Shown: positions 1 through 64,000 of the stretch, piece by piece
How positions within the stretch are numbered: the first letter of the stretch is position 1
Layout: the number at the start of each line of letters is the position of its first letter
Assembly: GCF_020510705.1 (NCBI RefSeq)
Contig: NZ_CP075184.1
Coordinates: forward strand, 310,001 to 374,000
Source: Acidovorax radicis
GTDB lineage: Bacteria; Pseudomonadota; Gammaproteobacteria; Burkholderiales; Burkholderiaceae_C
Length of the DNA: 64,000 nt
Direction: 5' to 3'
The notes under the pieces: model-generated
Seen by the model: the letters and a program-made list of their open reading frames with translations, nothing else
The model's database searches: none
What the model was told of the DNA's origin: nothing
Made by a program: the position numbers and the translations under genes

Positions 1-1
1 G

Positions 2-223
2 CCCATCACCCCGGTGGCCGGGGCCGTGCAGGTGAACGTGCAGGCAGGGCACTACCTGGTGTTTGTCGGCCAGGGTGAGATGCCGCAGACGGTGATAGAG
101 GCATGGAAGGATGTCTGGCGCTACTTTGCCCAGAATCCCCACGTCAAGCGCCGCTTTGGCACCGATTTCGAGGTGTATACGGGGCCCGACAAGGTGGCCA
201 TTCACATCGGTGTGCTTGATTGA
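2..223 (+). CDS. C-terminal part of a GyrI-like / effector-binding domain protein (5' end outside window)
   Basis: The reading frame is open from base 2 without a convincing start, so the gene begins upstream of the window. The visible 73 residues look like the C-terminal half of the GyrI-like small-molecule (effector-binding) fold, with a typical run GHYLVFVGQGEMPQTVIEAW and a closing stretch rich in aromatic and acidic residues (FEVYTGPDKVAIHIGVLD). In this family the domain binds small hydrophobic ligands, alone or fused to AraC/MerR-type DNA-binding domains; which form this is cannot be seen. A WYL-type regulator lies 210 bp downstream on the same strand. The GTG at 14 is an internal valine and not a likely start. 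Confidence 0.7.
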   Translation, partial: PITPVAGAVQVNVQAGHYLVFVGQGEMPQTVIEAWKDVWRYFAQNPHVKRRFGTDFEVYTGPDKVAIHIGVLD

Positions 224-224
224 T

Positions 225-242
225 GCCGCAGCGGTCTGCGGC
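225..242 (+). terminator. Hairpin directly after the first stop codon
   Basis: A perfect 7-bp stem (GCCGCAG / CTGCGGC) with loop CGGT begins one base after the TGA of the first gene. No T-run follows, so it is terminator-like but not a classical intrinsic terminator. Confidence 0.4.
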
Positions 243-365
243 TGCAGGCGTGCTCTGGTGGTGTAAGCCCTGGGCGATACATCCGTTCGGCGCCATGCCA
301 CACCGTGCGGCCCGAAGCCGTTACGCTACCCCGGCAGAACATGTCTCGCCTCTTTCACTCTTTAT

Positions 366-409
366 TTGATAGCTGCTTGCGCTTGATGGATAAGCGCTAG
401 AGGCCTAAA
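366..409. repeat. Family A palindromic repeat, copy A1
   Basis: Short imperfect palindrome with the diagnostic core GCGCTT...AAGCGCTAGAGGC preceded by GATAGCTGC. It sits 25-68 bp upstream of the WYL regulator start. The same core recurs in at least eight other places in the window. Confidence 0.7.
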
Positions 410-433
410 ACGTTAAAAACCTAGAAACCTGCA

Positions 434-1168
434 ATGCGCCGTGCCGACCGCCTGTTCCAGATCGTGCAGCTCATCCGTGGGCGGCGCCTGACCACCGCTG
501 CCTTTCTGGCCGAGCGGCTGGAGGTCTCGCCCCGCACCATCTACCGTGACGTGGCGGATTTGCAGCACCAGGGCGTCCCCATCGAAGGCGAGGCCGGGGT
601 GGGCTACCGCTTGGGTGCGGGTTTTGATTTGCCCCCGCTGATGTTCAGCCAGGCAGAGGCCAACGCGCTGGTGGCGGCGGCCCGGCTGGCCCAGGCCTGG
701 CTCGACACCTCCATGGCGCGCGATGTGGAGGCCGCCCTGGGCAAGATCCTGTCGGTGTTGCCCCCGGCCGCCCGCGTGGCCGCCGAGGCACAGGCGCTGT
801 ATGCCCCATCGGTGGGGCTGGAGCCCCATGTGCAGGTCCATCTGCAAACCCTGCGCGAAGCCGTGCACAGCCGCCAAGTGGTGCAGATCGACTACGCCGA
901 CGTGCAGGGCCGCGCGAGCGTGCGCCGCCTGCGCCCGCTGGGGTGCTTTTATTGGGGCAAGGTCTGGACGCTGTCGGCCTGGTGCGAGCTGCGCAATGAC
1001 TTTCGCGGCTTCCGCATCGACCGCATTGCGGCCATCAGCGTGTTGGACGAACAGTTTCGGCAGGAGCCCGGCAAGACCCTGGCCGACTTGCTGCGCAAGG
1101 TGGAGGGGGAGATGGCGGGGCGATCAGCGGAATGCGCGACTGCGCCAGGGGCCGCGGTAAATTCCTGA
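434..1168 (+). CDS. WYL-domain transcriptional regulator, YafY family
   Basis: The 244-residue protein has an N-terminal HTH_11-type winged helix (residues 1-60; RLEVSPRTIYRDVADLQHQG is the recognition region) and a C-terminal WYL domain from about residue 135 (VVQIDYADVQGRASVRRLRP, then FRGFRIDRI). Length and domain order match the YafY/YobV group of one-component regulators, in which the WYL domain senses a ligand. The ATG at 434 lies shortly after repeat A1, and no strong Shine-Dalgarno sequence is visible. The gene follows the truncated effector-binding protein on the same strand; such pairs are common, but a functional link here is inference. The target genes are not evident. Confidence 0.85.
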   Translation: MRRADRLFQIVQLIRGRRLTTAAFLAERLEVSPRTIYRDVADLQHQGVPIEGEAGVGYRLGAGFDLPPLMFSQAEANALVAAARLAQAWLDTSMARDVEAALGKILSVLPPAARVAAEAQALYAPSVGLEPHVQVHLQTLREAVHSRQVVQIDYADVQGRASVRRLRPLGCFYWGKVWTLSAWCELRNDFRGFRIDRIAAISVLDEQFRQEPGKTLADLLRKVEGEMAGRSAECATAPGAAVNS

Positions 1169-1413
1169 AAGAGTGAATCGCGGGAATAAGGGTATGGGCC
1201 CTGAGCAGACCATTGGCAATAATGCCGGACAGCCGCCGTTCACATGCTACCCGCTTCCTGACAGTTCAAAACGTGATGTCTAGGTGTCCACTGTCAGCCT
1301 ATAGTTTGCTGAGTTGATGCCTCCAGCCCAATCTGCAACTACTTCTTGGCGGAACAAGTGTCCAGAGTGTCCCACGGTCCAGTTTATCCCGTAGGTTATG
1401 CGGTCTAAGTTAC
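1169..1413. other. Gene-poor spacer before the integron cassette
   Basis: Non-coding and visibly more AT-rich than the flanks. It holds no recognisable gene, integrase or clear attI. The octamer TAGGTGTC, which follows the cassette boundary at 1417, occurs once more here near 1282 and could mark the remnant of an earlier cassette junction. Confidence 0.4.
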
Positions 1414-1420
1414 GTTAGGT
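1414..1420 (+). other. Integron recombination core site (R', GTTRRRY) at the cassette 5' boundary
   Basis: The heptamer GTTAGGT matches the integron core-site consensus GTTRRRY and lies 5 bp before the cassette ATG. Its exact reverse complement, ACCTAAC, is the R'' box of the attC at the other end of the cassette. This pairing is the expected signature of a genuine integron cassette. Confidence 0.75.
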
Positions 1421-1425
1421 GTCTC

Positions 1426-2130
1426 ATGCGATACGTTGCAACTGGTCGAATCCACCCCGAGCGAGCAGGTATTCGCTTCGGTCCTATTGAATGGAAGATT
1501 CCCGATCATGGACGGGCCGTCGCGCAATGTGACTCATCCCAAGTCACCATACTTCTAGATCTCAAGTCAATCGACGGCTTTATCACCGCATACATTGCTG
1601 CTGAGCACTTTGCTCATATCGTCGTGGGTGCGCTGGGCTTCTCGCTTGGTTCAGGCTACTCAGTCGAACTGATTCAAGTTACAGAGGAAGATGGAACTCC
1701 GCATGTATTTGGAGTCCGTCCCGCAGGTGAATCGCCGACCGAGACGCTCGCAATTGAACCACATGGTCCGGTCTTCAATCGAGCTTTCACACTGGCGAAT
1801 CACGATCTCTTCTTCAGGTTAGCACTGCGTGACTACCTGCGAGCTATCAACGACACAACTGACTGCGCTACCTACTGCTTCCGCGTTGTTGAAAGTCTCA
1901 AGTCTGCATTTGCCTTCAAGACCGGCAAGGACAGTTGGCAACCTCTACACGACGCCTTGGGTACAGATCGCGCAAGCATCGACAACACCATAAAGGTGTA
2001 CGCTGATCCCGTTCGTCATGGAAACTGGATCAACGCAAAGCCGACCGATGGACCAACGCGCTGGAAGATGCTGGTTCTAACCCGAGACATTCTTCTGAAG
2101 TACTTGGAGCGTGAGCAACCCTCCACCTAA
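1426..2130 (+). CDS. Integron-cassette-encoded protein of unknown function, possible HEPN-like C-terminus
   Basis: A 234-residue protein of unrecognised family. The ATG lies 5 bp after the GTTAGGT core, and the TAA stop lies inside the attC R'' box, the usual tight packing of cassette genes. Codon use is visibly less GC-rich than in all neighbours, a sign of transfer. The N-terminal half is predicted mixed beta. The C-terminal half (about 140-230) is helical with YCFRVVESLK and later DPVRHGNW; an Arg/Glu helix followed by an R-H-G motif recalls HEPN-type RNase or helical-bundle proteins, but this is only a resemblance. No signal peptide or membrane segment is seen. Many cassettes carry defence or stress functions; no function is assigned here. 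Confidence 0.8.
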   Translation: MRYVATGRIHPERAGIRFGPIEWKIPDHGRAVAQCDSSQVTILLDLKSIDGFITAYIAAEHFAHIVVGALGFSLGSGYSVELIQVTEEDGTPHVFGVRPAGESPTETLAIEPHGPVFNRAFTLANHDLFFRLALRDYLRAINDTTDCATYCFRVVESLKSAFAFKTGKDSWQPLHDALGTDRASIDNTIKVYADPVRHGNWINAKPTDGPTRWKMLVLTRDILLKYLEREQPST

Positions 2131-2182
2131 CCCACTGCTCCAGCCGTCCATCTCCGACGGCGGCTGAACGCCAACGTTGAGT
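2125..2182 (+). other. attC: attC recombination site (59-base element) of the integron cassette
   Basis: 58 bp bounded by R'' ACCTAAC (2125-2131) and R' GTTGAGT (2176-2182), both matching the consensus pair RYYYAAC/GTTRRRY. Inside lie inverted L boxes, CAGCCG near 2141 and CGGCTG near 2161, giving the imperfect folded-back structure of a short attC. R'' is the exact complement of the core at 1414-1420. A second GTTRRRY heptamer (GTTGAGC, near 2232), preceded by a stretch resembling the attC left part (CTGCTCC then GGCCG), may be a decayed neighbouring site. Confidence 0.8.
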
Positions 2183-2315
2183 GTCCGCTTTACCCAAGAG
2201 CCACCGACTGCTCCTGGCCGAAAACAGCCGTTGAGCCCAGCTTGGTAAAAAGAGTTTCACAGCCCCGACGTCGCATTGTCCCGCGAGTGATGCCGCACTA
2301 CGGGGCCGTGCCCTC

Positions 2316-2804
2316 TCAACCCGCCAGCGCCGCCTCAATATCCCCCGCCAGCTTCTTGGGTGCGTCCTGCGGCGCGTAGCGGCGGATCATGCGGCCATCC
2401 TTGCCGACGAGGAACTTGGTGAAGTTCCACTTGATGGCCTTGCTGCCCAGCAGGCCTGGGGCCTCGGCGGTGAGCCATTTGTACAGGGGTGAGGCGTCGG
2501 CACCGTTCACGTCGATCTTGGCCATCATCGGAAAACTCACGCCGTAGTTGAGCTGGCAGAAGCTGGCGATTTCGTCGTTGCTGCCCGGGTCCTGGCGACC
2601 GAACTGGTTGCAGGGAAACCCCAGCACCACCAAGCCCCGGTCGGCGTACTGCTTGTGCAGCTCTTCCAGCCCACCAAACTGGGGCGTGAAGCCGCAAGCG
2701 CTGGCCGTGTTCACGATCAGCAGCACCTTGCCCTGATAGTGCGACAGGGGCACGGTCTGGCCGTTCATCTGCAGGGCTTCAAAGTCGTACAGGGTCTCAG
2801 GCAT
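2316..2804 (-). CDS. Glutathione peroxidase family thiol peroxidase
   Basis: The 162-residue protein has the family hallmarks: NTASACGFTPQ with peroxidatic Cys37 (cysteine rather than selenocysteine), LGFPCNQFGRQDPGS (second Cys and the conserved Gln region) and WNFTKFLV near residue 130. Bacterial enzymes of this group reduce hydroperoxides, usually using thioredoxin. The ATG at 2804 is preceded by GGAG at good spacing; the much longer open frame upstream runs antisense to the transporter gene and is not coding. No signal peptide, so cytoplasmic. It converges with the cassette region, whose attC lies about 130 bp beyond its stop. Confidence 0.93.
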   Translation of the reverse strand: MPETLYDFEALQMNGQTVPLSHYQGKVLLIVNTASACGFTPQFGGLEELHKQYADRGLVVLGFPCNQFGRQDPGSNDEIASFCQLNYGVSFPMMAKIDVNGADASPLYKWLTAEAPGLLGSKAIKWNFTKFLVGKDGRMIRRYAPQDAPKKLAGDIEAALAG

Positions 2805-2875
2805 GGCGCGCGCTCCAGGGGGAATGATGGCGCATGGTACCCGGGCACCGACGGTGCGGTGGGCGCGCCAGCCGC

Positions 2876-3778
2876 TCAGTGGCTGGCGGCGCTGGTGGCC
2901 CGGCGGCGGAACTGCAGCGCGGCGAGCAAGGATGCGAGCAGGATCAGCGCCCCGCCCAGCAGGGTGCGTGTGCCCAGGGTGGATGCGCCCATCAGCGCGG
3001 AGGACACGCTGGCAAACGCCACTTCTGACAGCATCACCAGCGCGGTGGTGCCGGCCGCCAGGCGCGCCGCGCCAAATTGCAATGCCCAGTTGCCCAGCAT
3101 CAGTACCCCGGCCAGCAGCAGGCCGGTGACGACCCAGGTGCTGTTGACTGCGGGGAAGGGCTCCACCACGGCCACTTGCAAGCCGATGCAAGCCACGGCC
3201 AGCGCCATGAGCATGCAGCCACCAAACATCGAGAACATGCGTGCGGGCCCCGGCACGGTGTGCAGGCGGCGCAGGGTGACGTTGGTGAGCGCGAACATGA
3301 AGCCGCCCAACAGGGCCAGCGCGTCGGCCAGCGACAGGTTCTGCAGCAGGCGCGTGGCGGGCGCACCCTCGGGCAGCAGCACCAGCACCACGCCCGTGAA
3401 GGCCAGCGCCAGACGCCACAGCGCCGCAGGTGTGGGCCGCTCACCCAGAATGCGCCAGGCCAACAAAACGGCCCAGGCGGGCATCAGATAAAACAGCAGG
3501 ATCACGCGCACCACATCGCCAATGGTCACGGCCCAGTTGAAGGCCACGTTGTTCAGGCCCGAGGCCAGCGCCAGCAGCCACAGCTCAGGGTGCTGGCGCA
3601 CCTGGCGCAAGATGCCCGGGCGCCATGCCAGCAAGGCCACAAGCACCAGCGCATACATGCAGGCCGTGGCCCACAACGGGTGCAGGCCCGCCTGGTGCAT
3701 GCGCTGGAACGGCCACCAGGCCAGGCCCCAGACCAGGGCGTTGAACAGCAGGGCGGCGATGGGCAGAGGAGATTGCAT
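2876..3778 (-). CDS. EamA/DMT-superfamily transporter (10 TM)
   Basis: A 300-residue hydrophobic protein with about ten membrane segments arranged as two EamA repeats (roughly 8-140 and 155-290). The first repeat ends in the typical ILGERPTPAALWRLALAF stretch (AW..LGE motif). Family members export amino acids or other small metabolites; the substrate cannot be read from sequence. It is transcribed in the same direction as the peroxidase 71 bp downstream and could be cotranscribed with it. The C-terminus is basic (RRRATSAASH), consistent with a cytoplasmic tail. Repeat A2 lies just upstream of its start. Confidence 0.85.
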   Translation of the reverse strand: MQSPLPIAALLFNALVWGLAWWPFQRMHQAGLHPLWATACMYALVLVALLAWRPGILRQVRQHPELWLLALASGLNNVAFNWAVTIGDVVRVILLFYLMPAWAVLLAWRILGERPTPAALWRLALAFTGVVLVLLPEGAPATRLLQNLSLADALALLGGFMFALTNVTLRRLHTVPGPARMFSMFGGCMLMALAVACIGLQVAVVEPFPAVNSTWVVTGLLLAGVLMLGNWALQFGAARLAAGTTALVMLSEVAFASVSSALMGASTLGTRTLLGGALILLASLLAALQFRRRATSAASH

Positions 3779-3788
3779 TACAAAGAAA

Positions 3789-3836
3789 AACAGGCTCTAG
3801 CGATTAATGAGTAAGCGCTGGCAGCTATAAAAATAG
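3789..3836. repeat. Family A palindromic repeat, copy A2 (reverse orientation)
   Basis: Contains GGCTCTAGCG...GTAAGCGCTGGCAGCTAT, the reverse-complement arrangement of the family A core. It lies between the DMT transporter start and repeat C4. Confidence 0.65.
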
Positions 3837-3846
3837 TAGTAAAACG

Positions 3847-3964
3847 GTGCCTGCGGCAAACCACACTGGTGCTGACTTCCCCTGCCAGTGCACCCGTGCA
3901 GCGGGCCCTGCCAGGCCACCGGGTGTGCCCCAATGGGGAAGCGGCGCAGCCGCTCAGGGGGCTT
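3847..3964 (-). repeat. Family C 3'-end repeat, copy C4
   Basis: Read on the minus strand it starts AAGCCCCCTGAGCGGCTGCG directly after the lplT stop and continues through a short C-run/G-run hairpin into CACCCGGTGGCCTGGCAGG. The same order of blocks occurs after three other genes in the window (C1-C3). Confidence 0.6.
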
Positions 3965-5268
3965 CAGTGGTGCGTATCCTGCCGCGCAATATGCAGCAGG
4001 TGCTCGACCTCTTCGCTGTGGTGCACGCAGTTGTATGCGTGCCAGCGCTGGATCAGCCACATGATGCTGGCGACCACGATGCCAAAGACGGTGATGGCGC
4101 CAAAGGCCGACAGGCCAAGCCGGGTGGACAGGCTGTAGAACGCGCCCAGCGCCAGGATGCAGGCCTGTTCATTGAAGTTCTGTACGGCGATCGAACGGCC
4201 CGACCCCATGAGGTTGTGGCCCCGATGCTGTAGCAGTGCGTTCATGGGCACCACCAGGAAGCCCCCCAGCCCACCGAGTAGGATGAGGAAGGGTACGGCC
4301 ACCCACACGTTGCTGATGAAGTTCATCAACACCACCAGCACGCCCATGGCAATGCCCATCGGCATCACGCGGGTGGCCACATCAAGGCGCATGCGCATGG
4401 ACGCCACCACCGCGCCCACGGCCGTGCCGATGGCCACCACGCCCACCAGGGCCGAGGCCTGGGTGGTGCTGTAACCCAGGGCCACCCCGCCCCACGCCAG
4501 CACGATGTAGCGCAGATTGCCCGACACGCCCCAGAACAGGGTGGTGGTGGACAGCGAGATTTGCCCCAGCCGGTCTTTCCACAGGCGGCGGTTGCAGGTC
4601 CAGAAATCGGGCACCAGCGCCAGCGCGTTGCTCAGGACGCTGCGCTCGGGGTCTTGCCGCAGCGGGCGCATCTCGACCCCGGTGTGCGGAATGCGCGTGT
4701 TGAACCAGGCGGCGACGATGTACACGATGATCAGCGACGCAATGGCGGCTTCGGGCGCGGTGTCGATGCCCGTGTCGATCAACGGCAGGTCAATGGCGAG
4801 CAGCGAGTGAGAGATGGAGGCCCCCACCAGCTGACCCCCCAGCAGCACGCCGAGGATGATGGACGTGATGGTGAGGCCTTCGATCCATCCGTTGGCCTTG
4901 ACCAGTTGCGAGGCGGGCAGCAGTTCGGTCAGGATGCCGTATTTGGCGGGTGAGTAGGCCGCAGCGCCCAGGCCCACCACGGCATACGCCATGAGCGGGT
5001 GCGAGCCAAACAGCATCATCAGGCAGCCCACGATCTTGATGGCATTGCTGACAAACATCACCTTGCCCTTGGGCAGGGCGTCGGCAAAGGCGCCGACGAA
5101 TGGCGCCAGGATCACATAAAACAGCGCAAACATGGGCACCAGCGCAGCGCGTTGCCATTCGGGGGCACCCCCTGTGCGCAGGAGTTCGACAGCGGCCACG
5201 AAAAGTGCATTGTCGGCCAGCGAGCTGAAAAACTGCGCCGACATGATGGTGTAAAAACCGCGCTTCAT
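3964..5268 (-). CDS. lplT: Lysophospholipid transporter LplT, MFS superfamily
   Basis: 434 residues, about 12 membrane helices. The start MKRGFYTIMSAQFFSSLADNALF and the segment PAKYGILTELLPASQLVKAN (near 105-125) are typical of LplT, which flips lysophospholipids across the inner membrane for re-acylation. In enterobacteria it is linked to aas; here no acyltransferase neighbours it. It is divergent from alr, an arrangement I know from Burkholderiales. The ATG at 5268 is the first in frame; a perfect 8-bp hairpin (5285-5303) lies in its leader. Repeat C4 abuts its stop. Confidence 0.9.
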   Translation of the reverse strand: MKRGFYTIMSAQFFSSLADNALFVAAVELLRTGGAPEWQRAALVPMFALFYVILAPFVGAFADALPKGKVMFVSNAIKIVGCLMMLFGSHPLMAYAVVGLGAAAYSPAKYGILTELLPASQLVKANGWIEGLTITSIILGVLLGGQLVGASISHSLLAIDLPLIDTGIDTAPEAAIASLIIVYIVAAWFNTRIPHTGVEMRPLRQDPERSVLSNALALVPDFWTCNRRLWKDRLGQISLSTTTLFWGVSGNLRYIVLAWGGVALGYSTTQASALVGVVAIGTAVGAVVASMRMRLDVATRVMPMGIAMGVLVVLMNFISNVWVAVPFLILLGGLGGFLVVPMNALLQHRGHNLMGSGRSIAVQNFNEQACILALGAFYSLSTRLGLSAFGAITVFGIVVASIMWLIQRWHAYNCVHHSEEVEHLLHIARQDTHH

Positions 5269-5284
5269 CGAATGGCTGGTGGGT

Positions 5285-5303
5285 GCATCAGCACGGCTGA
5301 TGC
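5285..5303 (-). promoter_or_regulatory. Hairpin in the lplT leader
   Basis: Perfect inverted repeat GCATCAGC-ACG-GCTGATGC, ending 17 bp upstream of the lplT ATG. It could affect translation or be an operator in the lplT/alr divergent region; nothing distinguishes these. Confidence 0.45.
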
Positions 5304-5404
5304 CCTGTGAAATGTGAGTAACCGTAGCAAGTGACAGGCGGTTATATCACGCGGATAAAAGGCGACGATGCGAAAATCCGGTGCTTCTCATCTGGTCAAA
5401 CCCT

Positions 5405-6526
5405 ATGCCCCGCCCGATACACGCCACCATCCACACTGCCGCACTGCACCACAATCTGGGGCGTGTTCGCCAGTCGGTTCCTGATGCGAAAGTGTGGGCG
5501 GTGGTCAAGGCCAACGCCTACGGCCATGGCATTGAGCGGGTGTTCGAGGGGCTGCGCGGTGCCGACGGGTTTGCATTGCTTGACCTGGCCGAGGCCGAGC
5601 GCATTCGCCACCTGGGCTGGCGCGGGCCCATTTTGTTGCTCGAAGGGGTGTTCGAGGCGCGCGACCTGGAGCTGTGCTCGCGCCTGGGCCTGTGGCATGC
5701 CGTGCATTGCGACGAGCAGATCGACATGCTGGCGGCGCACAAGACCCAGGTACCCCATCGCGTGTTTCTCAAGATGAACTCGGGCATGAACCGCCTGGGG
5801 TTCACGCCCCGCAGTTACCGCGCCGCGTGGGCACGGCTCGACGCGCTGACGCAGGTGGACGAGATTTCGGTCATGACGCACTTCAGCGACGCGGACGGGC
5901 CCCTGGGCATCGACCACCAGATCGATGCGTTCAACGCCACCACCCAAGACCTGCCTGGCGAGCGCAGCGTGGCCAACAGCGCGGCGGCGTTGCGCCACCA
6001 TGGCGATGCGCGGCTGCGCTCGGACTGGGTGCGCGCCGGCATCGTGCTGTACGGCAGCGCGCCTGATTTTCCTGAAAGCGACGCGCAGCACTGGGCGCTG
6101 GAGCCCACCATGACCCTGTCCACACGCCTGCTCGGGGTGCAGCATTTGCAGGCGGGCGACACGGTGGGTTATGGCTCGCGCTTCACGGCCGACGGCCCGC
6201 TCACCATTGGCATTGCGGCCTGCGGCTACGCCGATGGCTACCCGCGCCACTGCGACACCGGCACCCCCGTGCTGGTCAACGGGGTGCGCACGCGCCTGGT
6301 GGGGCGTGTGAGCATGGACATGATCACCGTGGACCTCACCCCGCTCATCGCCAGCGGCATGGCGGTCGGCACCCACCTTGGTTTTGGCAGCGAGGTCACG
6401 CTGTGGGGCCGCGCCAGCAATGGCACCGTGCTGCCCGTCGATGAGGTAGCCCGGGCGGCGGGCACGGTGGGGTATGAGTTGATGTGCGCGCTGGCGCAGC
6501 GCGTGCCAGTGGCGCAGGGCGTGTAA
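5405..6526 (+). CDS. alr: Alanine racemase
   Basis: The 373-residue PLP enzyme interconverts L- and D-alanine for peptidoglycan. The PLP lysine is K35 in [11 protein letters not shown], and the second catalytic base is the tyrosine of CGYADGYPR (Y275). [13 protein letters not shown] is the conserved C-terminal domain motif. The start at 5405 ([10 protein letters not shown]) places K35 at the family's usual position; an upstream in-frame ATG at 5381 would add eight unconserved residues. It diverges from lplT. In related genomes radA often lies directly downstream, but here about 10 kb separates them. Confidence 0.95.
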
Positions 6527-6570
6527 GCCGGGTTTTGTGCTGCGGCCCGGCGCAGCCCGGCCCGGCCCCG

Positions 6571-6876
6571 TCAGTGCCGCAATGCCTCGTGCACCGCGCA
6601 GGCGATGAGCCCCAGCGGCGCCAGGGCGCCGAACAACATCACGATGCGCAGAAACACCGGGCCCGCATGGTGAGCCTCTAGATAGTGGCGCACCAGCAGC
6701 CAGCCCTTGGTCCACGCCAGGGCGGCCACGGCGATGGTCATCCACAGGCGCGAGCCACCGTGTTGTGCATGGCCGGCCATGGCCACGCTCGCGGCGGTGA
6801 GCGCCAGCAACGCCAACCAGGTCAGCGTGGCGCCATGGCGGCCCCAAAGTGTGCGGATGCGGGGTGCGGCGGTCAT
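6571..6876 (-). CDS. Cytochrome c oxidase subunit IV-like / NorF-like small membrane protein
   Basis: A 101-residue protein with three predicted membrane helices (about 17-35, 45-63, 75-95), matching the prokaryotic COX4/NorF type. It is read from the ATG at 6876, which overlaps the stop of the upstream COX3-like gene by 4 bp (ATGA), so the two are translationally coupled. NorF-type proteins are accessory to nitric oxide reductase, and COX4-like proteins to haem-copper oxidases; no norCB or cox catalytic subunit is in the window, so the partner complex is unknown. Its stop converges with alr. Confidence 0.75.
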   Translation of the reverse strand: MTAAPRIRTLWGRHGATLTWLALLALTAASVAMAGHAQHGGSRLWMTIAVAALAWTKGWLLVRHYLEAHHAGPVFLRIVMLFGALAPLGLIACAVHEALRH

Positions 6877-7565
6877 GCGAACGCGTAGAACAGGCCAAAG
6901 AGCATGAGCCAGACCAGATCGGTGGCGTGCCAGTAGGTGGCCAGGGCCTCCAGGCCCCGGCAATCATTGGCTGAATAGCCGCCCGTGCCCAGGCGCAGCA
7001 GGCCCCACCCCATTCCGAGCAGCCCCCAGCAGGCATGCACAAAATGGTTGATCGTGAGGTAGTAGTAAACGACCACAAAAATGCCCGAGCCCGCGTTCAG
7101 GCCGTGTGCGCGGTTCCATTGCCACTCCAGTGCCTTGAGCAGGGGGTAGGCCAGGCCCACCAGCAGCGCCAGTGCCAGCCAGCCCATCGCGCGCGTGCGC
7201 CGGTCCGCGCGCATGCTGCGCACCGCCCGTACCAGCAGATAGCCGCTGGTCACCATCGCCGCCGTGATGAGCACGCCGCCCAGCGTCCACAACCGTGCGG
7301 CACCCGCTTGAAAGGCCTGCGGGTGAAACCAGCGTGCGCTGAAGTACACGGCAAAAAAAACCGCGAACTCCAGAAATTCGAGACAGATACCCACCCACAT
7401 CGCGCGGTAACCCGGCATGGCGGGGGGCGCTGCCGGCATGGGCGTGGGCGCCGCAGCCATGGGCTCGGCAGAGAGAGCGGGAAGGGTGGCTGCAATCACC
7501 ATGGCCGCGATCATGCCCGCGACCGGTGCGGTGTGGAAGCGGCCATCGTGCCGCTGCTGACGCAT
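6873..7565 (-). CDS. Cytochrome c oxidase subunit III family protein (NorE-like)
   Basis: 230 residues. From about residue 52 it shows a COX3 fold with five to six helices (MWVGICLEFLEFAVFFAVYF, ILITAAMVTSGYLLVRAV) and the family end motif YWHATDLVWLMLFGLFYAF. NorE-type proteins have only the last part of COX3 and assist nitric oxide reductase. The N-terminal 50 residues are an Ala/Pro-rich extension with a hydrophobic segment (residues 18-32); a later start at MPGYRAMWVG is possible. It forms an operon with the NorF-like gene. The start lies 10 bp from family B repeats. Confidence 0.8.
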   Translation of the reverse strand: MRQQRHDGRFHTAPVAGMIAAMVIAATLPALSAEPMAAAPTPMPAAPPAMPGYRAMWVGICLEFLEFAVFFAVYFSARWFHPQAFQAGAARLWTLGGVLITAAMVTSGYLLVRAVRSMRADRRTRAMGWLALALLVGLAYPLLKALEWQWNRAHGLNAGSGIFVVVYYYLTINHFVHACWGLLGMGWGLLRLGTGGYSANDCRGLEALATYWHATDLVWLMLFGLFYAFA

Positions 7566-7574
7566 GTCATAAGA

Positions 7575-7592
7575 AGAACGTGTTCACGATCT
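7575..7592. repeat. Family B 18-mer, type 1
   Basis: AGAACGTGTTCACGATCT, directly followed (one base) by the related 19-mer that opens the T-shaped element. The same 18-mer occurs inverted at 34489-34506. Confidence 0.65.
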
Positions 7593-7863
7593 TAGAGCCT
7601 GTTTACGATCTCCCAGGGGTCGCGCAGCGGTCTTTGCGGGATGGGATGCAAGGCGCGGTGCGCAGTGGATAGCATGGCTATTCACAAGCGCCGCAACGCC
7701 GCAGACCGCCCGCAAAGACCACTGCCCGAAGGGTTGGAGCGCAATCGGGCGATTGGACGCCCCGGCTGCTTGCATGGGCATGAGCCCATGCGGCGCACCC
7801 GAAGCATCCACTCATCCCGATTGCGTTCCAACGCGGCTCCTGCGAGATCGTAAACAGGCTCTA
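7593..7863. repeat. 271-bp T-shaped (three-way junction) inverted-repeat element, MITE-like
   Basis: Perfect 19-bp terminal inverted repeats: TAGAGCCTGTTTACGATCT (7593-7611) and its complement (7845-7863), extended inward by a weaker stem. Inside are two long hairpins. Arm 1 pairs 7624-7640 with 7709-7725 (16 of 17) and carries an inner stem 7665-7673/7677-7685. Arm 2 pairs 7734-7749 with 7816-7831 (15 of 16) and carries a perfect inner stem 7772-7779/7784-7791. No transposase is encoded; an open frame of 70 codons inside is fully explained by the folded structure. It fills the interval between the NorE-like gene and the next membrane protein. Confidence 0.75.
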
Positions 7864-7928
7864 AGGTGTCATCGCGTTACGATGGCGCGGACCCCAGCCA
7901 GTGGGCGCCTTGGGGGGATCACAACACC

Positions 7929-8726
7929 ATGAAAGCCGCTTCTTCATCGCGCCGAGCCCGCCCGCCGTTGGTCACCGCTGCGGGCCTTCGCCAGCGCCTG
8001 CTGGCACGCCACAGCCTGCGCTGGCACGGGCTGTGTATCGGCAGTTTCACGATGGCGTTGATGTGGGCCACGTCGCACCTGCAGATGGTGATGGGCGTGG
8101 ATTCACTGGCGCTGCGCTACCTGGTCACGCTGGGTGTGGGCTATGGCGCTTATCTGCTGGTGCTGCGCCTGTGGGCCGCGCGCCTGGTCGGCCATCGCAG
8201 CGAGGGCGCGCAGTGGGATGGGTCCGTGGACCTGCCGGATGTCTGGCCCGGTCGGGCCCCGGGTGGGGGTTCGGGCGCCACGCTGCCACGCACGGGCGGT
8301 GGCGACTTCGGTGGCGCGGGGGCCGAGGGCGGTTTTGGCGACGGTCTGGGAGACCTTGGCGACGTGGCCGGTGGCGCGCTGGAGGCTGCGGGCAGCGCCG
8401 ATGAAGGCGCCGTGGTGCTGGTGCCGCTGGTGGCGGTGTTTCTGATGGGCGTGTTGTTGGTGGGGGGCGCCGGTGCGCTGGCGATGCTGTACTTCGGCTG
8501 GGACGTGTTGCTCGCCGTGGCCGTGGAGCTGGCGTTCTCGGTGGTCACGGCCCGCGCGGCGGTGGGCATGGAGCGCGGCGGGTGGCTGGGCGCTGCCGTG
8601 CGCCTGACCTGGAAACCCCTCTTGGGTGCGCTGGTGTGCGCCGTGGCACTGGGCGCCACCATCGACCACTTTCTACCCGGTGTGCAGTCTTTGCCCCAGG
8701 CGGTGCGGGCGATTCAGGGGCGCTAA
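7929..8726 (+). CDS. Hypothetical membrane protein with Gly/Asp-rich linker
   Basis: 265 residues from the ATG at 7929. Two N-terminal membrane segments (about 38-55 and 62-82) are followed by a charged stretch, a low-complexity linker rich in Gly, Asp and Ala (about 118-165; e.g. GGGDFGGAGAEGGFGDGLGD), then two or three membrane segments (about 172-215 and 236-250). No catalytic motif is recognised. An upstream GTG at 7866 would start at the very end of the T-shaped repeat and is less likely. The linker gives the appearance of a periplasmic or cytoplasmic loop joining two membrane modules. Function unknown. Confidence 0.6.
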   Translation: MKAASSSRRARPPLVTAAGLRQRLLARHSLRWHGLCIGSFTMALMWATSHLQMVMGVDSLALRYLVTLGVGYGAYLLVLRLWAARLVGHRSEGAQWDGSVDLPDVWPGRAPGGGSGATLPRTGGGDFGGAGAEGGFGDGLGDLGDVAGGALEAAGSADEGAVVLVPLVAVFLMGVLLVGGAGALAMLYFGWDVLLAVAVELAFSVVTARAAVGMERGGWLGAAVRLTWKPLLGALVCAVALGATIDHFLPGVQSLPQAVRAIQGR

Positions 8727-8740
8727 TCCACTCATTTTTT

Positions 8741-8786
8741 CATAGCTGCTAGCGCTTGTGCAATAAGCGCTAGAGCCCGTTTTCTT
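8741..8786. repeat. Family A palindromic repeat, copy A3
   Basis: ATAGCTGCTAGCGCTT...AATAAGCGCTAGAGCC, one of the most complete copies. It lies 15 bp after the stop of the membrane protein and 49 bp past the marR-like stop. Confidence 0.75.
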
Positions 8787-8834
8787 CTAAAAATCCGTTG
8801 CAACGCGTCTGCCAGGGTGATGCGTGCCGTGGCA

Positions 8835-9335
8835 TCAATGCCCGCTCCCGTGGTCACCTCTCGGGTGTGTGCCAGCGCACGGTGCCCCGCCCGATGTGTC
8901 CAGAGCATCCAGGCTGTCGCGCAGCTGCTGGATCTGCGCCAGCAGTTGCGCCTGGGTATTTTTGTCGCAGTTCTTGAGCGCAGACGCAGCCAATGCCTGC
9001 CGTGATTCGCGCAATGCCTTGTACAAGTCACTGCCCTGGGGGCTGAGCGCTAGGCAGCGGCTGCGTTTGTCTTGGGCATGGGGCGCGCGCTCCAGCCAGC
9101 CCTTGTCCTGCAGCAGGCCCAGCATCCGTGCGACCTGGGCTTTGTCGGCGCCGCTGTGGGCCACCAGCTCTTTTTGGGTGGCGCCGGGGTGGCGGCCAAT
9201 GAAGGACAGCGCACGCACTTCATTGAGCGTCAGCTCGGGGTGGACTGCGGCCATGGCGCGCACCATGTGCGCTCGGTACACATGCATGAGGTCGTGCATG
9301 GCGTCGAAAACATCGCGGGGGTTGCGTGGGCTCAT
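8835..9335 (-). CDS. MarR-family transcriptional regulator
   Basis: 166 residues with the MarR winged-helix core: LTLNEVRALSFIGRHPGATQ, KAQVARMLGLLQDKGWLERA (recognition helix and wing) and the basic wing DKRSRCLALSPQG. MarR proteins bind palindromes as dimers and are released by small ligands. The ATG at 9335 is chosen; a TTG at 9347 would add four residues and overlap the operator. It is divergent from the siderophore-interacting protein gene, with two TTGA-N5-TCAA palindromes between them, so autoregulation and control of that gene are likely. The C-terminus (GTHPRGDHGSGH) is His/Gly-rich. Confidence 0.88.
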   Translation of the reverse strand: MSPRNPRDVFDAMHDLMHVYRAHMVRAMAAVHPELTLNEVRALSFIGRHPGATQKELVAHSGADKAQVARMLGLLQDKGWLERAPHAQDKRSRCLALSPQGSDLYKALRESRQALAASALKNCDKNTQAQLLAQIQQLRDSLDALDTSGGAPCAGTHPRGDHGSGH

Positions 9336-9343
9336 GGCGTGAA

Positions 9344-9366
9344 ACAAGTTGACAAAATCAACTTGT
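9344..9366. promoter_or_regulatory. Palindromic operator 1, probable MarR site
   Basis: Perfect inverted repeat ACAAGTTGA-CAAAA-TCAACTTGT, starting 8 bp upstream of the marR-like ATG. Its core TTGA-N5-TCAA is repeated in operator 2. Confidence 0.65.
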
Positions 9367-9379
9367 TTGAAAATAATTG

Positions 9380-9394
9380 GTTGATTAAATCAAC
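9380..9394. promoter_or_regulatory. Palindromic operator 2, probable MarR site
   Basis: Perfect inverted repeat GTTGAT-TAA-ATCAAC with the same TTGA-N5-TCAA core as operator 1, centred 31-32 bp from it (about three helical turns). It ends 10 bp before the ATG of the siderophore-interacting protein, so it would block that transcript or its ribosome site. Confidence 0.65.
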
Positions 9395-9404
9395 ATTTTA
9401 AATC

Positions 9405-10220
9405 ATGGACACATCTTCTTTCCCTCCTCCGCCTTCGACCCCTTCTGCGTCCTCCCAACTTGTTGTCCAACGGGTTCGGCACACTTTGCGCGCCCGCCAT
9501 CTGCAGGTGGTGCGCCGCACCGACATCAGCCCCGGCTTTGTGCGGCTCACCCTCGCAGGCCCCGACCTCGATGGTTTCGTCAGCGCCGGGTTTGACGATC
9601 ATGTGAAGCTCATCCTGCCCCGGCCGGGCCTGGAGCGCCCCGAACTGCCTGAGATTCAAGATGGCCGCCCCGTGTTTGCCGGGCCGCGCCCGGTGTTGCG
9701 CGATTACACCCCCGCACGGTTCGACGCGGCCGCTGGTGAGCTGGACATCGAAGTTGCGTTGCACGACGCGGGCCCAGCGTCCGACTGGGCGGCGGCGGCG
9801 TTCATCGGCCAATGGGTGGGGATTGCCGGGCCGCGTGGCAGCATGGTGGTGCCTATGGGTTTTGACTGGCATTGGCTTATCGGCGACGACACCGCGTTGC
9901 CTGCCATCGCCCGCCGCCTGGCCGAGTTGCCTGCCCACACGGCCGCCACGGTGCGCATTCAGGTGCGCCACGTGGGCGACCGGCGCGCGCTGACCAGTGC
10001 GGCGACGCTGGATGTGCAATGGGTGCCACACCTGCCTGAGGCCGTGGAAAGCCTCGTGCTGCCGCAAGGGGCGGGCTATATCTGGGCGGCTGGCGAAAGT
10101 GCCGACATGGTGGCCGTGCGCACGGCCGTGCTGGCCAAGCCGGGGGTGGACGCCAAACACATGCGCATCGCTTCGTACTGGAAACGCGGCGTGGCCGACC
10201 ACCACGAGGCCCTGGGCTGA
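9405..10220 (+). CDS. Siderophore-interacting protein (FAD-dependent ferric-siderophore reductase, ViuB/SIP type)
   Basis: 271 residues. An FAD-binding barrel comes first (RRTDISPGFVRLTLAGPDLDGF near 38-60; RDYTPARF near 100, the family's FAD-binding motif) and a NAD(P)H-side SIP domain second (GDDTALPAIARRLAELP near 165; AAGESADMVAVR near 225; closing YWKRG near 260). The family reduces iron from imported siderophores in the cytoplasm. No TonB receptor or siderophore gene is in the window, so it acts alone here. A MarR-type regulator is divergent. A Fur box was looked for and not seen. Confidence 0.9.
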   Translation: MDTSSFPPPPSTPSASSQLVVQRVRHTLRARHLQVVRRTDISPGFVRLTLAGPDLDGFVSAGFDDHVKLILPRPGLERPELPEIQDGRPVFAGPRPVLRDYTPARFDAAAGELDIEVALHDAGPASDWAAAAFIGQWVGIAGPRGSMVVPMGFDWHWLIGDDTALPAIARRLAELPAHTAATVRIQVRHVGDRRALTSAATLDVQWVPHLPEAVESLVLPQGAGYIWAAGESADMVAVRTAVLAKPGVDAKHMRIASYWKRGVADHHEALG

Positions 10221-10284
10221 GTTGCTGGGCCTTCGATAAGGGATTGACAGGGGCGGAGCACGCCGCAGGCCGGTGTGCGGCAGA

Positions 10285-11172
10285 TCAGGGCAACAACACC
10301 TGCGCCGCCGCCGACTGCACGGCGCCCGTCATGTGATGAAGTGCCTGCACATTCAGGCGCCAGTATTGCCAATACAGCGGTACATCCACGGGTTTGCCGG
10401 CAATCAGCTCGACCAGCGTGCCGGCTTTGAGGTCGCTCTCGGCCAACGGGTCGGGGATCATCCCCCAACCCAGCCCTGCGCGCGTGGCCATGACAAACGC
10501 ATGCGCCTCGGGCAGCCAGTGCACAGGCTGCGCCAGTGGGCGGCGCGTGATGCGCTGCACAAACCGCGTCTGCAGGGCGTCCTTGCGGTTGAACACCAGC
10601 ATGGGCGCTTGCCCCAGCGCGGCGGCGTTGACGCCTTTTGCAAAGTGACGCTGCAGGAAGGCGGGGCTCGCGAGCGCACGGTAGCGCAGCGTGCCCAGCG
10701 GCAACACCTTGCAGCCCTGCACCGGCTGGGGGTCGGCGGTGACGGCGGCCATCACGCGGCCCTCGCGCAACAGGTTGGCCGAGTGGTCCTGGTCTTCCAC
10801 ATGGATATCGAAGGTGATGTGGTGCCCTTGCGCGGCGTGCGACATGGCGTGCGGAAACCAGGTGGCCAGCGAGTCGGCATTGACGCCAATGGCCAGCCGC
10901 GTGGACTGGCGCTGCCCGCCGCCGATGGTGGCCAGCGCATCGGCTTCGCTCAACGCGACTTCGCGGGCATGCCGGTACAGCGCTTGCCCGGCCTCGGTGG
11001 GTGTGCAGGGTGTGGCACGGCGCACGAGCACCTGGCCCACCATCTCTTCGAGTAGCTTGACGCGCTGAGACACCGCCGAGCGCGTGACATGCAACACCGC
11101 CGCAGCGCGCTCGAAACTGCCTTCGTCGATCACGGCGGCAAAGGCGTTGAGCTGGGCGGAGTCGAGCGGCAT
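10285..11172 (-). CDS. argP: LysR-family regulator ArgP/LysG
   Basis: 295 residues: N-terminal LysR helix-turn-helix (LNAFAAVIDEGSFERAAAVL, then RSAVSQRVKLLEE) and a C-terminal effector domain. The first residues and the divergent position next to a LysE/ArgO exporter identify it as the ArgP (LysG) type, which activates the exporter when basic amino acids accumulate. The ATG at 11172 is preceded by the palindrome at 11179-11202. The stop converges with the siderophore-interacting protein 64 bp away. Confidence 0.88.
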   Translation of the reverse strand: MPLDSAQLNAFAAVIDEGSFERAAAVLHVTRSAVSQRVKLLEEMVGQVLVRRATPCTPTEAGQALYRHAREVALSEADALATIGGGQRQSTRLAIGVNADSLATWFPHAMSHAAQGHHITFDIHVEDQDHSANLLREGRVMAAVTADPQPVQGCKVLPLGTLRYRALASPAFLQRHFAKGVNAAALGQAPMLVFNRKDALQTRFVQRITRRPLAQPVHWLPEAHAFVMATRAGLGWGMIPDPLAESDLKAGTLVELIAGKPVDVPLYWQYWRLNVQALHHMTGAVQSAAAQVLLP

Positions 11173-11178
11173 GGTGGG

Positions 11179-11202
11179 TTAACCATTCTGACGGATGGTT
11201 AA
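11179..11202. promoter_or_regulatory. Palindrome in the argP-argO divergent promoter
   Basis: Inverted repeat TTAACCAT-N8-ATGGTTAA, 7 bp upstream of the argP ATG and 48 bp upstream of argO. Position and symmetry fit an ArgP-type operator. Confidence 0.6.
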
Positions 11203-11249
11203 AAAGTATAGCTGGCGTGACGGCGTAGAGAGATTGAAAATCACCGCCC

Positions 11250-11861
11250 ATGAGCACCACCGCCTTCGTTCACGGGTTCACGTCGACCGCCTTTTTGGTC
11301 ATGGCCATCGGCGCGCAAAACGCGTTTGTGCTGCGCCAGGGGCTGCGGCGCGAGCATGTGCTGCCCGTGGTGCTGGTGTGTGCGTTGTCGGATGCGGTGC
11401 TGTTGCAGGCGGGCGTGTGGGGCATGGGCGGCATGTTGGCCGCGCGGCCCGAATGGGCCGAGGCCATGCGCTGGGCCGGGGGGCTGTTTCTGGTGGCCTA
11501 CGCGGTGCAGGCCGGCGCCCGGGCACTCAAGCCCGCCCATCTGCTGGTGACTGCCAACGGGCCAGGCGCGAGCCTGCGCACCACGGTGCTCACGGTGATG
11601 GCGCTCACCTGGCTGAACCCGCATGTCTATCTGGACACGGTGCTGCTGCTGGGCACCATGGCCACGCCGTACCCGGTGTGGGGCCGGGCCACCTTTGCCA
11701 CCGGTGGTGCGCTGGCCAGTGCCGTGTGGTTTTTGACGCTGGGCTTTGGCTCGCGCTGGCTGGCTCCGGTGTTTGCATCGCCGGGCGCCTGGCGGGTGCT
11801 GGACGGCGTGACCGCTGCGACCATGCTGGTGTTGGCGGGTGTGATGGTTTTTAGATCGTAA
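11250..11861 (+). CDS. argO: LysE/ArgO-family basic amino acid exporter
   Basis: 203 residues with six membrane helices. The conserved start segment AIGAQNAFVLRQGLRREHVL and NPHVYLDTVLLLG near 125-138 are the family signatures of LysE/ArgO, exporters of L-lysine or L-arginine. It is divergent from argP. The C-terminus is unusual in its DNA: the last codons read into a lone family B repeat end, and the TAA stop (11859-11861) is part of that repeat (11853-11871), so the final residues RS are repeat-derived. Confidence 0.9.
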   Translation: MSTTAFVHGFTSTAFLVMAIGAQNAFVLRQGLRREHVLPVVLVCALSDAVLLQAGVWGMGGMLAARPEWAEAMRWAGGLFLVAYAVQAGARALKPAHLLVTANGPGASLRTTVLTVMALTWLNPHVYLDTVLLLGTMATPYPVWGRATFATGGALASAVWFLTLGFGSRWLAPVFASPGAWRVLDGVTAATMLVLAGVMVFRS

Positions 11862-11871
11862 ACAGGCTCTA
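11853..11871. repeat. Family B 19-mer, lone copy, supplies the argO stop codon
   Basis: AGATCGTAAACAGGCTCTA, identical to the right end of the T-shaped element (7845-7863). The partner end is absent here. The argO TAA lies at its bases 7-9. Confidence 0.75.
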
Positions 11872-11951
11872 AGCTAATAAAGACAAGTTCGTTCCCTCAA
11901 AGAGCGAATTGGCACATAGTGGAGGGCTGACTGATCTGGAGTGACTCCTTC

Positions 11952-13532
11952 ATGCGTTTCAAGACCCTTTTGCTCGCGGCCGCTGTGGCCATGGCCTTGC
12001 CGTTGGCCGTACAGTCCAAAACCTTCCGCTGGTCGCGGGCGGTGGATGTGTCGTCATGGGACATCCATGCACAAAACGTGGGCGTGAACAACGCCCTGCA
12101 TTCGGCCGTGTACGACACCCTGGTCGAATACAACAGCAAGACCTTCAAGCCCGAGCCTTCGCTGGCCACGGAGTGGAAACGCATCAGTCCCACGCAGTTG
12201 CGCATCAGCTTGCGCAAGGGCGTCCAATTCAGCGACGGCAGTGAGTTCACCGCCGATGACGCCGTGTTTTCGCTGGAGCGCGCCAAGAACAAAAACTCCA
12301 ACTACGCCGTCTATGCCCAAGGTATCGACCGCATTGAAAAGGTAGACGCGCACACGATCGACCTCTTTTCGAATGTGCCCAACCCGGTGCTGGTGAACCA
12401 GCTCACCGAGCTGCGCATCATGAGCCGCGCCTGGGCCGAAAAGAACAAATCGGTGGAGCCCAAGGACATCAAGAACAAAGACGAAACCTATGCCCACCGC
12501 AACGCGCTGGGCACGGGGCCTTTTGTGCTCAAGTCGTGGTCGCCGGACCAGCGCGCGGTGCTGGAGCCCAACCCCCACTGGTGGGGCAAGGGCAAATACC
12601 CGTCCAACGTGACCGAGATCGTCTACACCCCCATCAAGGCCGACGCCACGCGCACGGCGGCGCTGCTGTCGGGCGAGATCGACTTTGTGATCGACCCCAG
12701 CCTGCAAGACCTGGCGCGCATTCGCCAGACCCCCACGCTCAAGGTGCTGGAAGGCGCCGAGTACCGCACGATCTTTTTGGGCCTGGACCAGTTTCGCGAC
12801 GAGTTGCCCGGTTCGAACGTGAAGGGCAAAAACCCGCTCAAGGACGTGCGGGTGCGCAAGGCGCTGTACCAAGCGATTGACATCAACACCATTCAGCGCG
12901 TCGTGCTGCGTGGCCTGGCACAGCCCACCGGCACGCTGATTGCGCACCAGGTCAACGGCTGGACGCCCAAGGCCGATGTGCGCTGGCCCTACGACGCCAA
13001 GGCCGCACAAAATCTGCTGGCCGAGGCGGGCTACCTCCAAGGCTTCGAGGTGGACTTTGCCTGCAGTGCGGGCCGCTATATCAATGACGAGCAGTTGTGC
13101 CAGGCCATCGCAGCCCAATGGGCCAAGGTGGGAGTCAAAGCCAAGCTGCGCTCCCTGCCGTTTGCCACCTATTTCCCCATGATCCAGCGCAACGAGGCCA
13201 GCATCTACCTGCTGGGCTGGGGTGTGCCGACGTTTGACGCATTCTACTCGCTGCAGTCGCTGATCCGCTCGCCCGGCGCGGGCGGCGATGGCAACTTCAA
13301 CCTGGGGCGGTTCTCGAACCCGCAGCAGGACGCCCTGATCGAGCGCATCAAGAAGGAAACCGATGCGGGCACGCGCAACGGGTTGATCGAAAAAGCCCTG
13401 GTAGAAGACCACGCGCTGATCTCGCACATCCCGCTGTACAACCAGGTGATTCCATGGGCCGCGACCCAAAAGGTGGACCTGCCACACCGTGCGGACAACC
13501 GCATCGACTGGCGTTTTCTGAAGGTGAACTGA
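11952..13532 (+). CDS. Periplasmic solute-binding protein of peptide/nickel-type ABC transporters (SBP family 5)
   Basis: 526 residues. A signal peptide covers residues 1-22 (MRFKTLLLAAAVAMALPLAV, cleavage near QSK). The mature part carries the family-5 pattern: ATEWKRISPTQLRISLRKGV near 77-95, NALGTGPFVLKSW near 182-195 and NPHWWG near 205. Such proteins bind di-/oligopeptides, opines or similar ligands in the periplasm and deliver them to a Dpp/Opp-type permease. No permease or ATPase gene is adjacent, so it is an orphan here. A family C repeat follows its stop. Confidence 0.88.
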   Translation: MRFKTLLLAAAVAMALPLAVQSKTFRWSRAVDVSSWDIHAQNVGVNNALHSAVYDTLVEYNSKTFKPEPSLATEWKRISPTQLRISLRKGVQFSDGSEFTADDAVFSLERAKNKNSNYAVYAQGIDRIEKVDAHTIDLFSNVPNPVLVNQLTELRIMSRAWAEKNKSVEPKDIKNKDETYAHRNALGTGPFVLKSWSPDQRAVLEPNPHWWGKGKYPSNVTEIVYTPIKADATRTAALLSGEIDFVIDPSLQDLARIRQTPTLKVLEGAEYRTIFLGLDQFRDELPGSNVKGKNPLKDVRVRKALYQAIDINTIQRVVLRGLAQPTGTLIAHQVNGWTPKADVRWPYDAKAAQNLLAEAGYLQGFEVDFACSAGRYINDEQLCQAIAAQWAKVGVKAKLRSLPFATYFPMIQRNEASIYLLGWGVPTFDAFYSLQSLIRSPGAGGDGNFNLGRFSNPQQDALIERIKKETDAGTRNGLIEKALVEDHALISHIPLYNQVIPWAATQKVDLPHRADNRIDWRFLKVN

Positions 13533-13541
13533 GGGTGACAA

Positions 13542-13660
13542 CCCCCTGAGGCGCTTCGCGCCTTCCCCCTTCTCTCGAATTGCTGCGCAATTCGGGAAGG
13601 GGGACGCCGCCAGCGCGGCGGGGCGGCCCTTGCGCGGCGGCGCTGGCCTGTGCCGCGCCA
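13542..13660 (+). repeat. Family C 3'-end repeat, copy C1
   Basis: Begins CCCCCTGAGGCGCTTCGCGCC nine bases after the binding-protein stop. It contains a hairpin AGGCG/CGCCT and a longer one pairing CCCCCTTC with GAAGGGGG, nested with CGAATTG/CAATTCG, then a CG-rich tail shared in outline with C2-C4. Confidence 0.65.
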
Positions 13661-13711
13661 GTGTGACAAGCCGCGCACTCTAGCTGCGTGGACGTTTAGC
13701 CTCAAGAAAAT

Positions 13712-14332
13712 TCAGGCCAGCGCGCGCTGCACAGCGGGGCGCTGCAGCATGCGCAGCGTGTGCGCGTGCACCTTGGGGAACTGCGCAATGTCGACACCAT
13801 CGCTTTGCAGCCAGGTGCCGATGGTGAACAGATACCCGTCGGCCACCGTGTACTGCTCGCCCATCACCCAGGGGCCATCGCCGAGGTAGTGGCTTTCGAT
13901 GAGGTTGAAGCATTCCGTCATGTTCTGCGGCACCTTGCGCTGCATGGCGGCGTGGGCCTCGGGCTCGTCGGCCCAGCGGCTGGCGCGGGGGCGGTGGGCA
14001 TGGGCGATGTGCACCGTGGACGCGAGGTAGCTGTGGAACTCCTGCAAACGTGCAAAGCCATGTGCGTCGGTGGGGGCCAGGCGCGCCTCGGGAAAACTCT
14101 GTGCCACATAGGCCAGCAGGGCGGGGGTTTCGGTCAGGGTGCCGTGGGGCGTGGCCAGCGCGGGCACGCGGCCCTTGGGGTTCACGGCCAGGTATTCGGG
14201 CGTGCGTTGCTGGCCGGCGGCGAAATTCACACGGGCCAGTTCGTAGGGGGCGCCGGCTTCTTCCAGCGCGATGCGCACGGCCTGCGCGCAGGTGCCGGGG
14301 GTGTAGTAAAGCGTGAGAGAGGATGTGGCCAT
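13712..14332 (-). CDS. Glutathione S-transferase family protein
   Basis: 206 residues: thioredoxin-like N-terminal domain (LTLYYTPGTCAQAVRIALEE, NPKGRVPALATPHGTLTETPALLAYVA) and helical C-terminal domain with WVMGEQYTVADGYLFTIGTW. The order and length match bacterial beta-class GSTs, in which the cysteine of the TPGTCA segment (here Cys14) is the catalytic residue. They conjugate or bind electrophiles via glutathione. The ATG at 14332 is the first good start. Repeat A4 separates it from panE upstream on the same strand. Confidence 0.9.
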   Translation of the reverse strand: MATSSLTLYYTPGTCAQAVRIALEEAGAPYELARVNFAAGQQRTPEYLAVNPKGRVPALATPHGTLTETPALLAYVAQSFPEARLAPTDAHGFARLQEFHSYLASTVHIAHAHRPRASRWADEPEAHAAMQRKVPQNMTECFNLIESHYLGDGPWVMGEQYTVADGYLFTIGTWLQSDGVDIAQFPKVHAHTLRMLQRPAVQRALA

Positions 14333-14340
14333 GGTTGGTT

Positions 14341-14402
14341 TGCTATTAAATTGGTAGCTATTTGCGATTGGTGGATAAGCGCTGTAAGCCGATTGGGCTT
14401 GA
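14341..14402. repeat. Family A palindromic repeat, copy A4 (degenerate)
   Basis: GGTAGCTATTTGCGATTGGTGGATAAGCGCTGTAAGCC, with the left core altered (GCGATT instead of GCGCTT). It fills the spacer between panE and the GST gene. Confidence 0.55.
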
Positions 14403-14406
14403 AAAA

Positions 14407-15384
14407 TCAGTACAGGCCGCGCGTGCGCGCCATCAGGCGCGTCAGCCCCAGCAGCGCATCGGTATGGGGGGTGGGGGTGTGGGTGATCTGGCCCAGCTCG
14501 CGCACGGCGCCCACCAGCGCGTCGATCTCCAGGGGCTTGCCCGCTTCCACGTCCTGCAGCATCGACGTCTTGAAGGCGCCGAGCTTGCGTGTGACGGCGT
14601 GGCGGTCTTCGGGCTGCTGGTCGATGGGCAGCCCCAGTTTTTCGCCAATGGCTTTGGCCTCCAGCATCACGGCCGACACAAAACCGAGAACCAGGTCGTC
14701 GTCAAGGATGCGGTCGGTCGTGGCGCCGGTCAGCGCGCTGATCGGGTTCATGGTGAGGTTGCCCCAGAGCTTGAACCAGATGTCTTTCTGGATGCAGTGG
14801 CTCACCTCCACATCGATGCCGCCGCGCTGCAGCGTCTCGGCCAGCGCTTGCAGGCGCGGGCTGCGGCTGCCGTCGGGCTCGCCCACGATGAGGCGGTTGC
14901 CGAAGTGCTGGCGGGCGAAACCCGGCGCCTCCAGCGAGCAGCTCGTGTGCACCACGCTGCCCACCACGTTGTGCGCAGGGATGGCTTTGGCAATCACGCC
15001 CCCCGCGTCCACGGATTCGAGGGCATGGCCCTGCGCAGCGCCACCAAAGCCGTCGAGGAACCACCATGGCACACCGTTCATCGCGGTGAGCACGATGGTC
15101 TCGGGCCCGATCAGCGGCGCCATGGCGCGTGCCACGTCGGGCAGGCCCGGGGCCTTGACGGCGACCACGACGAGGTCTTGCACGCCGAGTGCGGCCGGGT
15201 CGCTGTGGGCGGTGACGGGCACCTGCGCCAGGGTGCCGTCAGCGCGCCGCATGCGCAGCCCTTCGGCCTGCAGGGCGCGCAGCGTGTCGCCGCGCGCCAC
15301 CATGCTGACCGGGTGGCCCGCCTGCGCCAGGGCCACGCCCAGCCAGCCGCCGATGGCGCCTGCGCCGTAGATACAAACTTTCAT
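14407..15384 (-). CDS. 2-dehydropantoate 2-reductase family protein (PanE/ApbA)
   Basis: 325 residues. The N-terminal Rossmann motif GAGAIGGWLG (residues 7-16) binds NADPH. KLWGNLTMNPISALTG near 205-220 holds the conserved lysine and asparagine of the ketopantoate reductase fold. The family reduces ketopantoate to pantoate in pantothenate synthesis, but paralogues near aldolases often act on other 2-keto acids. Here it lies 34 bp downstream of an HpaI-type aldolase in the same direction, suggesting a shared catabolic substrate rather than vitamin synthesis; this is inference. Confidence 0.85.
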   Translation of the reverse strand: MKVCIYGAGAIGGWLGVALAQAGHPVSMVARGDTLRALQAEGLRMRRADGTLAQVPVTAHSDPAALGVQDLVVVAVKAPGLPDVARAMAPLIGPETIVLTAMNGVPWWFLDGFGGAAQGHALESVDAGGVIAKAIPAHNVVGSVVHTSCSLEAPGFARQHFGNRLIVGEPDGSRSPRLQALAETLQRGGIDVEVSHCIQKDIWFKLWGNLTMNPISALTGATTDRILDDDLVLGFVSAVMLEAKAIGEKLGLPIDQQPEDRHAVTRKLGAFKTSMLQDVEAGKPLEIDALVGAVRELGQITHTPTPHTDALLGLTRLMARTRGLY

Positions 15385-15418
15385 GGATGTCTGTCCTTGG
15401 GTCCGGAAGAAAAAAGAT

Positions 15419-16249
15419 TCAGTAGCCCGCGGGCCGGGTGGGGGCCGCGTCGGTCGCGCTGCGAAAGCGCGCCAGCAAATCCTGCGCCGCGCTGGTCAGC
15501 AGCATGGTGTCCACGCCCACGGCCACAAACAGCGCACCCGCCGCCAGCCACTGGCGCGCTTGCGATTCGGTGGTGGCCAGAATGCCCGGCGCCTTGCCCG
15601 CGCGCAGGATGCGCGCAATGCCATCGTGGATGGCGGCCTGCACATCCGGGTGCCCCGGGTTGCCGGGGTGTCCCATCGAGGCCGACAGGTCGGCCGGGCC
15701 GATGAACACCCCGTCCACACCGGGCGTGGCGGCGATGGCATCGAGGTGGGCCATGGCTTCCACCGTTTCGGCCTGCACCAGCAGGCAGATCTGCTGGTTG
15801 GCCTCGTGCACATACTGGGGGTACGCCTGCCAGCGCGACGAGCGGGCCAGCGCGCTGCCCATGCCGCGCACGCCTTCGGGCGCATAGCGCGTGGCGCGCA
15901 CCAGCTGCTGCGCCTGCTCGGGCGTATCGACCATGGGCACCAGCAGCGTCTGTGCGCCGATGTCCAGGTACTGTTTGATCAGCGCGGTGTCGCCCACGGG
16001 CACGCGCGCAATGGGGTGGGGTGCCTGCGCGCCGGGCGGCAGGGCGCTGGCCGCACTGGCAATGGCCTGCAGCTGATGCAGGATGGAGCGCAGGTCGTTG
16101 GGCGCATGTTCGCCATCGACCAGCAGCCAGTCGTAGCCGGTGCCGGCGAGGATTTCGGCGCTGTAGGCCTCGGCCAGGCCGAGCCACAGGCCGATTTGGG
16201 CCTGGCCCTGGGCCATGGCCTGTTTGAAGCGGTTGGTGGGTGTCTGCAA
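15419..16249 (-). CDS. HpcH/HpaI-family class II pyruvate aldolase
   Basis: 276 residues in the TIM-barrel family of 4-hydroxy-2-oxo acid aldolases (HpaI, GarL, RhmA). The motifs seen are [13 protein letters not shown] (near 40-52), [15 protein letters not shown], the [12 protein letters not shown] loop, VQAETVEAM (metal-binding Glu) and [14 protein letters not shown] (second metal ligand Asp). Members cleave 2-keto-3-deoxy or 2-keto-4-hydroxy acids to pyruvate and an aldehyde using a divalent metal. The exact substrate is not shown by the sequence. It appears to be the first gene of an operon with the PanE-like reductase. Confidence 0.88.
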
Positions 16250-16364
16250 TCTGAGCTCCGTGCGGCGTTACCAAGCCCGCCATCGTACGGGCTGTGGCGG
16301 GCGTGTGCTGGCATGGCCGCTATAGTCGGCTGCCCCTGCATCGGGGCTTCCCCTTCATATCGCC

Positions 16365-17744
16365 ATGGCCAAAGAAAAAACCACGTTCACCTGTACCGAG
16401 TGCGGCGGCACCAGCCCGCGCTGGCTGGGCAAATGCCCGGCCTGCGGCGCTTGGAACACGCTGATCGAATCGGTGGCCGAGGCCGGGCCGGGCAAAAACC
16501 GCTACAGCGGCTCGCAGTTTGCGGGGCTGGCACAGGCCCAGGTGGTGATGCCGCTGTCGGCCATCGAGGCCAGCGATGTCGAGCGCACACCCAGCGGCAT
16601 TGACGAGCTGGACCGGGTGCTGGGCGGCGGCATTGTGGAAGGGGGCGTGGTGCTGATCGGCGGTGACCCTGGCATCGGCAAGTCCACCCTGCTGCTGCAG
16701 GCGCTGGATGCCCTGCAGCGTGCCGGGCTGCCCACGTTGTACGTGACGGGGGAAGAAAGCGGCGCCCAGGTGGCCTTGCGCTCCCGTCGCCTGGGGCTGG
16801 ACCATAGCCAGGTGAACGTGCTGGCCGAGATCCAGCTCGAAAAGATTTTGGCCACCATCGAGTCCATGCAACCTGCGGTGGCCGTGATCGATTCGATACA
16901 AACCGTCTATTCCGACCAGCTCACGTCCGCACCTGGCTCGGTGGCCCAGGTGCGTGAGTGCGCGGCCCATCTCACGCGCTGTGCCAAGGCCTCGGGCGTG
17001 GCCATCGTGCTGGTGGGGCATGTGACCAAGGAGGGGGCGCTGGCCGGCCCGCGCGTGCTGGAGCACATGGTGGACACGGTGCTGTATTTTGAAGGCGACA
17101 CGCACAGCCAGTTCCGCCTGGTACGGGCCATCAAGAACCGCTTTGGCGCGGTCAACGAGATTGGCGTGTTTGCCATGACCGAAAAGGGCCTCAAGGGGGT
17201 CACCAACCCCAGCGCGATCTTTTTGAGCCAGCACAGCGAGCCCGTGCCTGGTAGTTGTGTGATGGTGACGCTGGAAGGCACGCGCCCGCTGCTGGTCGAA
17301 ATCCAGGCACTGGTGGACAGCGGCGGCCCCAGCCCGCGCCGCCTGAGTGTGGGGCTGGACAAAGACCGCCTGGCCATGCTGCTGGCGGTGCTGCACCGCC
17401 ACGCGGGTGTGGCCTGCATGGACCAGGACGTGTTTGTGAACGCGGTGGGTGGCGTGCGCATCAGCGAGCCCGCCGCCGACCTGGCCGTGATGTTGTCCAT
17501 CACCTCAAGTCTGCGCGGCAAGGCCTTGCCCCGGGGGTTTCTGGCGTTTGGCGAAGTGGGGCTGGCGGGTGAGGTGCGGCCTGCACCGCGCGGGCAGGAG
17601 CGCCTGAAGGAGGCCGCCAAGCTGGGCTTCAGCGTGGCCGTGGTGCCCAAGGCCAACGCGCCCAAAAAGCCCATCGAGGGCCTCACCATCCATGCGGTGG
17701 AGCGGGTGGAAGAGGCGATGAATGTGGTGCGCGGTCTGGGCTGA
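16365..17744 (+). CDS. radA: DNA repair protein RadA
   Basis: 459 residues. The N-terminal zinc finger is C10-x2-C13 ... C24-x2-C27; the RecA-like ATPase core has Walker A GGDPGIGKST (99-108); the RadA-specific KNRFG is at 257-261; the Lon-protease-like C-terminal domain includes SGGPSPRRLSVGLDKDRL and GEVGLAGEVRPAPRGQERL. RadA is a hexameric helicase that drives branch migration in homologous recombination. The ATG at 16365 follows the start of the divergent hpaI-like gene by 115 bp. Its stop converges with the next gene with only 9 bp between them. Confidence 0.96.
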   Translation: MAKEKTTFTCTECGGTSPRWLGKCPACGAWNTLIESVAEAGPGKNRYSGSQFAGLAQAQVVMPLSAIEASDVERTPSGIDELDRVLGGGIVEGGVVLIGGDPGIGKSTLLLQALDALQRAGLPTLYVTGEESGAQVALRSRRLGLDHSQVNVLAEIQLEKILATIESMQPAVAVIDSIQTVYSDQLTSAPGSVAQVRECAAHLTRCAKASGVAIVLVGHVTKEGALAGPRVLEHMVDTVLYFEGDTHSQFRLVRAIKNRFGAVNEIGVFAMTEKGLKGVTNPSAIFLSQHSEPVPGSCVMVTLEGTRPLLVEIQALVDSGGPSPRRLSVGLDKDRLAMLLAVLHRHAGVACMDQDVFVNAVGGVRISEPAADLAVMLSITSSLRGKALPRGFLAFGEVGLAGEVRPAPRGQERLKEAAKLGFSVAVVPKANAPKKPIEGLTIHAVERVEEAMNVVRGLG

Positions 17745-17753
17745 AGCAGGGAC

Positions 17754-18437
17754 TCAGCCCACCGGCCTGCAGGTTGCGTTGGCGCGCTGGTACAGGACGC
17801 TGCCGCTGTATATGCCGAAGACCTCCTCGCGCGTGCAATGCAGGGTCATCATTTGCTGACCCTGCAGGGAAACGGCCGTTGACGTTTCGGACTTGGCGAC
17901 GGCTTGGGTGCCGTCGGCATTGATGCGAATATCGGTTTTTCCAAGGCGGGTGGAGGCACTCAGGCCGCTCGCCTGCATGGCTTGTGCGGACTGCAGCTGC
18001 AGATCGCAGATCTCGCGGCGGCCGCCGGAAAAAACGCTCGCAGGGTTGCTGCTGTGGTCCGTCAGCTTGAAGGTCAGGTCCGGCGCGGCCAGCGCACATT
18101 GGGCCCGGTGGTCCGACCGATCTCCCAGATCCAGCGCACGCCGGAGCACCCCTTCCACGATGGCCACCGTGAGCTTGGTGACGTTGCCCTCGACCTTCCC
18201 GCCCGCAACGGCGGTTGGTGGGGTCACGGCAGGCGCGGCCTTGGCTGCTGCAGACGGTGCAGATGCTACAGGCCGCTGGGCCATGGGCGCTTTCGGGCGC
18301 GGAGCTTGCAGGCACGCCCGGTCGGAGTAAGTCGTGTGTCCTTTGTCGTCCGTGCACTTGAACAGGGTCTGAGCGATGGTGGAGTGCGCGCCCAGCGCAG
18401 CGGTCAGGGTGGCGAGCAGGAGGTGTGTTGTGCGCAT
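17754..18437 (-). CDS. Exported DUF4124-type protein of unknown function
   Basis: 227 residues. A signal peptide (about 1-22, MRTTHLLLATLTAALGAHS, cleavage near TIAQ) is followed by a short DUF4124-like module (LFKCTDDKGHTTYSDRAC, residues 25-42), an Ala/Pro-rich linker (45-80) and a C-terminal domain of about 145 residues with four cysteines that could form disulphides. DUF4124 proteins are periplasmic and uncharacterised. It is monocistronic, convergent with radA and divergent from the next gene. Confidence 0.7.
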   Translation of the reverse strand: MRTTHLLLATLTAALGAHSTIAQTLFKCTDDKGHTTYSDRACLQAPRPKAPMAQRPVASAPSAAAKAAPAVTPPTAVAGGKVEGNVTKLTVAIVEGVLRRALDLGDRSDHRAQCALAAPDLTFKLTDHSSNPASVFSGGRREICDLQLQSAQAMQASGLSASTRLGKTDIRINADGTQAVAKSETSTAVSLQGQQMMTLHCTREEVFGIYSGSVLYQRANATCRPVG

Positions 18438-18710
18438 GGGTTGGGCTGCGGAGGCGTGGTGGGTGAAATGGCACTATTAGAACGTGTTGATTCCCTGCAA
18501 AGAGGCCTCTGTGCGGGTGGTGCAGATCGGTGGTCTACGCGGCAAGGCAGCGCAAGGCGTGGCCATGCGGGCCGGGGCGGCTGAAGAACGCCCTATCTGC
18601 GCGGCCTTTCGCGGGGCGCTGGTTCGCGGCATGCCTGAGCAGGTGCCATGTCGGGCTATCTACGCAATCCCCACACAACCGCGTGGACCGCGTCGTAAGA
18701 CAATCGAGCC

Positions 18711-19145
18711 ATGAATTTACGCAATATCTTGTTGCCCCTGGGGGGCGTGGCTCTGATCGGGTTTGGTTTTTACGCTTATGGGTGGGCTGGCGTGGCGGCG
18801 GTCGCTGGCGGGCTGGTCATGTGGGCCCTGCTGCATTTCACGCGGCTTGTGAACGTGATGAAGAAAGCCGCCAAACGCCCTATCGGCTACGTGGGCAGCG
18901 CCGTCATGCTCAATGCACGGCTTGCCGAGGGGGTGAATCTGATGCATGTGGTGGCGATGACGCAGGCGCTGGGCGAGCTGCGGTCGCCAGAGGGCGCCGA
19001 TCCCGAGGTGTATCGCTGGACGGACGGCACACAATCGCATGTGACCTGCGAGTTTCGGCAGGGCAAGCTGGTCAAGTGGGTGCTTTTCCGGCCCGACGCT
19101 GACGGCGCAACGCCCGATGAGCGTAAATCACCCGAGGCCCCGTAA
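18711..19145 (+). CDS. Small conserved membrane protein upstream of ilvE
   Basis: 144 residues: two membrane helices at about 7-25 and 28-46, then a soluble domain ending in VTCEFRQGKLVKWVLFRPD. Proteins like this precede ilvE in related genomes and sometimes carry the name glycerate kinase without any kinase motif; none is visible here. The ATG at 18711 is the first start. The gap of 38 bp to ilvE suggests cotranscription. Function unknown. Confidence 0.6.
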   Translation: MNLRNILLPLGGVALIGFGFYAYGWAGVAAVAGGLVMWALLHFTRLVNVMKKAAKRPIGYVGSAVMLNARLAEGVNLMHVVAMTQALGELRSPEGADPEVYRWTDGTQSHVTCEFRQGKLVKWVLFRPDADGATPDERKSPEAP

Positions 19146-19183
19146 AATCCCGGTTTTGCGACCTACAGCAACAAAGGATACCC

Positions 19184-20122
19184 ATGAGCCCCGTAGTTCC
19201 CTCGATGGCCGATCGTGACGGCAAGATATGGATGGACGGCCAGATGGTTGACTGGCGCGATGCCAAGATCCATGTTCTGACACACACCCTGCATTACGGA
19301 TGCGGCGCCTTTGAGGGCGTACGTGCCTACAACACGGCCAACGGCACGGCCATCTTCCGCCTCGAAGAGCATACAGATCGCCTGTTCAACAGCGCCAAGA
19401 TTTTGCGCATGAAGATTCCGTTCACCAAGGAAGAAGTGAACGAGGCGCAAAAGGCCGTGGTGCGTGAAAACAAGCTCGAATCCTGCTATTTGCGTCCATT
19501 GGCCTGGATCGGCTCCCAAAAGCTGGGTGTTTCACCCCGGGGCAACCAGATCCACCTGATGGTGGCTGCCTGGGCCTGGGGCGCCTATCTGGGCGAAGAG
19601 GGCATGAAGCGTGGCATCCGTGTCAAGACCAGCAGCTACACGCGCCACCACGTCAACATCACCATGACGCAGGCCAAGGCGGTGAGCAACTACACCAACT
19701 CCATCCTGGCCAATATGGAGGCGCTGGACGATGGTTACGACGAAGCGCTGCTGCTCGACAGCTCCGGCTTTGTGTCTGAAGGCGCGGGCGAGAACATCTT
19801 TGTCATCAAGGGCGGCGTGATCTATACGCCCGACCTGTCGGCCGGCGCCCTGAACGGCATCACCCGCAACACGGTATTCCACATCGCCAAGGACCTGGGC
19901 CTGGAGATTGTGCAAAAGCGCATCACGCGCGATGAGGTATACATCGCCGACGAAGCCTTCTTTACCGGCACGGCCGCCGAAGTGACGCCTATCCGTGAGC
20001 TGGACCGCATCGAGATCGGTGCCGGATCGCGAGGGCCCATCACTGAAAAAATCCAGAACGCGTTCTTTGACATCGTGAACGGCCGCAACCCCGCATACGC
20101 CCGCTGGCTCTCCAAGGTCTGA
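19184..20122 (+). CDS. ilvE: Branched-chain amino acid aminotransferase
   Basis: 312 residues, fold type IV PLP enzyme. HYGCGAFEGVRAYNT (about 38-52) and the PLP-lysine segment MTQAKAVSNYTNS (near 165-177) are present, as is the cofactor-binding GFVSEGAGENIFVIK. It makes Val, Leu and Ile from their keto acids with glutamate. GGAT lies 8-11 bp upstream of the ATG (in AAAGGATACCCATG). It is followed 3 bp later by the zinc-finger gene, so the two are coupled. Confidence 0.95.
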   Translation: MSPVVPSMADRDGKIWMDGQMVDWRDAKIHVLTHTLHYGCGAFEGVRAYNTANGTAIFRLEEHTDRLFNSAKILRMKIPFTKEEVNEAQKAVVRENKLESCYLRPLAWIGSQKLGVSPRGNQIHLMVAAWAWGAYLGEEGMKRGIRVKTSSYTRHHVNITMTQAKAVSNYTNSILANMEALDDGYDEALLLDSSGFVSEGAGENIFVIKGGVIYTPDLSAGALNGITRNTVFHIAKDLGLEIVQKRITRDEVYIADEAFFTGTAAEVTPIRELDRIEIGAGSRGPITEKIQNAFFDIVNGRNPAYARWLSKV

Positions 20123-20125
20123 ACC

Positions 20126-20332
20126 ATGTCCCAAGCTGTTGTTGAATTGCTCGCCAAAGAGCTGACCGAACAGGGCGGTGTTTTCTGCCCCAATCCCAAA
20201 GCTGGCATGCAGCTGTGGAACTCCCATCCCCGCGTGTATCTGGATATTGCCCACACCGGCGAGGCCAAGTGCCCCTATTGCGGGACGCAATACCGCCTGA
20301 AGGCCGGGGAAGTCGTCCAGGGAGCGCATTGA
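20126..20332 (+). CDS. CHCC-type zinc-finger protein (NDUFS6-like, PF10276 type)
   Basis: A 68-residue protein with Cys21, His34, Cys49 and Cys52 (KCPYCGTQYRLK), the zinc ligands of the zf-CHCC family related to the NDUFS6 subunit of mitochondrial complex I. In Betaproteobacteria it commonly follows ilvE. It starts 3 bp after the ilvE stop. A cytoplasmic role is likely; the exact function is unknown. Confidence 0.88.
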   Translation: MSQAVVELLAKELTEQGGVFCPNPKAGMQLWNSHPRVYLDIAHTGEAKCPYCGTQYRLKAGEVVQGAH

Positions 20333-20383
20333 TCGCGCTGCAGACGGTGTTGTGCCCGGCGGGCGGCATATGAAACACATCCA

Positions 20384-21538
20384 GTGAACGACGCTGCGCA
20401 CAGAGAGCTGACGCAGGCGGTGGGGCAGCCTTTGAGGGTGATGCATTTCGTCACCGGCGGGTTTTCGGGTGCCACGCAAGTGGCGGTCGATTTGTGTCTG
20501 GCCGCGCAGGGCGACCCGTGCTTGCAGACGCTGCTGGTGCTTCGGCGCAAGCGCAATACGTCGCCAGCGCGGGTCCACGCGCTCCAGGCCCAGGGCCTGC
20601 AGGTCAAGGTGGTCTCCAACTGGCTGCACGCGCTGACCGTCTGGGAGACCCGCCAGATCATCCGCGCGTGGACGCCCGATGTGGTGTTTGCCCACGGCTT
20701 CAGCGACCACATCTGGGGCCGGCAAGCCGCGCATGCCGAAGGCGTGCCGCGCATCTTTCATGTGGAGCACAACGCGCGCGAGCGCTACACCCCCCGTCGC
20801 TTGCGGCAGGCGCTGGCGCTGGCGCCGTACACCGAGGCCAGCATTGGCGTGTCCGAAGGCGTGCGCACCAGCCTGATCGAGCGGGGTTTTGCGCCGCAGC
20901 AGTGCCTGGCCATTCCCAACGGGATCGCGCTGGAGCGTTTTCCGGACAGCCTGGTGCCCGCGCACTGGCAGGACCGTGCGGGCAGCATCCTCATGGCCTC
21001 GCGATTTGCGAGGCAAAAAGACCACGACACGCTGATCCAGGCGCTTGCGTTGCTGCGCGCCCGGGGGGTAAGCCCCACCCTGTATCTGGCCGGTGCCGGC
21101 AACGCGCGGCTGAAGCGCCAGGCCCAGGCCCAGGTGGCGCACCTGGGCCTGCAGGAGCAGGTGCATTTTTTGGGCAATGTGGCGGATCTGCCGCAGCGGC
21201 TGGCGGCGACGCAGATTTTTGTGTTGTCCACCCGGTGGGAAGGCATGCCTTTGGCGCTGGTGGAAGCCATGGCTGCTGGCTGTGCGTGTATCGGCACCGA
21301 TGTGGTGGGCGTGCGCGAGGTCATCGATAACGGCCGCACGGGTCTGCTCGTGCCACCCGGCGATGCCGGGGCCCTTGCTGACGCGATCGCCCGGCTCCTG
21401 CAAAACTGGCCCCTGGCGGAGTATTTGGGCCAGGCTGCGCGCCAGCGTGCCCTGTCAACCTATGGCCGTGAGCACATGTGGCTACGCTACCGCGCCCTGT
21501 TGGGCGCAGATATAAAAAAGAAAACATGCGGGCTATGA
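20384..21538 (+). CDS. Family 4 glycosyltransferase
   Basis: 384 residues, GT-B fold. The N-terminal acceptor domain begins MHFVTGGFSGATQVAVDL (residues 20-37); the C-terminal donor-binding domain contains GNVADLPQRLAATQIFVLST (near 265) and the EX7E motif region EGMPLALVEAMAAGCACIGT. Start chosen: GTG at 20384; the ATG at 20441 is possible but would leave no N-terminal strand lead-in. It opens a run of cell-surface glycan genes, probably lipopolysaccharide, and its stop overlaps the next start (ATGA at 21535). Confidence 0.85.
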   Translation: MNDAAHRELTQAVGQPLRVMHFVTGGFSGATQVAVDLCLAAQGDPCLQTLLVLRRKRNTSPARVHALQAQGLQVKVVSNWLHALTVWETRQIIRAWTPDVVFAHGFSDHIWGRQAAHAEGVPRIFHVEHNARERYTPRRLRQALALAPYTEASIGVSEGVRTSLIERGFAPQQCLAIPNGIALERFPDSLVPAHWQDRAGSILMASRFARQKDHDTLIQALALLRARGVSPTLYLAGAGNARLKRQAQAQVAHLGLQEQVHFLGNVADLPQRLAATQIFVLSTRWEGMPLALVEAMAAGCACIGTDVVGVREVIDNGRTGLLVPPGDAGALADAIARLLQNWPLAEYLGQAARQRALSTYGREHMWLRYRALLGADIKKKTCGL

Positions 21539-22803
21539 GTCAAATGGCGACAGCAATCACACGGGCGACCGTTCCATCCCACATGACCACGCTGGCGGCT
21601 TTTCTGCTGCCTGCGCTGGCACTGTGGGTGCCGTCGGGCTACTCCTACGGCGCGCTGGTGCTGCTGTTGGGGGCTTTGTGTTTTGCCCCTGTGTGGCTGC
21701 GGCTCAAGCCCGACGGCGCCACCATGGGGCTGGCGTTGCTATTAGCGGGCATGGGGGGCATGTGGTTTCTGCTGTCGCTGGACACAGGCCCCGCCCACTG
21801 GGATAAGGGCCTCAAATGGCTGCTCGGGGCGGTGAGCCTGCTCTTTGCGGTTGCCTATCCGCCGCGCCCGCGCGCCTTCACCCTGGGCTTGCCCATTGGG
21901 TGTATCGGCATGGGGGTTTTGGCGCTGTGGCAAACGCAGGGCTTGGGCATGGAGCGTGCAACGGGCTATACCAACACCATCCAGTGGGGCAACCTGTCCC
22001 TGTTGCTGGCTTGTCTGACCGCCGTGCCTCTGGTGGTGTTCTGGCGCGTGTATGGCAAGCCCTGGCGCGCCGTGATGGGGCTGGCGATCGGACTCGGACT
22101 GGCGGGCTCGTTGCTGTCGCAGTCGCGCGGAGGCTGGCTGGCGCTGATCGGCGTGCTGGCGCTGGGGCTGCTGTTGGTCTGGCGCCTGCATCGCCCGCTG
22201 TTTGTGCCGCTGCTGGCCGGCGCAGCGGGGCTGCTGGTGGTGCTGGCGCTGGTGCTGGGCCTTACACCGCGCTTTAAAGAGCGCATTGACCTGGCAACGA
22301 CGGAGATCACCGGGTATGTGGAAGCCGGCAAAGAGAACACGTCGCTGGGTCTGCGCCTTGCGCAATATGGCTTGGTCGCCCAGCTCATACCGCAAAAACC
22401 CTGGCTGGGCTGGGGGGCGCACGGCTTCGTGGCCGAAATGCAGCGGCGTGTGGACGCGGGAGAGTATGGGCCGGAGATGATGCATTACCCGCAGATCCAC
22501 AACGACTTCCTGGATGTGTGGGTCAAGGTCGGGATCCTGGGCGTGCTGCTGCAGGCGGCGCTTTTTGCCTGGGTGCTGGCCATGTTCTGGCCCCGCCGCG
22601 CACGGCTGAGCCGCTACGCCGAGGACTCGCCCCCTTGGCGCGATGCGCTGGCACTGCGGGTCATGGGCTGTGTGGTGCCGGTGGCCTACCTGTTCTTTGG
22701 CATGTCGCAACCATTTTTCAATCACAACAGCGGCATCATGTGCTTCGTGTTCTACGTGGCCGTGTTGTGGTCTTCCCTGCAGGGTGTGGAGCGAGGCCGC
22801 TGA
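21535..22803 (+). CDS. O-antigen ligase / Wzy-family membrane protein
   Basis: 422 residues with about eleven membrane helices. The Wzy_C domain carries SLLSQSRGGWLALIGVLALG (near 190-210), and a long periplasmic loop with GWGAHGFVAEMQRR...YPQIHNDFLDVWVKVGILG (near 298-340) holds the His residue typical of WaaL-type ligases. These enzymes join polymer to lipid A core or polymerise it in the periplasm. The ATG at 21535 overlaps the upstream stop (ATGA); ATGs at 21526 and 21478 are alternatives. It is coupled to the following GT2 gene. Confidence 0.82.
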   Translation: MSQMATAITRATVPSHMTTLAAFLLPALALWVPSGYSYGALVLLLGALCFAPVWLRLKPDGATMGLALLLAGMGGMWFLLSLDTGPAHWDKGLKWLLGAVSLLFAVAYPPRPRAFTLGLPIGCIGMGVLALWQTQGLGMERATGYTNTIQWGNLSLLLACLTAVPLVVFWRVYGKPWRAVMGLAIGLGLAGSLLSQSRGGWLALIGVLALGLLLVWRLHRPLFVPLLAGAAGLLVVLALVLGLTPRFKERIDLATTEITGYVEAGKENTSLGLRLAQYGLVAQLIPQKPWLGWGAHGFVAEMQRRVDAGEYGPEMMHYPQIHNDFLDVWVKVGILGVLLQAALFAWVLAMFWPRRARLSRYAEDSPPWRDALALRVMGCVVPVAYLFFGMSQPFFNHNSGIMCFVFYVAVLWSSLQGVERGR

Positions 22804-23822
22804 TGGTCTGGCTCAGCGTCCTAGTGCCTGTCTACAACGTGAAGCCCTATCTGCACGAGTGCCTGGCTTCGGTTGTCGAGCAGGCCGGCGATGATGCGGG
22901 CATACAAATCCTGGTGTTGGACGATAGCTCGACCGACGGCTCCTGGCCCCTGTTGCAGGAACTGGCCCAACGCTGGCCCGGGCGGCTGCAATTGCTGCAG
23001 CACGCGCGCAACGGCGGCCTGAGCGCCGCGCGCAACACGTTGATTGACGCTGCGCAGGGCCGCTATTTGTGGTTTCTGGACTCGGACGACAAGCTCTTGC
23101 CGGGCTCTATTGCACGTCTGCGCGCGATTGTGCAGGCGCATGCTCCCGATGTGGTGTTGTGCGACTTTTCCGTCTGGCGCGAGCGCCCCCGGTTCAAGCA
23201 CCGGTTGCGCGGCGAGCGTCACCGGCGCAGCTTTCAGGGCCCGGCCAGGCAATTGGTGAACGACCGCTGCACGCTGGTCGCGGGCATGCTGGCGACGGGG
23301 CAACTTCACGCTTGGTCGAAGATCTCGCTGCGTGCGCTGTGGGGGCAGGATCTGCGTTTTCCGCCCGGCCGTTATTTTGAAGACATGGCGACCATGCCAC
23401 TGATGGCCCTGCGCGCGCAGAGCTTTTATTACGAACCGCAGCCCTGGGTGGCCTACCGCCAGCGCGCCAGCAGCATTCTGTCCACCATGAGTCTGCCCAA
23501 GGCGATCGACCAGTCCACAGCGCTGCTCCCGTTGGCGCAGGCATTGCCTCTGACGCCGTGCCACACCCATGCCGGTGTGCGCCTGGCGCTGGCGCAGCAG
23601 GCCGCGCGCAGCCTGATCGGTGCGCTGCGCCATGTGTGCCGATCTTCGGGCGGCGCCACACCCGACGAAGCCCCCTCGCGCATTGCCGCGCGCATGCGCC
23701 AGAACTTCTGCGACATCTCGCCGCTAGCGCCCCAGGCGCTGGCGCGCGCCTACCTGCTGCGCGGCTGGTGGCTGCGCAGACACCGGTTTTTGCGCTGGTA
23801 CGGCATGAGGCCAAAGCCATGA
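22803..23822 (+). CDS. Family 2 glycosyltransferase
   Basis: 339 residues. The GT-A domain begins at once: MVWLSVLVPVYNVKPYLHEC, then LVLDDSSTDGSW (donor-site acidic residues) and RYLWFLDSDDKLLPG (DxD-like metal site, near 95-108). The C-terminal 130 residues are Arg-rich and helical, common in LPS core transferases. The start ATG shares one base with the ligase stop (TGATG), so translation is coupled. It belongs to the 20384-24681 glycan operon. Confidence 0.87.
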   Translation: MVWLSVLVPVYNVKPYLHECLASVVEQAGDDAGIQILVLDDSSTDGSWPLLQELAQRWPGRLQLLQHARNGGLSAARNTLIDAAQGRYLWFLDSDDKLLPGSIARLRAIVQAHAPDVVLCDFSVWRERPRFKHRLRGERHRRSFQGPARQLVNDRCTLVAGMLATGQLHAWSKISLRALWGQDLRFPPGRYFEDMATMPLMALRAQSFYYEPQPWVAYRQRASSILSTMSLPKAIDQSTALLPLAQALPLTPCHTHAGVRLALAQQAARSLIGALRHVCRSSGGATPDEAPSRIAARMRQNFCDISPLAPQALARAYLLRGWWLRRHRFLRWYGMRPKP

Positions 23823-23926
23823 GCCCGAGCCCGAGCCCGAGCGTACAACTGACCCAGCGCCCAGTTCGCACGCGCACGCTGTGCGGGTGGAGAGCTGCCT
23901 TGCAACGTACCGGGGCCACGCCATGA
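23819..23926 (+). CDS. Possible 35-residue small ORF bridging two operon genes
   Basis: Its ATG overlaps the GT2 stop (ATGA, 23819-23822) and its TGA overlaps the ATG of the next gene (ATGA, 23923-23926), so it spans the whole spacer between them. The product starts MSPSPSPSV and is otherwise basic and unremarkable. It may exist only to carry ribosomes across the gap, or may be chance; no independent Shine-Dalgarno sequence is seen. Confidence 0.3.
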   Translation: MSPSPSPSVQLTQRPVRTRTLCGWRAALQRTGATP

Positions 23927-24681
23927 AACGCCGCAAGAACGCTTTTGAAAAATGGTTTTCGTTCAATCGCCACCGGCGCCGTTTTGGCGCTGGTGCATTG
24001 GGCGCCGAGATGGACCACGAAGATCTGCATGCGCTCAAGACCCAGCGGGTGGCGGCCGTGGACGGTCAGGAGCGTGTATATGCACACGGCTCGGCGCCCG
24101 ATCTGCCCGAGCACCTGATGCGCGTGCGTGGGGAGTTCGTGGGCCAGCCGGAGCTGCTGTACCGCCATGCGCAGCTCATCGTGCTGATTCGCCGGGAGGC
24201 GGATACTCGGGCCAATTACGCGCGTTTCGAGCGGCTGTGGCTGGCCGAGACGCAATTTCTGTGCGCCCAGCTGGACCTGCGCTGGCTCGTGGCCGCCTGC
24301 GATACGTTCATGGACCACGCGCAGGACCCGGTGCTGCGTGCCGTGGCCCTGAGCGCGGTTGTATTGGTCAACACCGTCAAGCTTCAAGAGACCGAGCGAT
24401 TCTTGTCGGGCCCTGAAGCGGCTGCTGCCCCTGATCAGCCCGAGGCCCTGAAGGCATTGCACACGCACCGTGTAGACCTGTTTGATGGTTTGTCTGCTTT
24501 TATTGCCGGCACGGATGACACGCTGCGCAATATGCGCTGGCGGCTGGACGAGGTGTGCGCACAGCATCCCCTCGGGTTGGTGGTGCAGGAAGTCTTTGAT
24601 CGGCTGCAGCGAGAAGGCCACGACAACGTGTACCTGCGCTTTCGCCAGCGCCACACGCGTGACAAGACGCGGTGGTGGTGA
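23923..24681 (+). CDS. Hypothetical protein at the end of the glycan operon
   Basis: 252 residues from the ATG at 23923 (MKRRKNAFEKWFSFNRHRRRF). The strongly basic N-terminus of about 22 residues precedes a mostly helical body without membrane segments or signal peptide. No motif of a known transferase, kinase or lipase is visible. Position at the end of a tightly packed glycosyltransferase-ligase-glycosyltransferase run suggests a link to surface glycan synthesis, by context only. Repeat A5 and a GC hairpin (24750-24768) follow its stop. Confidence 0.6.
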   Translation: MKRRKNAFEKWFSFNRHRRRFGAGALGAEMDHEDLHALKTQRVAAVDGQERVYAHGSAPDLPEHLMRVRGEFVGQPELLYRHAQLIVLIRREADTRANYARFERLWLAETQFLCAQLDLRWLVAACDTFMDHAQDPVLRAVALSAVVLVNTVKLQETERFLSGPEAAAAPDQPEALKALHTHRVDLFDGLSAFIAGTDDTLRNMRWRLDEVCAQHPLGLVVQEVFDRLQREGHDNVYLRFRQRHTRDKTRWW

Positions 24682-24700
24682 ATATGCATAAAAATGCCCT

Positions 24701-24738
24701 GTAGCGCTTGCTGGTAAAGCGCTAGGCGCTATCAAATT
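24701..24738. repeat. Family A palindromic repeat, copy A5
   Basis: GTAGCGCTTGCTGGTAAAGCGCTAGGCGCTATCAAATTT, downstream of the glycan operon. Confidence 0.7.
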
Positions 24739-24749
24739 TGAAGAATAAC

Positions 24750-24768
24750 GCGGCAGCCGTGCTGCCGC
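24750..24768 (+). terminator. GC hairpin after the glycan operon
   Basis: Perfect 7-bp stem GCGGCAG / CTGCCGC with loop CCGTG, 68 bp after the last stop of the operon. No T-run follows. The rest of 24770-24942 shows no gene. Confidence 0.35.
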
Positions 24769-24942
24769 ATGTCGGTGGCCGCTTTCCCGGTGTCCGGCGT
24801 CGCGCACGCCGGTCTGCCGATCACCACCAACCAGCTGCCCGCCCGGGCATCCGCGTGCCGACATGGCGTTGGCCGCCAGGCGTGCCGGATCGTTTTGGCG
24901 GCGCGAGGCCGCTCGCTCAGCAAAGGCGCGGGACGGGGTCGT

Positions 24943-26007
24943 TCACGTGGCGCGGGCCGTGGTGGCCGCGCGCCATTCCTGCGCCAGCACTTGCATGAGC
25001 GCCGCTGCGGGCATGGGGCGCACGGCGCCTACGCCTTGGCCTGCCCAGAGCGAGAGATAGTCTGCCCGCCCGGCCTGGGCCGCTGCGCGGCGCAGTGCCC
25101 CGGTCAATGCGTTCTGAATCGGGTAGGCGGGCACGGTAGCCTCGTCCCCTTGCAGCCGCTCCATCATGGCGTTGACGATGCCGCGCGCCGGGCGACCCGA
25201 GAAGATGCGGGTGATGCGCGTGTCGGTGGCCTGCGCGTTGTTCAGCGCTTCGCGGTACGCGCTACCGATGGCGGACTCGGGGCAGGCGAGGAAGGCGGTT
25301 CCCATCTGCACGGCCTGCGCGCCCAGTGCGAGGGCGGCCGCAATGCCCCGGCCGTCCATGATGGCGCCCGCCGCGATCACCGGGATGGTGAGGGCGTCCA
25401 CACAATGCGGCACCAGCGCCAGTGTGCCCACCATGCTGGCCACAAAGTCACCCAGAAAGGTGCCTCGGTGACCGCCCGCCTCCATGCCCGAAGCGCACAC
25501 GGCGTCCGCGCCCACGGCCGCCCAGGCGCGGGCTTCTGCGAGCGTGGTGGCCGTGCCAATCACATAGCTGCCAGCGGCATGCAGCCGCTCGACCTGGGCC
25601 GCGCTCAGGATGCCGAAGGTGAAGCTTGCCACCGCCGGGCGGGCTGCCAGCAGCGCCTCGAACTGGGCCTCGAAATCTTCGCACCACTGCGCGGGCACCG
25701 TGGGCTCCAGGCCCAACTCGGCATACAGCGGCGCCAGGCGCTCCAGGGCGGCGCGCACCGTGGCGTCGTCGGGCGACGGCGTGGCTTGCACAAACATGTT
25801 CATGCCAAACGGCTTGTCGGTCTGGCGACGCACCTGCGCCGCTGCTTCCGCCATGGCGGCAGGCGAACGCGTGCCGGAGGCCAGCATGCCCAGGCCGCCA
25901 GCGTGCGACACAGCCGCAGCCAGCGCGGGCGTGTCGGCGCCGGTCATGGGGCCCTGGATGATGGGCAGTGTGATTTGCAACCGGGCAACGAGAGTGGATG
26001 GCAACAC
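24943..26007 (-). CDS. Nitronate monooxygenase (2-nitropropane dioxygenase type)
   Basis: 354 residues, FMN-dependent TIM barrel. The N-terminal PIIQGPMTG (near 15-23), HAGGLGMLASGTRSPAAM, the phosphate-binding ASGMEAGGHRG (near 190-200) and IPVIAAGAIMDGRGIAAALA are the family motifs. The enzyme oxidises nitronates such as propionate-3-nitronate. Start: GTG at 26007 with AGGAG 6 bp upstream; longer frames would run into the LysR gene. It lies 25 bp downstream of that LysR gene, forming an operon. Confidence 0.88.
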   Translation of the reverse strand: MLPSTLVARLQITLPIIQGPMTGADTPALAAAVSHAGGLGMLASGTRSPAAMAEAAAQVRRQTDKPFGMNMFVQATPSPDDATVRAALERLAPLYAELGLEPTVPAQWCEDFEAQFEALLAARPAVASFTFGILSAAQVERLHAAGSYVIGTATTLAEARAWAAVGADAVCASGMEAGGHRGTFLGDFVASMVGTLALVPHCVDALTIPVIAAGAIMDGRGIAAALALGAQAVQMGTAFLACPESAIGSAYREALNNAQATDTRITRIFSGRPARGIVNAMMERLQGDEATVPAYPIQNALTGALRRAAAQAGRADYLSLWAGQGVGAVRPMPAAALMQVLAQEWRAATTARAT

Positions 26008-26032
26008 GGAAGGCTCCTTGGTGAGGGGGTTA

Positions 26033-26944
26033 TCAGGCGGGCGTGACGCGGCCAGCGGCTGGGGCTGGGGCGGGGGCAGGTGGCGCAGGTAGCGCCAGCA
26101 GCGCTGCGCGCAACGCCGTGAGGGCTGGCGAGGCATAGCCGCGCCGGTGCACCAGCACCGTGTCGCACGACGCGAGCGGCACCATGCGCAAGGCCGGCGG
26201 CTCCCGCATCAGATCAATGACGGATTGCGGCACCACGGCCGCGCAGCGCCCCGTCGCCACACATGCCAGGATGGCGTGGTACGAGGCCAGCTCCAGCACC
26301 TGGGGCGGCGTGGCATTGCGCCGCTGCATCCAGGCTTCGCCCACGCGGCGGTAGGTGCAGCCATTGCCAAAAGCGGCCAGGGTGTCCAGTTGCAGATCCT
26401 CGGGCTCGTGCACTGGTGGGTGGTTGGCGGGCAGGGCCAGCAGCAGTGCTTCAGAGAACACCACGGAATGCTCCACGGGGGCTTGCGGGTCCAGGCCCGG
26501 TGGCGGCCAGGCCACGAGCGCGCAGTCGATCGCATGGGCCAGCACCTGCTCGACCAATTGCCGAGAGGGAGCGGTGCTGAGCTCTACAGCCAGGCCGGGC
26601 CACTGTGCGTGCAATTGCGCCAAGGGGTGCGGCAGGCGTGCCGCAGCGGTGCTCTCCATGGCCCCCAGGCGCAGGCGGCCGCTGGGCTCGCTGGGGTGCA
26701 GGGCCTGGCGGGCCTCTTCGGCCAGCGCCAGCAGCCGGTCGGCATACCCGCACAGCAGTTCACCGGCAGGCGTGAGCACCATGCGCCGCCCCTCGCGCAG
26801 GAAAAGGGGGGCGCCCAGCTGTTCTTCCAACTGCTGCACCCGGGTGGTCACGTTCGATTGCACCCGGCCCAACCGTTCGGCGGCGCGGGTGACGCTGCCT
26901 TCCAGGGCAACGGTCCGAAAGATATCCAGTGCGGCGAGGTCCAT
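26033..26944 (-). CDS. LysR-family transcriptional regulator
   Basis: 303 residues: N-terminal helix-turn-helix (LDIFRTVALEGSVTRAAERL, then VTTRVQQLEEQLG) and a type-2 periplasmic-fold effector domain. The C-terminus is an Ala/Pro tail (ALPAPPAPAPAPAAG). It precedes the nitronate monooxygenase on the same strand and is divergent from a YbfB/YjiJ-type MFS gene, with a LysR-style palindrome between. It probably regulates both itself and the transporter; the ligand is unknown. Confidence 0.87.
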   Translation of the reverse strand: MDLAALDIFRTVALEGSVTRAAERLGRVQSNVTTRVQQLEEQLGAPLFLREGRRMVLTPAGELLCGYADRLLALAEEARQALHPSEPSGRLRLGAMESTAAARLPHPLAQLHAQWPGLAVELSTAPSRQLVEQVLAHAIDCALVAWPPPGLDPQAPVEHSVVFSEALLLALPANHPPVHEPEDLQLDTLAAFGNGCTYRRVGEAWMQRRNATPPQVLELASYHAILACVATGRCAAVVPQSVIDLMREPPALRMVPLASCDTVLVHRRGYASPALTALRAALLALPAPPAPAPAPAAGRVTPA

Positions 26945-26964
26945 TATCGTTCTCTGTGTAAGAT

Positions 26965-26983
26965 GATTTAATTGAAATAAATC
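26965..26983. promoter_or_regulatory. LysR-type palindrome in the LysR/MFS divergent region
   Basis: Perfect inverted repeat GATTTA-N7-TAAATC, containing a T-N11-A core typical of LysR sites, flanked further out by TAAGAT/ATCTTA (26959-26986). It begins 20 bp upstream of the LysR ATG and lies in the AT-rich 71-bp intergenic region. Confidence 0.6.
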
Positions 26984-27015
26984 TTAAAATAGGATCATAG
27001 TACGGACCCACCGAC

Positions 27016-28299
27016 ATGCAATCACAAACACCCACCGGCGCCGCCGCCGAAAAAAATGCGTTCTTGAGCGAAGCCGCTACGGGCCTGTCGAGCCAGCCGC
27101 TGGCTGTGGCCTTGGCGGGTATGGTCGCCCTGGGGGTGGCCATGGGCATCGGGCGCTTCGCCTTCACACCGCTGCTGCCGATGATGCTGCACGACGGGGT
27201 GGTGACCCTCGCGGGAGGCAGCTGGCTGGCTACGGCGAACTATGTGGGCTACCTGGTGGGGGCGCTCGCCTGCATGGCGTTGCCGTGGGTGGCACCGCGT
27301 GTGCGCCAGGTGTGGCACGCGGCACGCCTGGCGCGCCTGGGGCTGGCCGCCACGGTGGTGCTGACACTGGGCATGGCGTTGCCCATGCCCGCGGCTTGGC
27401 CGCTGCTGCGTTTTGCGGCGGGTGTGGCGAGCGCGCTGGTGTTCCTCAACGTATCGGTGTGGTGCATGGTGCGGCTGGTGTCGCTGGGCCAGCCCGCACT
27501 GGGGGGATTGATTTTTTGTGGCCCCGGGCTGGGCATCGTGCTCTCGGGCCTGTCGGCCAGCGCGATGGTGGCCTGGGGCTGGCCTGCGGCGGCCGGTTGG
27601 GCCGTTTTCGGGTTGCTGTCGGTCGCGTTGTGTGTGCCGATCTGGCCAGTGCTGCGCGGCCGGGCGGCGCCCGCCACACCCGCCACAGCGGCGCAGACGC
27701 CCGCGATGGCGCCGCCGGGCCAAGGGGTTTTGGCACGCTCGGGGCTCACAGTGGCCTACGGTTTGGCCGGGCTGGGTTACATCGTCACGGCGACGTTTTT
27801 GCCGGTGATTGCACGTGCAGCGCTGCCAGCGGGGTCGCCGTGGCCCGATCTGTTCTGGCCCCTGTTTGGCGCAGGCGTGGCGATCGGGGCGGCGCTGACC
27901 ACCCGCACGCCCGCCGCGTGGGACCGGCGTTGGCTGCTGTTGGGCGCCTATGCGATGCAGGCCGCTGCCATTGCCCTCAGCCTGGTGTGGCCAGGCACGG
28001 CGGGTTTTGCGCTGGGCAGCCTGCTGCTGGGTTTGCCGTTCACGGCGATCACGTTTTATGCCTTGCAAGAGGCGCGGCGTGTGTGGCCGGCAGCGGGGGA
28101 CAGCTTTCCGGGCCTGCTCACCGCCGCCTACGGCGTGGGGCAGATCGTGGGCCCGCCCATGGTGGCGTGGATGCTGCGCCACACGATCACCCCCAGCCAG
28201 GGGTTCATCTACGGGCTGGCCGTTGCGGCAGCGGCCTTGGTGGTCGGCGCCGGGTTGTATGCGGCCATGGTGTGGCGCTGGCCACTGCGTGCGCGCTGA
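27016..28299 (+). CDS. YbfB/YjiJ-family MFS transporter
   Basis: 427 residues with twelve membrane helices. The start of the transport domain GVAMGIGRFAFTPLLPMMLHDG (near 36-58) is the signature of the YbfB/YjiJ family, and a second half begins near residue 235 after a Pro/Ala-rich central loop. The substrate is unknown. It is divergent from the LysR regulator and so probably under its control. It converges with the histidine kinase gene. ATG at 27016; no strong Shine-Dalgarno sequence. Confidence 0.85.
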   Translation: MQSQTPTGAAAEKNAFLSEAATGLSSQPLAVALAGMVALGVAMGIGRFAFTPLLPMMLHDGVVTLAGGSWLATANYVGYLVGALACMALPWVAPRVRQVWHAARLARLGLAATVVLTLGMALPMPAAWPLLRFAAGVASALVFLNVSVWCMVRLVSLGQPALGGLIFCGPGLGIVLSGLSASAMVAWGWPAAAGWAVFGLLSVALCVPIWPVLRGRAAPATPATAAQTPAMAPPGQGVLARSGLTVAYGLAGLGYIVTATFLPVIARAALPAGSPWPDLFWPLFGAGVAIGAALTTRTPAAWDRRWLLLGAYAMQAAAIALSLVWPGTAGFALGSLLLGLPFTAITFYALQEARRVWPAAGDSFPGLLTAAYGVGQIVGPPMVAWMLRHTITPSQGFIYGLAVAAAALVVGAGLYAAMVWRWPLRAR

Positions 28300-28385
28300 G
28301 ACCGCCCGCAGGAGCACCGCAGCGGCTGCGACAGGTCTCTCTGATGATCTGGTCGCTGAATCGGCGCAGATCTTTGCGCAGGCGC

Positions 28386-29675
28386 TTAAAGCGGTGCTGG
28401 GGTTGATGGTGCGGTTGGCACCGTAGGGGCCAGCGGCAACGCCAGCACAAAACACGCGCCGCTGGCGCCATCGGGGCGGTCTGCGCAGTGCACGGTGCCT
28501 TTGTGGCGCCCTGCAATCGAGCGCACCAGCGCCAAGCCCAGGCCCACGCCGCCCGCGCGTTCGCTGGCGCCAGGCAGGCGGTAGAAGGGCTCGAAGATGC
28601 GTTCGCGCTGGGCGGCAGGTACACCGGGGCCGTGGTCGCATACGTGCACTTCGGCGCGCCCCTGCCTGCGGTGGACAACCAGGGTGATCTCGCCCGTGCT
28701 GTAGCGCCGTGCGTTCTCCAGCAGGTTGCGTAGGGCGCGGCGCAGCAGCTTGGCCACGCCCAGCACTTCCAGCGAATCGGGGCTCGCGCCCACGTCCAGG
28801 TCGGCGTCGATGCGGGCGCATTCTTCTGCGGCCAGGCCAACCAGGTCCACGCGTTCCACGGTGCCCACATCGGCTTCGTGTGCGTCCAGTCGGCTGGCCA
28901 GCAATATCTCGTCCACCAGCTGGTCGAGCTCGGCGATGTTGCGCAAAATTTCGGCGCGAAACGCCGGGGAGGGCTGTTGCCCACTCATGAGCTCCATGCC
29001 CATGCGAATGCGCGTGAGCGGCGAGCGCAACTCGTGTGATGCATTGGCAAGCAACGACTTGTGGGACTTGACCAGGGTCTCGACCCGCTCGGCCGCCGCA
29101 TTGAACTGGCGCGCGAGGTCGGCCACTTCGTCCTGCCCGTGCTCGGGCACACGCACCGAGAGGTCGCCTTCACCAAACTTTTGCACGCTGCGCTGCAAGG
29201 CCTCCAGCCGCAAGGTAAGGCGCCGGATGATGGGGTACACGCCCACCGCCACCGCCAGCCCCACGATGCCGAGCAACCACAGAAAACCGAACGGAGGCCG
29301 GGTCCAGAAAGCAGCATCGCTCTGGTTCGGCCCGCCGGGACGGCCGCCGCCGTGTTCGCCCCGGGGCGTGCGCGGCGCCATCTGCAGGGTAAAGATTTGC
29401 CCAGACTCTGACTCGATGTGAAATTCAGCGCCTTCGCCGGGCTCGGTCGGCTGGCGAGTGGCAGAGCCACGCAACACCAGGTTGCCGGCGGGGTCGCGCA
29501 GCGCCATCTCGCGCGAGGGTGGCACAAAAGGCTGCGTGGTCTGCGCCTTTTCCTTTTGCTCCTCCGCGATGCGCCAGGCCCATCCCACCGTCAGCGTCAG
29601 CACCGCAATGCCGCCCACCACGGCGAGCCAGATGCGCAAATAAAGGCGGCGGGAAAAAGGGGTGGACAGGGACAT
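28386..29675 (-). CDS. Membrane sensor histidine kinase (HAMP-type)
   Basis: 429 residues: membrane helix 1 (about 13-32), a periplasmic loop of roughly 90 residues rich in Gly/Pro near its end, membrane helix 2 (about 127-147), HAMP linker, then the H-box ASHELRSPLTRIR with phospho-accepting His214, an N-box (LLRRALRNLLENARRYS) and G-boxes (DHGPGVP, GVGLGLALVRSIAGRH). The layout resembles CpxA/RstB kinases. The response regulator lies 125 bp upstream on the same strand. That spacer holds a short tandem repeat of GGTCAGGGT. The signal is unknown. Confidence 0.9.
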   Translation of the reverse strand: MSLSTPFSRRLYLRIWLAVVGGIAVLTLTVGWAWRIAEEQKEKAQTTQPFVPPSREMALRDPAGNLVLRGSATRQPTEPGEGAEFHIESESGQIFTLQMAPRTPRGEHGGGRPGGPNQSDAAFWTRPPFGFLWLLGIVGLAVAVGVYPIIRRLTLRLEALQRSVQKFGEGDLSVRVPEHGQDEVADLARQFNAAAERVETLVKSHKSLLANASHELRSPLTRIRMGMELMSGQQPSPAFRAEILRNIAELDQLVDEILLASRLDAHEADVGTVERVDLVGLAAEECARIDADLDVGASPDSLEVLGVAKLLRRALRNLLENARRYSTGEITLVVHRRQGRAEVHVCDHGPGVPAAQRERIFEPFYRLPGASERAGGVGLGLALVRSIAGRHKGTVHCADRPDGASGACFVLALPLAPTVPTAPSTPAPL

Positions 29676-29800
29676 CTCAGCGGTTTGCGACGGTGTGTGG
29701 AGTGCGCGCAGATGGGGCCGTCGGGCGTGCTGAAGGCATGGGGTGGCTGCTGAGCAGGGTCGCGGTCAGGGTTACGGTCAGGGTCACGGGCGCAACCCTC

Positions 29801-30523
29801 TCAATCCTGCTGTTTTGCAAACACATACCCCACGCCCCGCACGGTGAGGATGCGGCGCGGGTTTTTGGCATCTTGCTCGATAGCCGCGCGGATGCGGCCC
29901 ATGTGCACGTCGATGGAGCGGTCGAATGCCTCCAGCTCGCGGCCACGCACGGCTTCCATGATCTGGTCACGCGTGAGCACGCGGCCCGCGCGCTCGGCCA
30001 GCGCCACCAGCAGGTCGAACTGGTAAGAGGTGAGGTCGGCCAGCTCGCCCGCTACCGTCACGGCGCGTGCATCGCGATCGATCTCCAGCGTGCCAAACCG
30101 TAGGACCTGCGTGGCGGGTGTATTAGCACCGCCGCCGGTGCGCCGGCGCAGGATGGCGCGGATGCGGGCCAGCAGTTCGCGGGGCTCAAAAGGTTTGGGC
30201 AGATAGTCATCGGCGCCGAGTTCCAGGCCAATGATCCGGTCCATCGGGTCGCCTTTGGCGGTCAGCATGAGCACGGGCACCTGCGCGGCGTTGCCCTGCA
30301 GCGAGCGGATGCGCCGACACACTTCGAGCCCGTCCATGTCGGGCAGCATGAGGTCGAGAATGACCAGATCAGGCAGCGGCCCGGCATCGGGCCCCTGCAG
30401 CTGGTCAATGCCACTTTTGCCGTCTGCGCAATGGGTGACCTGCAAGCCCGACTGGCCCAGGTATTCACCCACCATCTGCGCGAGGCGGGCATCGTCTTCG
30501 ATCATCAAAAGTTGCGAGCTCAT
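29801..30523 (-). CDS. OmpR-family response regulator
   Basis: 240 residues: receiver domain with acidic pocket E9-D10-D11, phospho-acceptor D57 (LVILDLMLPDMDG) and conserved lysine in DDYLPKPFEPRE, then an OmpR-type winged helix (TSYQFDLLVALAERAGRVLT, then RSIDVHMGRIRAAIE, end VRGVGYVF). It is cotranscribed with the downstream sensor kinase. A direct repeat GTAAA-N6-GTAAA lies about 120 bp upstream, resembling the binding site of CpxR-type regulators, so autoregulation is plausible. Confidence 0.92.
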   Translation of the reverse strand: MSSQLLMIEDDARLAQMVGEYLGQSGLQVTHCADGKSGIDQLQGPDAGPLPDLVILDLMLPDMDGLEVCRRIRSLQGNAAQVPVLMLTAKGDPMDRIIGLELGADDYLPKPFEPRELLARIRAILRRRTGGGANTPATQVLRFGTLEIDRDARAVTVAGELADLTSYQFDLLVALAERAGRVLTRDQIMEAVRGRELEAFDRSIDVHMGRIRAAIEQDAKNPRRILTVRGVGYVFAKQQD

Positions 30524-30641
30524 GGGGGCAGTGTAGTAAGGGGAAACGGGTGGCTGGCATCAGCGGTGTGTTGCGCCTCGCCCGGCGGGTTCGCCAAGGG
30601 GACATGCTCGGCGGTGGGCGTCGCGTTGTGTTGAAGCGTCC

Positions 30642-30657
30642 GTAAAGTTGCGGTAAA
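30642..30657. promoter_or_regulatory. GTAAA-N6-GTAAA direct repeat, candidate response-regulator box
   Basis: Two GTAAA pentamers 11 bp apart (one helical turn), upstream of the response regulator start at 30523. E. coli CpxR recognises a similar GTAAA direct repeat with a 5-bp spacer. Confidence 0.5.
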
Positions 30658-30680
30658 CCCCGCGCGCCGGCAAAATCCAT

Positions 30681-30701
30681 ATGCTATCAAATGAATAGCA
30701 T
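30681..30701 (-). terminator. Small hairpin after the AmpG-like gene
   Basis: ATGCTAT-N7-ATAGCAT, 12 bp beyond the AmpG-like stop. It resembles the outer arm of a family A repeat without its core. Confidence 0.35.
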
Positions 30702-30712
30702 TATCGGCATGT

Positions 30713-32086
30713 TCATCGAGCGCTATCTGGCATTTTGACTCTGGAAGCCAGCGCCACCAGCACCAACACCGGAACCCCCAGCATGGCCGTCGCCGTAAAG
30801 AACTGCGCATAGCCGAATGCATCGACATAGTCGCCCGAGAAGCCCGCCACAAACTTCGGCAGCAGCAGCATCATGGAGCTGAACAGTGCGTACTGCGTGG
30901 CCGAGTAGCTCACGTTGGTCAGGCTCGACAGGTAGGCAATGAACGCGGCCGACGCAATGCCGCTGGCCAGGTTGTCGGCCGACACCACGGCAATCAGCGC
31001 CGTCACGTCGTGCCCATGCCCGGCCAGCCAGGCAAAAAGCAGGTTGCTGGCGGCGCTGAGAACGGCGCCCAGCATCAGCACGCGCATCACGCCCACACGC
31101 AGCGACAGCACGCCGCCCACGAAGGCGCCCACCAGCGTCATGATGACGCCATACACCTTGGTTACGGCCGCCACCTCGTCTTTGGTGAAGCCCATGTCCA
31201 CATAAAACGGGTTGGCCATGATGCCCATCACCACGTCGCTGATGCGATAGACAGCGATCAATGCCAGGATGAGTGCGGCGTGCCAGCCGTAGCGGCCTAG
31301 AAAGTCGGCAAACGGGTCTACCAGCGCGCCTTTGAGCCACTCTGTGGCGTTTTTGGCCGGGGGCTGCTGCACCCGCGCGGGTTCGCGCGAGAACAACACG
31401 GTGACCACGCCCACGGCCATGGACGCCGCCATGGTGAGGTACGCCGCCTGCCAGGCGCCGTTCTGATAGGCCGCCGCGCCCTGGGCCACAGCCTGCCCGA
31501 TGGCAGGGGCCGCCTCTGCGCGTGCCGCAATCCACAGCACCCCAGCACCAGCCCAGATCATGGCTAGGCGGTAGCCTGTCTGGTACGAAGCGGCCAGCGC
31601 AGCCTGGTGGTTGGCGTCGGCGGATTCAATGCGAAAGGCATCGAGCGCAATATCTTGCGTGGCCGAGCCAAACGCCACCGCCAGCGCACACCACACGATG
31701 GGCCCCAGCGTGATGCGCGGGTCGGCCAGCGCCATGCCCACCAGCCCGGCCACGATGAGGCCCTGCGACAGCAGCAGCCAACTGCGGCGCCGGCCCATCC
31801 ACCGGGTGAGCAGCGGGATGGGCAGCCGGTCCACCAGGGGCGCCCATACCCATTTGAAGCCATAGGCCAGCCCGACCCAGCTCAGGTACCCGATGGTGCC
31901 GCGGTCGATGCCGGCTTCGCGCAGACGAAAACTCAGCGTGCCGAGCACCAGCAAAAGCGGCAGCCCGGCGGAAAAACCCAGCGTGAGCATGCGCAGGCTG
32001 GCAGGCTCCAGGTACACGCGCAGGGTCTGCAGCCAGGGGGTGCGCGTGGGCGCAGACGGGGTGGGGTTGGGGGAGATATCTGACAT
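30713..32086 (-). CDS. AmpG-family MFS permease (muropeptide transporter-like)
   Basis: 457 residues with about twelve to fourteen membrane helices. GFSAGLPLLLVLGTLSFRLREAGID (near 38-62) and ATQDIALDAFRIE (near 140) are the AmpG family signatures. AmpG imports anhydromuropeptides from cell-wall turnover for recycling and beta-lactamase signalling. Start ATG at 32086 (MSDISPNPTPSAP); the longer open frame is antisense to the M48 gene. Only 32 bp separate it from the divergent M48 peptidase. Confidence 0.85.
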   Translation of the reverse strand: MSDISPNPTPSAPTRTPWLQTLRVYLEPASLRMLTLGFSAGLPLLLVLGTLSFRLREAGIDRGTIGYLSWVGLAYGFKWVWAPLVDRLPIPLLTRWMGRRRSWLLLSQGLIVAGLVGMALADPRITLGPIVWCALAVAFGSATQDIALDAFRIESADANHQAALAASYQTGYRLAMIWAGAGVLWIAARAEAAPAIGQAVAQGAAAYQNGAWQAAYLTMAASMAVGVVTVLFSREPARVQQPPAKNATEWLKGALVDPFADFLGRYGWHAALILALIAVYRISDVVMGIMANPFYVDMGFTKDEVAAVTKVYGVIMTLVGAFVGGVLSLRVGVMRVLMLGAVLSAASNLLFAWLAGHGHDVTALIAVVSADNLASGIASAAFIAYLSSLTNVSYSATQYALFSSMMLLLPKFVAGFSGDYVDAFGYAQFFTATAMLGVPVLVLVALASRVKMPDSAR

Positions 32087-32118
32087 GGGGGCGGGCGGTT
32101 TTTGTCTATTATTCCTGC

Positions 32119-32982
32119 ATGTGTCTGCTCTGCCCCTCGCCCCGTGTCGCGTCCTCCCCTTCAGGGTCTGCCCCGTGGTCTGCGCGCCGTGCTTTTTTGC
32201 TGGCCGCTGGCGCCAGTGCTGCGGCACCGGTGTGGGCGCAGGTGGATGTGGGTTCCGCGTCGAGCCTGCGCAAGCTCGTGCCCGCCGAGACGCTGGAAAA
32301 ATCCGCTGCCCAGCAATACCAGCAGATGCTGGAGCAGGCCCGTGCCAAACGTGCGCTGGCGCCCGACGGGCATCCACAGCTGCAGCGCCTGCACGCCATT
32401 GCCAAGCGGCTGATTCCCTTCGCATCCACCTGGAACGAGCGTGCGCGCCAATGGCGCTGGGAGGTCAACCTCATTGGCAGCCAGCAGATCAACGCTTTTT
32501 GCATGCCCGGCGGCAAGATTGCCTTCTACACCGGCATCCTCGACCAGCTCAAGCTGACCGAAGACGAGACCGCCATGGTCATGGGGCACGAAATGGCCCA
32601 TGCCCTGCGCGAGCACGCACGCGAGCGCATCGCCAAGACCCAGGGCACCAATCTCGCGTTGCGCCTGGGTTCGCAGCTTTTGGGCCTGGGTGATCTGGGC
32701 AATGCCGCCGCCAGCCTGGGCGGGCAACTGCTGTCGCTGCAGTTCAGCCGGTCTGACGAAAGCGAGGCCGACCTGGTGGGGCTGGAGCTGGCCGCGCGCG
32801 GCGGCTACGACCCTTCGGCTGCCGTGAGCCTGTGGAACAAGATGGGCAATGCCACGGGGAGCAAACAGGGCGGTCTCGCCTTTTTGTCCACCCATCCCTC
32901 CGGCCCCGCGCGCATCCGCGAGCTGGAGCAGAACGTGCCCCGGGTGCGGGGGCTGTATGAGGCAGCGCGGCGCAAGGGGTAA
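32119..32982 (+). CDS. M48-family metallopeptidase, exported
   Basis: 287 residues. The N-terminus carries a twin-arginine-like signal (SARRAFLL at 21-28, cleavage after PVWA). The peptidase domain has the zinc motif HEMAH (His157, Glu158, His161) and the third ligand Glu216 in SEADLVGLELA. The domain resembles the LoiP/YggG (M48) periplasmic proteases, often anchored near the outer membrane. No lipobox is seen. It is divergent from the AmpG-like gene; both touch the envelope, but a functional link is inference. Repeat A6 follows the stop. Confidence 0.87.
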   Translation: MCLLCPSPRVASSPSGSAPWSARRAFLLAAGASAAAPVWAQVDVGSASSLRKLVPAETLEKSAAQQYQQMLEQARAKRALAPDGHPQLQRLHAIAKRLIPFASTWNERARQWRWEVNLIGSQQINAFCMPGGKIAFYTGILDQLKLTEDETAMVMGHEMAHALREHARERIAKTQGTNLALRLGSQLLGLGDLGNAAASLGGQLLSLQFSRSDESEADLVGLELAARGGYDPSAAVSLWNKMGNATGSKQGGLAFLSTHPSGPARIRELEQNVPRVRGLYEAARRKG

Positions 32983-33000
32983 ACATTTGCTATGCAGTTG

Positions 33001-33042
33001 ATAGCTGCTTGCGCATATGGAGTAAGCGCTACAGCCTATTTT
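33001..33042. repeat. Family A palindromic repeat, copy A6
   Basis: ATAGCTGCTTGCGCATATGGAGTAAGCGCTACAGCC, 18 bp after the M48 gene stop. Confidence 0.65.
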
Positions 33043-33132
33043 GACTGTGATTTTTGCTGACGACAGATGGCGCCCGCATTCTGTGTGTAGCGAGAGCGTG
33101 GGGGTGCACGCAGCAACGCCGGGCGGCTTCAC

Positions 33133-34233
33133 TCACCCTTGGCTCACCCGATTGCGCCCCGCGTGTTTGCTTTGGTAAAGCGCCTTGTCGGCGCGCACCG
33201 TGGCGGCCTGCAAGTCGTCGGGGCCGTGCACCTGCGCCACACCGAATGACAGCGTGAGCGAGACGGGTGCGCCTTGGCCCACAGGCACAGGTGTTTGCTC
33301 GATGGTCGCTCGAATGCGCTCTGCCGTGGCCATCGCGGCCTCGCGCCCAGCGGCGGGCATCAGCGCCAGAAACTCCTCGCCGCCCCAGCGCGCCAGCACA
33401 TCGCCCTCGCGCAGGTTGCTGCTCAGCGTGTGGGCCACGGCAACCAGCACCTCATCCCCCACGGCGTGGCCCAGCAGATCGTTCACGCGTTTGAAGTGGT
33501 CCACGTCGCACAGTAGCAGCGTGACGGGCGTGCCGTCGCGCTGGCTGCGCATCAGCGCATGGGCGGCCAACGCTTCGAAGTGGCTGCGGTTGCTCAGGCC
33601 GGTCAGGGGGTCGAGCGTGGCCTGTTTGCGCAAGCGGCTTTCGGCCCGCAGGATGGTGTGCCGATAGAACGCGGCGAGCGCGGCCGAGAGCGCAAACACG
33701 ATGCAGATGTGGATCCAGTTGACGATCTTCACGCTGAACGCAGGCAGGGGCGCCAGCGGCGCCAGGTGGTCACACAGCTCCTGCAGGCCCAGGTAATAAG
33801 CCAGCAAGGCCACCACCACCGGTAGCGCAAAGCCACGGGTATTGGCAATCACGATGGCGGGAATGAACAGCAGTAGGTAGTAATGAAAACCGCTGTTCCA
33901 GCCAATGAGCAGCGACCCCAGCGCCGAGTGCGCGATCACCTCCAGCCAGATCAGCGCCAGGGCGCTGATGTTGTAGCGGTTCTGGATGAGCTTGTATGCC
34001 GCGAGGTACATCGCAATGCTGACGAGGTTGACCGCCGCCAGCGGCATCGACCCCAGCCACAGAAACAGCACGATGTAGCCCGCGTCGATGGCCGCAGCTG
34101 TCAGCGCCACCCGCTGCACCATGGCCCAGTACGCCTTGCCCGCCAGGCTGGAGCCCCGCTGTGGCAGGGTGAACGCCCGTGGCGCCAGAGGCGTGGTCCG
34201 GGAGCGGGCGCGAGGGGATGCGGGATGTTCCAT
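33133..34233 (-). CDS. Membrane-anchored GGDEF diguanylate cyclase
   Basis: 366 residues. A hydrophobic N-terminal sensor region with about six membrane helices (roughly 35-195) precedes a GGDEF domain. The active site is intact (RWGGEEF, GGEEF at 284-288) and the inhibitory I-site RxxD is present at 275-278, five residues upstream, so it should make c-di-GMP under product inhibition. DPLTGLSNRSHF near 212 marks the domain start. Start: ATG at 34233. The ORF can be extended further, but without conserved sequence. The sensed signal is unknown. Confidence 0.88.
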   Translation of the reverse strand: MEHPASPRARSRTTPLAPRAFTLPQRGSSLAGKAYWAMVQRVALTAAAIDAGYIVLFLWLGSMPLAAVNLVSIAMYLAAYKLIQNRYNISALALIWLEVIAHSALGSLLIGWNSGFHYYLLLFIPAIVIANTRGFALPVVVALLAYYLGLQELCDHLAPLAPLPAFSVKIVNWIHICIVFALSAALAAFYRHTILRAESRLRKQATLDPLTGLSNRSHFEALAAHALMRSQRDGTPVTLLLCDVDHFKRVNDLLGHAVGDEVLVAVAHTLSSNLREGDVLARWGGEEFLALMPAAGREAAMATAERIRATIEQTPVPVGQGAPVSLTLSFGVAQVHGPDDLQAATVRADKALYQSKHAGRNRVSQG

Positions 34234-34488
34234 TCGAGTCGGGTGCAAGCGAAAGGCGCAGGCGCCGCCGCAAGATGAAAGCAACAGAATGTGACATTCT
34301 AGAAAAGCCCGCCCACTTTTATCGCCCGATGTGGCTGGTGTTGGTGGCGTATGGCGTGCCTTGAAGGCATGGGGCTGCCCGTTGGCCCCTAAAACAGAGG
34401 CCTTCATAGGCCTTGTGTGGGCGCTGATGCCAGCGGCGAGGTGGGCCGGTGCGCGCCATCGCTTGCGGTGATCCGGCTTTGGGGGCTT

Positions 34489-34506
34489 AGATCGTGAACA
34501 CGTTCT
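34489..34506. repeat. Family B 18-mer, type 1, abutting the MBL gene stop
   Basis: AGATCGTGAACACGTTCT, the complement of the 18-mer at 7575-7592. It overlaps the last base of the MBL-hydrolase stop codon. Confidence 0.65.
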
Positions 34507-35144
34507 TAGGTGCCGCCCACGTAAGGGTTGTTCTGGCGCTCCCTCCCAAACGTGCTTTCTGGCCCATGCCCGGGGATGAACACGGTCTGGTCGCCCATGG
34601 GCCACAGGCGCTGCACGATGCTGTCAATCAGGTCCTGATGGTTGCCCTGTGGAAAGTCGGTGCGGCCAATGCTGCCCGCAAACAACACGTCACCCACAAA
34701 GGCCCGGTCGATTTGCGGCGCGTGAAAGACCACGTGCCCGGGCGTGTGGCCGGGGCAGTGGCGCACCTTCAGCGTTTCGTTGCCGATCTGCACCTGGTCA
34801 CCGTCCGCCAGCCAGCGTGTGGGCGTGAACGGCTGCGCGGGCGGAAAACCGAACATCGCGCTTTGTTCGGGCAAGCCATCGATCCAGAATTGATCGCCCG
34901 GGTGCGGACCGACGATGGGCAACTGCAGGCGTTGGGCCAGTTCGCCCGCGCCTCCGGCGTGGTCGATGTGGGCGTGGGTGAGCCAGATCTGCTCCAGGCG
35001 CACGCCCAGGCGTTTGGCTTCTGACAGCAGCTTGTCCAGGTCGCCGCCCGGGTCGATGACGGCGGCTTTCTGGGTGGCGTCACACCAAACCAGGGAGGCG
35101 TTCTGTTGAAAGGCGGTAACGGGGACGGTGAGGTATTGCAGCAT
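34506..35144 (-). CDS. MBL-fold metallohydrolase (glyoxalase II-like, YcbL type)
   Basis: 212 residues from the ATG at 35144. Metal motif THAHIDHAGG (His57, His59, Asp61, His62), then HCPGHTPGHVVFH, the bridging Asp in FVGDVLFAGSIGRTDFP, and FIPGHGPESTFGRE. Length and motifs fit the small hydroxyacylglutathione-hydrolase-like group without the long substrate domain. The ATG is preferred to a TTG six bases upstream. It lies 24 bp downstream of the GspE-like gene stop on the same strand. Confidence 0.88.
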   Translation of the reverse strand: MLQYLTVPVTAFQQNASLVWCDATQKAAVIDPGGDLDKLLSEAKRLGVRLEQIWLTHAHIDHAGGAGELAQRLQLPIVGPHPGDQFWIDGLPEQSAMFGFPPAQPFTPTRWLADGDQVQIGNETLKVRHCPGHTPGHVVFHAPQIDRAFVGDVLFAGSIGRTDFPQGNHQDLIDSIVQRLWPMGDQTVFIPGHGPESTFGRERQNNPYVGGT

Positions 35145-35168
35145 GCGCAAAGCAAAGTGGGCGAAGGG

Positions 35169-37109
35169 TCAGAGATTGGTGGCGGCCACCACTTCGGACA
35201 TGTCTGTCAGGCCTTGCAGCACCTTTTCGATGCCGTCCTGGCGCAGGGTGAGCATGCCGTCGGCAAGGGCTGAGAGGCGGATGTCAGAGGCCGAGGCGCG
35301 GCGGCGGATGTGCTGGCGGATCGCCTCGTTGCTCAGCATCAGCTCGTGAATGCCCAGGCGCCCGTGGTAGCCATGTTGTTCGCACTGGCTGCAGCCCTTG
35401 TGGCGCCACAGCGTGACCTCGCCTTTTTCGTTGCCATGGCTGTTGCGCCAGCGCTCCACTTGCGCCGCGCGCGCTGCGTCGGTGTTGGCGGAGCTGCTTT
35501 CAAGGTACTGCGCGGCCATCGTCTGCAGGGTGTCGTTGTCGGCCGTCCAGGGCTCGCGGCACCCGGTGCACAGGCGGCGGACCAGGCGCTGGGCCAGGAT
35601 GGCCAGCAACGAGTCGGAGAAGTTGAACGGGTCCAGGCCGATCTCCAGCAGCCGTGCAATGCTCTCGGGGGCCGAATTGGTGTGCAGGGTAGACAACACC
35701 AGGTGCCCCGTGAGCGAGGCCTCGATGGCAATGCGCGCGGTTTCCTCGTCGCGCATTTCGCCAATCATGATGACGTCAGGGTCGGCACGCAAAAAGGTGC
35801 GCATGGCCGCCGCAAAGGTCCAGCCAATGCGCGGGTTGACCTGCACCTGGCGCAGACCGCTCTGGGTGATTTCTATCGGGTCCTCGGCCGTCCAGATCTT
35901 GCGCCCAGCGGTGTTGATGTCGCGGATCACCGAGTGCAGCGTGGTGGTCTTGCCGCAACCGGTGGGGCCCACCACCAGCACCAGTCCATAGCTCTTTTGC
36001 ACCACCTCGCGCATGACAGCGAGGTTGGACGGGCTCAGGCCGATGTGGTCCAGCGGCAGTGGTTTGGCACCTGCCAGCAGGCGCAGCACCACATCCTCAA
36101 GCCCGCGCGAAGTGGGCACCGTGACCACGCGCAGCTCTACGGGGGGGCCGCCAAAACGCGAGAAGTCGATCTTGCCGTCCTGCGGCTTGCGGTGCTCGGA
36201 GATGTCCATGCTCGCCATGATCTTGATGCGCGCCACCATGGCGTAGCGAAACCGGGAGGACAGCTCCAGATAAGGCACCAGGTCGCCATCGATGCGCAAG
36301 CGCACGCGCACGTTTTGCGGCGCGGCTTCGGTTTCGATATGGATGTCAGAGGCACGGTGGGCGATGGCTTCCTCGATGATCGAATTGATCAGGCGCACCA
36401 GGGTGTTGTCGGACTCGGTCACCACGTCCGCCTCGGTGGTGTCGTTGTCGGGGGAGGTGTTTCCGAGGTTGAGCAAAAGCTCTTTGGACGTGGCGCGCGC
36501 TGCAGAGGGGGGCAAGTGGGTGCCGTTGCCGGCCAGACCGGATGGGGCGGCCGGCCCTGCGGGATGCACGCTGTAGGCCTTGGCGATGGCGGGTAGCAGT
36601 GTGCCGGGGGCCGCCTGCAGCGGGACTACGCGGCGTTGGGTGAGAAAACGCAGTTCGTCGAGCAGGGCGCGGTCGCCGGGGTCCGCCATGAGCACCACCA
36701 GCGCATCATCGCGCGCCAGCAGCGGCAGCACCGACTCGCGCTCGGCCACGTTGCGCGGCACCAGGGCCAGGGCAGGGGCGTCGGGCAGCAGGTACTGCGG
36801 GTGCACGACGTAGTCCCCCAGCCACGATGCAATAGCCTCGCGCAGCTGGTCTTGCGACAGGTGGCCCTGATCGACCAGGATCTGGCCGATCAGGCGCTGC
36901 ACACCCGCCTTGCGTTCTGCCTGTTGCGTTTGCAGACCCGCCATCAGCGCGTCTGTGGCCACCATGTCGGCGTTGACCAATGCCTCGCCCAGGTGCCGGG
37001 CCTTGCCCACCAGCGGGTGGGGCGTGCTGACCAGTTTCCAGAGGGCTTCCGCATCTTGGGGCTCGAAAAACGTCGAAGGTGTGCTGGTGGCTGTCGTCGA
37101 TGTGGGCAT
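35169..37109 (-). CDS. GspE/PilB-family secretion or pilus assembly ATPase
   Basis: 646 residues. The N-terminal region has two MshEN-like modules (about 55-180; GQILVDQGHLSQDQLREAIA). The ATPase core follows with Walker A GPTGCGKTTT (381-390), Asp box EDPIE, Walker B VIMIGEMRDEETA and the His box HLVLSTLHTNSA. Two CxxC pairs in the C-terminal part (LCTGC and GCSQC) form the zinc site typical of GspE/PilB assembly ATPases. No other secretion or pilus gene is nearby, so it is an isolated paralogue. The start MPTSTTATSTP is Thr/Ser-rich and uncertain. Confidence 0.88.
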   Translation of the reverse strand: MPTSTTATSTPSTFFEPQDAEALWKLVSTPHPLVGKARHLGEALVNADMVATDALMAGLQTQQAERKAGVQRLIGQILVDQGHLSQDQLREAIASWLGDYVVHPQYLLPDAPALALVPRNVAERESVLPLLARDDALVVLMADPGDRALLDELRFLTQRRVVPLQAAPGTLLPAIAKAYSVHPAGPAAPSGLAGNGTHLPPSAARATSKELLLNLGNTSPDNDTTEADVVTESDNTLVRLINSIIEEAIAHRASDIHIETEAAPQNVRVRLRIDGDLVPYLELSSRFRYAMVARIKIMASMDISEHRKPQDGKIDFSRFGGPPVELRVVTVPTSRGLEDVVLRLLAGAKPLPLDHIGLSPSNLAVMREVVQKSYGLVLVVGPTGCGKTTTLHSVIRDINTAGRKIWTAEDPIEITQSGLRQVQVNPRIGWTFAAAMRTFLRADPDVIMIGEMRDEETARIAIEASLTGHLVLSTLHTNSAPESIARLLEIGLDPFNFSDSLLAILAQRLVRRLCTGCREPWTADNDTLQTMAAQYLESSSANTDAARAAQVERWRNSHGNEKGEVTLWRHKGCSQCEQHGYHGRLGIHELMLSNEAIRQHIRRRASASDIRLSALADGMLTLRQDGIEKVLQGLTDMSEVVAATNL

Positions 37110-37137
37110 AGGGTGGGCAGCTGGCCTGCGAGGCCGA

Positions 37138-37953
37138 TCAGAGATCGAATGAGTAATCGATGGTCAAGGGCGCGTGGTCCGAGAATTTTTCGCCCTTGTA
37201 AACGGATTCAGTGCGTGCCAATGCCGCCAATGCTGGCGTGGCCAGGTGGTAGTCCAGCCGCCATCCGACGTTGTTGGCATAGGCCTGGCCGCGATTGCTC
37301 CACCAGGTGTAGGCGGTGTCCGTAGCGGAAGGTTGTAACTGACGGTAAACGTCTATGATGCCGCCGCCTTCGTCAGTTGTGTGTAACAACTTTGTCATCC
37401 AAGCGCGTTCTTCGGGCAGAAAACCACTGTTCTTCTGATTACTGCGCCAGTTTTTCAGATCAATTTGCTGGTGCGCAATGTTGATGTCGCCACACAGGAT
37501 GAACTCGCGCTCGCGCTTGAGCTGCATGAGATGGGGGTGGAACTCGGCCAGAAAGCGGAACTTGGCCTGCTGGCGTTCTTCGCCGGATGAGCCGCTGGGA
37601 AAATACGCACTGATGATGGACAGCTTGCGCGCTGGGGTGTCAAAACGCAGCTCGACATATCGGCCTTCGGCATCGAATTCGGGCGAGCCGTAGCCCACCA
37701 CCACGTCCGAGGGTTCGTACCGGGTGTAGACACCTACCCCCGAATAGCCCTTTTTGTGGGCAAATTGAAAGTGGCCTTGCAGGTCTGCCAGGCGCTCGAA
37801 GCGGTTAGCCATATCAGCCGCCTGGGCCTTGACTTCCTGTACGCAAATACAATCCGGCCGCGTGGCTGCCATCCAGCTTTCCACGCCCTTGCTGGTGGCC
37901 GAGCGGATGCCATTGAGATTGAGGCTGGTTAATTTGAACAAGGATTTCCCCAT
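37138..37953 (-). CDS. xth: Exodeoxyribonuclease III (AP endonuclease)
   Basis: 271 residues of the EEP nuclease fold: LNLNGIRSATSKG (Asn), CVQEVKAQ (metal-binding Glu), CGDINIAHQQIDLKN (Asp/Asn) and SDHAP at the C-terminus (catalytic Asp-His). It cuts at abasic sites and degrades 3' ends in base-excision repair. The ATG at 37953 overlaps the divergent pyrE ATG by two bases; a TTG four codons later (LFKLTS) would match homologues equally well. No Shine-Dalgarno sequence is visible, so start and promoter lie inside or against pyrE. Confidence 0.92.
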   Translation of the reverse strand: MGKSLFKLTSLNLNGIRSATSKGVESWMAATRPDCICVQEVKAQAADMANRFERLADLQGHFQFAHKKGYSGVGVYTRYEPSDVVVGYGSPEFDAEGRYVELRFDTPARKLSIISAYFPSGSSGEERQQAKFRFLAEFHPHLMQLKREREFILCGDINIAHQQIDLKNWRSNQKNSGFLPEERAWMTKLLHTTDEGGGIIDVYRQLQPSATDTAYTWWSNRGQAYANNVGWRLDYHLATPALAALARTESVYKGEKFSDHAPLTIDYSFDL

Positions 37954-38650
37954 GGTGGATGTAGGCGCGCAAACCTCTGAGCAGGGCCTGCTGGCGCAGG
38001 AGTTTGTACGTTTTGCCGTTGAGTCGGGCGTGCTGCGTTTTGGTGAATTCAAGACCAAGGCGGGGCGCATGAGCCCCTATTTCTTTAATGCCGGTCTGTT
38101 TGACGACGGCCGCAAGATGGGCCGACTCGCAGAATTCTATGCAAAAGCCCTGCTGGCCAGCGGCATTGAATTCGACATGGTCTTTGGCCCTGCCTACAAG
38201 GGGATTCCCCTGGCGGCCACGGTCGCGGTGGAACTGGCGCGGCGAGGGCGCAACGTGCCGTTTGCCTACAACCGCAAGGAAGCCAAAAGTCACGGGGAAG
38301 GGGGAACCCTGGTGGGCGCACCGCTCCAGGGGCGCGTGCTGATTGTGGACGACGTCATGTCGGCCGGCACCGCCGCGCGCGAGTCCATCGCCATCATCCG
38401 CGCCGCTGGCGCCACGCCGCATGCGGTGGCCATTGCGCTGGACCGGCAGGAAAAAGCCACAGAGAATGGTCAGGATGTAGAGCACAGCGCCGTGCAGTAC
38501 GTGCGCCATCAATTGGGCATGCAAGTGTGCACCATTGCGCGGTTGGCAGACTTATTGCTCTTCCTTGAGCAAAATGGGGAAGAGGGGATGCGCTCCCACC
38601 ACGAAAAGGTGCTGGCCTATCGCCAGCGTTATGGCGTTAACGAGGGGTAA
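37952..38650 (+). CDS. pyrE: Orotate phosphoribosyltransferase
   Basis: 232 residues. The motifs are FGEFKTKAGRMSPYFFNAG (orotate/PRPP loop), FGPAYKGIPLAATVAVELA, NRKEAKSHGEGG (flexible catalytic loop with Lys) and the PRPP-binding VLIVDDVMSAGTA. It converts orotate to OMP in pyrimidine synthesis. The ATG has AAGGAT at suitable spacing (37940-37945). Its start shares bases with the divergent xth start. The DUF4124-type gene follows 5 bp after the stop. Confidence 0.95.
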   Translation: MVDVGAQTSEQGLLAQEFVRFAVESGVLRFGEFKTKAGRMSPYFFNAGLFDDGRKMGRLAEFYAKALLASGIEFDMVFGPAYKGIPLAATVAVELARRGRNVPFAYNRKEAKSHGEGGTLVGAPLQGRVLIVDDVMSAGTAARESIAIIRAAGATPHAVAIALDRQEKATENGQDVEHSAVQYVRHQLGMQVCTIARLADLLLFLEQNGEEGMRSHHEKVLAYRQRYGVNEG

Positions 38651-38655
38651 ATGGT

Positions 38656-39333
38656 TTGAGCAAATCGGTGTGGATCATGGGCGTGGTGATGTTGGCGACC
38701 GTCGGCACCGAAGCGGCGTGGGCGCAGGCGTCGCCTGCCGCGAGCATCTACACGTGCGTGGACCGCAATGGGCGCCGACTCACCGCCGACCGGCCGATTC
38801 CGGAATGCCTTGACCGCGAACAGCGCGAGCTGAGTCCGTCGGGCCTTACGCGCCGTCAGATCGGCCCCTCGCTCACCGAACACGAGCGTGCCGCCCAGGA
38901 AGTGCAGCGCCGCAAGGAAGTCGAGGCGCGCAACCGCGAAATCGAAGAGCGCCGCCGCGAGCGCGTGCTGACCGCCCGCTACCCCGACAAGGCGGCCCAC
39001 GATGTGGAGCGTTTTGCCGCCATTCAGCTGGTGGATGACGTCACCGCCACCGCCGAGAAACGCATGGCCGAGCTGAAAGAGCAGCGCAAGGCCATGGACG
39101 TGGAGATGGAGTTCTACAAACGCGACCCTGCCAAGGCGCCCATGTCGCTGCGTCGCAAGATCGCCGAGAACGAGGAGGGCATTGCGGAGCAGATGCGCTT
39201 CATCGCGGGCCAGGACCAGGAAAAGCGGCGGGTCCACCAGCGGTTTGATCTTGAACTGGCCCAACTGCGCAAACTGTGGGAGTCACAACGCGCACCATTG
39301 ACGACCGATACGGCGTCTTCACCGGCCCGATGA
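38656..39333 (+). CDS. Exported DUF4124-type coiled-coil protein
   Basis: 225 residues. A signal peptide (about 1-24, cleavage near AWAQ), then a DUF4124 module (IYTCVDRNGRRLTADRPIPE, with its cysteines), then a long charged helix (about 75-215) rich in Arg and Glu that is a likely coiled coil (VEARNREIEERRRERV). The start is a TTG at 38656 with GGGG upstream; an ATG at 38677 would shorten the signal peptide. It is probably cotranscribed with pyrE. A strong bidirectional terminator follows. Confidence 0.75.
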   Translation: MSKSVWIMGVVMLATVGTEAAWAQASPAASIYTCVDRNGRRLTADRPIPECLDREQRELSPSGLTRRQIGPSLTEHERAAQEVQRRKEVEARNREIEERRRERVLTARYPDKAAHDVERFAAIQLVDDVTATAEKRMAELKEQRKAMDVEMEFYKRDPAKAPMSLRRKIAENEEGIAEQMRFIAGQDQEKRRVHQRFDLELAQLRKLWESQRAPLTTDTASSPAR

Positions 39334-39377
39334 GGTTCAAATAACCGGTGTTCCCGGTCCGCCGGATATGCCGAAAA

Positions 39378-39405
39378 AACAAAGGGGCCGTGAGGCCCCT
39401 TTGTT
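39378..39405. terminator. Bidirectional intrinsic terminator
   Basis: Perfect 12-bp stem AACAAAGGGGCC / GGCCCCTTTGTT with loop GTGA, flanked by an A-run on the left and T-rich sequence on the right. It serves both the pyrE-DUF4124 transcript and the converging gatB. Confidence 0.92.
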
Positions 39406-39445
39406 TTGGTTGCACGCACAGCAAAGCGCAGTGCAGGGCGTGCCG

Positions 39446-40906
39446 TCAGGCGCTCAACTTGGCACGCAGCAGCTCGTTGACCTGCGCCGGGTTGGCCTTG
39501 CCTTTGCTGGCTTTCATGATCTGGCCGACCAGGGCGTTGAACGCCTTGTCCTTGCCCGCACGGAATTGCGCCACGTTGTCGGCGTTGGCGGCAATCACCT
39601 CGTCGATGATCTTCTCCAGCGCGCCGGAGTCGTTCATCTGCTTGAGGCCCTTGGATTCGATGACGGCATCCACGTCGCTCGACTCGCCAGTCCACAGCGC
39701 ATCAAACACCTGCTTGGCTGCGTTGTTGGAGATCGTGCCGTCGGCAATGCGGCCGATCAGTGTGGCCAGTTGTGCGGACGTGACCGGGGCGTGCTCAATG
39801 CCGATCTCTCCCAAGTTCAGGCGGCGCGATACCTCGCCCATGACCCAGTTGCTGACCAGCTTGGCTTGTCCGCAGGTCTTGGCCGCAGCCTCGAAATATG
39901 CCGCCATCGCCTTGCTTTGCGTGAGGGTGGTGGCGTCGTATTCAGGCAGGCCGTAGTCCGCCACAAAACGTGCGGCCATGGTGCGGGGCAGCTCGGCCAT
40001 CAGCGCACGCTCTTCTTGCACCCAGGCTTCGGAGATGTGCAGCGGCGGCAGGTCCGGGTCGGGGAAGTAGCGGTAGTCGGCAGCGTCTTCCTTGGTGCGC
40101 ATCGCCCGCGTCTCGCCCGTGTCGGGGTCGAACAGCACGGTAGCTTGCTGGATCGTGTGCCCGTCTTCAATCTGCTCGATCTGCCAGCGGATCTCGTAGT
40201 CGATGGCCTGCTGCATGAACTTGAACGAGTTCAGGTTCTTGATCTCTCGGCGTGTGCCCAGCGGGCCGCCCGGTTTGCGCACCGACACGTTGGCGTCACA
40301 GCGGAAGCTGCCTTCCTGCATGTTGCCGTCGCAGATCCCGATCCAGGTCACGATCTTGTGCAGCTCTTTGGCATAGGCCACCGCCTCTTCGCTGCTGCGC
40401 ATGTCAGGCTCGGTCACGATCTCCAGCAAGGGCGTGCCTGCGCGGTTCAGGTCGATGCCCGATTGGCCCCCTCCACCGAGGGCAGAGTCTTCGTGCAATG
40501 ACTTGCCCGCGTCTTCTTCCAGGTGCGCACGCACCAGCTTCACGGTTTTCTTTTGGTCGCCGAGGAAGAATTCGACTTCGCCGCCTTGCACCACGGGGAT
40601 CTCGAACTGGCTGATCTGGTAGCCCTTGGGCAGATCGGGGTAGAAATAGTTCTTGCGGGCAAAAATGCTCACGGGCGCAATGTGCGAGCCCAGCGCCAGC
40701 CCCAGCCGAATGGCGCAGGCCACGGCCTCGCGGTTCATCACGGGCAAGGTGCCGGGCAAAGCCAGGTCCACGGCGCAGGCCTGCGTGTTGGGCTCCGCAC
40801 CAAATGCAGTGCTGGCGCGGCTGAAAATTTTGCTCTGGGTGGCGAGCTGGGTGTGGGTCTCAAAGCCGATGACGACTTCGTACCCCTGAATCAGTTTCAC
40901 AGACAT
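39446..40906 (-). CDS. gatB: Asp-tRNA(Asn)/Glu-tRNA(Gln) amidotransferase subunit B
   Basis: 486 residues: the GatB core with [14 protein letters not shown] (residues 8-21), [36 protein letters not shown] (near 150-170) and C-terminal YqeY-like helical domain from about 340 to the end ([20 protein letters not shown]). It carries the kinase/transamidation site that loads glutamine or asparagine on tRNA. It is the last gene of gatCAB; an unusually long family A repeat fills the gatA-gatB spacer. Confidence 0.96.
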
Positions 40907-40920
40907 GGGGTTCTGTCCTT

Positions 40921-41017
40921 GGCTATCAAAAGAGGAGCTGGTAGCGCTTGATAAATAACGGATTCAGCATCATTTGAGGCTAAATCCGTTGAGTAAAAAG
41001 CGCTGCCAGCTATGGTT
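40921..41017. repeat. Family A repeat, long nested copy A7, in the gatA-gatB spacer
   Basis: Outer arms AGCTGGTAGCGCTTGA and AAAAAGCGCTGCCAGCT pair, enclosing a second stem ACGGATT / AATCCGT. It nearly fills the 112-bp spacer inside the gat operon. Confidence 0.7.
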
Positions 41018-41018
41018 T

Positions 41019-42515
41019 TTAGAGCGGGCTGCGCAGATGAAAGTCGGTCGCCTGCTGCAGACGATGCGCGGCATTCAGCAGCCTGGCTTCCTGAAAGTAG
41101 TTGCCAATCAGTTGCAAACCCACAGGCATGTTGCCTTCGCCGAAGCCCGCTGGCACGCTCATGCCGGGCAGGCCGGCCAGCGACGCGGGCAGCGTGAAGA
41201 TATCGGCCAGGTAGTCGGCCAGCGGGTCGTTGCCATGCTCGCCCAGCTTCCAGGCCACGGTGGGCGCCACAGGGCCCGCAATCACATCGCATGCCTTGAA
41301 CGCGTTCTGGAAGTCGTCGGCAATCATGCGGCGGATCTTTTGCGCCTGCAGGTAGTAGGCGTCGTAGTAGCCATGGCTCAGCACATAGGCGCCGATCATG
41401 ATGCGGCGCTTGACCTCGTCGCCAAAACCTTCGGCGCGGGTCTTTTTGTACATGTCCACCAGGTCGGTGTAGTCCTTGGCGCGGTGGCCGAACTTCACGC
41501 CGTCGAAGCGGCTCAGGTTGGACGAGGCCTCGGCCGGCGCGATGATGTAGTAGACCGGGATGGACAGCTCGGTGCGCGGCAGCGTGATGGGCACGAGTTG
41601 GGCGCCGAGCTTTTCGTATTCCTTCAGGGTGGCATCGACCGCAGCGCGCACATCGGGCGCCAGGCCTTCGCCGAAGAATTCGGCGGGGATGCCAATGCGC
41701 AGGCCTTCGATGCTGTCATTGAGCTTGGCGCTGAAGTTATCGGCAGGCACGTCGAGCGACGTGGAATCGCGGTCTGGATCGGGGCCGCACATCGCGGACA
41801 AGAGCAGTGCGCAATCTTCGGCGCTGCGGGCCATGGGGCCGGCTTGGTCCAGGCTGGAGGCGAAAGCGATCATGCCGTAGCGGCTGGCGCGGCCATAGGT
41901 GGGCTTGATGCCGGTGATGCCGCAAAACGAGGCGGGTTGGCGGATGGAGCCGCCGGTGTCGGTGCCGGTCACGGCGGGCGCGAGGCGCGCGGCCACCGCC
42001 ACCGCGCTGCCGCCGGAGGAGCCGCCGGGGATGCGGTTCGTGTCCCAGGGGTTGCGCACCGGGGCGGGTGCATCAAAACCCACGGGGGCGACGGCCGAGT
42101 TCTCGTTGGAGGAGCCCATGGCGAACTCATCACAGTTGAGCTTGCCCAGTGTCACGGCGCCCGCGTCGGCGAGCTTGGTCACCACGGTGGCATCGAAGGG
42201 AGATTGGTACCCCGCCAGCATTTTGGAGCCTGCTGTGCTGGGGAAGCCGCGCGTGACGAAGATGTCCTTGTGGGCAATCGGCACGCCTTCCAGCGCGCCC
42301 GCGGTGCCTGCGGCGATGCGGGCGTCCGCTGCCTTGGCCTGGCTCAGTGTCGCTTCTTCGTTCAGGGCGACATAGGCGCCCAGATGGTTGTGGGCATGGG
42401 CGCGGGCCAGAAAGTGCTGGGCGGCCTCCACGGCAGAAAACTGCTTGTCGCGCAGACCGGTTGCCAGTGCGGCAACGCTCAGATCGTGCAGGGCTTTGGT
42501 CGTTGTAGTGCTCAT
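41019..42515 (-). CDS. gatA: Asp-tRNA(Asn)/Glu-tRNA(Gln) amidotransferase subunit A
   Basis: 498 residues, amidase-signature family. The catalytic triad is Lys83 (AHKDIF), Ser166 (GGSSGGSA) and Ser190 ([12 protein letters not shown]), at the family's spacing. It releases ammonia from glutamine for GatB. The start ATG at 42515 is preceded by AGGAAGG; the upstream GTG overlapping the gatC stop would bypass that site. The last residues (FHLRSPL) follow the usual C-terminal helix. Confidence 0.96.
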
Positions 42516-42526
42516 GTGGGCCTTCC

Positions 42527-42826
42527 TCACTCGATCACTTTGGGCACAAGGAACAGGCCGCGCTCGACAGCAGGTGCGCTTTGCTGGTTCGCTTCACGCT
42601 GATTGGGCTCGCTGGCCACGTCCTCGCGCAGTCGCAAGGCCACATCCTGAATGGTCGCAACGGGGTGTGCTAGGGGCGTAATGCCCGAGGTATCCACAGC
42701 CCGCATCTGTTCCACGATGTCAAAGAAGCCATTGAGCTGGGTTAGCATGCGCTCACTTTCGGAGGGTGTCAGCTCAAGCCGTGCCAAGTTGGCAATGCGG
42801 CCGATGTCCTGGGGGGTCAATGCCAT
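42527..42826 (-). CDS. gatC: Asp-tRNA(Asn)/Glu-tRNA(Gln) amidotransferase subunit C
   Basis: 99 residues: the small helical subunit that stabilises GatA-GatB ([20 protein letters not shown] near the start, ITPLAHP near 49, closing [10 protein letters not shown]). First gene of gatCAB, divergent from mreB over 216 bp that must hold both promoters. Its stop and the gatA Shine-Dalgarno sequence overlap. Confidence 0.94.
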
Positions 42827-43042
42827 AGGGAGGAGAATCTAAAGAAACCAGAAGTAAAGCTGCGATCCGCACCTTGTCGGAGGGAGTTATTCACAGGGGA
42901 TGGGGTATTATCCCGGCTTTGCCGCAATACCCTCCTCCAGGCCGGTTTTTGTGCGAAAAAAGCGAAATTTGACCCCACCCACTCCCTGACACACCTGGCG
43001 ATGGCAGGCCGACGTGCATGCCGTGCCTGAGAGGATTTTTGA

Positions 43043-44086
<1,044 letters not shown>

Positions 44087-44214
44087 TCCGTTGCAGCCTG
44101 TATGCTGCAGGCTATTTCGCTCTGAACTGCATGATTGCACCCGCTCCAATGCTTCTTTCTGAGCATGTGCCTAACGTGCCGCCTGCGCGCGGCACACACT
44201 GATCGCTGCGCGTC

Positions 44215-45138
44215 ATGTCACTGGGGACCCTTGAGCGCAGCGCTCCGCCTTTTTTCAAGCAGGGCCCGTCGGCCCTGGCACGTTTGGCCATGTTCACTGC
44301 GCTGGCCGTATTCCTGATGGTGGCAGATGCCCGGTTTCAGCTCACCAGCCCGTTTCGGCAGGCTGTAGCCACGGTGCTATACCCCGTGCAGTGGCTCATG
44401 CTCAAGCCGGTAGAGTTCGCAACCCACGGGGCAGGCTATTTCCAGTCGCTGCAAGCGGCACAGGACGATCTCGACACGGCCCGCAGGAAGATGACTTTGA
44501 TGGGGCAGCGCGCCAACCAAGCCGAGCAGCTGGTCATGGAGAACGCCCGTCTGCGCAAGTTGCTGGCGCTGCGCGACCGCCTGGAGACTTCCGCACAGGC
44601 TGCGGAAGTTGTCTATGACACTGCCGACCCTTTCACTCGCCGCGTGGTTCTGGACCGCGGGCAAATGGGTGGCGTGGAGCTTGGGGCGCCCGTCATGGAC
44701 GAGGCGGGGGTGCTGGGGCAAGTGACGCGCGTTTTTCCGCTCGTGAGCGAAGTCACCCTGTTGATTGATCGCGATCAGGCTATTCCTGTGTTGAACGTAC
44801 GCACTGGCGTGCGGGGTGTTGCTTACGGTGACCCCGTGGCCGGGCATGCTGGCGGAATGGAGCTGCGTTTCATGCCCGCCAATGCCGATATCCGAGAAGA
44901 AGATTTGCTCACCACCAGTGGCGTGGACGGCTTGTACCCGCCCGGACTTCCGGTGGCGCGGGTTGTGCGTGTCGAACGCAGTGCTGATTCCGCCTTCGCC
45001 CGCATCTATTGCGTGCCACTGGCGCAGGTGCAGGGGGCGCGCCACGTGGTGGTGCTCAAACCGCTGGGAGATACGGGATTGCCACGCCCAGAATCTGTAC
45101 CACCGCTACAGGCCGCCAGGAAGGGGGCGCGTAAATGA
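44215..45138 (+). CDS. mreC: Rod shape-determining protein MreC
   Basis: 307 residues: a membrane helix at about 26-44 (ALARLAMFTALAVFLMVADA), a coiled coil (about 75-115, with ARLRKLLALRDRLET), and the periplasmic beta-barrel domain (VLDRGQMGGVELGAPVMDEA; LLTTSGVDGLYPPGLPVARV). It scaffolds the elongasome. It starts 128 bp after mreB and ends 37 bp before mreD. Confidence 0.94.
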   Translation: MSLGTLERSAPPFFKQGPSALARLAMFTALAVFLMVADARFQLTSPFRQAVATVLYPVQWLMLKPVEFATHGAGYFQSLQAAQDDLDTARRKMTLMGQRANQAEQLVMENARLRKLLALRDRLETSAQAAEVVYDTADPFTRRVVLDRGQMGGVELGAPVMDEAGVLGQVTRVFPLVSEVTLLIDRDQAIPVLNVRTGVRGVAYGDPVAGHAGGMELRFMPANADIREEDLLTTSGVDGLYPPGLPVARVVRVERSADSAFARIYCVPLAQVQGARHVVVLKPLGDTGLPRPESVPPLQAARKGARK

Positions 45139-45175
45139 CCCCGGCCTGTGCTGTGATTGAAAGCGGGGTATCACC

Positions 45176-45694
45176 ATGATCATGCCGCGTGGTGAACCCC
45201 TGCTGCTGCCGGTCAACCCGGCATTCATCTGGGTCAGTCTGGTGATGGGGCTGGCCATCAATATGGTGCCACTCGGGCGCATCGTCTGGATGCCCGATCT
45301 GCTCATGGTGCTGCTCGTTTTTTGGTGTGTGCAGCAGCCCCTGCGCATTGGCATGGGGGCGGCGTTTGTGTTGGGGCTTTGCATGGACGTGAGCCAGTCG
45401 GCATTGCTGGGTCAGCATGCGCTGTCTTACACGGTGTTGTCCTTTGGTGCCGTGGCGGCACGCCGACGCCTGCTGTGGTTCAGTGTGCCATCGCAAGCGC
45501 TGCAATTGCTGCCGCTCTTTGCGCTGGCGCACGCCGTGGAGCTATTACTGCGTTGGGCCTCGGGGGGCATATTTCCGGGGCTGTGGGGTTTTATGGCACC
45601 GTTGCTGGAGTCGTTGCTTTGGCCGTTGGCCAGCTGGGTGCTGTTGGCGCCCCAGCGTCGTCCACCCGACAGCGATCAAAACCGCCCCTTGTGA
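45176..45694 (+). CDS. mreD: Rod shape-determining membrane protein MreD
   Basis: 172 residues with five membrane helices (NPAFIWVSLVMGLAINMVPL near 18; LVFWCVQQPLRIGMGAAFVLG; C-terminal LWPLASWVLLAPQR). It completes the MreBCD complex. GATGA-like spacing to mreC; weak Shine-Dalgarno site (GGGG). mrdA follows after 85 bp. Confidence 0.9.
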   Translation: MIMPRGEPLLLPVNPAFIWVSLVMGLAINMVPLGRIVWMPDLLMVLLVFWCVQQPLRIGMGAAFVLGLCMDVSQSALLGQHALSYTVLSFGAVAARRRLLWFSVPSQALQLLPLFALAHAVELLLRWASGGIFPGLWGFMAPLLESLLWPLASWVLLAPQRRPPDSDQNRPL

Positions 45695-45779
45695 CCATGT
45701 CGCGTGTCGATGCCATTGCGCCACATACCGTTCCGCACGCCGGGGCTGTGGATCTGTGCGCGGTTGAGGCTTGGCGCTC

Positions 45780-47720
45780 ATGACGGAAGTGCGCAGTAGC
45801 GAGGCCGATGCCTCGCGCTTTCGGGTGCGGGCCGTGGTGGTGGGGGCCCTGGTGTTTTTGGCGTTCTGTCTGCTGACAGCGCGGCTGGTTTTTTTGCAGG
45901 TTGTCCGCCACGAAGACCTCGCGGCACAGGCCGAGAGCAACCGCACTGCCGTGGTGCCTATCGTGCCCAACCGGGGCCTCATCCTGGACCGCAACGGTGT
46001 GGTGCTGGCCACCAATTATTCGGCCTACACGTTGGAGATCACGCCATCGCGCGTGGGCGATCTGGACGAAACCATCGACGAGCTGGCGAAGGTGGTCGAA
46101 ATCCAGCACCGCGACCGGCGGCGGTTCAAGCGGCTCATGGAAGAGTCGCGCAACTTCGAGTCACTGCCCATTCGCACGCGGTTGACCGACCAGGAGGTGG
46201 CCCGCTTTGCGGCGCAGCGATACCGCTTCCCGGGCGTGGACATCAAGGCGCGGCTGTTCCGCAACTACCCCTTGGGTGATGTGGGAAGCCACGCCATCGG
46301 TTACATCGGCCGTATCAACCAGAACGAAAAAACCCGCCTTCAGGACTCCGACGACGAAGCTAACTACCGCGGTACCGAATACATCGGCAAGCTGGGCGTC
46401 GAGCAGAGCTTCGAGTCTGCCTTGCATGGCGGCACCGGTGTCGAGCAGATGGAGACATCAGCGGGCGGCCGTGCGGTACGCAAACTTTCCAGCCATGCGG
46501 CGACACCCGGGGACAGCGTCATGCTGTCGATCGATATCAAGCTGCAAAAGCTCATCGAAGAGTTATATGGATCCCGCCGTGGAGCGCTGGTGGCCATTGA
46601 CCCGCGCAATGGCGAAATCCTGGCGCTGGTGAGCAAGCCCACGTTCGACCCCAACCTGTTTGTAGAAGGCATTGATACCGAGAACTGGGCTGCGCTCAAC
46701 GAGTCCATCGACAAACCCCTTCTCAACCGTGCGCTGCGCGGCACCTATCCTCCGGGCTCGACCTATAAGCCTTTTATGGCGTTGGGCGCATTGCAACTGG
46801 GTAAGCGCTCGCCCAGTCTCGTGATCAATGATCCCGGCTACTACACGTTTGGTGGCCATACGTTCCGCAGCCATGAAGGAGGGCTGGGTGGCGTGGATAT
46901 GCTGCGGGCCATCCAGTTCTCCAGCAATACCTATTTTTATTCGCTGGCCGTTGAAATGGGTGTCGACAATATCCACGACTTCATGAAGCCCCTGGGCTTT
47001 GGTCAGATCACCGGTATCGATCTCAACGGAGAGCTGCGCGGGACGCTCCCGAGCACCGAATGGAAACGCAACGTCTACAAACGCGCAGACATGAAGCGCT
47101 GGTTTCCTGGCGAAACCGTGTCGCTGGGGATCGGTCAGGGCTACAACAACTTCACGATGCTTCAACTCGCGCTTGCCGAGGCGACGCTGGCCAATGGCGG
47201 CACCCGCTATCGCCCTCACATCGCCAAGGCGGTGAAAAATGCGGTCACGGGCGTTGTGACCGAGATCATCCAGCCTGCAGGTACCAACCTGGGCTATCTG
47301 CCAAAAAACGTGGACTTGGTACGCAACGCGCTGGTGGCCGTCAACAAAGCTGGGACCGGCACCCGTATTTTCATGGGCGCGCCCTATACATCGGCCGGCA
47401 AAACGGGCACGGCGCAGGCCATGACACTGGGCCAGAATGTGAAATACAACGCGAAGGCGCTGGAGGAGCACCAGCGCGACCATTCCTTATTTGCCGCATT
47501 TGCACCGGCCGAAGAGCCAACCATCGCGTTGGCGTTGATTGTCGAAAACGCGGGTTTCGGTGCGACCAGCGCCGGACCCATCGCGCGCCGGGTGTTTGAC
47601 TATTGGTTGACTGGCGACTACCCGAGTGAGGAAGATATCGCTGCGGTGCAGAAGGGGCAGTCTGGTCCGCCTATTGGCAAGCCTCGCAAAGTGAGCGAAG
47701 TGCCTTTGGTGGCCCCGTGA
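45780..47720 (+). CDS. mrdA: Penicillin-binding protein 2 (elongasome transpeptidase)
   Basis: 646 residues: membrane anchor at about 18-40, pedestal domain (NRGLILDRNGVVLATNYSAY) and transpeptidase domain with the three active-site motifs: S327-T-Y-K330 (PPGSTYKPF), S381-S-N383 and K541-T-G-T (GKTGTAQ). It cross-links side-wall peptidoglycan with RodA. The start is the ATG at 45780; a TTG three codons earlier is possible. rodA, the usual next gene, is absent; a converging transporter follows after 79 bp. Confidence 0.96.
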   Translation: MTEVRSSEADASRFRVRAVVVGALVFLAFCLLTARLVFLQVVRHEDLAAQAESNRTAVVPIVPNRGLILDRNGVVLATNYSAYTLEITPSRVGDLDETIDELAKVVEIQHRDRRRFKRLMEESRNFESLPIRTRLTDQEVARFAAQRYRFPGVDIKARLFRNYPLGDVGSHAIGYIGRINQNEKTRLQDSDDEANYRGTEYIGKLGVEQSFESALHGGTGVEQMETSAGGRAVRKLSSHAATPGDSVMLSIDIKLQKLIEELYGSRRGALVAIDPRNGEILALVSKPTFDPNLFVEGIDTENWAALNESIDKPLLNRALRGTYPPGSTYKPFMALGALQLGKRSPSLVINDPGYYTFGGHTFRSHEGGLGGVDMLRAIQFSSNTYFYSLAVEMGVDNIHDFMKPLGFGQITGIDLNGELRGTLPSTEWKRNVYKRADMKRWFPGETVSLGIGQGYNNFTMLQLALAEATLANGGTRYRPHIAKAVKNAVTGVVTEIIQPAGTNLGYLPKNVDLVRNALVAVNKAGTGTRIFMGAPYTSAGKTGTAQAMTLGQNVKYNAKALEEHQRDHSLFAAFAPAEEPTIALALIVENAGFGATSAGPIARRVFDYWLTGDYPSEEDIAAVQKGQSGPPIGKPRKVSEVPLVAP

Positions 47721-47799
47721 TCTTCAGTAAGCAGGCAGCGCCAAGGTGTCAGCGCAGCGCGTGCTCTGCGCGTGCACCGCGAATTGCCTAGAAACGATC

Positions 47800-48693
47800 T
47801 CAGAGGGCCGCTGGCGCCGTCTCGGCAGAAGGGGACAACTGGCTGAACACCAGTGCCGCCACGATCAGCGCCGCGCCGCTCAAGCCGGCCCAACCCAGCT
47901 GCTCTCCCAGCAGCACCCAAGCCGTCAGTGCCGCGAAGACAGGCTCCAGCCCAAAAACGATGGCACTGCGCATGGCATCCACGCGCTGCTGTCCCCAGGC
48001 TTGTAGTGTCACCACCAAAACACTGGCGAGCAGGCCCAGATACAAAAGTGCGATCCATGCGTTGGTGGGCAGATGTGCGGCCGATGCCGTCCAGTCGCTG
48101 CCACCGTCGCGCACGCACAGTGCCAGGGTCGATGCCGCTGCCATTACCGCCGCCTGTGCGGCCGCCATGCGGGTGGCCCGCAGCGGTTGTTTGGCGGTGC
48201 GCCGGGCGCATTCCTCCAGCACGAGGATGTAAATGGCATAAAACACGGTGCTGGACAAGGTGAGCGTATCGCCCAGGTTCCAGGGGGCATCCTCATGAAA
48301 CATCAATACCATGCCCGCCAGGGCCATGCCACACGCGGCCCACAACTGCCAGCCGTAGCGGCGGCCCATCACGGCCATTGCGATGAGTGGTACCACCAGC
48401 ACATTGAGCCCGGTGACGAATGCATTGCGATTGCTGCTGGTGCGCGCCAGCCCCTCGATTTGCAGCCAGAAGGCCATGAACAGCAACACGCCCAGAGCGC
48501 AGCCCCACAGCTTTTCATGGCGGCGCATACCCCACCACAGCGGACCAAGAACCACAAGCGCGATGAGAAATCGCCACCAAATGATCTGTAGGGCATCGAG
48601 CTCGGTGGTGAGCAATTTCATCGCGGGAAAGGTGGTGCCCCACACCATCGTCACTAACAGCAAGGCCACGAGGCCGGAACGTTCTGGGCGCAT
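47800..48693 (-). CDS. EamA/DMT-superfamily transporter
   Basis: 297 residues, ten membrane helices in two EamA repeats (about 8-140 and 150-285). The second repeat carries LEPVFAALTAWVLLGEQLGW, the family's end motif. VWGTTFPAMKLL near 18-30 marks the start of repeat one. The substrate is unknown. It converges on mrdA and appears monocistronic. Confidence 0.87.
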   Translation of the reverse strand: MRPERSGLVALLLVTMVWGTTFPAMKLLTTELDALQIIWWRFLIALVVLGPLWWGMRRHEKLWGCALGVLLFMAFWLQIEGLARTSSNRNAFVTGLNVLVVPLIAMAVMGRRYGWQLWAACGMALAGMVLMFHEDAPWNLGDTLTLSSTVFYAIYILVLEECARRTAKQPLRATRMAAAQAAVMAAASTLALCVRDGGSDWTASAAHLPTNAWIALLYLGLLASVLVVTLQAWGQQRVDAMRSAIVFGLEPVFAALTAWVLLGEQLGWAGLSGAALIVAALVFSQLSPSAETAPAAL

Positions 48694-49055
48694 AAAGAAA
48701 CTGGGCTGGCCGGTTTAGCAGCCAACCTGAAAAAGAAACAAATACAACGTGAAGACCAACGACGGTTTGGCCGTCCGGCACGCTGGCGGTATGTCGCACT
48801 GTCCTTGGGGTGGCCCCGCAGGCTCACCCCCACGGGGCGTCATTCAAGCCAACGAGCCAGCCACGCCTCCAAGCACTGTTCATGCGCTGCTCGGTGACCC
48901 GCGCTGCACGGATGCTGGACTGCGTCCCCATCGACTCTTTGGCGACCAGATCAAAGATCCTTGTGCCTCTGAATGAAACCCAGGGTGATGGTCTTGGATT
49001 CCCGCGAAGCCCTGTCAAGCGCAAGCGTGTTGGCGGCGCCAGACCGACCTGCTTC
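48694..49055. other. Spacer without a convincing gene; weak 66-codon ORF
   Basis: Between the DMT transporter and the amino-acid ABC operon. On the minus strand a TTG-initiated frame (48824-49024) encodes 66 residues (core FRGTRIFDLVAKESMG) without a Shine-Dalgarno sequence or recognised domain. A GC hairpin-rich stretch near 48815-48840 may end the ABC transcript, whose last stop lies at 49056. Nothing else is seen. Confidence 0.3.
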
Positions 49056-49799
49056 TCAGTTGCTCATGCGGCCGATAAAAGCGCGAATGCGGTCGTTGGC
49101 AGGGTTGTTGAAAAACTCTTGGGGCGGCGCATCATGAATGATGCATCCCTGGTCGAAGAACATGACACGGTCGGCCACTTCGCGGGCAAAACCCATCTCG
49201 TGAGTAACCACAATCATGGTCATGCCGCCGCGCGCCAGTTCGCGCATGACGTCCAGCACCTCTTGCACCATCTCGGGGTCGAGCGCCGAGGTGGGCTCAT
49301 CAAACAGCATCACCTTCGGAGCCATGGCCAGTGCCCGTGCAATCGCCACCCGTTGCTGCTGGCCGCCCGACAGTTGCCAGGGGTACTTGTGCGCGTGGTC
49401 CTGCATGCCCACGCGGCGCAGCAGGGCCATGGCCTGCGCGTTGGCCTTGGCTCGGGGGATATGGCGGATACGGCGTGGCGCCAGCGTCACGTTGTCCAGG
49501 ACCGACATGTGACCGAACAGGTTGAACTGCTGGAACACCATGCCCACCTCGCTGCGCTGCTTTTGCAGCGTCTGCTGGTCGTCGGTGACTTCTACGCCGT
49601 CGATGGTGATATGCCCTGAGTCATGAGGCTCCAGCCGGTTGATGGCACGCAGCAGCGTGCTCTTGCCGGAGCCCGACGCACCAATGATCACCGTGACCTC
49701 GCCCGTGTTGAACACGGTGGAGACCTCGCGCAGCACCTGGTGGGCACCGAACGCTTTGCAGACCCGATCGGCCACAATAAATGGGGTAGGTGCACTCAT
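49056..49799 (-). CDS. Polar amino acid ABC transporter ATP-binding protein (GlnQ/HisP type)
   Basis: 247 residues: Walker [15 protein letters not shown] (near 38-51), Q-loop [18 protein letters not shown] signature [15 protein letters not shown], Walker [13 protein letters not shown] and H-loop VVTHEMGFA. It powers the permease encoded just upstream; its ATG overlaps the permease stop by 4 bp. Confidence 0.93.
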
Positions 49800-50578
49800 T
49801 GGTTGCGCCCTTCCACGTCAAAGCGGTACTCGACGGCATTCGATATCTGGGTGACCAAGGTGGTCAGCAGCAGATAGGTCACGGCCACGGTCGTGAGCGT
49901 GGCGATGGGCTGAAATGTGGCCGACTGAATGCGGTTGCCCACATTGGTCAGCTCCACCACGCCGATGGCGTAGGCCAGCGAAGAATCCTTGAGCAGCGCC
50001 ACGAAGTTGCTGACCAGCGGGGGCAGCGAGATCTTGAATGCCTGCGGAAACACCACATCCATGAAGACCGACATGCGCCCCAGACCCAGGGCTCTGGCGG
50101 CTTCGGTCTGACCACGGGGCACCGCCAGCAGGCCTGCGCGCACCGCTTCGGCGTTGTAGGCGCCGACATTCAGTCCCAGGGCCACCACAGCGGCCGCGAA
50201 ATCGGGCAGATTGGCGCCAGGCACCAGCACCGGCAGCGCGAAATAGACGAACAGAATCTGCACCAGCAGTGGCGTACCGCGGATGGCCCAGATGTAGAAG
50301 CTGGCGATCCAGCGCAACCCGATCCAGCGGGCGGTGCGAGCCAGTGCGGCGGCCGTGCCCAGCACCAGGCCGACGCTGCCACTCGTCAGCGTGAGCCACA
50401 GAGTGGTGCGAGCGCCGTCGGAGAAAGCCTGGGCATTGGGGCCGATGGGATCGGGGAAGAACGAGAGCAGCCAGCCGAGCAGGGCCAGCGCGAGCACCAT
50501 CAGCACAAGGGCTGTCACCAGCGTGGCATTGCTGCGTTGCTGGCGGCTCCACTGTGGGGGCCAGATTGCGGTCAGCAT
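49796..50578 (-). CDS. Polar amino acid ABC transporter permease (HisM/GlnP type)
   Basis: 260 residues, about five membrane helices, with the His/Glu/Gln/Arg/opine permease stretch ([20 protein letters not shown]) and the ATPase-contact EAA-type loop [20 protein letters not shown] (near 165-185). N-terminal residues about 8-45 form an extra amphipathic/TM lead-in ([20 protein letters not shown]). It overlaps the ATPase gene by 4 bp. The stem-loop at 50589-50631 lies between it and the binding-protein gene. Confidence 0.92.
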
Positions 50579-50588
50579 GGAAATGAGG

Positions 50589-50631
50589 CCGGCGCCCGTG
50601 GCCTTCCGTCAAGGAGGGCCACGGGCGCCGG
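50589..50631 (-). terminator. Intercistronic 15-bp hairpin between binding protein and permease
   Basis: Perfect stem CCGGCGCCCGTGGCC / GGCCACGGGCGCCGG with a 13-nt loop, 19 nt after the binding-protein stop and 10 nt before the permease start. No T-run follows, so partial termination or 3'-end protection of the upstream message is more likely than full termination. Confidence 0.8.
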
Positions 50632-50650
50632 AAGGTCCTTCTAGGTCAGG

Positions 50651-51415
50651 TTATTTCGCGCAGCGCACGTCTTCGTTGAAATACTTCTTGGAGATGGCGG
50701 CATAGCTGCCATCGGCCAGGACCTCGTCGAAGGCCTTGTTCCAGGCCTCAGCCAGACCGGTGTTGCCCTTGGTCACTGCAGGAGCGATGCGCTCAACGAA
50801 CAACATGTCGCCCAGCTTGAAGCCCGCCTTGGCGTTCTTGGCGGCGGCTTCCTTGGCAACAAACTTGTCGCTCACCCAGGCGTCCACGCGTTTGGAGATG
50901 AGGGCACGCTGCGCGTCGGTGTCTTGCGGGAAGTTCTTCACGTCCTTCACACCGGTGAGCTTCTGCACGTTTTGCAGGTAGCTGGTGCCGGTCTGTACGG
51001 CCACGGTCTTGCCTGTCAGGTCAGCGGCGGTGCGGATTTTGGGGTCCAGCGCGACAATGATGCCACCCGAACAGTAGTGGGGCGCGGCGAACGTGACGGC
51101 CTTGGAGCGCTCTTCGGTCACGCCGTGCGAGGCGATGACAACGTCCCAGCGGTCTTGTGCCAGGCCGGTCAGCAGGGCGTCAAAGCCCAGCGTTTTCCAT
51201 TCCAGCTTTACACCCATTTTCTTGACCACGGCTTCTGCCACTTCAACTTCAAACCCGGTCAGCTTGGTGCCCTGGAAAAAATTGAAGGGTGCAAACTGGC
51301 CCTCTGTTGCGATGACGATCTTGCCGTCTTTTTTGATCTCTTCCACGGACCGGGCCTGAACGGCGAATGCGGCGCAAAGCGCGAGGGCGGTGGCGGCAAC
51401 CTTGAACAATTTCAT
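50651..51415 (-). CDS. Periplasmic polar amino acid-binding protein (SBP family 3)
   Basis: 254 residues: signal peptide 1-22 (MKLFKVAATALALCAAFAVQA), then a family-3 binding fold with GQFAPFNFFQGTKLTGFEVEVAEAV (near 38-62), FDALLTGLAQDRWDVVIA and KTVAVQTGTSYLQN. Ligands of this family are polar amino acids; which one is not readable. First gene of the operon binding protein-permease-ATPase. A TATAAT hexamer at 51541-51546 (minus strand) could be its -10. Confidence 0.92.
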   Translation of the reverse strand: MKLFKVAATALALCAAFAVQARSVEEIKKDGKIVIATEGQFAPFNFFQGTKLTGFEVEVAEAVVKKMGVKLEWKTLGFDALLTGLAQDRWDVVIASHGVTEERSKAVTFAAPHYCSGGIIVALDPKIRTAADLTGKTVAVQTGTSYLQNVQKLTGVKDVKNFPQDTDAQRALISKRVDAWVSDKFVAKEAAAKNAKAGFKLGDMLFVERIAPAVTKGNTGLAEAWNKAFDEVLADGSYAAISKKYFNEDVRCAK

Positions 51416-51540
51416 GGAAAACGTCCTGTCGGGGGTATCTCAGGTACAAAAAAACCGGCAGGCGGGTAAGCCGGCCGGAGGCGGGGTTTGTTGATGCGGT
51501 CATCGCAAATGGCGAATCCTGCCGTCATCAAGTGGTAACG

Positions 51541-51546
51541 ATTATA
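51541..51546 (-). promoter_or_regulatory. Candidate -10 box upstream of the amino-acid ABC operon
   Basis: Minus-strand TATAAT, 126 bp upstream of the binding-protein ATG. No good -35 is visible at 17 bp spacing. The rest of 51416-51702 shows no gene. Confidence 0.35.
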
Positions 51547-51702
51547 AATATGCGGAATTTTCACTTGGCGCAGTTGATGGCTCCAAGCTGCATTTTGTGT
51601 GCCAAATCACAACAGGTTTAGAGGGGTTTCACCGAGTGGGACAACACCAGTGAATAGAGCCATGTGCTCCGCACCGGCCTTTGCACACCGCTGACCTGCG
51701 CT

Positions 51703-52461
51703 TCACCGCAAAAAAGCGTCATAGCCCGTTTTCAAGATGAGGGCGCTCACCACCACGACGAAGATGCCCCGCACGAACCCGGTGCCATGCTTGAGTGCCA
51801 GGTGGGTGCCCAGCAGGCTGCCCACCACATTGGCGATGGCCAGCGTCACGGCAAAGTGCCACCACACATGCCCCTTGGCCGCGAACAGCAAGATGGCCGC
51901 AATATTGGTGGCGCAGTTGAGCAGCTTGGCCGATGCCGAGGCATTGAGAAAGTCGTAACCCAGCAGGCGCACAAAAAGAAAAACGAAAAAACTGCCCGTA
52001 CCAGGCCCGAAGAAGCCGTCATAAAACCCGATGGTCACACCCACCAGGCTGGCGACGAGGACCTCCTGGCGGCCTGCGAAGCGGGGAGTGTGGTGCCGGC
52101 CCAGTTCTTTCTTGGCCAGGGTGTAGGCCAGCACGCCCAGCAGCACCAGCGGCAGCAGCTTGCGTAGAAAGTCGGCGGACATGATCGTGACCGCCCATGC
52201 GCCAGCAAATGAGCCCACAAACCCTGCGCCCGCCGCTGGCAGCATGGCGGTCCAACGAACGTGGACCCGTCGGCTGTATTGCCACGTGGCCATCGCCGTG
52301 CCCCACACCGAGGCGGCCTTGTTGGTTCCCAGCAGCGTGGCCGGTGGCGCGGCCGGAAACGCTGCAAAAAGAGCTGGGACCATCACCAGTCCGCCCCCAC
52401 CCACAATTGCATCCACAAAACCTGCGAGCAGCGAGGCCAAGGTGATAAAAATCCATTCCAT
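51703..52461 (-). CDS. TauE/SafE (TSUP)-family membrane transporter
   Basis: 252 residues with seven to eight membrane helices in two repeats. LASLLAGFVDAIVGGGGLVM (near 8-27) and GFYDGFFGPGTGSFFVFLFV (near 148-167) are the two TSUP signature loops. Members export sulphite, sulphoacetate or similar organic acids. No sulphur gene is adjacent. ATG at 52461 (MEWIFITLAS). A minus-strand terminator lies 90 bp upstream. Confidence 0.87.
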   Translation of the reverse strand: MEWIFITLASLLAGFVDAIVGGGGLVMVPALFAAFPAAPPATLLGTNKAASVWGTAMATWQYSRRVHVRWTAMLPAAGAGFVGSFAGAWAVTIMSADFLRKLLPLVLLGVLAYTLAKKELGRHHTPRFAGRQEVLVASLVGVTIGFYDGFFGPGTGSFFVFLFVRLLGYDFLNASASAKLLNCATNIAAILLFAAKGHVWWHFAVTLAIANVVGSLLGTHLALKHGTGFVRGIFVVVVSALILKTGYDAFLR

Positions 52462-52549
52462 CGCAGGATTGTCGCACCTTGCTAGCTATCGATTGAGGAG
52501 CATTTGGCGGGGCGTTGGGTACCGAATGCGCAGATAACAGGCAAGAAAA

Positions 52550-52572
52550 AGGCGCTGGGATCGCCAGCGCCT
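52550..52572 (-). terminator. Strong minus-strand intrinsic terminator without an obvious gene in front of it
   Basis: Minus strand: AGGCGCTGG-CGATC-CCAGCGCCT followed by TTTTTC. It would end a transcript coming from 52573-52826, where no convincing minus-strand gene exists, or act as an attenuator in a long tauE leader. Confidence 0.8.
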
Positions 52573-52826
52573 GGAAAAAAGTCACACCTCATTGGGTGTT
52601 TGAATTTTGGTAGTTGATTAGAAGATGTCTCCTCGGGCCCCTCGCTTTGGCACACCGGAGCGCGCTTTCGAGTGACGTGACTTTAACGGCTGCACTTCGC
52701 TGGTGCATTGGTGGTTTCCCGACCCCCTTTGCAGGGCGTCCGTAGCTGCTTTTGCCCCGAATCGGGGGGCGTTGGTTGGCATGGCTCGTGCAACGCGCTT
52801 GTAACAATTTGCGAAAGGCAGCATAT
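52573..52826. other. Spacer upstream of amtB with a hairpin; possible small RNA
   Basis: Non-coding on inspection. It contains the perfect palindrome CCCCGAATCGGGG (about 52755-52767) and, on the minus strand, an open frame of 39 codons (M HQRSAAVKVTS..., ending near 52589) without a Shine-Dalgarno sequence. The minus-strand terminator at 52550 makes a small RNA or leader transcript possible. Confidence 0.35.
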
Positions 52827-54209
52827 ATGCGGGCATTCATGCACCGGTTGATGGCAATTGTCTGGTTGAGTCTCGGGTTGTACGCCAGTGCAATGGCCCA
52901 GACAGCGCCGCAGGCCACGGCGAACCCTGCCCCCCAGGCGGTGGCGACAGCCGCTGCGGCGCCACTGAAGCGCCCCACGCTGGTGGCCCAGGACACCGTG
53001 AGCGCGGCCGATACCGCATGGATGTTGACGTCCACCGCCTTGGTGCTGTTGATGACGCTGCCGGGCATTGCCCTGTTTTATGCCGGTATGGTGCGAAAGA
53101 AGAACGTGCTCAATACCATGGCGAGCGTGGTGGCCATCGCTGCACTGGTCAGTCTGTTGTGGTTTGCGGCGGGGTATTCGCTGGCTTTTACGCCAAGCAG
53201 CGCGTGGCTGGGCGGCTGGGAGCGCGCAGGGTTCACGGGGCTCGACTTCGATCTGGCAGGCGGCAAGCTGGCCGTGAGCCATGTGGCACCGCACATCCCC
53301 GAGTCGGTGTACGCCATGTTCCAGCTCACGTTCGCCATCATCACCGCCGCGCTGCTGGTGGGCGCGTTGGTCGAGCGCATGCGGTTTTCCGCCATGCTTA
53401 TCTTCATTGGTCTGTGGAGCCTGCTGGTCTATGCCCCCGTGGCGCATTGGGTGTGGGAGCCCGGCGGCTGGCTCGCCCAGATGGGTGCGCTCGACTTTGC
53501 CGGGGGCTCGGTGGTGCATGTGAATGCGGGCGTGGCCGGGCTGGTGTGCGCCTGGTTCCTGGGCCGCCGCACGGGCTATGGTCGCGAGCCCTTCGAACCC
53601 TACAACCTGGGGCTCACTATGGCGGGCGCCGGCATGCTGTGGGTGGGCTGGTTTGGCTTCAACGCCGGCTCTGCCGTGGCGGCGGACGGGCGCGCCGGTC
53701 TGGCGATGGCGGTGACGCACCTGGCGGCAGCGGCAGGTGCCTTGTCGTGGATGCTGGGCGAATGGGTGGTGCGGGGCCGCCCGTCCTTGCTGGGGCTGTG
53801 CTCTGGTCTGGTGGCGGGGCTGGTGGCCATCACACCGGCTGCGGGTTTTGTCACGCTGCGCTCTGCGGTGGTGATTGGGCTGGTGGCCGGGCTGGCGTGC
53901 TACTGGGGCGCCACGGGGCTCAAGCGGCTGCTGCGGGTGGATGACTCGCTGGACGTTTTTGGTGTGCATGGCATCGGTGGCATTGTGGGCTCGCTGCTCA
54001 CGGGCGTGCTGGCCAACAAGACGGTGGGAGGGGGGCCGGGCAGTTTGCTGACCCAGGCCATCGGTGTGGGTGCCGTGATGGCCTACAGCCTGGTGGTGAC
54101 GGCCCTTTTGCTGTGGCTTATCAACTTTGCGATGGGATTGCGTGTAGACCCGCAGAGCGAGCAGACCGGGCTCGACATTGCCCAGCACCGCGAACGCCTG
54201 GGCGGATAG
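52827..54209 (+). CDS. amtB: Ammonium transporter, Amt family
   Basis: 460 residues. Signal-peptide-like N-terminus (1-24, cleavage near AMAQ), an Ala/Pro-rich spacer, then eleven membrane helices with TWIN-His type motifs: GIALFYAGMVRKKNVLN (near 85-100), VHVNAGVAGLVCAWFLG (near 230) and GVHGIGGIVGSLLTGVLAN (near 380). It conducts ammonium across the inner membrane. Start ATG at 52827 with GAAAGG upstream; the longer frame is antisense-rich and unlikely. glnK, its usual partner, is not adjacent. Family C repeat C2 follows the stop. Confidence 0.92.
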   Translation: MRAFMHRLMAIVWLSLGLYASAMAQTAPQATANPAPQAVATAAAAPLKRPTLVAQDTVSAADTAWMLTSTALVLLMTLPGIALFYAGMVRKKNVLNTMASVVAIAALVSLLWFAAGYSLAFTPSSAWLGGWERAGFTGLDFDLAGGKLAVSHVAPHIPESVYAMFQLTFAIITAALLVGALVERMRFSAMLIFIGLWSLLVYAPVAHWVWEPGGWLAQMGALDFAGGSVVHVNAGVAGLVCAWFLGRRTGYGREPFEPYNLGLTMAGAGMLWVGWFGFNAGSAVAADGRAGLAMAVTHLAAAAGALSWMLGEWVVRGRPSLLGLCSGLVAGLVAITPAAGFVTLRSAVVIGLVAGLACYWGATGLKRLLRVDDSLDVFGVHGIGGIVGSLLTGVLANKTVGGGPGSLLTQAIGVGAVMAYSLVVTALLLWLINFAMGLRVDPQSEQTGLDIAQHRERLGG

Positions 54210-54213
54210 ATGC

Positions 54214-54312
54214 AAGCCCCCCAGAGCCGCTTCGCGGCTGCTCCCTGGAGGGGACACCACCCGTGGCTTGGCAAAGCCAGTTCCACGGGGGCTCTGGCCT
54301 GGGCAGCGCCAG
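54214..54312 (+). repeat. Family C 3'-end repeat, copy C2
   Basis: Begins AAGCCCCCCAGAGCCGCTTC a few bases after the amtB stop and continues GGGGACACCACCCGTGGC and GGCAAAGCCAG, the same blocks in the same order as C3 and C4. Confidence 0.65.
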
Positions 54313-54381
54313 TGTCAGTGTCATGCCCAGCGATCGGTGCGCAGCGCAATGGATGACTGAAATGCAGTAAGGAGCCCCACG

Positions 54382-54729
54382 ATGTCCGATTCCGACAAGC
54401 TCGCCATTGCGGCCCATTTGCATGTGTTGCTGCGCCGCAAGACGGGGCGTGTGACCGATACCGAATGGATGGCAGTCAACGCCGACTATGCGCTGGAGAT
54501 TGTGCGGTTTGCGCGCCAGCGTGCCCGGGAAGACGCCGTGCCCGAGTTGGCCGAGTGGGCCGACCGCCTGGACCACGCCATCCATGCCGCACCAACCGTT
54601 GCACCACACCGCCCGATGAAGGACGTGGTAACGCAGGCCGTGCGCCAGCACATGGAACCACCGCCACCCCCGCCCAGCCCGCCGCAGCCCGCGCCAGAGC
54701 TGCCGCGCTACGTGGGTGGCATCCGGTGA
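54382..54729 (+). CDS. Small hypothetical protein, Pro-rich C-terminus
   Basis: 115 residues. A helical N-terminal domain (about 1-75; HLHVLLRRKTGRVTDTEWMA, EIVRFARQRAREDAV) is followed by a poly-proline stretch (PPPPPPSPPQP, near 92-102). AGGAGCC precedes the ATG at 54382. No motif of known function. It follows amtB by 172 bp and may be read through from it. Confidence 0.65.
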   Translation: MSDSDKLAIAAHLHVLLRRKTGRVTDTEWMAVNADYALEIVRFARQRAREDAVPELAEWADRLDHAIHAAPTVAPHRPMKDVVTQAVRQHMEPPPPPPSPPQPAPELPRYVGGIR

Positions 54730-54780
54730 AGTCGGCACCACCCACGGGCCCTTGCCCGGCGTAGGCTCTTGGGGAGGGCG

Positions 54781-56460
54781 TCAGAGTGCCGTTTTGCGCG
54801 CCTGCAGGATCCACTCAGCGGCTTTCTCGGCCAGCATGAGGGTTGGCGAATTGGTGTTGCCGCTGGTGATGGTCGGCATGGCGCCTGCGTCCACCACCCG
54901 CAGGCCGGCAATGCCGCGCACGCGCATCTGAGCGTCGAGCACCGCCATCGGGTCCTCGTCGCGCCCCATCTTGGTGGTGCCCACGGGGTGGAAGATGGTG
55001 GTGGCAATGTCGCCAGCCAGGCGGGCCAGGTCTTCGTCGCTTTCAAACTGCACGCCGGGCTTCCACTCCTCGGGCCGGTATTTGGCCAGGGCGGGCTGGG
55101 CCGCGATGCGGCGCGTCACGCGCAGGCTGTCGGCGGCCACCTGGCGGTCTTCGGGCGTGGAGAGATAGTTGGGCGCGATGGCGGGCGCGGCCTTGAAGTC
55201 GGCGCTCTTGATGTGCACCGTGCCCCGGCTCGTGGGGTTGAGGTTGCACACGCTGGCGGTGAACGCCGGAAATCGGTGCAGCGGCTCGCCAAAGGCGTCC
55301 AGCGACAGGGGCTGCACGTGGTATTCGATGTTGGGGTGGAGCTGATCTGCACTGCTGCGCGTGAACGCGCCCAACTGGGAGGGGGCCATGCTCATGGGGC
55401 CGCTGCGTTTGGTGGCGTATTCAAAACCGATCTTGGCCTTGCCCAGCAGCGAGTTGGCCATGGTGTTGAGCGTCTGCACCCCCTGCACCTTGAACACGGC
55501 GCGGATCTGCAGGTGGTCCTGCAGATTGGCGCCCACGCCGGGCAGGTCGTGCACCACGTCCACACCATGCTGGCGCAGCAGCGCCGCCGGGCCAATGCCC
55601 GACAGCTGCAGCAGCTGCGGTGAATTGACGGCACCCGCGCAGAGGATGACCTCGCCCGTGGCGCTGGCCGTGACCATCTCTGTGCCGTCCCACACCTGCA
55701 CCCCGGTGCAGCGCTTGCGGCCATCGGCCTGCGTCTCTACGACCAGCTTGGCGGCCTGCGCGCTGGTCCACATCTCGAAGTTGGGGCGTCCGTAGCACGT
55801 GGGGCGCAAAAAGGCCTTGGCCGTGTTCCAGCGCCAGCCGTTTTTCTGGTTGACCTCGAAATAACCCACGCCTTCATTGGTGCCGCTGTTGAAGTCGTCG
55901 GTGGCGGGGATGCCGGCCTGCTGCGCGGCCTGGGCAAAGGCATCGAGCACGTCCCAGCGCAGGCGTTGTTTCTCCACGCGCCACTCGCCGGTGCTGCCCG
56001 TGGCCTTGTTGCCGTGCAGGCGCTTGAAGTTCTCGTTGACCCCCGCGGGCTGGTCCAGGCGCCAGTGGTCCTCGTGGCGGCGAAAGTAGGGCAGGGTGTT
56101 GTCCCAGCGCCAGCTGGCGTCGCCGGTCAGCTCGGCCCACTGGTCGTAGTCGCGGGCCTGGCCGCGCATGTAGATCATGCCGTTGATGCTGCTGCAGCCG
56201 CCCAGCGTCTTGCCACGCGGGTAGCGCAGCGTGCGGCCGTTCAGCCCCGCATCGGGTTCGGTGTTGTAGAGCCAGTCGGTGCGCGGGTTGCCGATGCAGT
56301 ACAGATAGCCTACGGGGATGTGAATCCAGTGATAGTCGTCCTTGCGGCCTGCCTCGATCAGCAGCACCCGGTGGCGGCCGTCGGCGCTCAGGCGGTTGGA
56401 TAGCAAGGCGCCTGCAGTGCCCCCGCCGATAATGATGGTGTCAAACGTGGTGTCGCTCAT
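54781..56460 (-). CDS. GMC-family oxidoreductase (choline/alcohol dehydrogenase type)
   Basis: 559 residues. FAD-binding GGGTAGALLSNRL (near 10-22), GMC signature 1 region YPRGKTLGGCSSINGMIYMRGQ (cut in two here: PRGKTLGGCSSIN then GMIYMRG) near 85-106, and C-terminal active-site block FHPVGTTKMG (near 495) with TNSPTLMLAEKAAEWIL. This layout matches BetA/AlkJ-type alcohol dehydrogenases that oxidise alcohols to aldehydes and feed electrons to the quinone pool. Start: ATG at 56460. No partner aldehyde dehydrogenase or choline gene is near, so the substrate is unknown. Confidence 0.9.
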   Translation of the reverse strand: MSDTTFDTIIIGGGTAGALLSNRLSADGRHRVLLIEAGRKDDYHWIHIPVGYLYCIGNPRTDWLYNTEPDAGLNGRTLRYPRGKTLGGCSSINGMIYMRGQARDYDQWAELTGDASWRWDNTLPYFRRHEDHWRLDQPAGVNENFKRLHGNKATGSTGEWRVEKQRLRWDVLDAFAQAAQQAGIPATDDFNSGTNEGVGYFEVNQKNGWRWNTAKAFLRPTCYGRPNFEMWTSAQAAKLVVETQADGRKRCTGVQVWDGTEMVTASATGEVILCAGAVNSPQLLQLSGIGPAALLRQHGVDVVHDLPGVGANLQDHLQIRAVFKVQGVQTLNTMANSLLGKAKIGFEYATKRSGPMSMAPSQLGAFTRSSADQLHPNIEYHVQPLSLDAFGEPLHRFPAFTASVCNLNPTSRGTVHIKSADFKAAPAIAPNYLSTPEDRQVAADSLRVTRRIAAQPALAKYRPEEWKPGVQFESDEDLARLAGDIATTIFHPVGTTKMGRDEDPMAVLDAQMRVRGIAGLRVVDAGAMPTITSGNTNSPTLMLAEKAAEWILQARKTAL

Positions 56461-56555
56461 GGGCAGGGTGGCAGGCAATGCAAGGGTTGTATCGGTGGGC
56501 CATTGTGCGGATCGTTCGGCCCCTGTCGATAGGGTGTGTGCCTATTGCTACAAAT

Positions 56556-56605
56556 ATGGTAGCTGCTTGCGCTTGTTGCTATTGCCCTAGAGGGCAATTT
56601 GATAA
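56556..56605. repeat. Family A palindromic repeat, copy A8
   Basis: GGTAGCTGCTTGCGCTTGTTGCTATTGCCCTAGAGGGCAATTTGAT; the right half is altered (GCCCTAGAGG). It lies in the divergent region between the GMC gene and the mla-type operon. Confidence 0.55.
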
Positions 56606-56737
56606 TAATTACATGGCCTTCCAGGCTGCCCTGTGTTTGGCGGGCCGATGTCCTACGGGGTTGGCGTGATGCGCTCCGCTACCATGCACGCTGCCCGTCC
56701 TCTTTCATTGCTCTATGGCAGCCACAGCTGCCCACCC

Positions 56738-57862
56738 ATGACCGATCACGCACCTCGCATCGCGCACACCGATACGCCCCCCGGGACGTGGGCGCAGCTG
56801 CGTGGGCGCTGGGGCGCCGCCGAGCTGGGCACACAGGCGCACTGGCGGGCCGTGTCGAAGCAGTTGCGCGAGCATCCGGCGGCGCCCACTTTGGGCTGGG
56901 ACCTGCGAGAGCTGGAGTGGCTGGACCATGTAGGGGCCCAGCTGCTCTGGAGCCACTGGCAGCACGCCTGGCCAGTGCGGCTTGAGTGCACAGACAGCCA
57001 GCGCAGCATTCTGTCGCGGGTGGCGCAATTCACCACCGCGCCGCCGCCGCCCGAGCCCTGGCGGCTGGGGGCGCAAGTCGATCATCTCGGGGTGATGGTG
57101 TTGCATGCCGTGGATCACGCGCGCCACCTGGTTGAGATGATCGGCCGCATGGTGCTGGACATTGGGCGCCTGTTACGCAACCCCGCCCGTGGCCCGTGGC
57201 GCGATGTATCGGGCCACCTCTACCGCATGGGGGCTACGGCACTTCCCATCACGGCCTTGGTGGGCTTTCTCATCGGCGTGGTGCTGGCCTACCTGATGAG
57301 CCTGCAGCTGCGGCAGTTTGGGGCCGAGTCATTCATCGTCAACATTCTGGGCATCTCGCTGATCCGGGAGTTGGGCCCCATGCTCGCTGCGATCTTGGTG
57401 GCGGGCCGTTCGGGTTCGGCCATCACGGCGCAGATTGGCGTGATGCGCGTGACCGAAGAACTGGACGCCATGCGCGTGATGGGCATTCCGCACGGTTTTC
57501 GGCTGGTGATGCCCCGCACGCTGGCGCTGGCGCTGGCCATGCCACTCATCAGCCTGTGGACCACTTTGGCGGCCCTGGCCGGTGGCATGCTGGCCGCAGA
57601 CGTTGCCATGGACATTTCGCCTGCTTATTTTGTACAGGCACTGCCCGCCGCCGTGAAGGTTGGCAACCTGGGCCTGGCCATGGCCAAGTCGGTGGTGTTT
57701 GGTGCGTTCATTGCGCTCATCGGCTGCCACTGGGGTTTGCGCGTCAAGCCCAATACGCAGAGCCTGGGCGAAGGCACCACGGCATCGGTGGTGAGCTCCA
57801 TCACCATGGTCATCGTCGTGGACGCGCTGTTTGCGGTGGCGTTCAAGAACATCGGCATATGA
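56738..57862 (+). CDS. MlaE-type lipid ABC permease with N-terminal STAS-like domain
   Basis: 374 residues. The first 110 residues form a STAS-like domain (LGWDLRELEWLDHVGAQLLW). The permease follows, with YRMGATALPITALVGFLIGVVLAYLM (near 168) and the conserved MlaE loop REVRGLG-type region here read as LIRELGPMLAAILVAGRSGSA, then EELDAMRVMGI. It moves phospholipids between inner membrane and periplasmic MCE protein. Start ATG at 56738 is preferred, but several upstream ATGs exist. First of four genes of an MCE transport operon; repeat C3 separates it from the ATPase gene. Confidence 0.87.
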   Translation: MTDHAPRIAHTDTPPGTWAQLRGRWGAAELGTQAHWRAVSKQLREHPAAPTLGWDLRELEWLDHVGAQLLWSHWQHAWPVRLECTDSQRSILSRVAQFTTAPPPPEPWRLGAQVDHLGVMVLHAVDHARHLVEMIGRMVLDIGRLLRNPARGPWRDVSGHLYRMGATALPITALVGFLIGVVLAYLMSLQLRQFGAESFIVNILGISLIRELGPMLAAILVAGRSGSAITAQIGVMRVTEELDAMRVMGIPHGFRLVMPRTLALALAMPLISLWTTLAALAGGMLAADVAMDISPAYFVQALPAAVKVGNLGLAMAKSVVFGAFIALIGCHWGLRVKPNTQSLGEGTTASVVSSITMVIVVDALFAVAFKNIGI

Positions 57863-57867
57863 CCAGG

Positions 57868-57976
57868 AAGCCCCCCCTGAGCCGCTTCGCGTCATCCCCC
57901 CGATGGGGGGACGCCACCCGTGGCCTGGCAAAGCCAGCTCCACGGTGGCACTGGCATGGGGACGCGCCGGTATCGT
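57868..57976 (+). repeat. Family C 3'-end repeat, copy C3, inside the mla-type operon
   Basis: AAGCCCCCCCTGAGCCGCTTC, a C-run/G-run hairpin (CCCCCC-GAT-GGGGGG), then GGGGACGCCACCCGTGGCC and GGCAAAGCCAG. It follows the permease stop by 5 bp and fills most of the gap to the ATPase gene. Confidence 0.65.
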
Positions 57977-58015
57977 GCGCTGTGGGCCTATTGATGGTGG
58001 ACGGGGATTGCGGCC

Positions 58016-58897
58016 ATGGTTGAGCGCATCGCCAAGCCCGAACACATCCCCGTGGCACCGGGCGAGCCGCCCATCGTGGACGTGCAAGGCCTCTGGACGC
58101 AGTTTGGCAAAGGCGACGAGACCTTTACCGTGCACCAGGACCTGCAGTTCACCGTGCAGCGGGGCGAAATCCTCTCGCTGGTGGGGGGCTCGGGCACCGG
58201 CAAGACCGTGTTGCTGCGGCAGATTCTGGGCCTTGCCCAGCCCACGCGGGGCACGGTGACCGTGCTGGGGCGCCCCGCGTCCGAGATGGGGCGCGAGGGC
58301 GCGGCCAGCCGCGTGGGCATGTTGTTCCAGCACGGTGCGCTGTTTTCGGCCTTCAATGTGCTCGACAACGTGGCCTTTGCGCTGCGCGAGCAGGGCACCT
58401 TGCCCGATGACCTGGCGCGCGACGCAGCCTTGGTCAAGCTGCAGATGGTGGGCCTCCAGCCCGAGCACGCCAGCCGCATGCCATCTGATTTGTCAGGCGG
58501 CATGGTCAAGCGCGTGGCGCTGGCGCGCGCGCTCATGATGGACCCCCCGCTGCTGCTGCTCGACGAGCCCACCGCCGGGCTGGACCCGAGCAGCTCGGAC
58601 GATTTTTGCGCCTTGCTGCGCGAGCTGCACGCAGCCCTCGGCCTGACGGTGGTGATGGTCACGCACGATCTCGACACCCTGTTTGCGCTCAGCACCCGCG
58701 TCGCCGTGTTGGCCGACAAGCGGGTGCTGGTGACGGGCCCGGCGCAAGAAGTGGCGCATTTTCAGCACCCCTTCATCGAGCACTTTTTCATGGGCGAGCG
58801 TGGCCGGCGCGCGATGGCGCCCCTCGCTTCGCTTGCGACACCACAGCCGCCTGTGGCGCACGCTGTGGCGTCCACGCCTGACAAGGAACCCCTCTGA
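58016..58897 (+). CDS. MlaF-type ATP-binding protein of a lipid ABC transporter
   Basis: 293 residues: Walker A GGSGTGKTVLLRQILG (near 58-73), Q-loop MLFQHGALFSAFNVLDNVAF, signature LSGGMVKRVALARAL (the MlaF variant SGGM), Walker B LLLLDEPTAGLDP and H-loop MVTHDLDT. It is coupled to the following MCE gene by a TGATG overlap (58895-58899). The C-terminal 35 residues are an Ala/Pro tail after FFMGERGRRA. Confidence 0.92.
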   Translation: MVERIAKPEHIPVAPGEPPIVDVQGLWTQFGKGDETFTVHQDLQFTVQRGEILSLVGGSGTGKTVLLRQILGLAQPTRGTVTVLGRPASEMGREGAASRVGMLFQHGALFSAFNVLDNVAFALREQGTLPDDLARDAALVKLQMVGLQPEHASRMPSDLSGGMVKRVALARALMMDPPLLLLDEPTAGLDPSSSDDFCALLRELHAALGLTVVMVTHDLDTLFALSTRVAVLADKRVLVTGPAQEVAHFQHPFIEHFFMGERGRRAMAPLASLATPQPPVAHAVASTPDKEPL

Positions 58898-59862
58898 TGG
58901 AAAACAAATCCCATGCCCTGGCCGCAGGCCTTTTTGTGCTGGTGGTGGCCGCCATGCTCGCGGGGCTGGCCGTCTGGCTCACGCGCGATGACTCCAACTA
59001 CGAGCAGTACGAGCTCTCCACCCGCGACGGCGTGACGGGCCTGCAGCCCCAGGCCGCCGTGCGCTACAAGGGGGTGGCTGTGGGCAAGGTCACCCGCATT
59101 GGGTTCGACCCCCAGGTGACCGGCAATGTGTTGATCCGCATCGCCGTCAACGAGCAAGCCCCCATCAACCCCACCACCTTTGCCGTGCTGGGCTACCAGG
59201 GCGTGACCGGGCTGGCCCATGTGCAGCTCGATGATGCCGATCAGCCCTACCCGCAGCTGCCGCCCGGCCCCAGCGGGCTGCCACGGTTGCCGCTCAAACC
59301 CTCGCCGTTCGGCAAACTGGCCGAACAGGGCCCGGCCATTCTGGCCCAGGTGGAAGAAGCCACGCGTCGCGTCAACGAGTTGCTCAGTGATACCAACCAG
59401 CAAAAGCTGACCGCCGCCATCACCAACATCGGCGACGCTGCGGGCAGCGTCAACGCCCTCACGCAGCGGCTCGACACCACCGTGGCCCAACACCTGGACC
59501 CCGCGCTGGCAGCGCTGCCACCCCTGGCGGGCGACGCGCGCAAGACGCTGCAAGCGCTGCAACAGGCGGGCACCAGCGTGTCCACGCTGGCCAGCGACAT
59601 CAGCCAGACCACACAACGCCTGAACGCCGAGGGGGGCGCCATCGACCAGATCACCCTGGGCACGCAGGCCCTGGCACGCACCGCCGACCAGTTCGGCACC
59701 ACCACGCTGCCACGCCTGAACCGCGCCGCGGACGACACCTCGCGCGCTGCGCGGCGCCTCAGCCGTGCGGCGGGCGGCGTGACGGACAACCCCCAGCTCT
59801 TCATCTATGGCTCCGGCCGCGTCCCCCCTGGCCCCGGTGAGGCCGGTTTTGCCGCACCCTGA
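58897..59862 (+). CDS. MCE (MlaD-like) lipid-binding protein
   Basis: 321 residues: N-terminal membrane helix (8-28, LAAGLFVLVVAAMLAGLAVW), one MCE domain (about 38-120; VTGLQPQAAVRYKGVAVGKVTRIGFD; with IGF/LAHVQLD core), then a long helical region (130-300) with repeated amphipathic helices, longer than the compact E. coli MlaD and more like PqiB/YebT-type tails or mycobacterial MCE single-domain proteins. It forms the periplasmic lipid-transfer ring. Coupled to mlaF-like gene. Confidence 0.9.
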   Translation: MENKSHALAAGLFVLVVAAMLAGLAVWLTRDDSNYEQYELSTRDGVTGLQPQAAVRYKGVAVGKVTRIGFDPQVTGNVLIRIAVNEQAPINPTTFAVLGYQGVTGLAHVQLDDADQPYPQLPPGPSGLPRLPLKPSPFGKLAEQGPAILAQVEEATRRVNELLSDTNQQKLTAAITNIGDAAGSVNALTQRLDTTVAQHLDPALAALPPLAGDARKTLQALQQAGTSVSTLASDISQTTQRLNAEGGAIDQITLGTQALARTADQFGTTTLPRLNRAADDTSRAARRLSRAAGGVTDNPQLFIYGSGRVPPGPGEAGFAAP

Positions 59863-59876
59863 GGAACGGAAAGTCC

Positions 59877-60593
59877 ATGAAAAATGCTATAAAAAACAGA
59901 GCTGTTAGCGCTTATTCATCAAGCGCTAGAGCCATTTTTTACTTGAAATTCGGCGCCGCATCCCTGCTGCTGGCGGGTTGCTCGGCCTTGCCCAGCCCGC
60001 CTGCGCGGCCCCTGCTGTACGACTTTGGCCCCGGTGCCACGGCCGCCAGCCCCGCTGAGGCACGCGCCGCACTGGCCCCCCAGGCGATGCGGGCGCCACT
60101 GGCGCTGGCCGAGATCGAAGCCACCGGTTTGCCCGATGGCAGCAATGCCGTGCTGTACCGCCTCGCTTATTCGGGTGCCCAGCAATTGCGCCCCTACAGC
60201 CAGGCCCGCTGGAGCCAGCCGCCCGCGCAGCTGGTGCAGCAGCGCCTGCGTGAAGAACTGGGCCACAGCCGCCCCATCCTGCAGGCCGACGATGGTGCCG
60301 CCCTGTCGCGCAACAGCGCGCAAGGCGGCAAGTTGCCCCTGGTGCTGCGCTGTGAGCTGGAGGAGTTCAGCCACCTCTTCACCAGCCCGACAGAAAGCAC
60401 CGGCACGGTGCGGCTGCGGGCCACGCTGGTTGATTTGACCCCGACGGGCGAATCGCTGCTCGGCCAGCGGGTGTTCATCGTGCAGCAACCCGCACGCACG
60501 GCAGACGCCGAAGGCGGCGTGGCCGCCTTGGCCGAGGCATCGACCAAGGTGGCCAGCGAACTGGCGGCGTGGGTCGATCAAACCGGCCGTTGA
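59877..60593 (+). CDS. ABC-type transport auxiliary lipoprotein (PqiC-like)
   Basis: 238 residues. Lipoprotein signal peptide with lipobox LLLAGC (Cys35). The mature region carries the PqiC/ABC_trans_aux fold (YRLAYSGAQQLRPYSQARWSQ, PAQLVQQRLREEL; then LPLVLRCELEEF). It probably anchors the MCE complex at the outer membrane. The n-region is odd: codons 7-21 are a family A repeat (59895-59935) read in frame, giving NRAVSAYSSSARAIF. A TTG at 59943 just after the repeat is an alternative start, but would leave only 12 residues before Cys. Shine-Dalgarno-like GGAACGGAAAG precedes 59877. Confidence 0.85.
   Translation: MKNAIKNRAVSAYSSSARAIFYLKFGAASLLLAGCSALPSPPARPLLYDFGPGATAASPAEARAALAPQAMRAPLALAEIEATGLPDGSNAVLYRLAYSGAQQLRPYSQARWSQPPAQLVQQRLREELGHSRPILQADDGAALSRNSAQGGKLPLVLRCELEEFSHLFTSPTESTGTVRLRATLVDLTPTGESLLGQRVFIVQQPARTADAEGGVAALAEASTKVASELAAWVDQTGR
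59895..59935. repeat. Family A palindromic repeat, copy A9, inside a coding sequence
   Basis: AGAGCTGTTAGCGCTTATTCATCAAGCGCTAGAGCC, a good copy with both AGCGCT cores, located in the signal-peptide-coding region of the PqiC-like lipoprotein. Confidence 0.75.
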
Positions 60594-60680
60594 TGCTGCC
60601 GCTGCGGCGGCGGGCAGCAGTCGCCGCCGATGCCGCTGCAGGCAAGACCCGTCCAGGTGCATCCCTTCCCGGGGACTTCC

Positions 60681-62138
60681 CTAGCCCATGAAACCCATGT
60701 CCACCGGGTAGTCCGGCCGGCCCGCCGGTGCGCCAAAGTGCACGATGTTGGGCAACACGCTCGCCATTTCCGCGTCGGCCACACCAAACCATTTGGCCAA
60801 GGTGGCCGCGTATTGAGCGACCGACGTGGTGGGCAGCAGGCGGCCCTGGCCCACATGCCACTGGTCGTCGGGCGCGGCGGTATTGGTGATGCTGACGGGT
60901 GGGGCGCTGCCATAAAACGCCTTGCCTTTGACAGCACCGCCCACCATCAGGTGGTGGCTGCCCCAGCCATGGTCCGAGCCGTCGCCGTTGGAGCTCAAGG
61001 TGCGCCCAAAGTCGGAAGCGGTGAAGGCCGTGACCTTGTCCGCCACGCCCAGCTCCACCGTCGCGTTATAGAAGGCCGTCATCGCCTCGCTCAGCCGCTG
61101 CATCAATGCGGGTTGCTGCGCGATCAGGTTGTCGTGCAGATCAAACCCGCCCAGCGACACCATGAACACCTGGCGCTTGCTGCCCAGCGCCGTGCGGGCA
61201 CCGATCAGGCGGGCCACCATCTTCAACTGCGTGGCCAGCGCGTTGTTGGCCGGAAACGCCGTGCCCAGCGTGACACCCGACAGCGCACCGGTCACCTGGC
61301 TTTCCGCCGTGACGGTGCGCGAGGTGATGCGGTTGTATTCGTTCTCCAGCGCCTGGCTGCGGGGCTGCTGAATCAGTGATGCGAGCGCCGATTGCACGGC
61401 CGAAGAGCCATACACCTTGCTCTTGACGCCATTGATGGGCACGGCACCGTTGGTGCTCACCTGGTATTGCAGGGCCGAGTCGCCCGACAGGAACACCGCA
61501 TTGCCCGTGACCGAGATGCAGGTGAACAGCGAGTTGCCGTTGGACGACAGCGCCAGGTCGCCCAAGTTGCCGCCCCAGCCCACGGTGGAGCCTTCGGGTG
61601 AGGACGACTGCCACACCGACTGCTGGTCGTTGTGCGAAAACAGCTTGGGCGGCACCGGGTACGCGGCGCGGTCGGCGCTGTTGTATTGCGCACGCGTCAG
61701 CGGCACCACCAACGGGCCCACATTCAGCTGCACGGCCGCCTTGCCACTGTTGAACAGGCTCGCCAGCCCCCCCATGGCAGGGTGCAGCGCGTATTGGCGC
61801 CCACCGGGCAGTGGGGTGGTGGGGGTGAGCAGCGTGGGTGCCAGGTCGGCCCGGGCCAGCGCGATGCCGCCCGCCGTCTGCCCGGAGCCGCCGCCGCGGA
61901 TGGTGCTGTAGCGGTTGTAGCTGTCGTCGTCGTAGGTGACCACGGTGTTGGCATAGTCGTTGCCCCCGTACAGAAAGACGCAGACCAGCGCCTTGTAGTC
62001 GCTGGCGCTAAAGGCCGCAGCCTCGCCCATCGCGGCCAGGTTCAGTGCGAAGGGCAGGGCAGTGCCGGCCAGGCCGAGTTGGGTGGACCGGCGCAGGAAC
62101 GCGCGGCGGCTGTGGAGTTCTGGTTGAAGCAGGTGCAT
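60681..62138 (-). CDS. DUF1501-family exported protein
   Basis: 485 residues. Twin-arginine signal SRRAFLRR (10-17) with a hydrophobic stretch to about 45. The DUF1501 body contains YGGNDYANTVV near 72, RAALG-type segments, FDLHDN and TASDFGRTLSSNGDGSDHGWG (near 385-405) with GSDHGWG metal-like residues of the sulfatase/alkaline-phosphatase-like fold. Function is undetermined; the family is almost always encoded beside a DUF1800 protein, as here (52 bp apart, same strand, downstream of it). Start ATG at 62138. Confidence 0.87.
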   Translation of the reverse strand: MHLLQPELHSRRAFLRRSTQLGLAGTALPFALNLAAMGEAAAFSASDYKALVCVFLYGGNDYANTVVTYDDDSYNRYSTIRGGGSGQTAGGIALARADLAPTLLTPTTPLPGGRQYALHPAMGGLASLFNSGKAAVQLNVGPLVVPLTRAQYNSADRAAYPVPPKLFSHNDQQSVWQSSSPEGSTVGWGGNLGDLALSSNGNSLFTCISVTGNAVFLSGDSALQYQVSTNGAVPINGVKSKVYGSSAVQSALASLIQQPRSQALENEYNRITSRTVTAESQVTGALSGVTLGTAFPANNALATQLKMVARLIGARTALGSKRQVFMVSLGGFDLHDNLIAQQPALMQRLSEAMTAFYNATVELGVADKVTAFTASDFGRTLSSNGDGSDHGWGSHHLMVGGAVKGKAFYGSAPPVSITNTAAPDDQWHVGQGRLLPTTSVAQYAATLAKWFGVADAEMASVLPNIVHFGAPAGRPDYPVDMGFMG

Positions 62139-62189
62139 GGCGTGGCTTCTTGGGTTCGGTGAGGGGCGTGCGTGTGGTGCCGGCGGCAA

Positions 62190-64000
62190 TCACTTTTGGA
62201 CGAGGTATTCGGCCGAAGCCATCACCAGGAAGATGGCCGCCGCCACGCGGTCGAGTTTGGTGCTGTCGGTACTCGCCGCCGTGACGGGTGTTGCCTTCAA
62301 GGCGTTTGCGATGAGCTGGGTGGTGGCGTTGGACAACTGGCCTGCGCACATCAGCAGGTTGATGCGCGCCACCAGCGCGTCAGCGTCGGCGGCCAGCGCC
62401 AGTTCGCTGGCGTAGCTGGCCTTGAGGTCGTAGCCATTGCCGCTGGTGCTGGCGTTGTTGGGCAGCTCGGGGGCGTTCACATAGAGGCCGTTGCGGATGA
62501 CGCCCTGCATGTAGTTCAGGTAGCCGCCCACGCTGCTTTCGTTGACCAGCTGAAACTCCGGCGCCACGGCGCCCCCGGCGGCCAGCGCCGTGGAGGGCGG
62601 CACATACCCAGGCCGGAAGAAATTGAACACCGACGGCGAGCGCAGCGGGCTTTGGCCCAGGCGGGAGCCGGGGTCACTCAGATCCCCGATCTTCCAGCTG
62701 CCCTTGGCCGATTCAAGGCCAAAGGTGCGGCCCCACTGCACCAGCCGCAGCATCGGCTCGCGCAGCTTGCCAAAGCCGGGCGCCGTGAGGCCTGCCGGGG
62801 CGCGGGCCTCATCGTCGAGCAAGATGGCGCGAATGACCGCCCGCATGTCCCCGCGCACGCCCGTCCCGTTGTTGTTGAAGGCCGCCGCCACGCGCGCCAC
62901 ATAGGCGGGCGATGGGTTGCTGGTGACCAGGCGCTGAATCAGCTGCTTGCCGATGAACGGGCCCACATTGGCGTGGTTGAACAAGGCGTCGAGTGCGATC
63001 TTGAGCGCTGCGGGCCCGGCCGTGTTGGCGGGCACGGAGGTCCCCAGAAAGGTGGCCGCCAGCGTGGAGTGGCGCGACGCGGTCAGCGCCATGGGCAGGC
63101 GCGCGAAAGTGGGGCTGGGAACGGTGCGGGTGGTGCCCGGCACGGCACTGGGTGTGTTCTGCGACTGGTCGTAGTCATAGCCGGTGAAAACGCGTGCAAG
63201 GTTGCTCACATCGCTCAGGGTGTAGCTGTCGACGGGTTTGCCCGCGCTGTCTTTTTTGGGCGTTCCATCGGGGTGGAGTTCGGCGAGCCCGATTGACATG
63301 AGCTGCATGACCTCGCGGGCGTAGTTCTCGTCGGGCTGGCGGCCCGTGGCGGTGTTTTCCTTCTGGTTGCCACGCGTGTTGAGGTAGTAGCCCATGGCCG
63401 CGTTGAGCGTCACGTCCTGCAGCACCGACCGGTAGTTGCCAAAGGCGTTGTTCACGAGCTGGTCCCAGTACCACGCCATGGCGTGGCTGCGCCAGCTCAC
63501 GTCCACGCCAGACGTTGACACCACGCAGATCTCTGACAGCGCCAGTGCCACCCGCTTGCGCAGCCCGTCGGGCGACTTCATGAGCTGGTACCAGATCATG
63601 TAGTCGGCCGGGTAGCTGTTGTCGTAATACGCCGTGTCCTTGCTGATGTCGGCGTAACCACGCTGGTTGAGCCAGTCCCAGCCCGAGAGGCTGGCGGGGG
63701 CATTGAACTGGCTTTCGAGCCAGTCGGCGTAGGTGGTGGCGCGCAACGCTGCGATGTCGGCGGTGGATGCGGCGAACTGCGCCTGCAGCAGAAAACGGGC
63801 GGCCTCCTGGTCGGTGGATGCTGATCGATAGGTGCCACTGCCGGGGGAAGTCCCGGGCGATCCCAGGTCCCCGCCACTGCTGTTGCCACCGCCGCCGCAG
63901 GCGGCAAGTGCCGCAGACGCGGCCAGCGCAGAGGCTCCGATGGCCCTTTGCCCGGCACCCGAGGGGAGTTGGGTGGGACTGTTGTTGGCGGAGAGGCGGT
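62190..64000 (-). CDS. DUF1800-family lipoprotein (5' end outside window)
   Basis: The frame runs to the window edge with no start, so the N-terminus is cut. The visible 603 residues begin with RLSANNSPTQLPSGAGQR, a hydrophobic Ala-rich stretch and a lipobox-like LAAC followed by GGGGNSSGGD, so the protein is probably a lipoprotein. The DUF1800 domain follows (EAARFLLQAQF..., NYAREVMQLMSIGLAELHPDG, RVFTGYDYDQ, PFIGKQLIQRLVTSNPSPAY, FNNNGTGVRGDMRAVIRAIL). The TTG-initiated frame at 63746 is internal, not the start. Function unknown; it is paired with the DUF1501 gene. Confidence 0.85.
   Translation of the reverse strand, partial: RLSANNSPTQLPSGAGQRAIGASALAASAALAACGGGGNSSGGDLGSPGTSPGSGTYRSASTDQEAARFLLQAQFAASTADIAALRATTYADWLESQFNAPASLSGWDWLNQRGYADISKDTAYYDNSYPADYMIWYQLMKSPDGLRKRVALALSEICVVSTSGVDVSWRSHAMAWYWDQLVNNAFGNYRSVLQDVTLNAAMGYYLNTRGNQKENTATGRQPDENYAREVMQLMSIGLAELHPDGTPKKDSAGKPVDSYTLSDVSNLARVFTGYDYDQSQNTPSAVPGTTRTVPSPTFARLPMALTASRHSTLAATFLGTSVPANTAGPAALKIALDALFNHANVGPFIGKQLIQRLVTSNPSPAYVARVAAAFNNNGTGVRGDMRAVIRAILLDDEARAPAGLTAPGFGKLREPMLRLVQWGRTFGLESAKGSWKIGDLSDPGSRLGQSPLRSPSVFNFFRPGYVPPSTALAAGGAVAPEFQLVNESSVGGYLNYMQGVIRNGLYVNAPELPNNASTSGNGYDLKASYASELALAADADALVARINLLMCAGQLSNATTQLIANALKATPVTAASTDSTKLDRVAAAIFLVMASAEYLVQK

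Follow-up and report, generated by a model that had tools for sequence, protein, structure and literature searches.

The window analysed here is a stretch of 64,000 nucleotides from Acidovorax radicis, positions 310001-374000 of a 5.0 Mb contig (NZ_CP075184.1). Between two host genes it holds an integron gene cassette with a real attC (Table 1). A sequence-only reading had described a GTTAGGT core (1414-1420), an open reading frame (1426-2130) and an attC with the boxes R'' ACCTAAC (2125-2131) and R' GTTGAGT (2176-2182), and each of these was recovered where it had been placed. The 5′ core at 1414 is the reverse complement of the cassette's own R'', the stop codon TAA (2128-2130) lies inside R'', and the R and L boxes of the site are paired. 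The gene is also AT-richer than its surroundings, as had been noted: GC content is 52-54% in three 500-base intervals over 1251-2250 and 61-70% in most other intervals.

Table 1. Features of the locus. Positions are those of the window, except in the last row, where numbers are contig positions.
Feature	Position	Strand	Basis
Full extent of the intI-less integron unit, comprising both ends, the attI-like site and one cassette	about 1196..2221	+	left-element HMM, BLAST, comparison of copies
Left neighbour, HTH_11/WYL regulator, host gene	434..1168	+	domain search
Left end, GGGCCC 1196-1201 then TGAGCAGACC; consensus GGGCCCTGAGCCGCC	1187..1250	+	HMM, aligned copies
attI-like site	1358..1413	+	BLAST, alignment of copies, HMM
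Core GTTAGGT, crossover point between attI and cassette	1414..1420	+	letters, alignment of copies
Cassette gene, 234 aa	1426..2130	+	ORF list, translation, structure comparison
attC (R'' ACCTAAC ... R' GTTGAGT)	2125..2182	+	covariance model, 48.5 bits, E 2e-10
Right end GTTGAGTGTCCGCTTT...CACCGACTGCTCCTGGCCGA	2176..2221	+	BLAST, HMM
Right neighbour, glutathione peroxidase family, host gene	2316..2804	-	domain search
attC loci of the same genome	window; 1776033, 1776650; 2116108, 2116468; 2351712, 2352934; 4249803, 4250842, 4251672; 3525156 beside intI		

The covariance search proposed in that reading was performed with a model of 13 attC from other loci, the window site being left out of training. 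It recovered the 58-base site as the sole match in the 64 kb at E up to 5 (48.5 bits, E 2e-10). Twelve of the training sites were picked up by a duplex search of DNA adjoining related units' right ends, and one by a separate search; three of the 13 are from the same genome. In the training alignment the share of paired cells is 91.0% (83.7% in shuffles) and the covariation 0.225 (0.100 in shuffles), with 0/500 shuffles as good, a control that leans towards structure because the sites were chosen partly for pairing. Folded as a single strand, the window attC gave z -2.4 for the top strand (5/200 shuffles as good) and z -2.2 for the bottom strand (6/200). Rfam returned no matches at gathering thresholds. 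Absence of the cassette from related strains had been named as a further check, and it had no match in 29 relatives' loci around the neighbouring GSHPx gene (the match plus up to 1.5 kb on each side).

Structure comparison divides the 234-residue cassette protein into an N-terminal alpha/beta part and a C-terminal HEPN-like helical part, the best structural matches of residues 122-233 being HEPN proteins. The HEPN-like character suggested earlier for the RHG motif thus has moderate structural support. The conserved residues are R197 (46/47), H198 (47/47) and G199 (47/47), whereas the canonical Rx4-6H motif lacks conservation: the arginine at position 170, which precedes H175 by five residues, occurs in 30/47 and is replaced by serine in the window protein. 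The protein probably holds a HEPN-like part without the canonical motif, according to these structural comparisons. As had been said of the product, it is unrecognised, with no family matched in Pfam, PADLOC, NCBIfam or PHROGs.

The DNA on both sides of the cassette belongs to elements that recur in the genus. Although no attI had been seen in the window, the 56 bases preceding the core align with the attI of both intI-bearing and intI-less copies from the genus, and we regard them as an attI-like site. A left-element HMM, built without the window copy, matches the window at 1194-1322 and 1325-1438. Between these matches, some 55 bases around the LexA-like box upstream of attI (HMM positions 142-195) are absent from the window copy; in other copies this stretch holds the start of intI and the box. 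On the other side, BLAST with window 2177-2820 finds its first 44-58 bases at 14 further places (14 genomes, counting its own); the right-end HMM gives E 3.9e-16, the window copy being one of its seeds. The boundaries of the unit were set by comparison with other copies.

Compared with a complete integron, the locus has an attI by sequence alignment and no intI beside it, the gene lying 3.2 Mb away in the contig. Nor is it a CALIN as defined by IntegronFinder 2.0 (at least two clustered attC, no intI), as it has one attC. What it has is both conserved ends, in the same orientation, around an attI and a cassette. The sequence-only reading therefore stands as to an integron cassette with a real attC and falls as to an orphan insertion or the edge of an array: the unit is closed, has an attI-like site of its own and a conserved end on either side, and contains this cassette only. 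One cassette, one attC and no intI in the window would also be expected had an integrase inserted an orphan cassette off target at a chance GTT (an attG-type event leaving a single-attC CALIN), and off-target insertion is proposed as one origin of CALINs in the accessible text of PMC8618304. Such an event is very improbable here, as the left flank is a genus-wide attI-like region, the right flank is a genus-wide end, and the 11 attC found in the genome sit in six loci with the same right end.

The statement that an integrase is lacking nearby holds for the window, but an intact intI is encoded elsewhere in the same contig, at 3523244-3524188 (TIGR02249, 444 bits, cut-off 265). The attC model finds the 11 attC at E up to 1, three of them being training sites. 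Apart from the window and the intI locus, three intI-less loci have two attC and one has three. By HMM the right end closes all six loci, a result obtained by construction because those six were HMM seeds; independently of the HMM, a right end from another genome recovers 4/6 loci and the right flank of the window recovers a fifth (4249765). An attI-like start was found at 5/6 loci, one of these with intI, and the left-region search gave no attI-like match at the 2116-kb locus. Near two further right ends in this genome, at 4255720 and 2965435 (G000:C1), no attC was found. The largest intI-less array of the genome has an attC interrupted by an element that appears by eye to be of the IS110 type (L091, about 7730-9220).

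The intI protein of this genome is 92% identical to that of another genome of the genus, G025. The right end is present at its locus, and the left end, CCCTGAGCCGCC, directly abuts an element with an IS30-type transposase (named by eye) and is cut there. Its attI subtype differs from that of the intI-less units, referred to below as platforms; recognition of both by one integrase is putative.

The unit is one of many in the genus. With a fuller copy of the left, attI-bearing region as query, 124 matches, some partial, were found in 36/47 genus genomes. When window 1169-1413 served as the query, 26/47 genomes matched, mostly within the last 89 bases, and a right end taken from another genome gave 108 matches in 32/47 genomes. 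An intI scoring over the cut-off is present in 11/47 genomes, nine of them among the 36 with platform matches, so that 27 of the 36 have none over the cut-off. Beyond the genus, platform-like attI DNA was detected (E 1e-8) in 28/299 family genomes and 19/141 genera; three of the 28 belong to the genus itself, and some of the matches may be ordinary attI beside intI. A distant-mode search of plasmid records gave no match to the intI-less platform.

Aligned copies share the sequence from GGGCCC through the first intI codons (the reverse complement of GCCGGGTTTCAT) and then attI up to TTAC|GTT, where similarity ends and the cassettes start. In the fetched loci 53 copies reach attI, up to four of them beside intI; the window copy was left out because its HMM match is split. 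A right end lies downstream on the same strand, 343-4357 bases on, in 43/53 copies, and the other ten have none in the DNA fetched. Conversely, for 24/74 right-end matches in the loci, the 6 kb upstream on that strand hold no attI-like region. No sigma-70-like promoter was seen in two copies scanned by a simple method.

First cassettes were delimited by a simple pattern, which misplaced a few cores by some bases; eight were dropped. All 45 remaining cassettes are distinct, while the median identity between pairs of attI is 80%. Thirty pairs of copies show 88% identity or more; in 29 of them, comparison of the left flanks over up to 800 bases gives no match, the sole exception being an orthologous pair (G014/G015). 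One highly similar pair with unrelated left flanks lies within a single genome (L095 and L096, both in G025). In L120, L126 and L127 two units stand back to back around a common left palindrome. Units in inverted orientation, back to back with one left palindrome in common, were also observed in L089.

In aligned copies the left boundary is GRCNGCTYYGGGCCC and the right boundary GACTGCTCCTGGCCGA, with a palindromic-end consensus of about GRCNGCTYYGGGCCYDAGCNGCC. The likeness between the left end and the reverse complement of the right end is moderate, with 1/1000 shuffles as good. As in MITEs and other elements with TIRs, terminal inverted repeats are present, in an imperfect form. No target-site duplication was detected in 26 units, their own pairing being no better than reshuffled pairing.

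Similar ends bound modules that carry plain genes. Genome G036 holds a 1003-base module at two places with 99% identity (L139:5447-6449 and L143:5146-6148); its breaks fall at GGGCCC and CCTGGCCG, and its gene looks like a serine hydrolase, by eye only. This duplication speaks for a second class of mobile gene modules. G036 and G037 differ in entire module arrays within the shared borders TTCCGCTATCGGCCAG and CTTCTGGCCGTTTCCTGTC, with flanks 98% and 95% identical. An inverted repeat of 50 bases, GCTGCTCTTGGCCGGATTCTGCC...GGGCCCAAAGC, is located between modules and has 26 matches in the 58 sequences scanned. A gene resembling serine resolvases or invertases (by eye) was seen beside the variable module array in both genomes (L141:5103-5678 in G036, L146:6028-6603 in G037), and tblastn found it in no other locus scanned.

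These observations raise the possibility that the ends are REP-like hairpins which act only as hot spots of homologous or illegitimate recombination, with no dedicated enzyme and with arrays changing by homologous exchange between platforms. The related inverted repeat between non-integron modules, the lack of a target duplication and the replacement of an array between shared borders in G036 and G037 are all in keeping with this. It is nevertheless unlikely, given that both the duplicated G036 module and the class 3 integrons described below, in two backgrounds, have exact ends and share only short stretches at their borders.

The intI-bearing form of the unit is represented by G025, where the left end is followed by intI (352 codons, read in reverse), a LexA-type box (CTGTTTTTTTGTACAG), attI, one cassette, attC and the right end. 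In G030 an intI unit with a broken intI frame stands back to back with an intI-less unit. The genus has attI of two subtypes and intI of two lineages (77% protein identity), L010/L083 representing one and L131 the other; the intI-less platforms carry the L131 attI subtype. Many platforms retain traces of the integrase region. The LexA-like box has the exact form CTGT-N8-ACAG in 12/53 copies and a near form in 26/53, figures that have no chance control, and tblastn detected a 49-residue intI remnant at L103:2118-2261. Short N-terminal remnants of intI were noted near units at L158 (by eye) and L103 (tblastn), and these are possible intermediates of intI loss.

Such remnants, the retained intI start and the retained boxes, with the caveat on their counts given above, could mean that complete integrons at many sites each lost intI separately and that the intI-less state is immobile. 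Decay in place is nonetheless rather improbable. Some thirty aligned copies have one and the same junction between left end and intI start, and intI-less copies that closely resemble each other occur at unrelated sites. Both observations point to spread of the deleted form.

While most copies differ in location, one pair allows cassette content to be compared at a fixed site. G015 (L123) and G014 (L119) carry the unit at one common site, with flanks 96.4% identical over 1655 bases and 97.0% over 4369 bases. Their alignment breaks off at L123:1665, in the attI core, and picks up again at L123:2266, three bases short of the last R' core. Between these cores G015 has one cassette in 600 bases and G014 has 2179 bases in which four cassettes can be made out by eye; the attC model finds the attC of three of the four. 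The alignment reported no similarity between the two contents. G014 has an intI on another contig, with a platform-type attI, and no intI was found in G015 at E 1e-60. The difference is what cassette exchange by IntI acting in trans would leave. Homologous exchange of whole arrays would yield these breakpoints too, because the similarity between two platforms extends exactly to those cores.

At the window locus itself, relatives are too diverged for an exact empty site to be read. In G014, G039, G026 and G042 a short gap separates the two host genes, G002, G021, G027 and G033 hold other genes bounded by similar motifs, and G034 and G038 hold other genes. The insert in G027 is a unit with the same ends, another gene and an attI that looks degraded by eye. 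Two candidate empty sites elsewhere were rejected: in G036 the place of the G037 unit L144 is occupied by another 808-base insert, and in G037 the region corresponding to the G036 unit L139 is mosaic.

The intI-bearing form, unlike the intI-less platform, matched plasmid records. With the intI locus of the window's genome as query, the matches to class 3 integrons begin at base 14, at the left end. A Diaphorobacter plasmid (NZ_CP049911) carries a complete unit with both ends, and both ends are likewise present in the class 3 integron of the IncQ plasmid pQ7 (NC_014356). In class 3 records from Klebsiella, Aeromonas, Enterobacter and E. coli plasmids, the left end CCCTGAGCCGCCATCCAGAT lies beyond the intI3 stop and the right-end kind GTTGAGCGACTGCTTACC...GCTCCTGGCCGG follows the last attC. 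These integrons differ from the units described here in having intI3 and resistance cassettes and in their setting, either next to tniR (LC622104, LC735978 and NZ_LC589062, the last two also with annotated tniABQ) or on an IncQ plasmid. The DNA outside them differs on both sides, except for TCGA just left of the unit. Their right ends are matched by the HMM at E 3e-8 to 8e-6, where 20 shuffled control sets gave two matches at E 0.01; for the left end, whose length is insufficient for the HMM (E 0.16 to 0.28), the assignment rests on direct identity. By this test of shared ends, class 3 integrons belong to the unit family as judged from their sequences. A gene pair for a nucleotidyltransferase and a DUF86 protein, which we take to be of the MNT/HEPN type, lies just beyond one class 3 right end (L238:7888-8612).

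Among the class 1 matches listed, BLAST with the left end of the genome's own intI unit began inside intI1, and the left end CCCTGAGCC is absent beyond the intI1 stop in the one class 1 record examined. Class 1 integrons bounded by MITEs and integron mobilisation units also have non-coding repeats on either side of an integron; in the present units the ends are part of the integron, and the missing component is intI. Like CALINs, as these are presented in the published text available, the units have attC-bearing cassettes far from intI; they differ in that the cassette stands behind an attI-like site, with conserved ends and in many copies. The available text of PMC12444791 describes CALIN cassettes as mobilisable in trans by a functional IntI. 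Delta-attI-type cassettes also have pieces of attI in unusual places that recombine with IntI1, but according to the available text of PMC12901181 those pieces replace attC within mobile integrons. IntegronFinder 2.0 detects no attI outside class 1, according to the consulted part of PMC9024848, so units of the present kind would be reported as CALINs or missed. In the literature covered, consisting of titles and abstract openings and leaving most subscription journals outside, no description of intI-less attI units with conserved ends was met.

Taken together, these comparisons support a model in which the window holds a non-autonomous integron: a mobile unit delimited by its two ends, with attI and one cassette and without intI. 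As anatomy, a family of end-bounded integrons in which most copies lack intI and keep attI is well supported. By comparison of copies, the ends are sharp, the sites are unrelated, the cassettes differ at the same crossover point and content has turned over at a fixed site. The family has two forms. The intI-bearing one consists of intI, LexA-type box, attI, cassettes and both ends. In the intI-less one intI is deleted, leaving the intI start, attI and, in many copies, the LexA-like box, which is lost from the window copy. An IntI from elsewhere in the cell, or one in an ancestor, may insert and remove platform cassettes in trans. This service would be at best intermittent, because 27 of the 36 platform genomes have no intI over the cut-off. 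A putative recombinase or transposase would spread the units by way of their palindromic ends, and such ends delimit plain gene modules as well. We infer these two engines, IntI in trans and an enzyme at the ends, and we consider it fairly probable that this is a mobile integron family with many intI-less platforms, filled by the one and dispersed by the other.

A broader version is conceivable, though we hold it only tentatively. One IntI, whether a cell's own, a past or a borrowed one, would serve scattered platforms as a distributed integron; the platforms would be one cargo among modules exchanged at the GRCNGCTYYGGCC palindrome by a putative, undescribed recombinase, and class 3 would be an offshoot captured with both ends.

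In the accessible text of PMC12444791, integrons are described as technically not mobile themselves. CALINs are described, in the parts of the sources available, as degraded integrons or as products of off-target insertion or rearrangement (PMC9024848, PMC8618304), intI loss being among the origins proposed in the second. The arrays reported here have no intI; their docking site and their ends are conserved, they occur dispersed and in numbers, and their cassettes differ at a fixed place. This makes testable both the origin of CALINs and, since class 3 integrons keep both ends, the question of what moved chromosomal integrons into plasmids. Annotators would do well to look beside 'orphan' attC for attI-like sites and ends. 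The recurrence of docking units with varied cargo across the genus suggests a way in which 'orphan' cassettes arise and spread.
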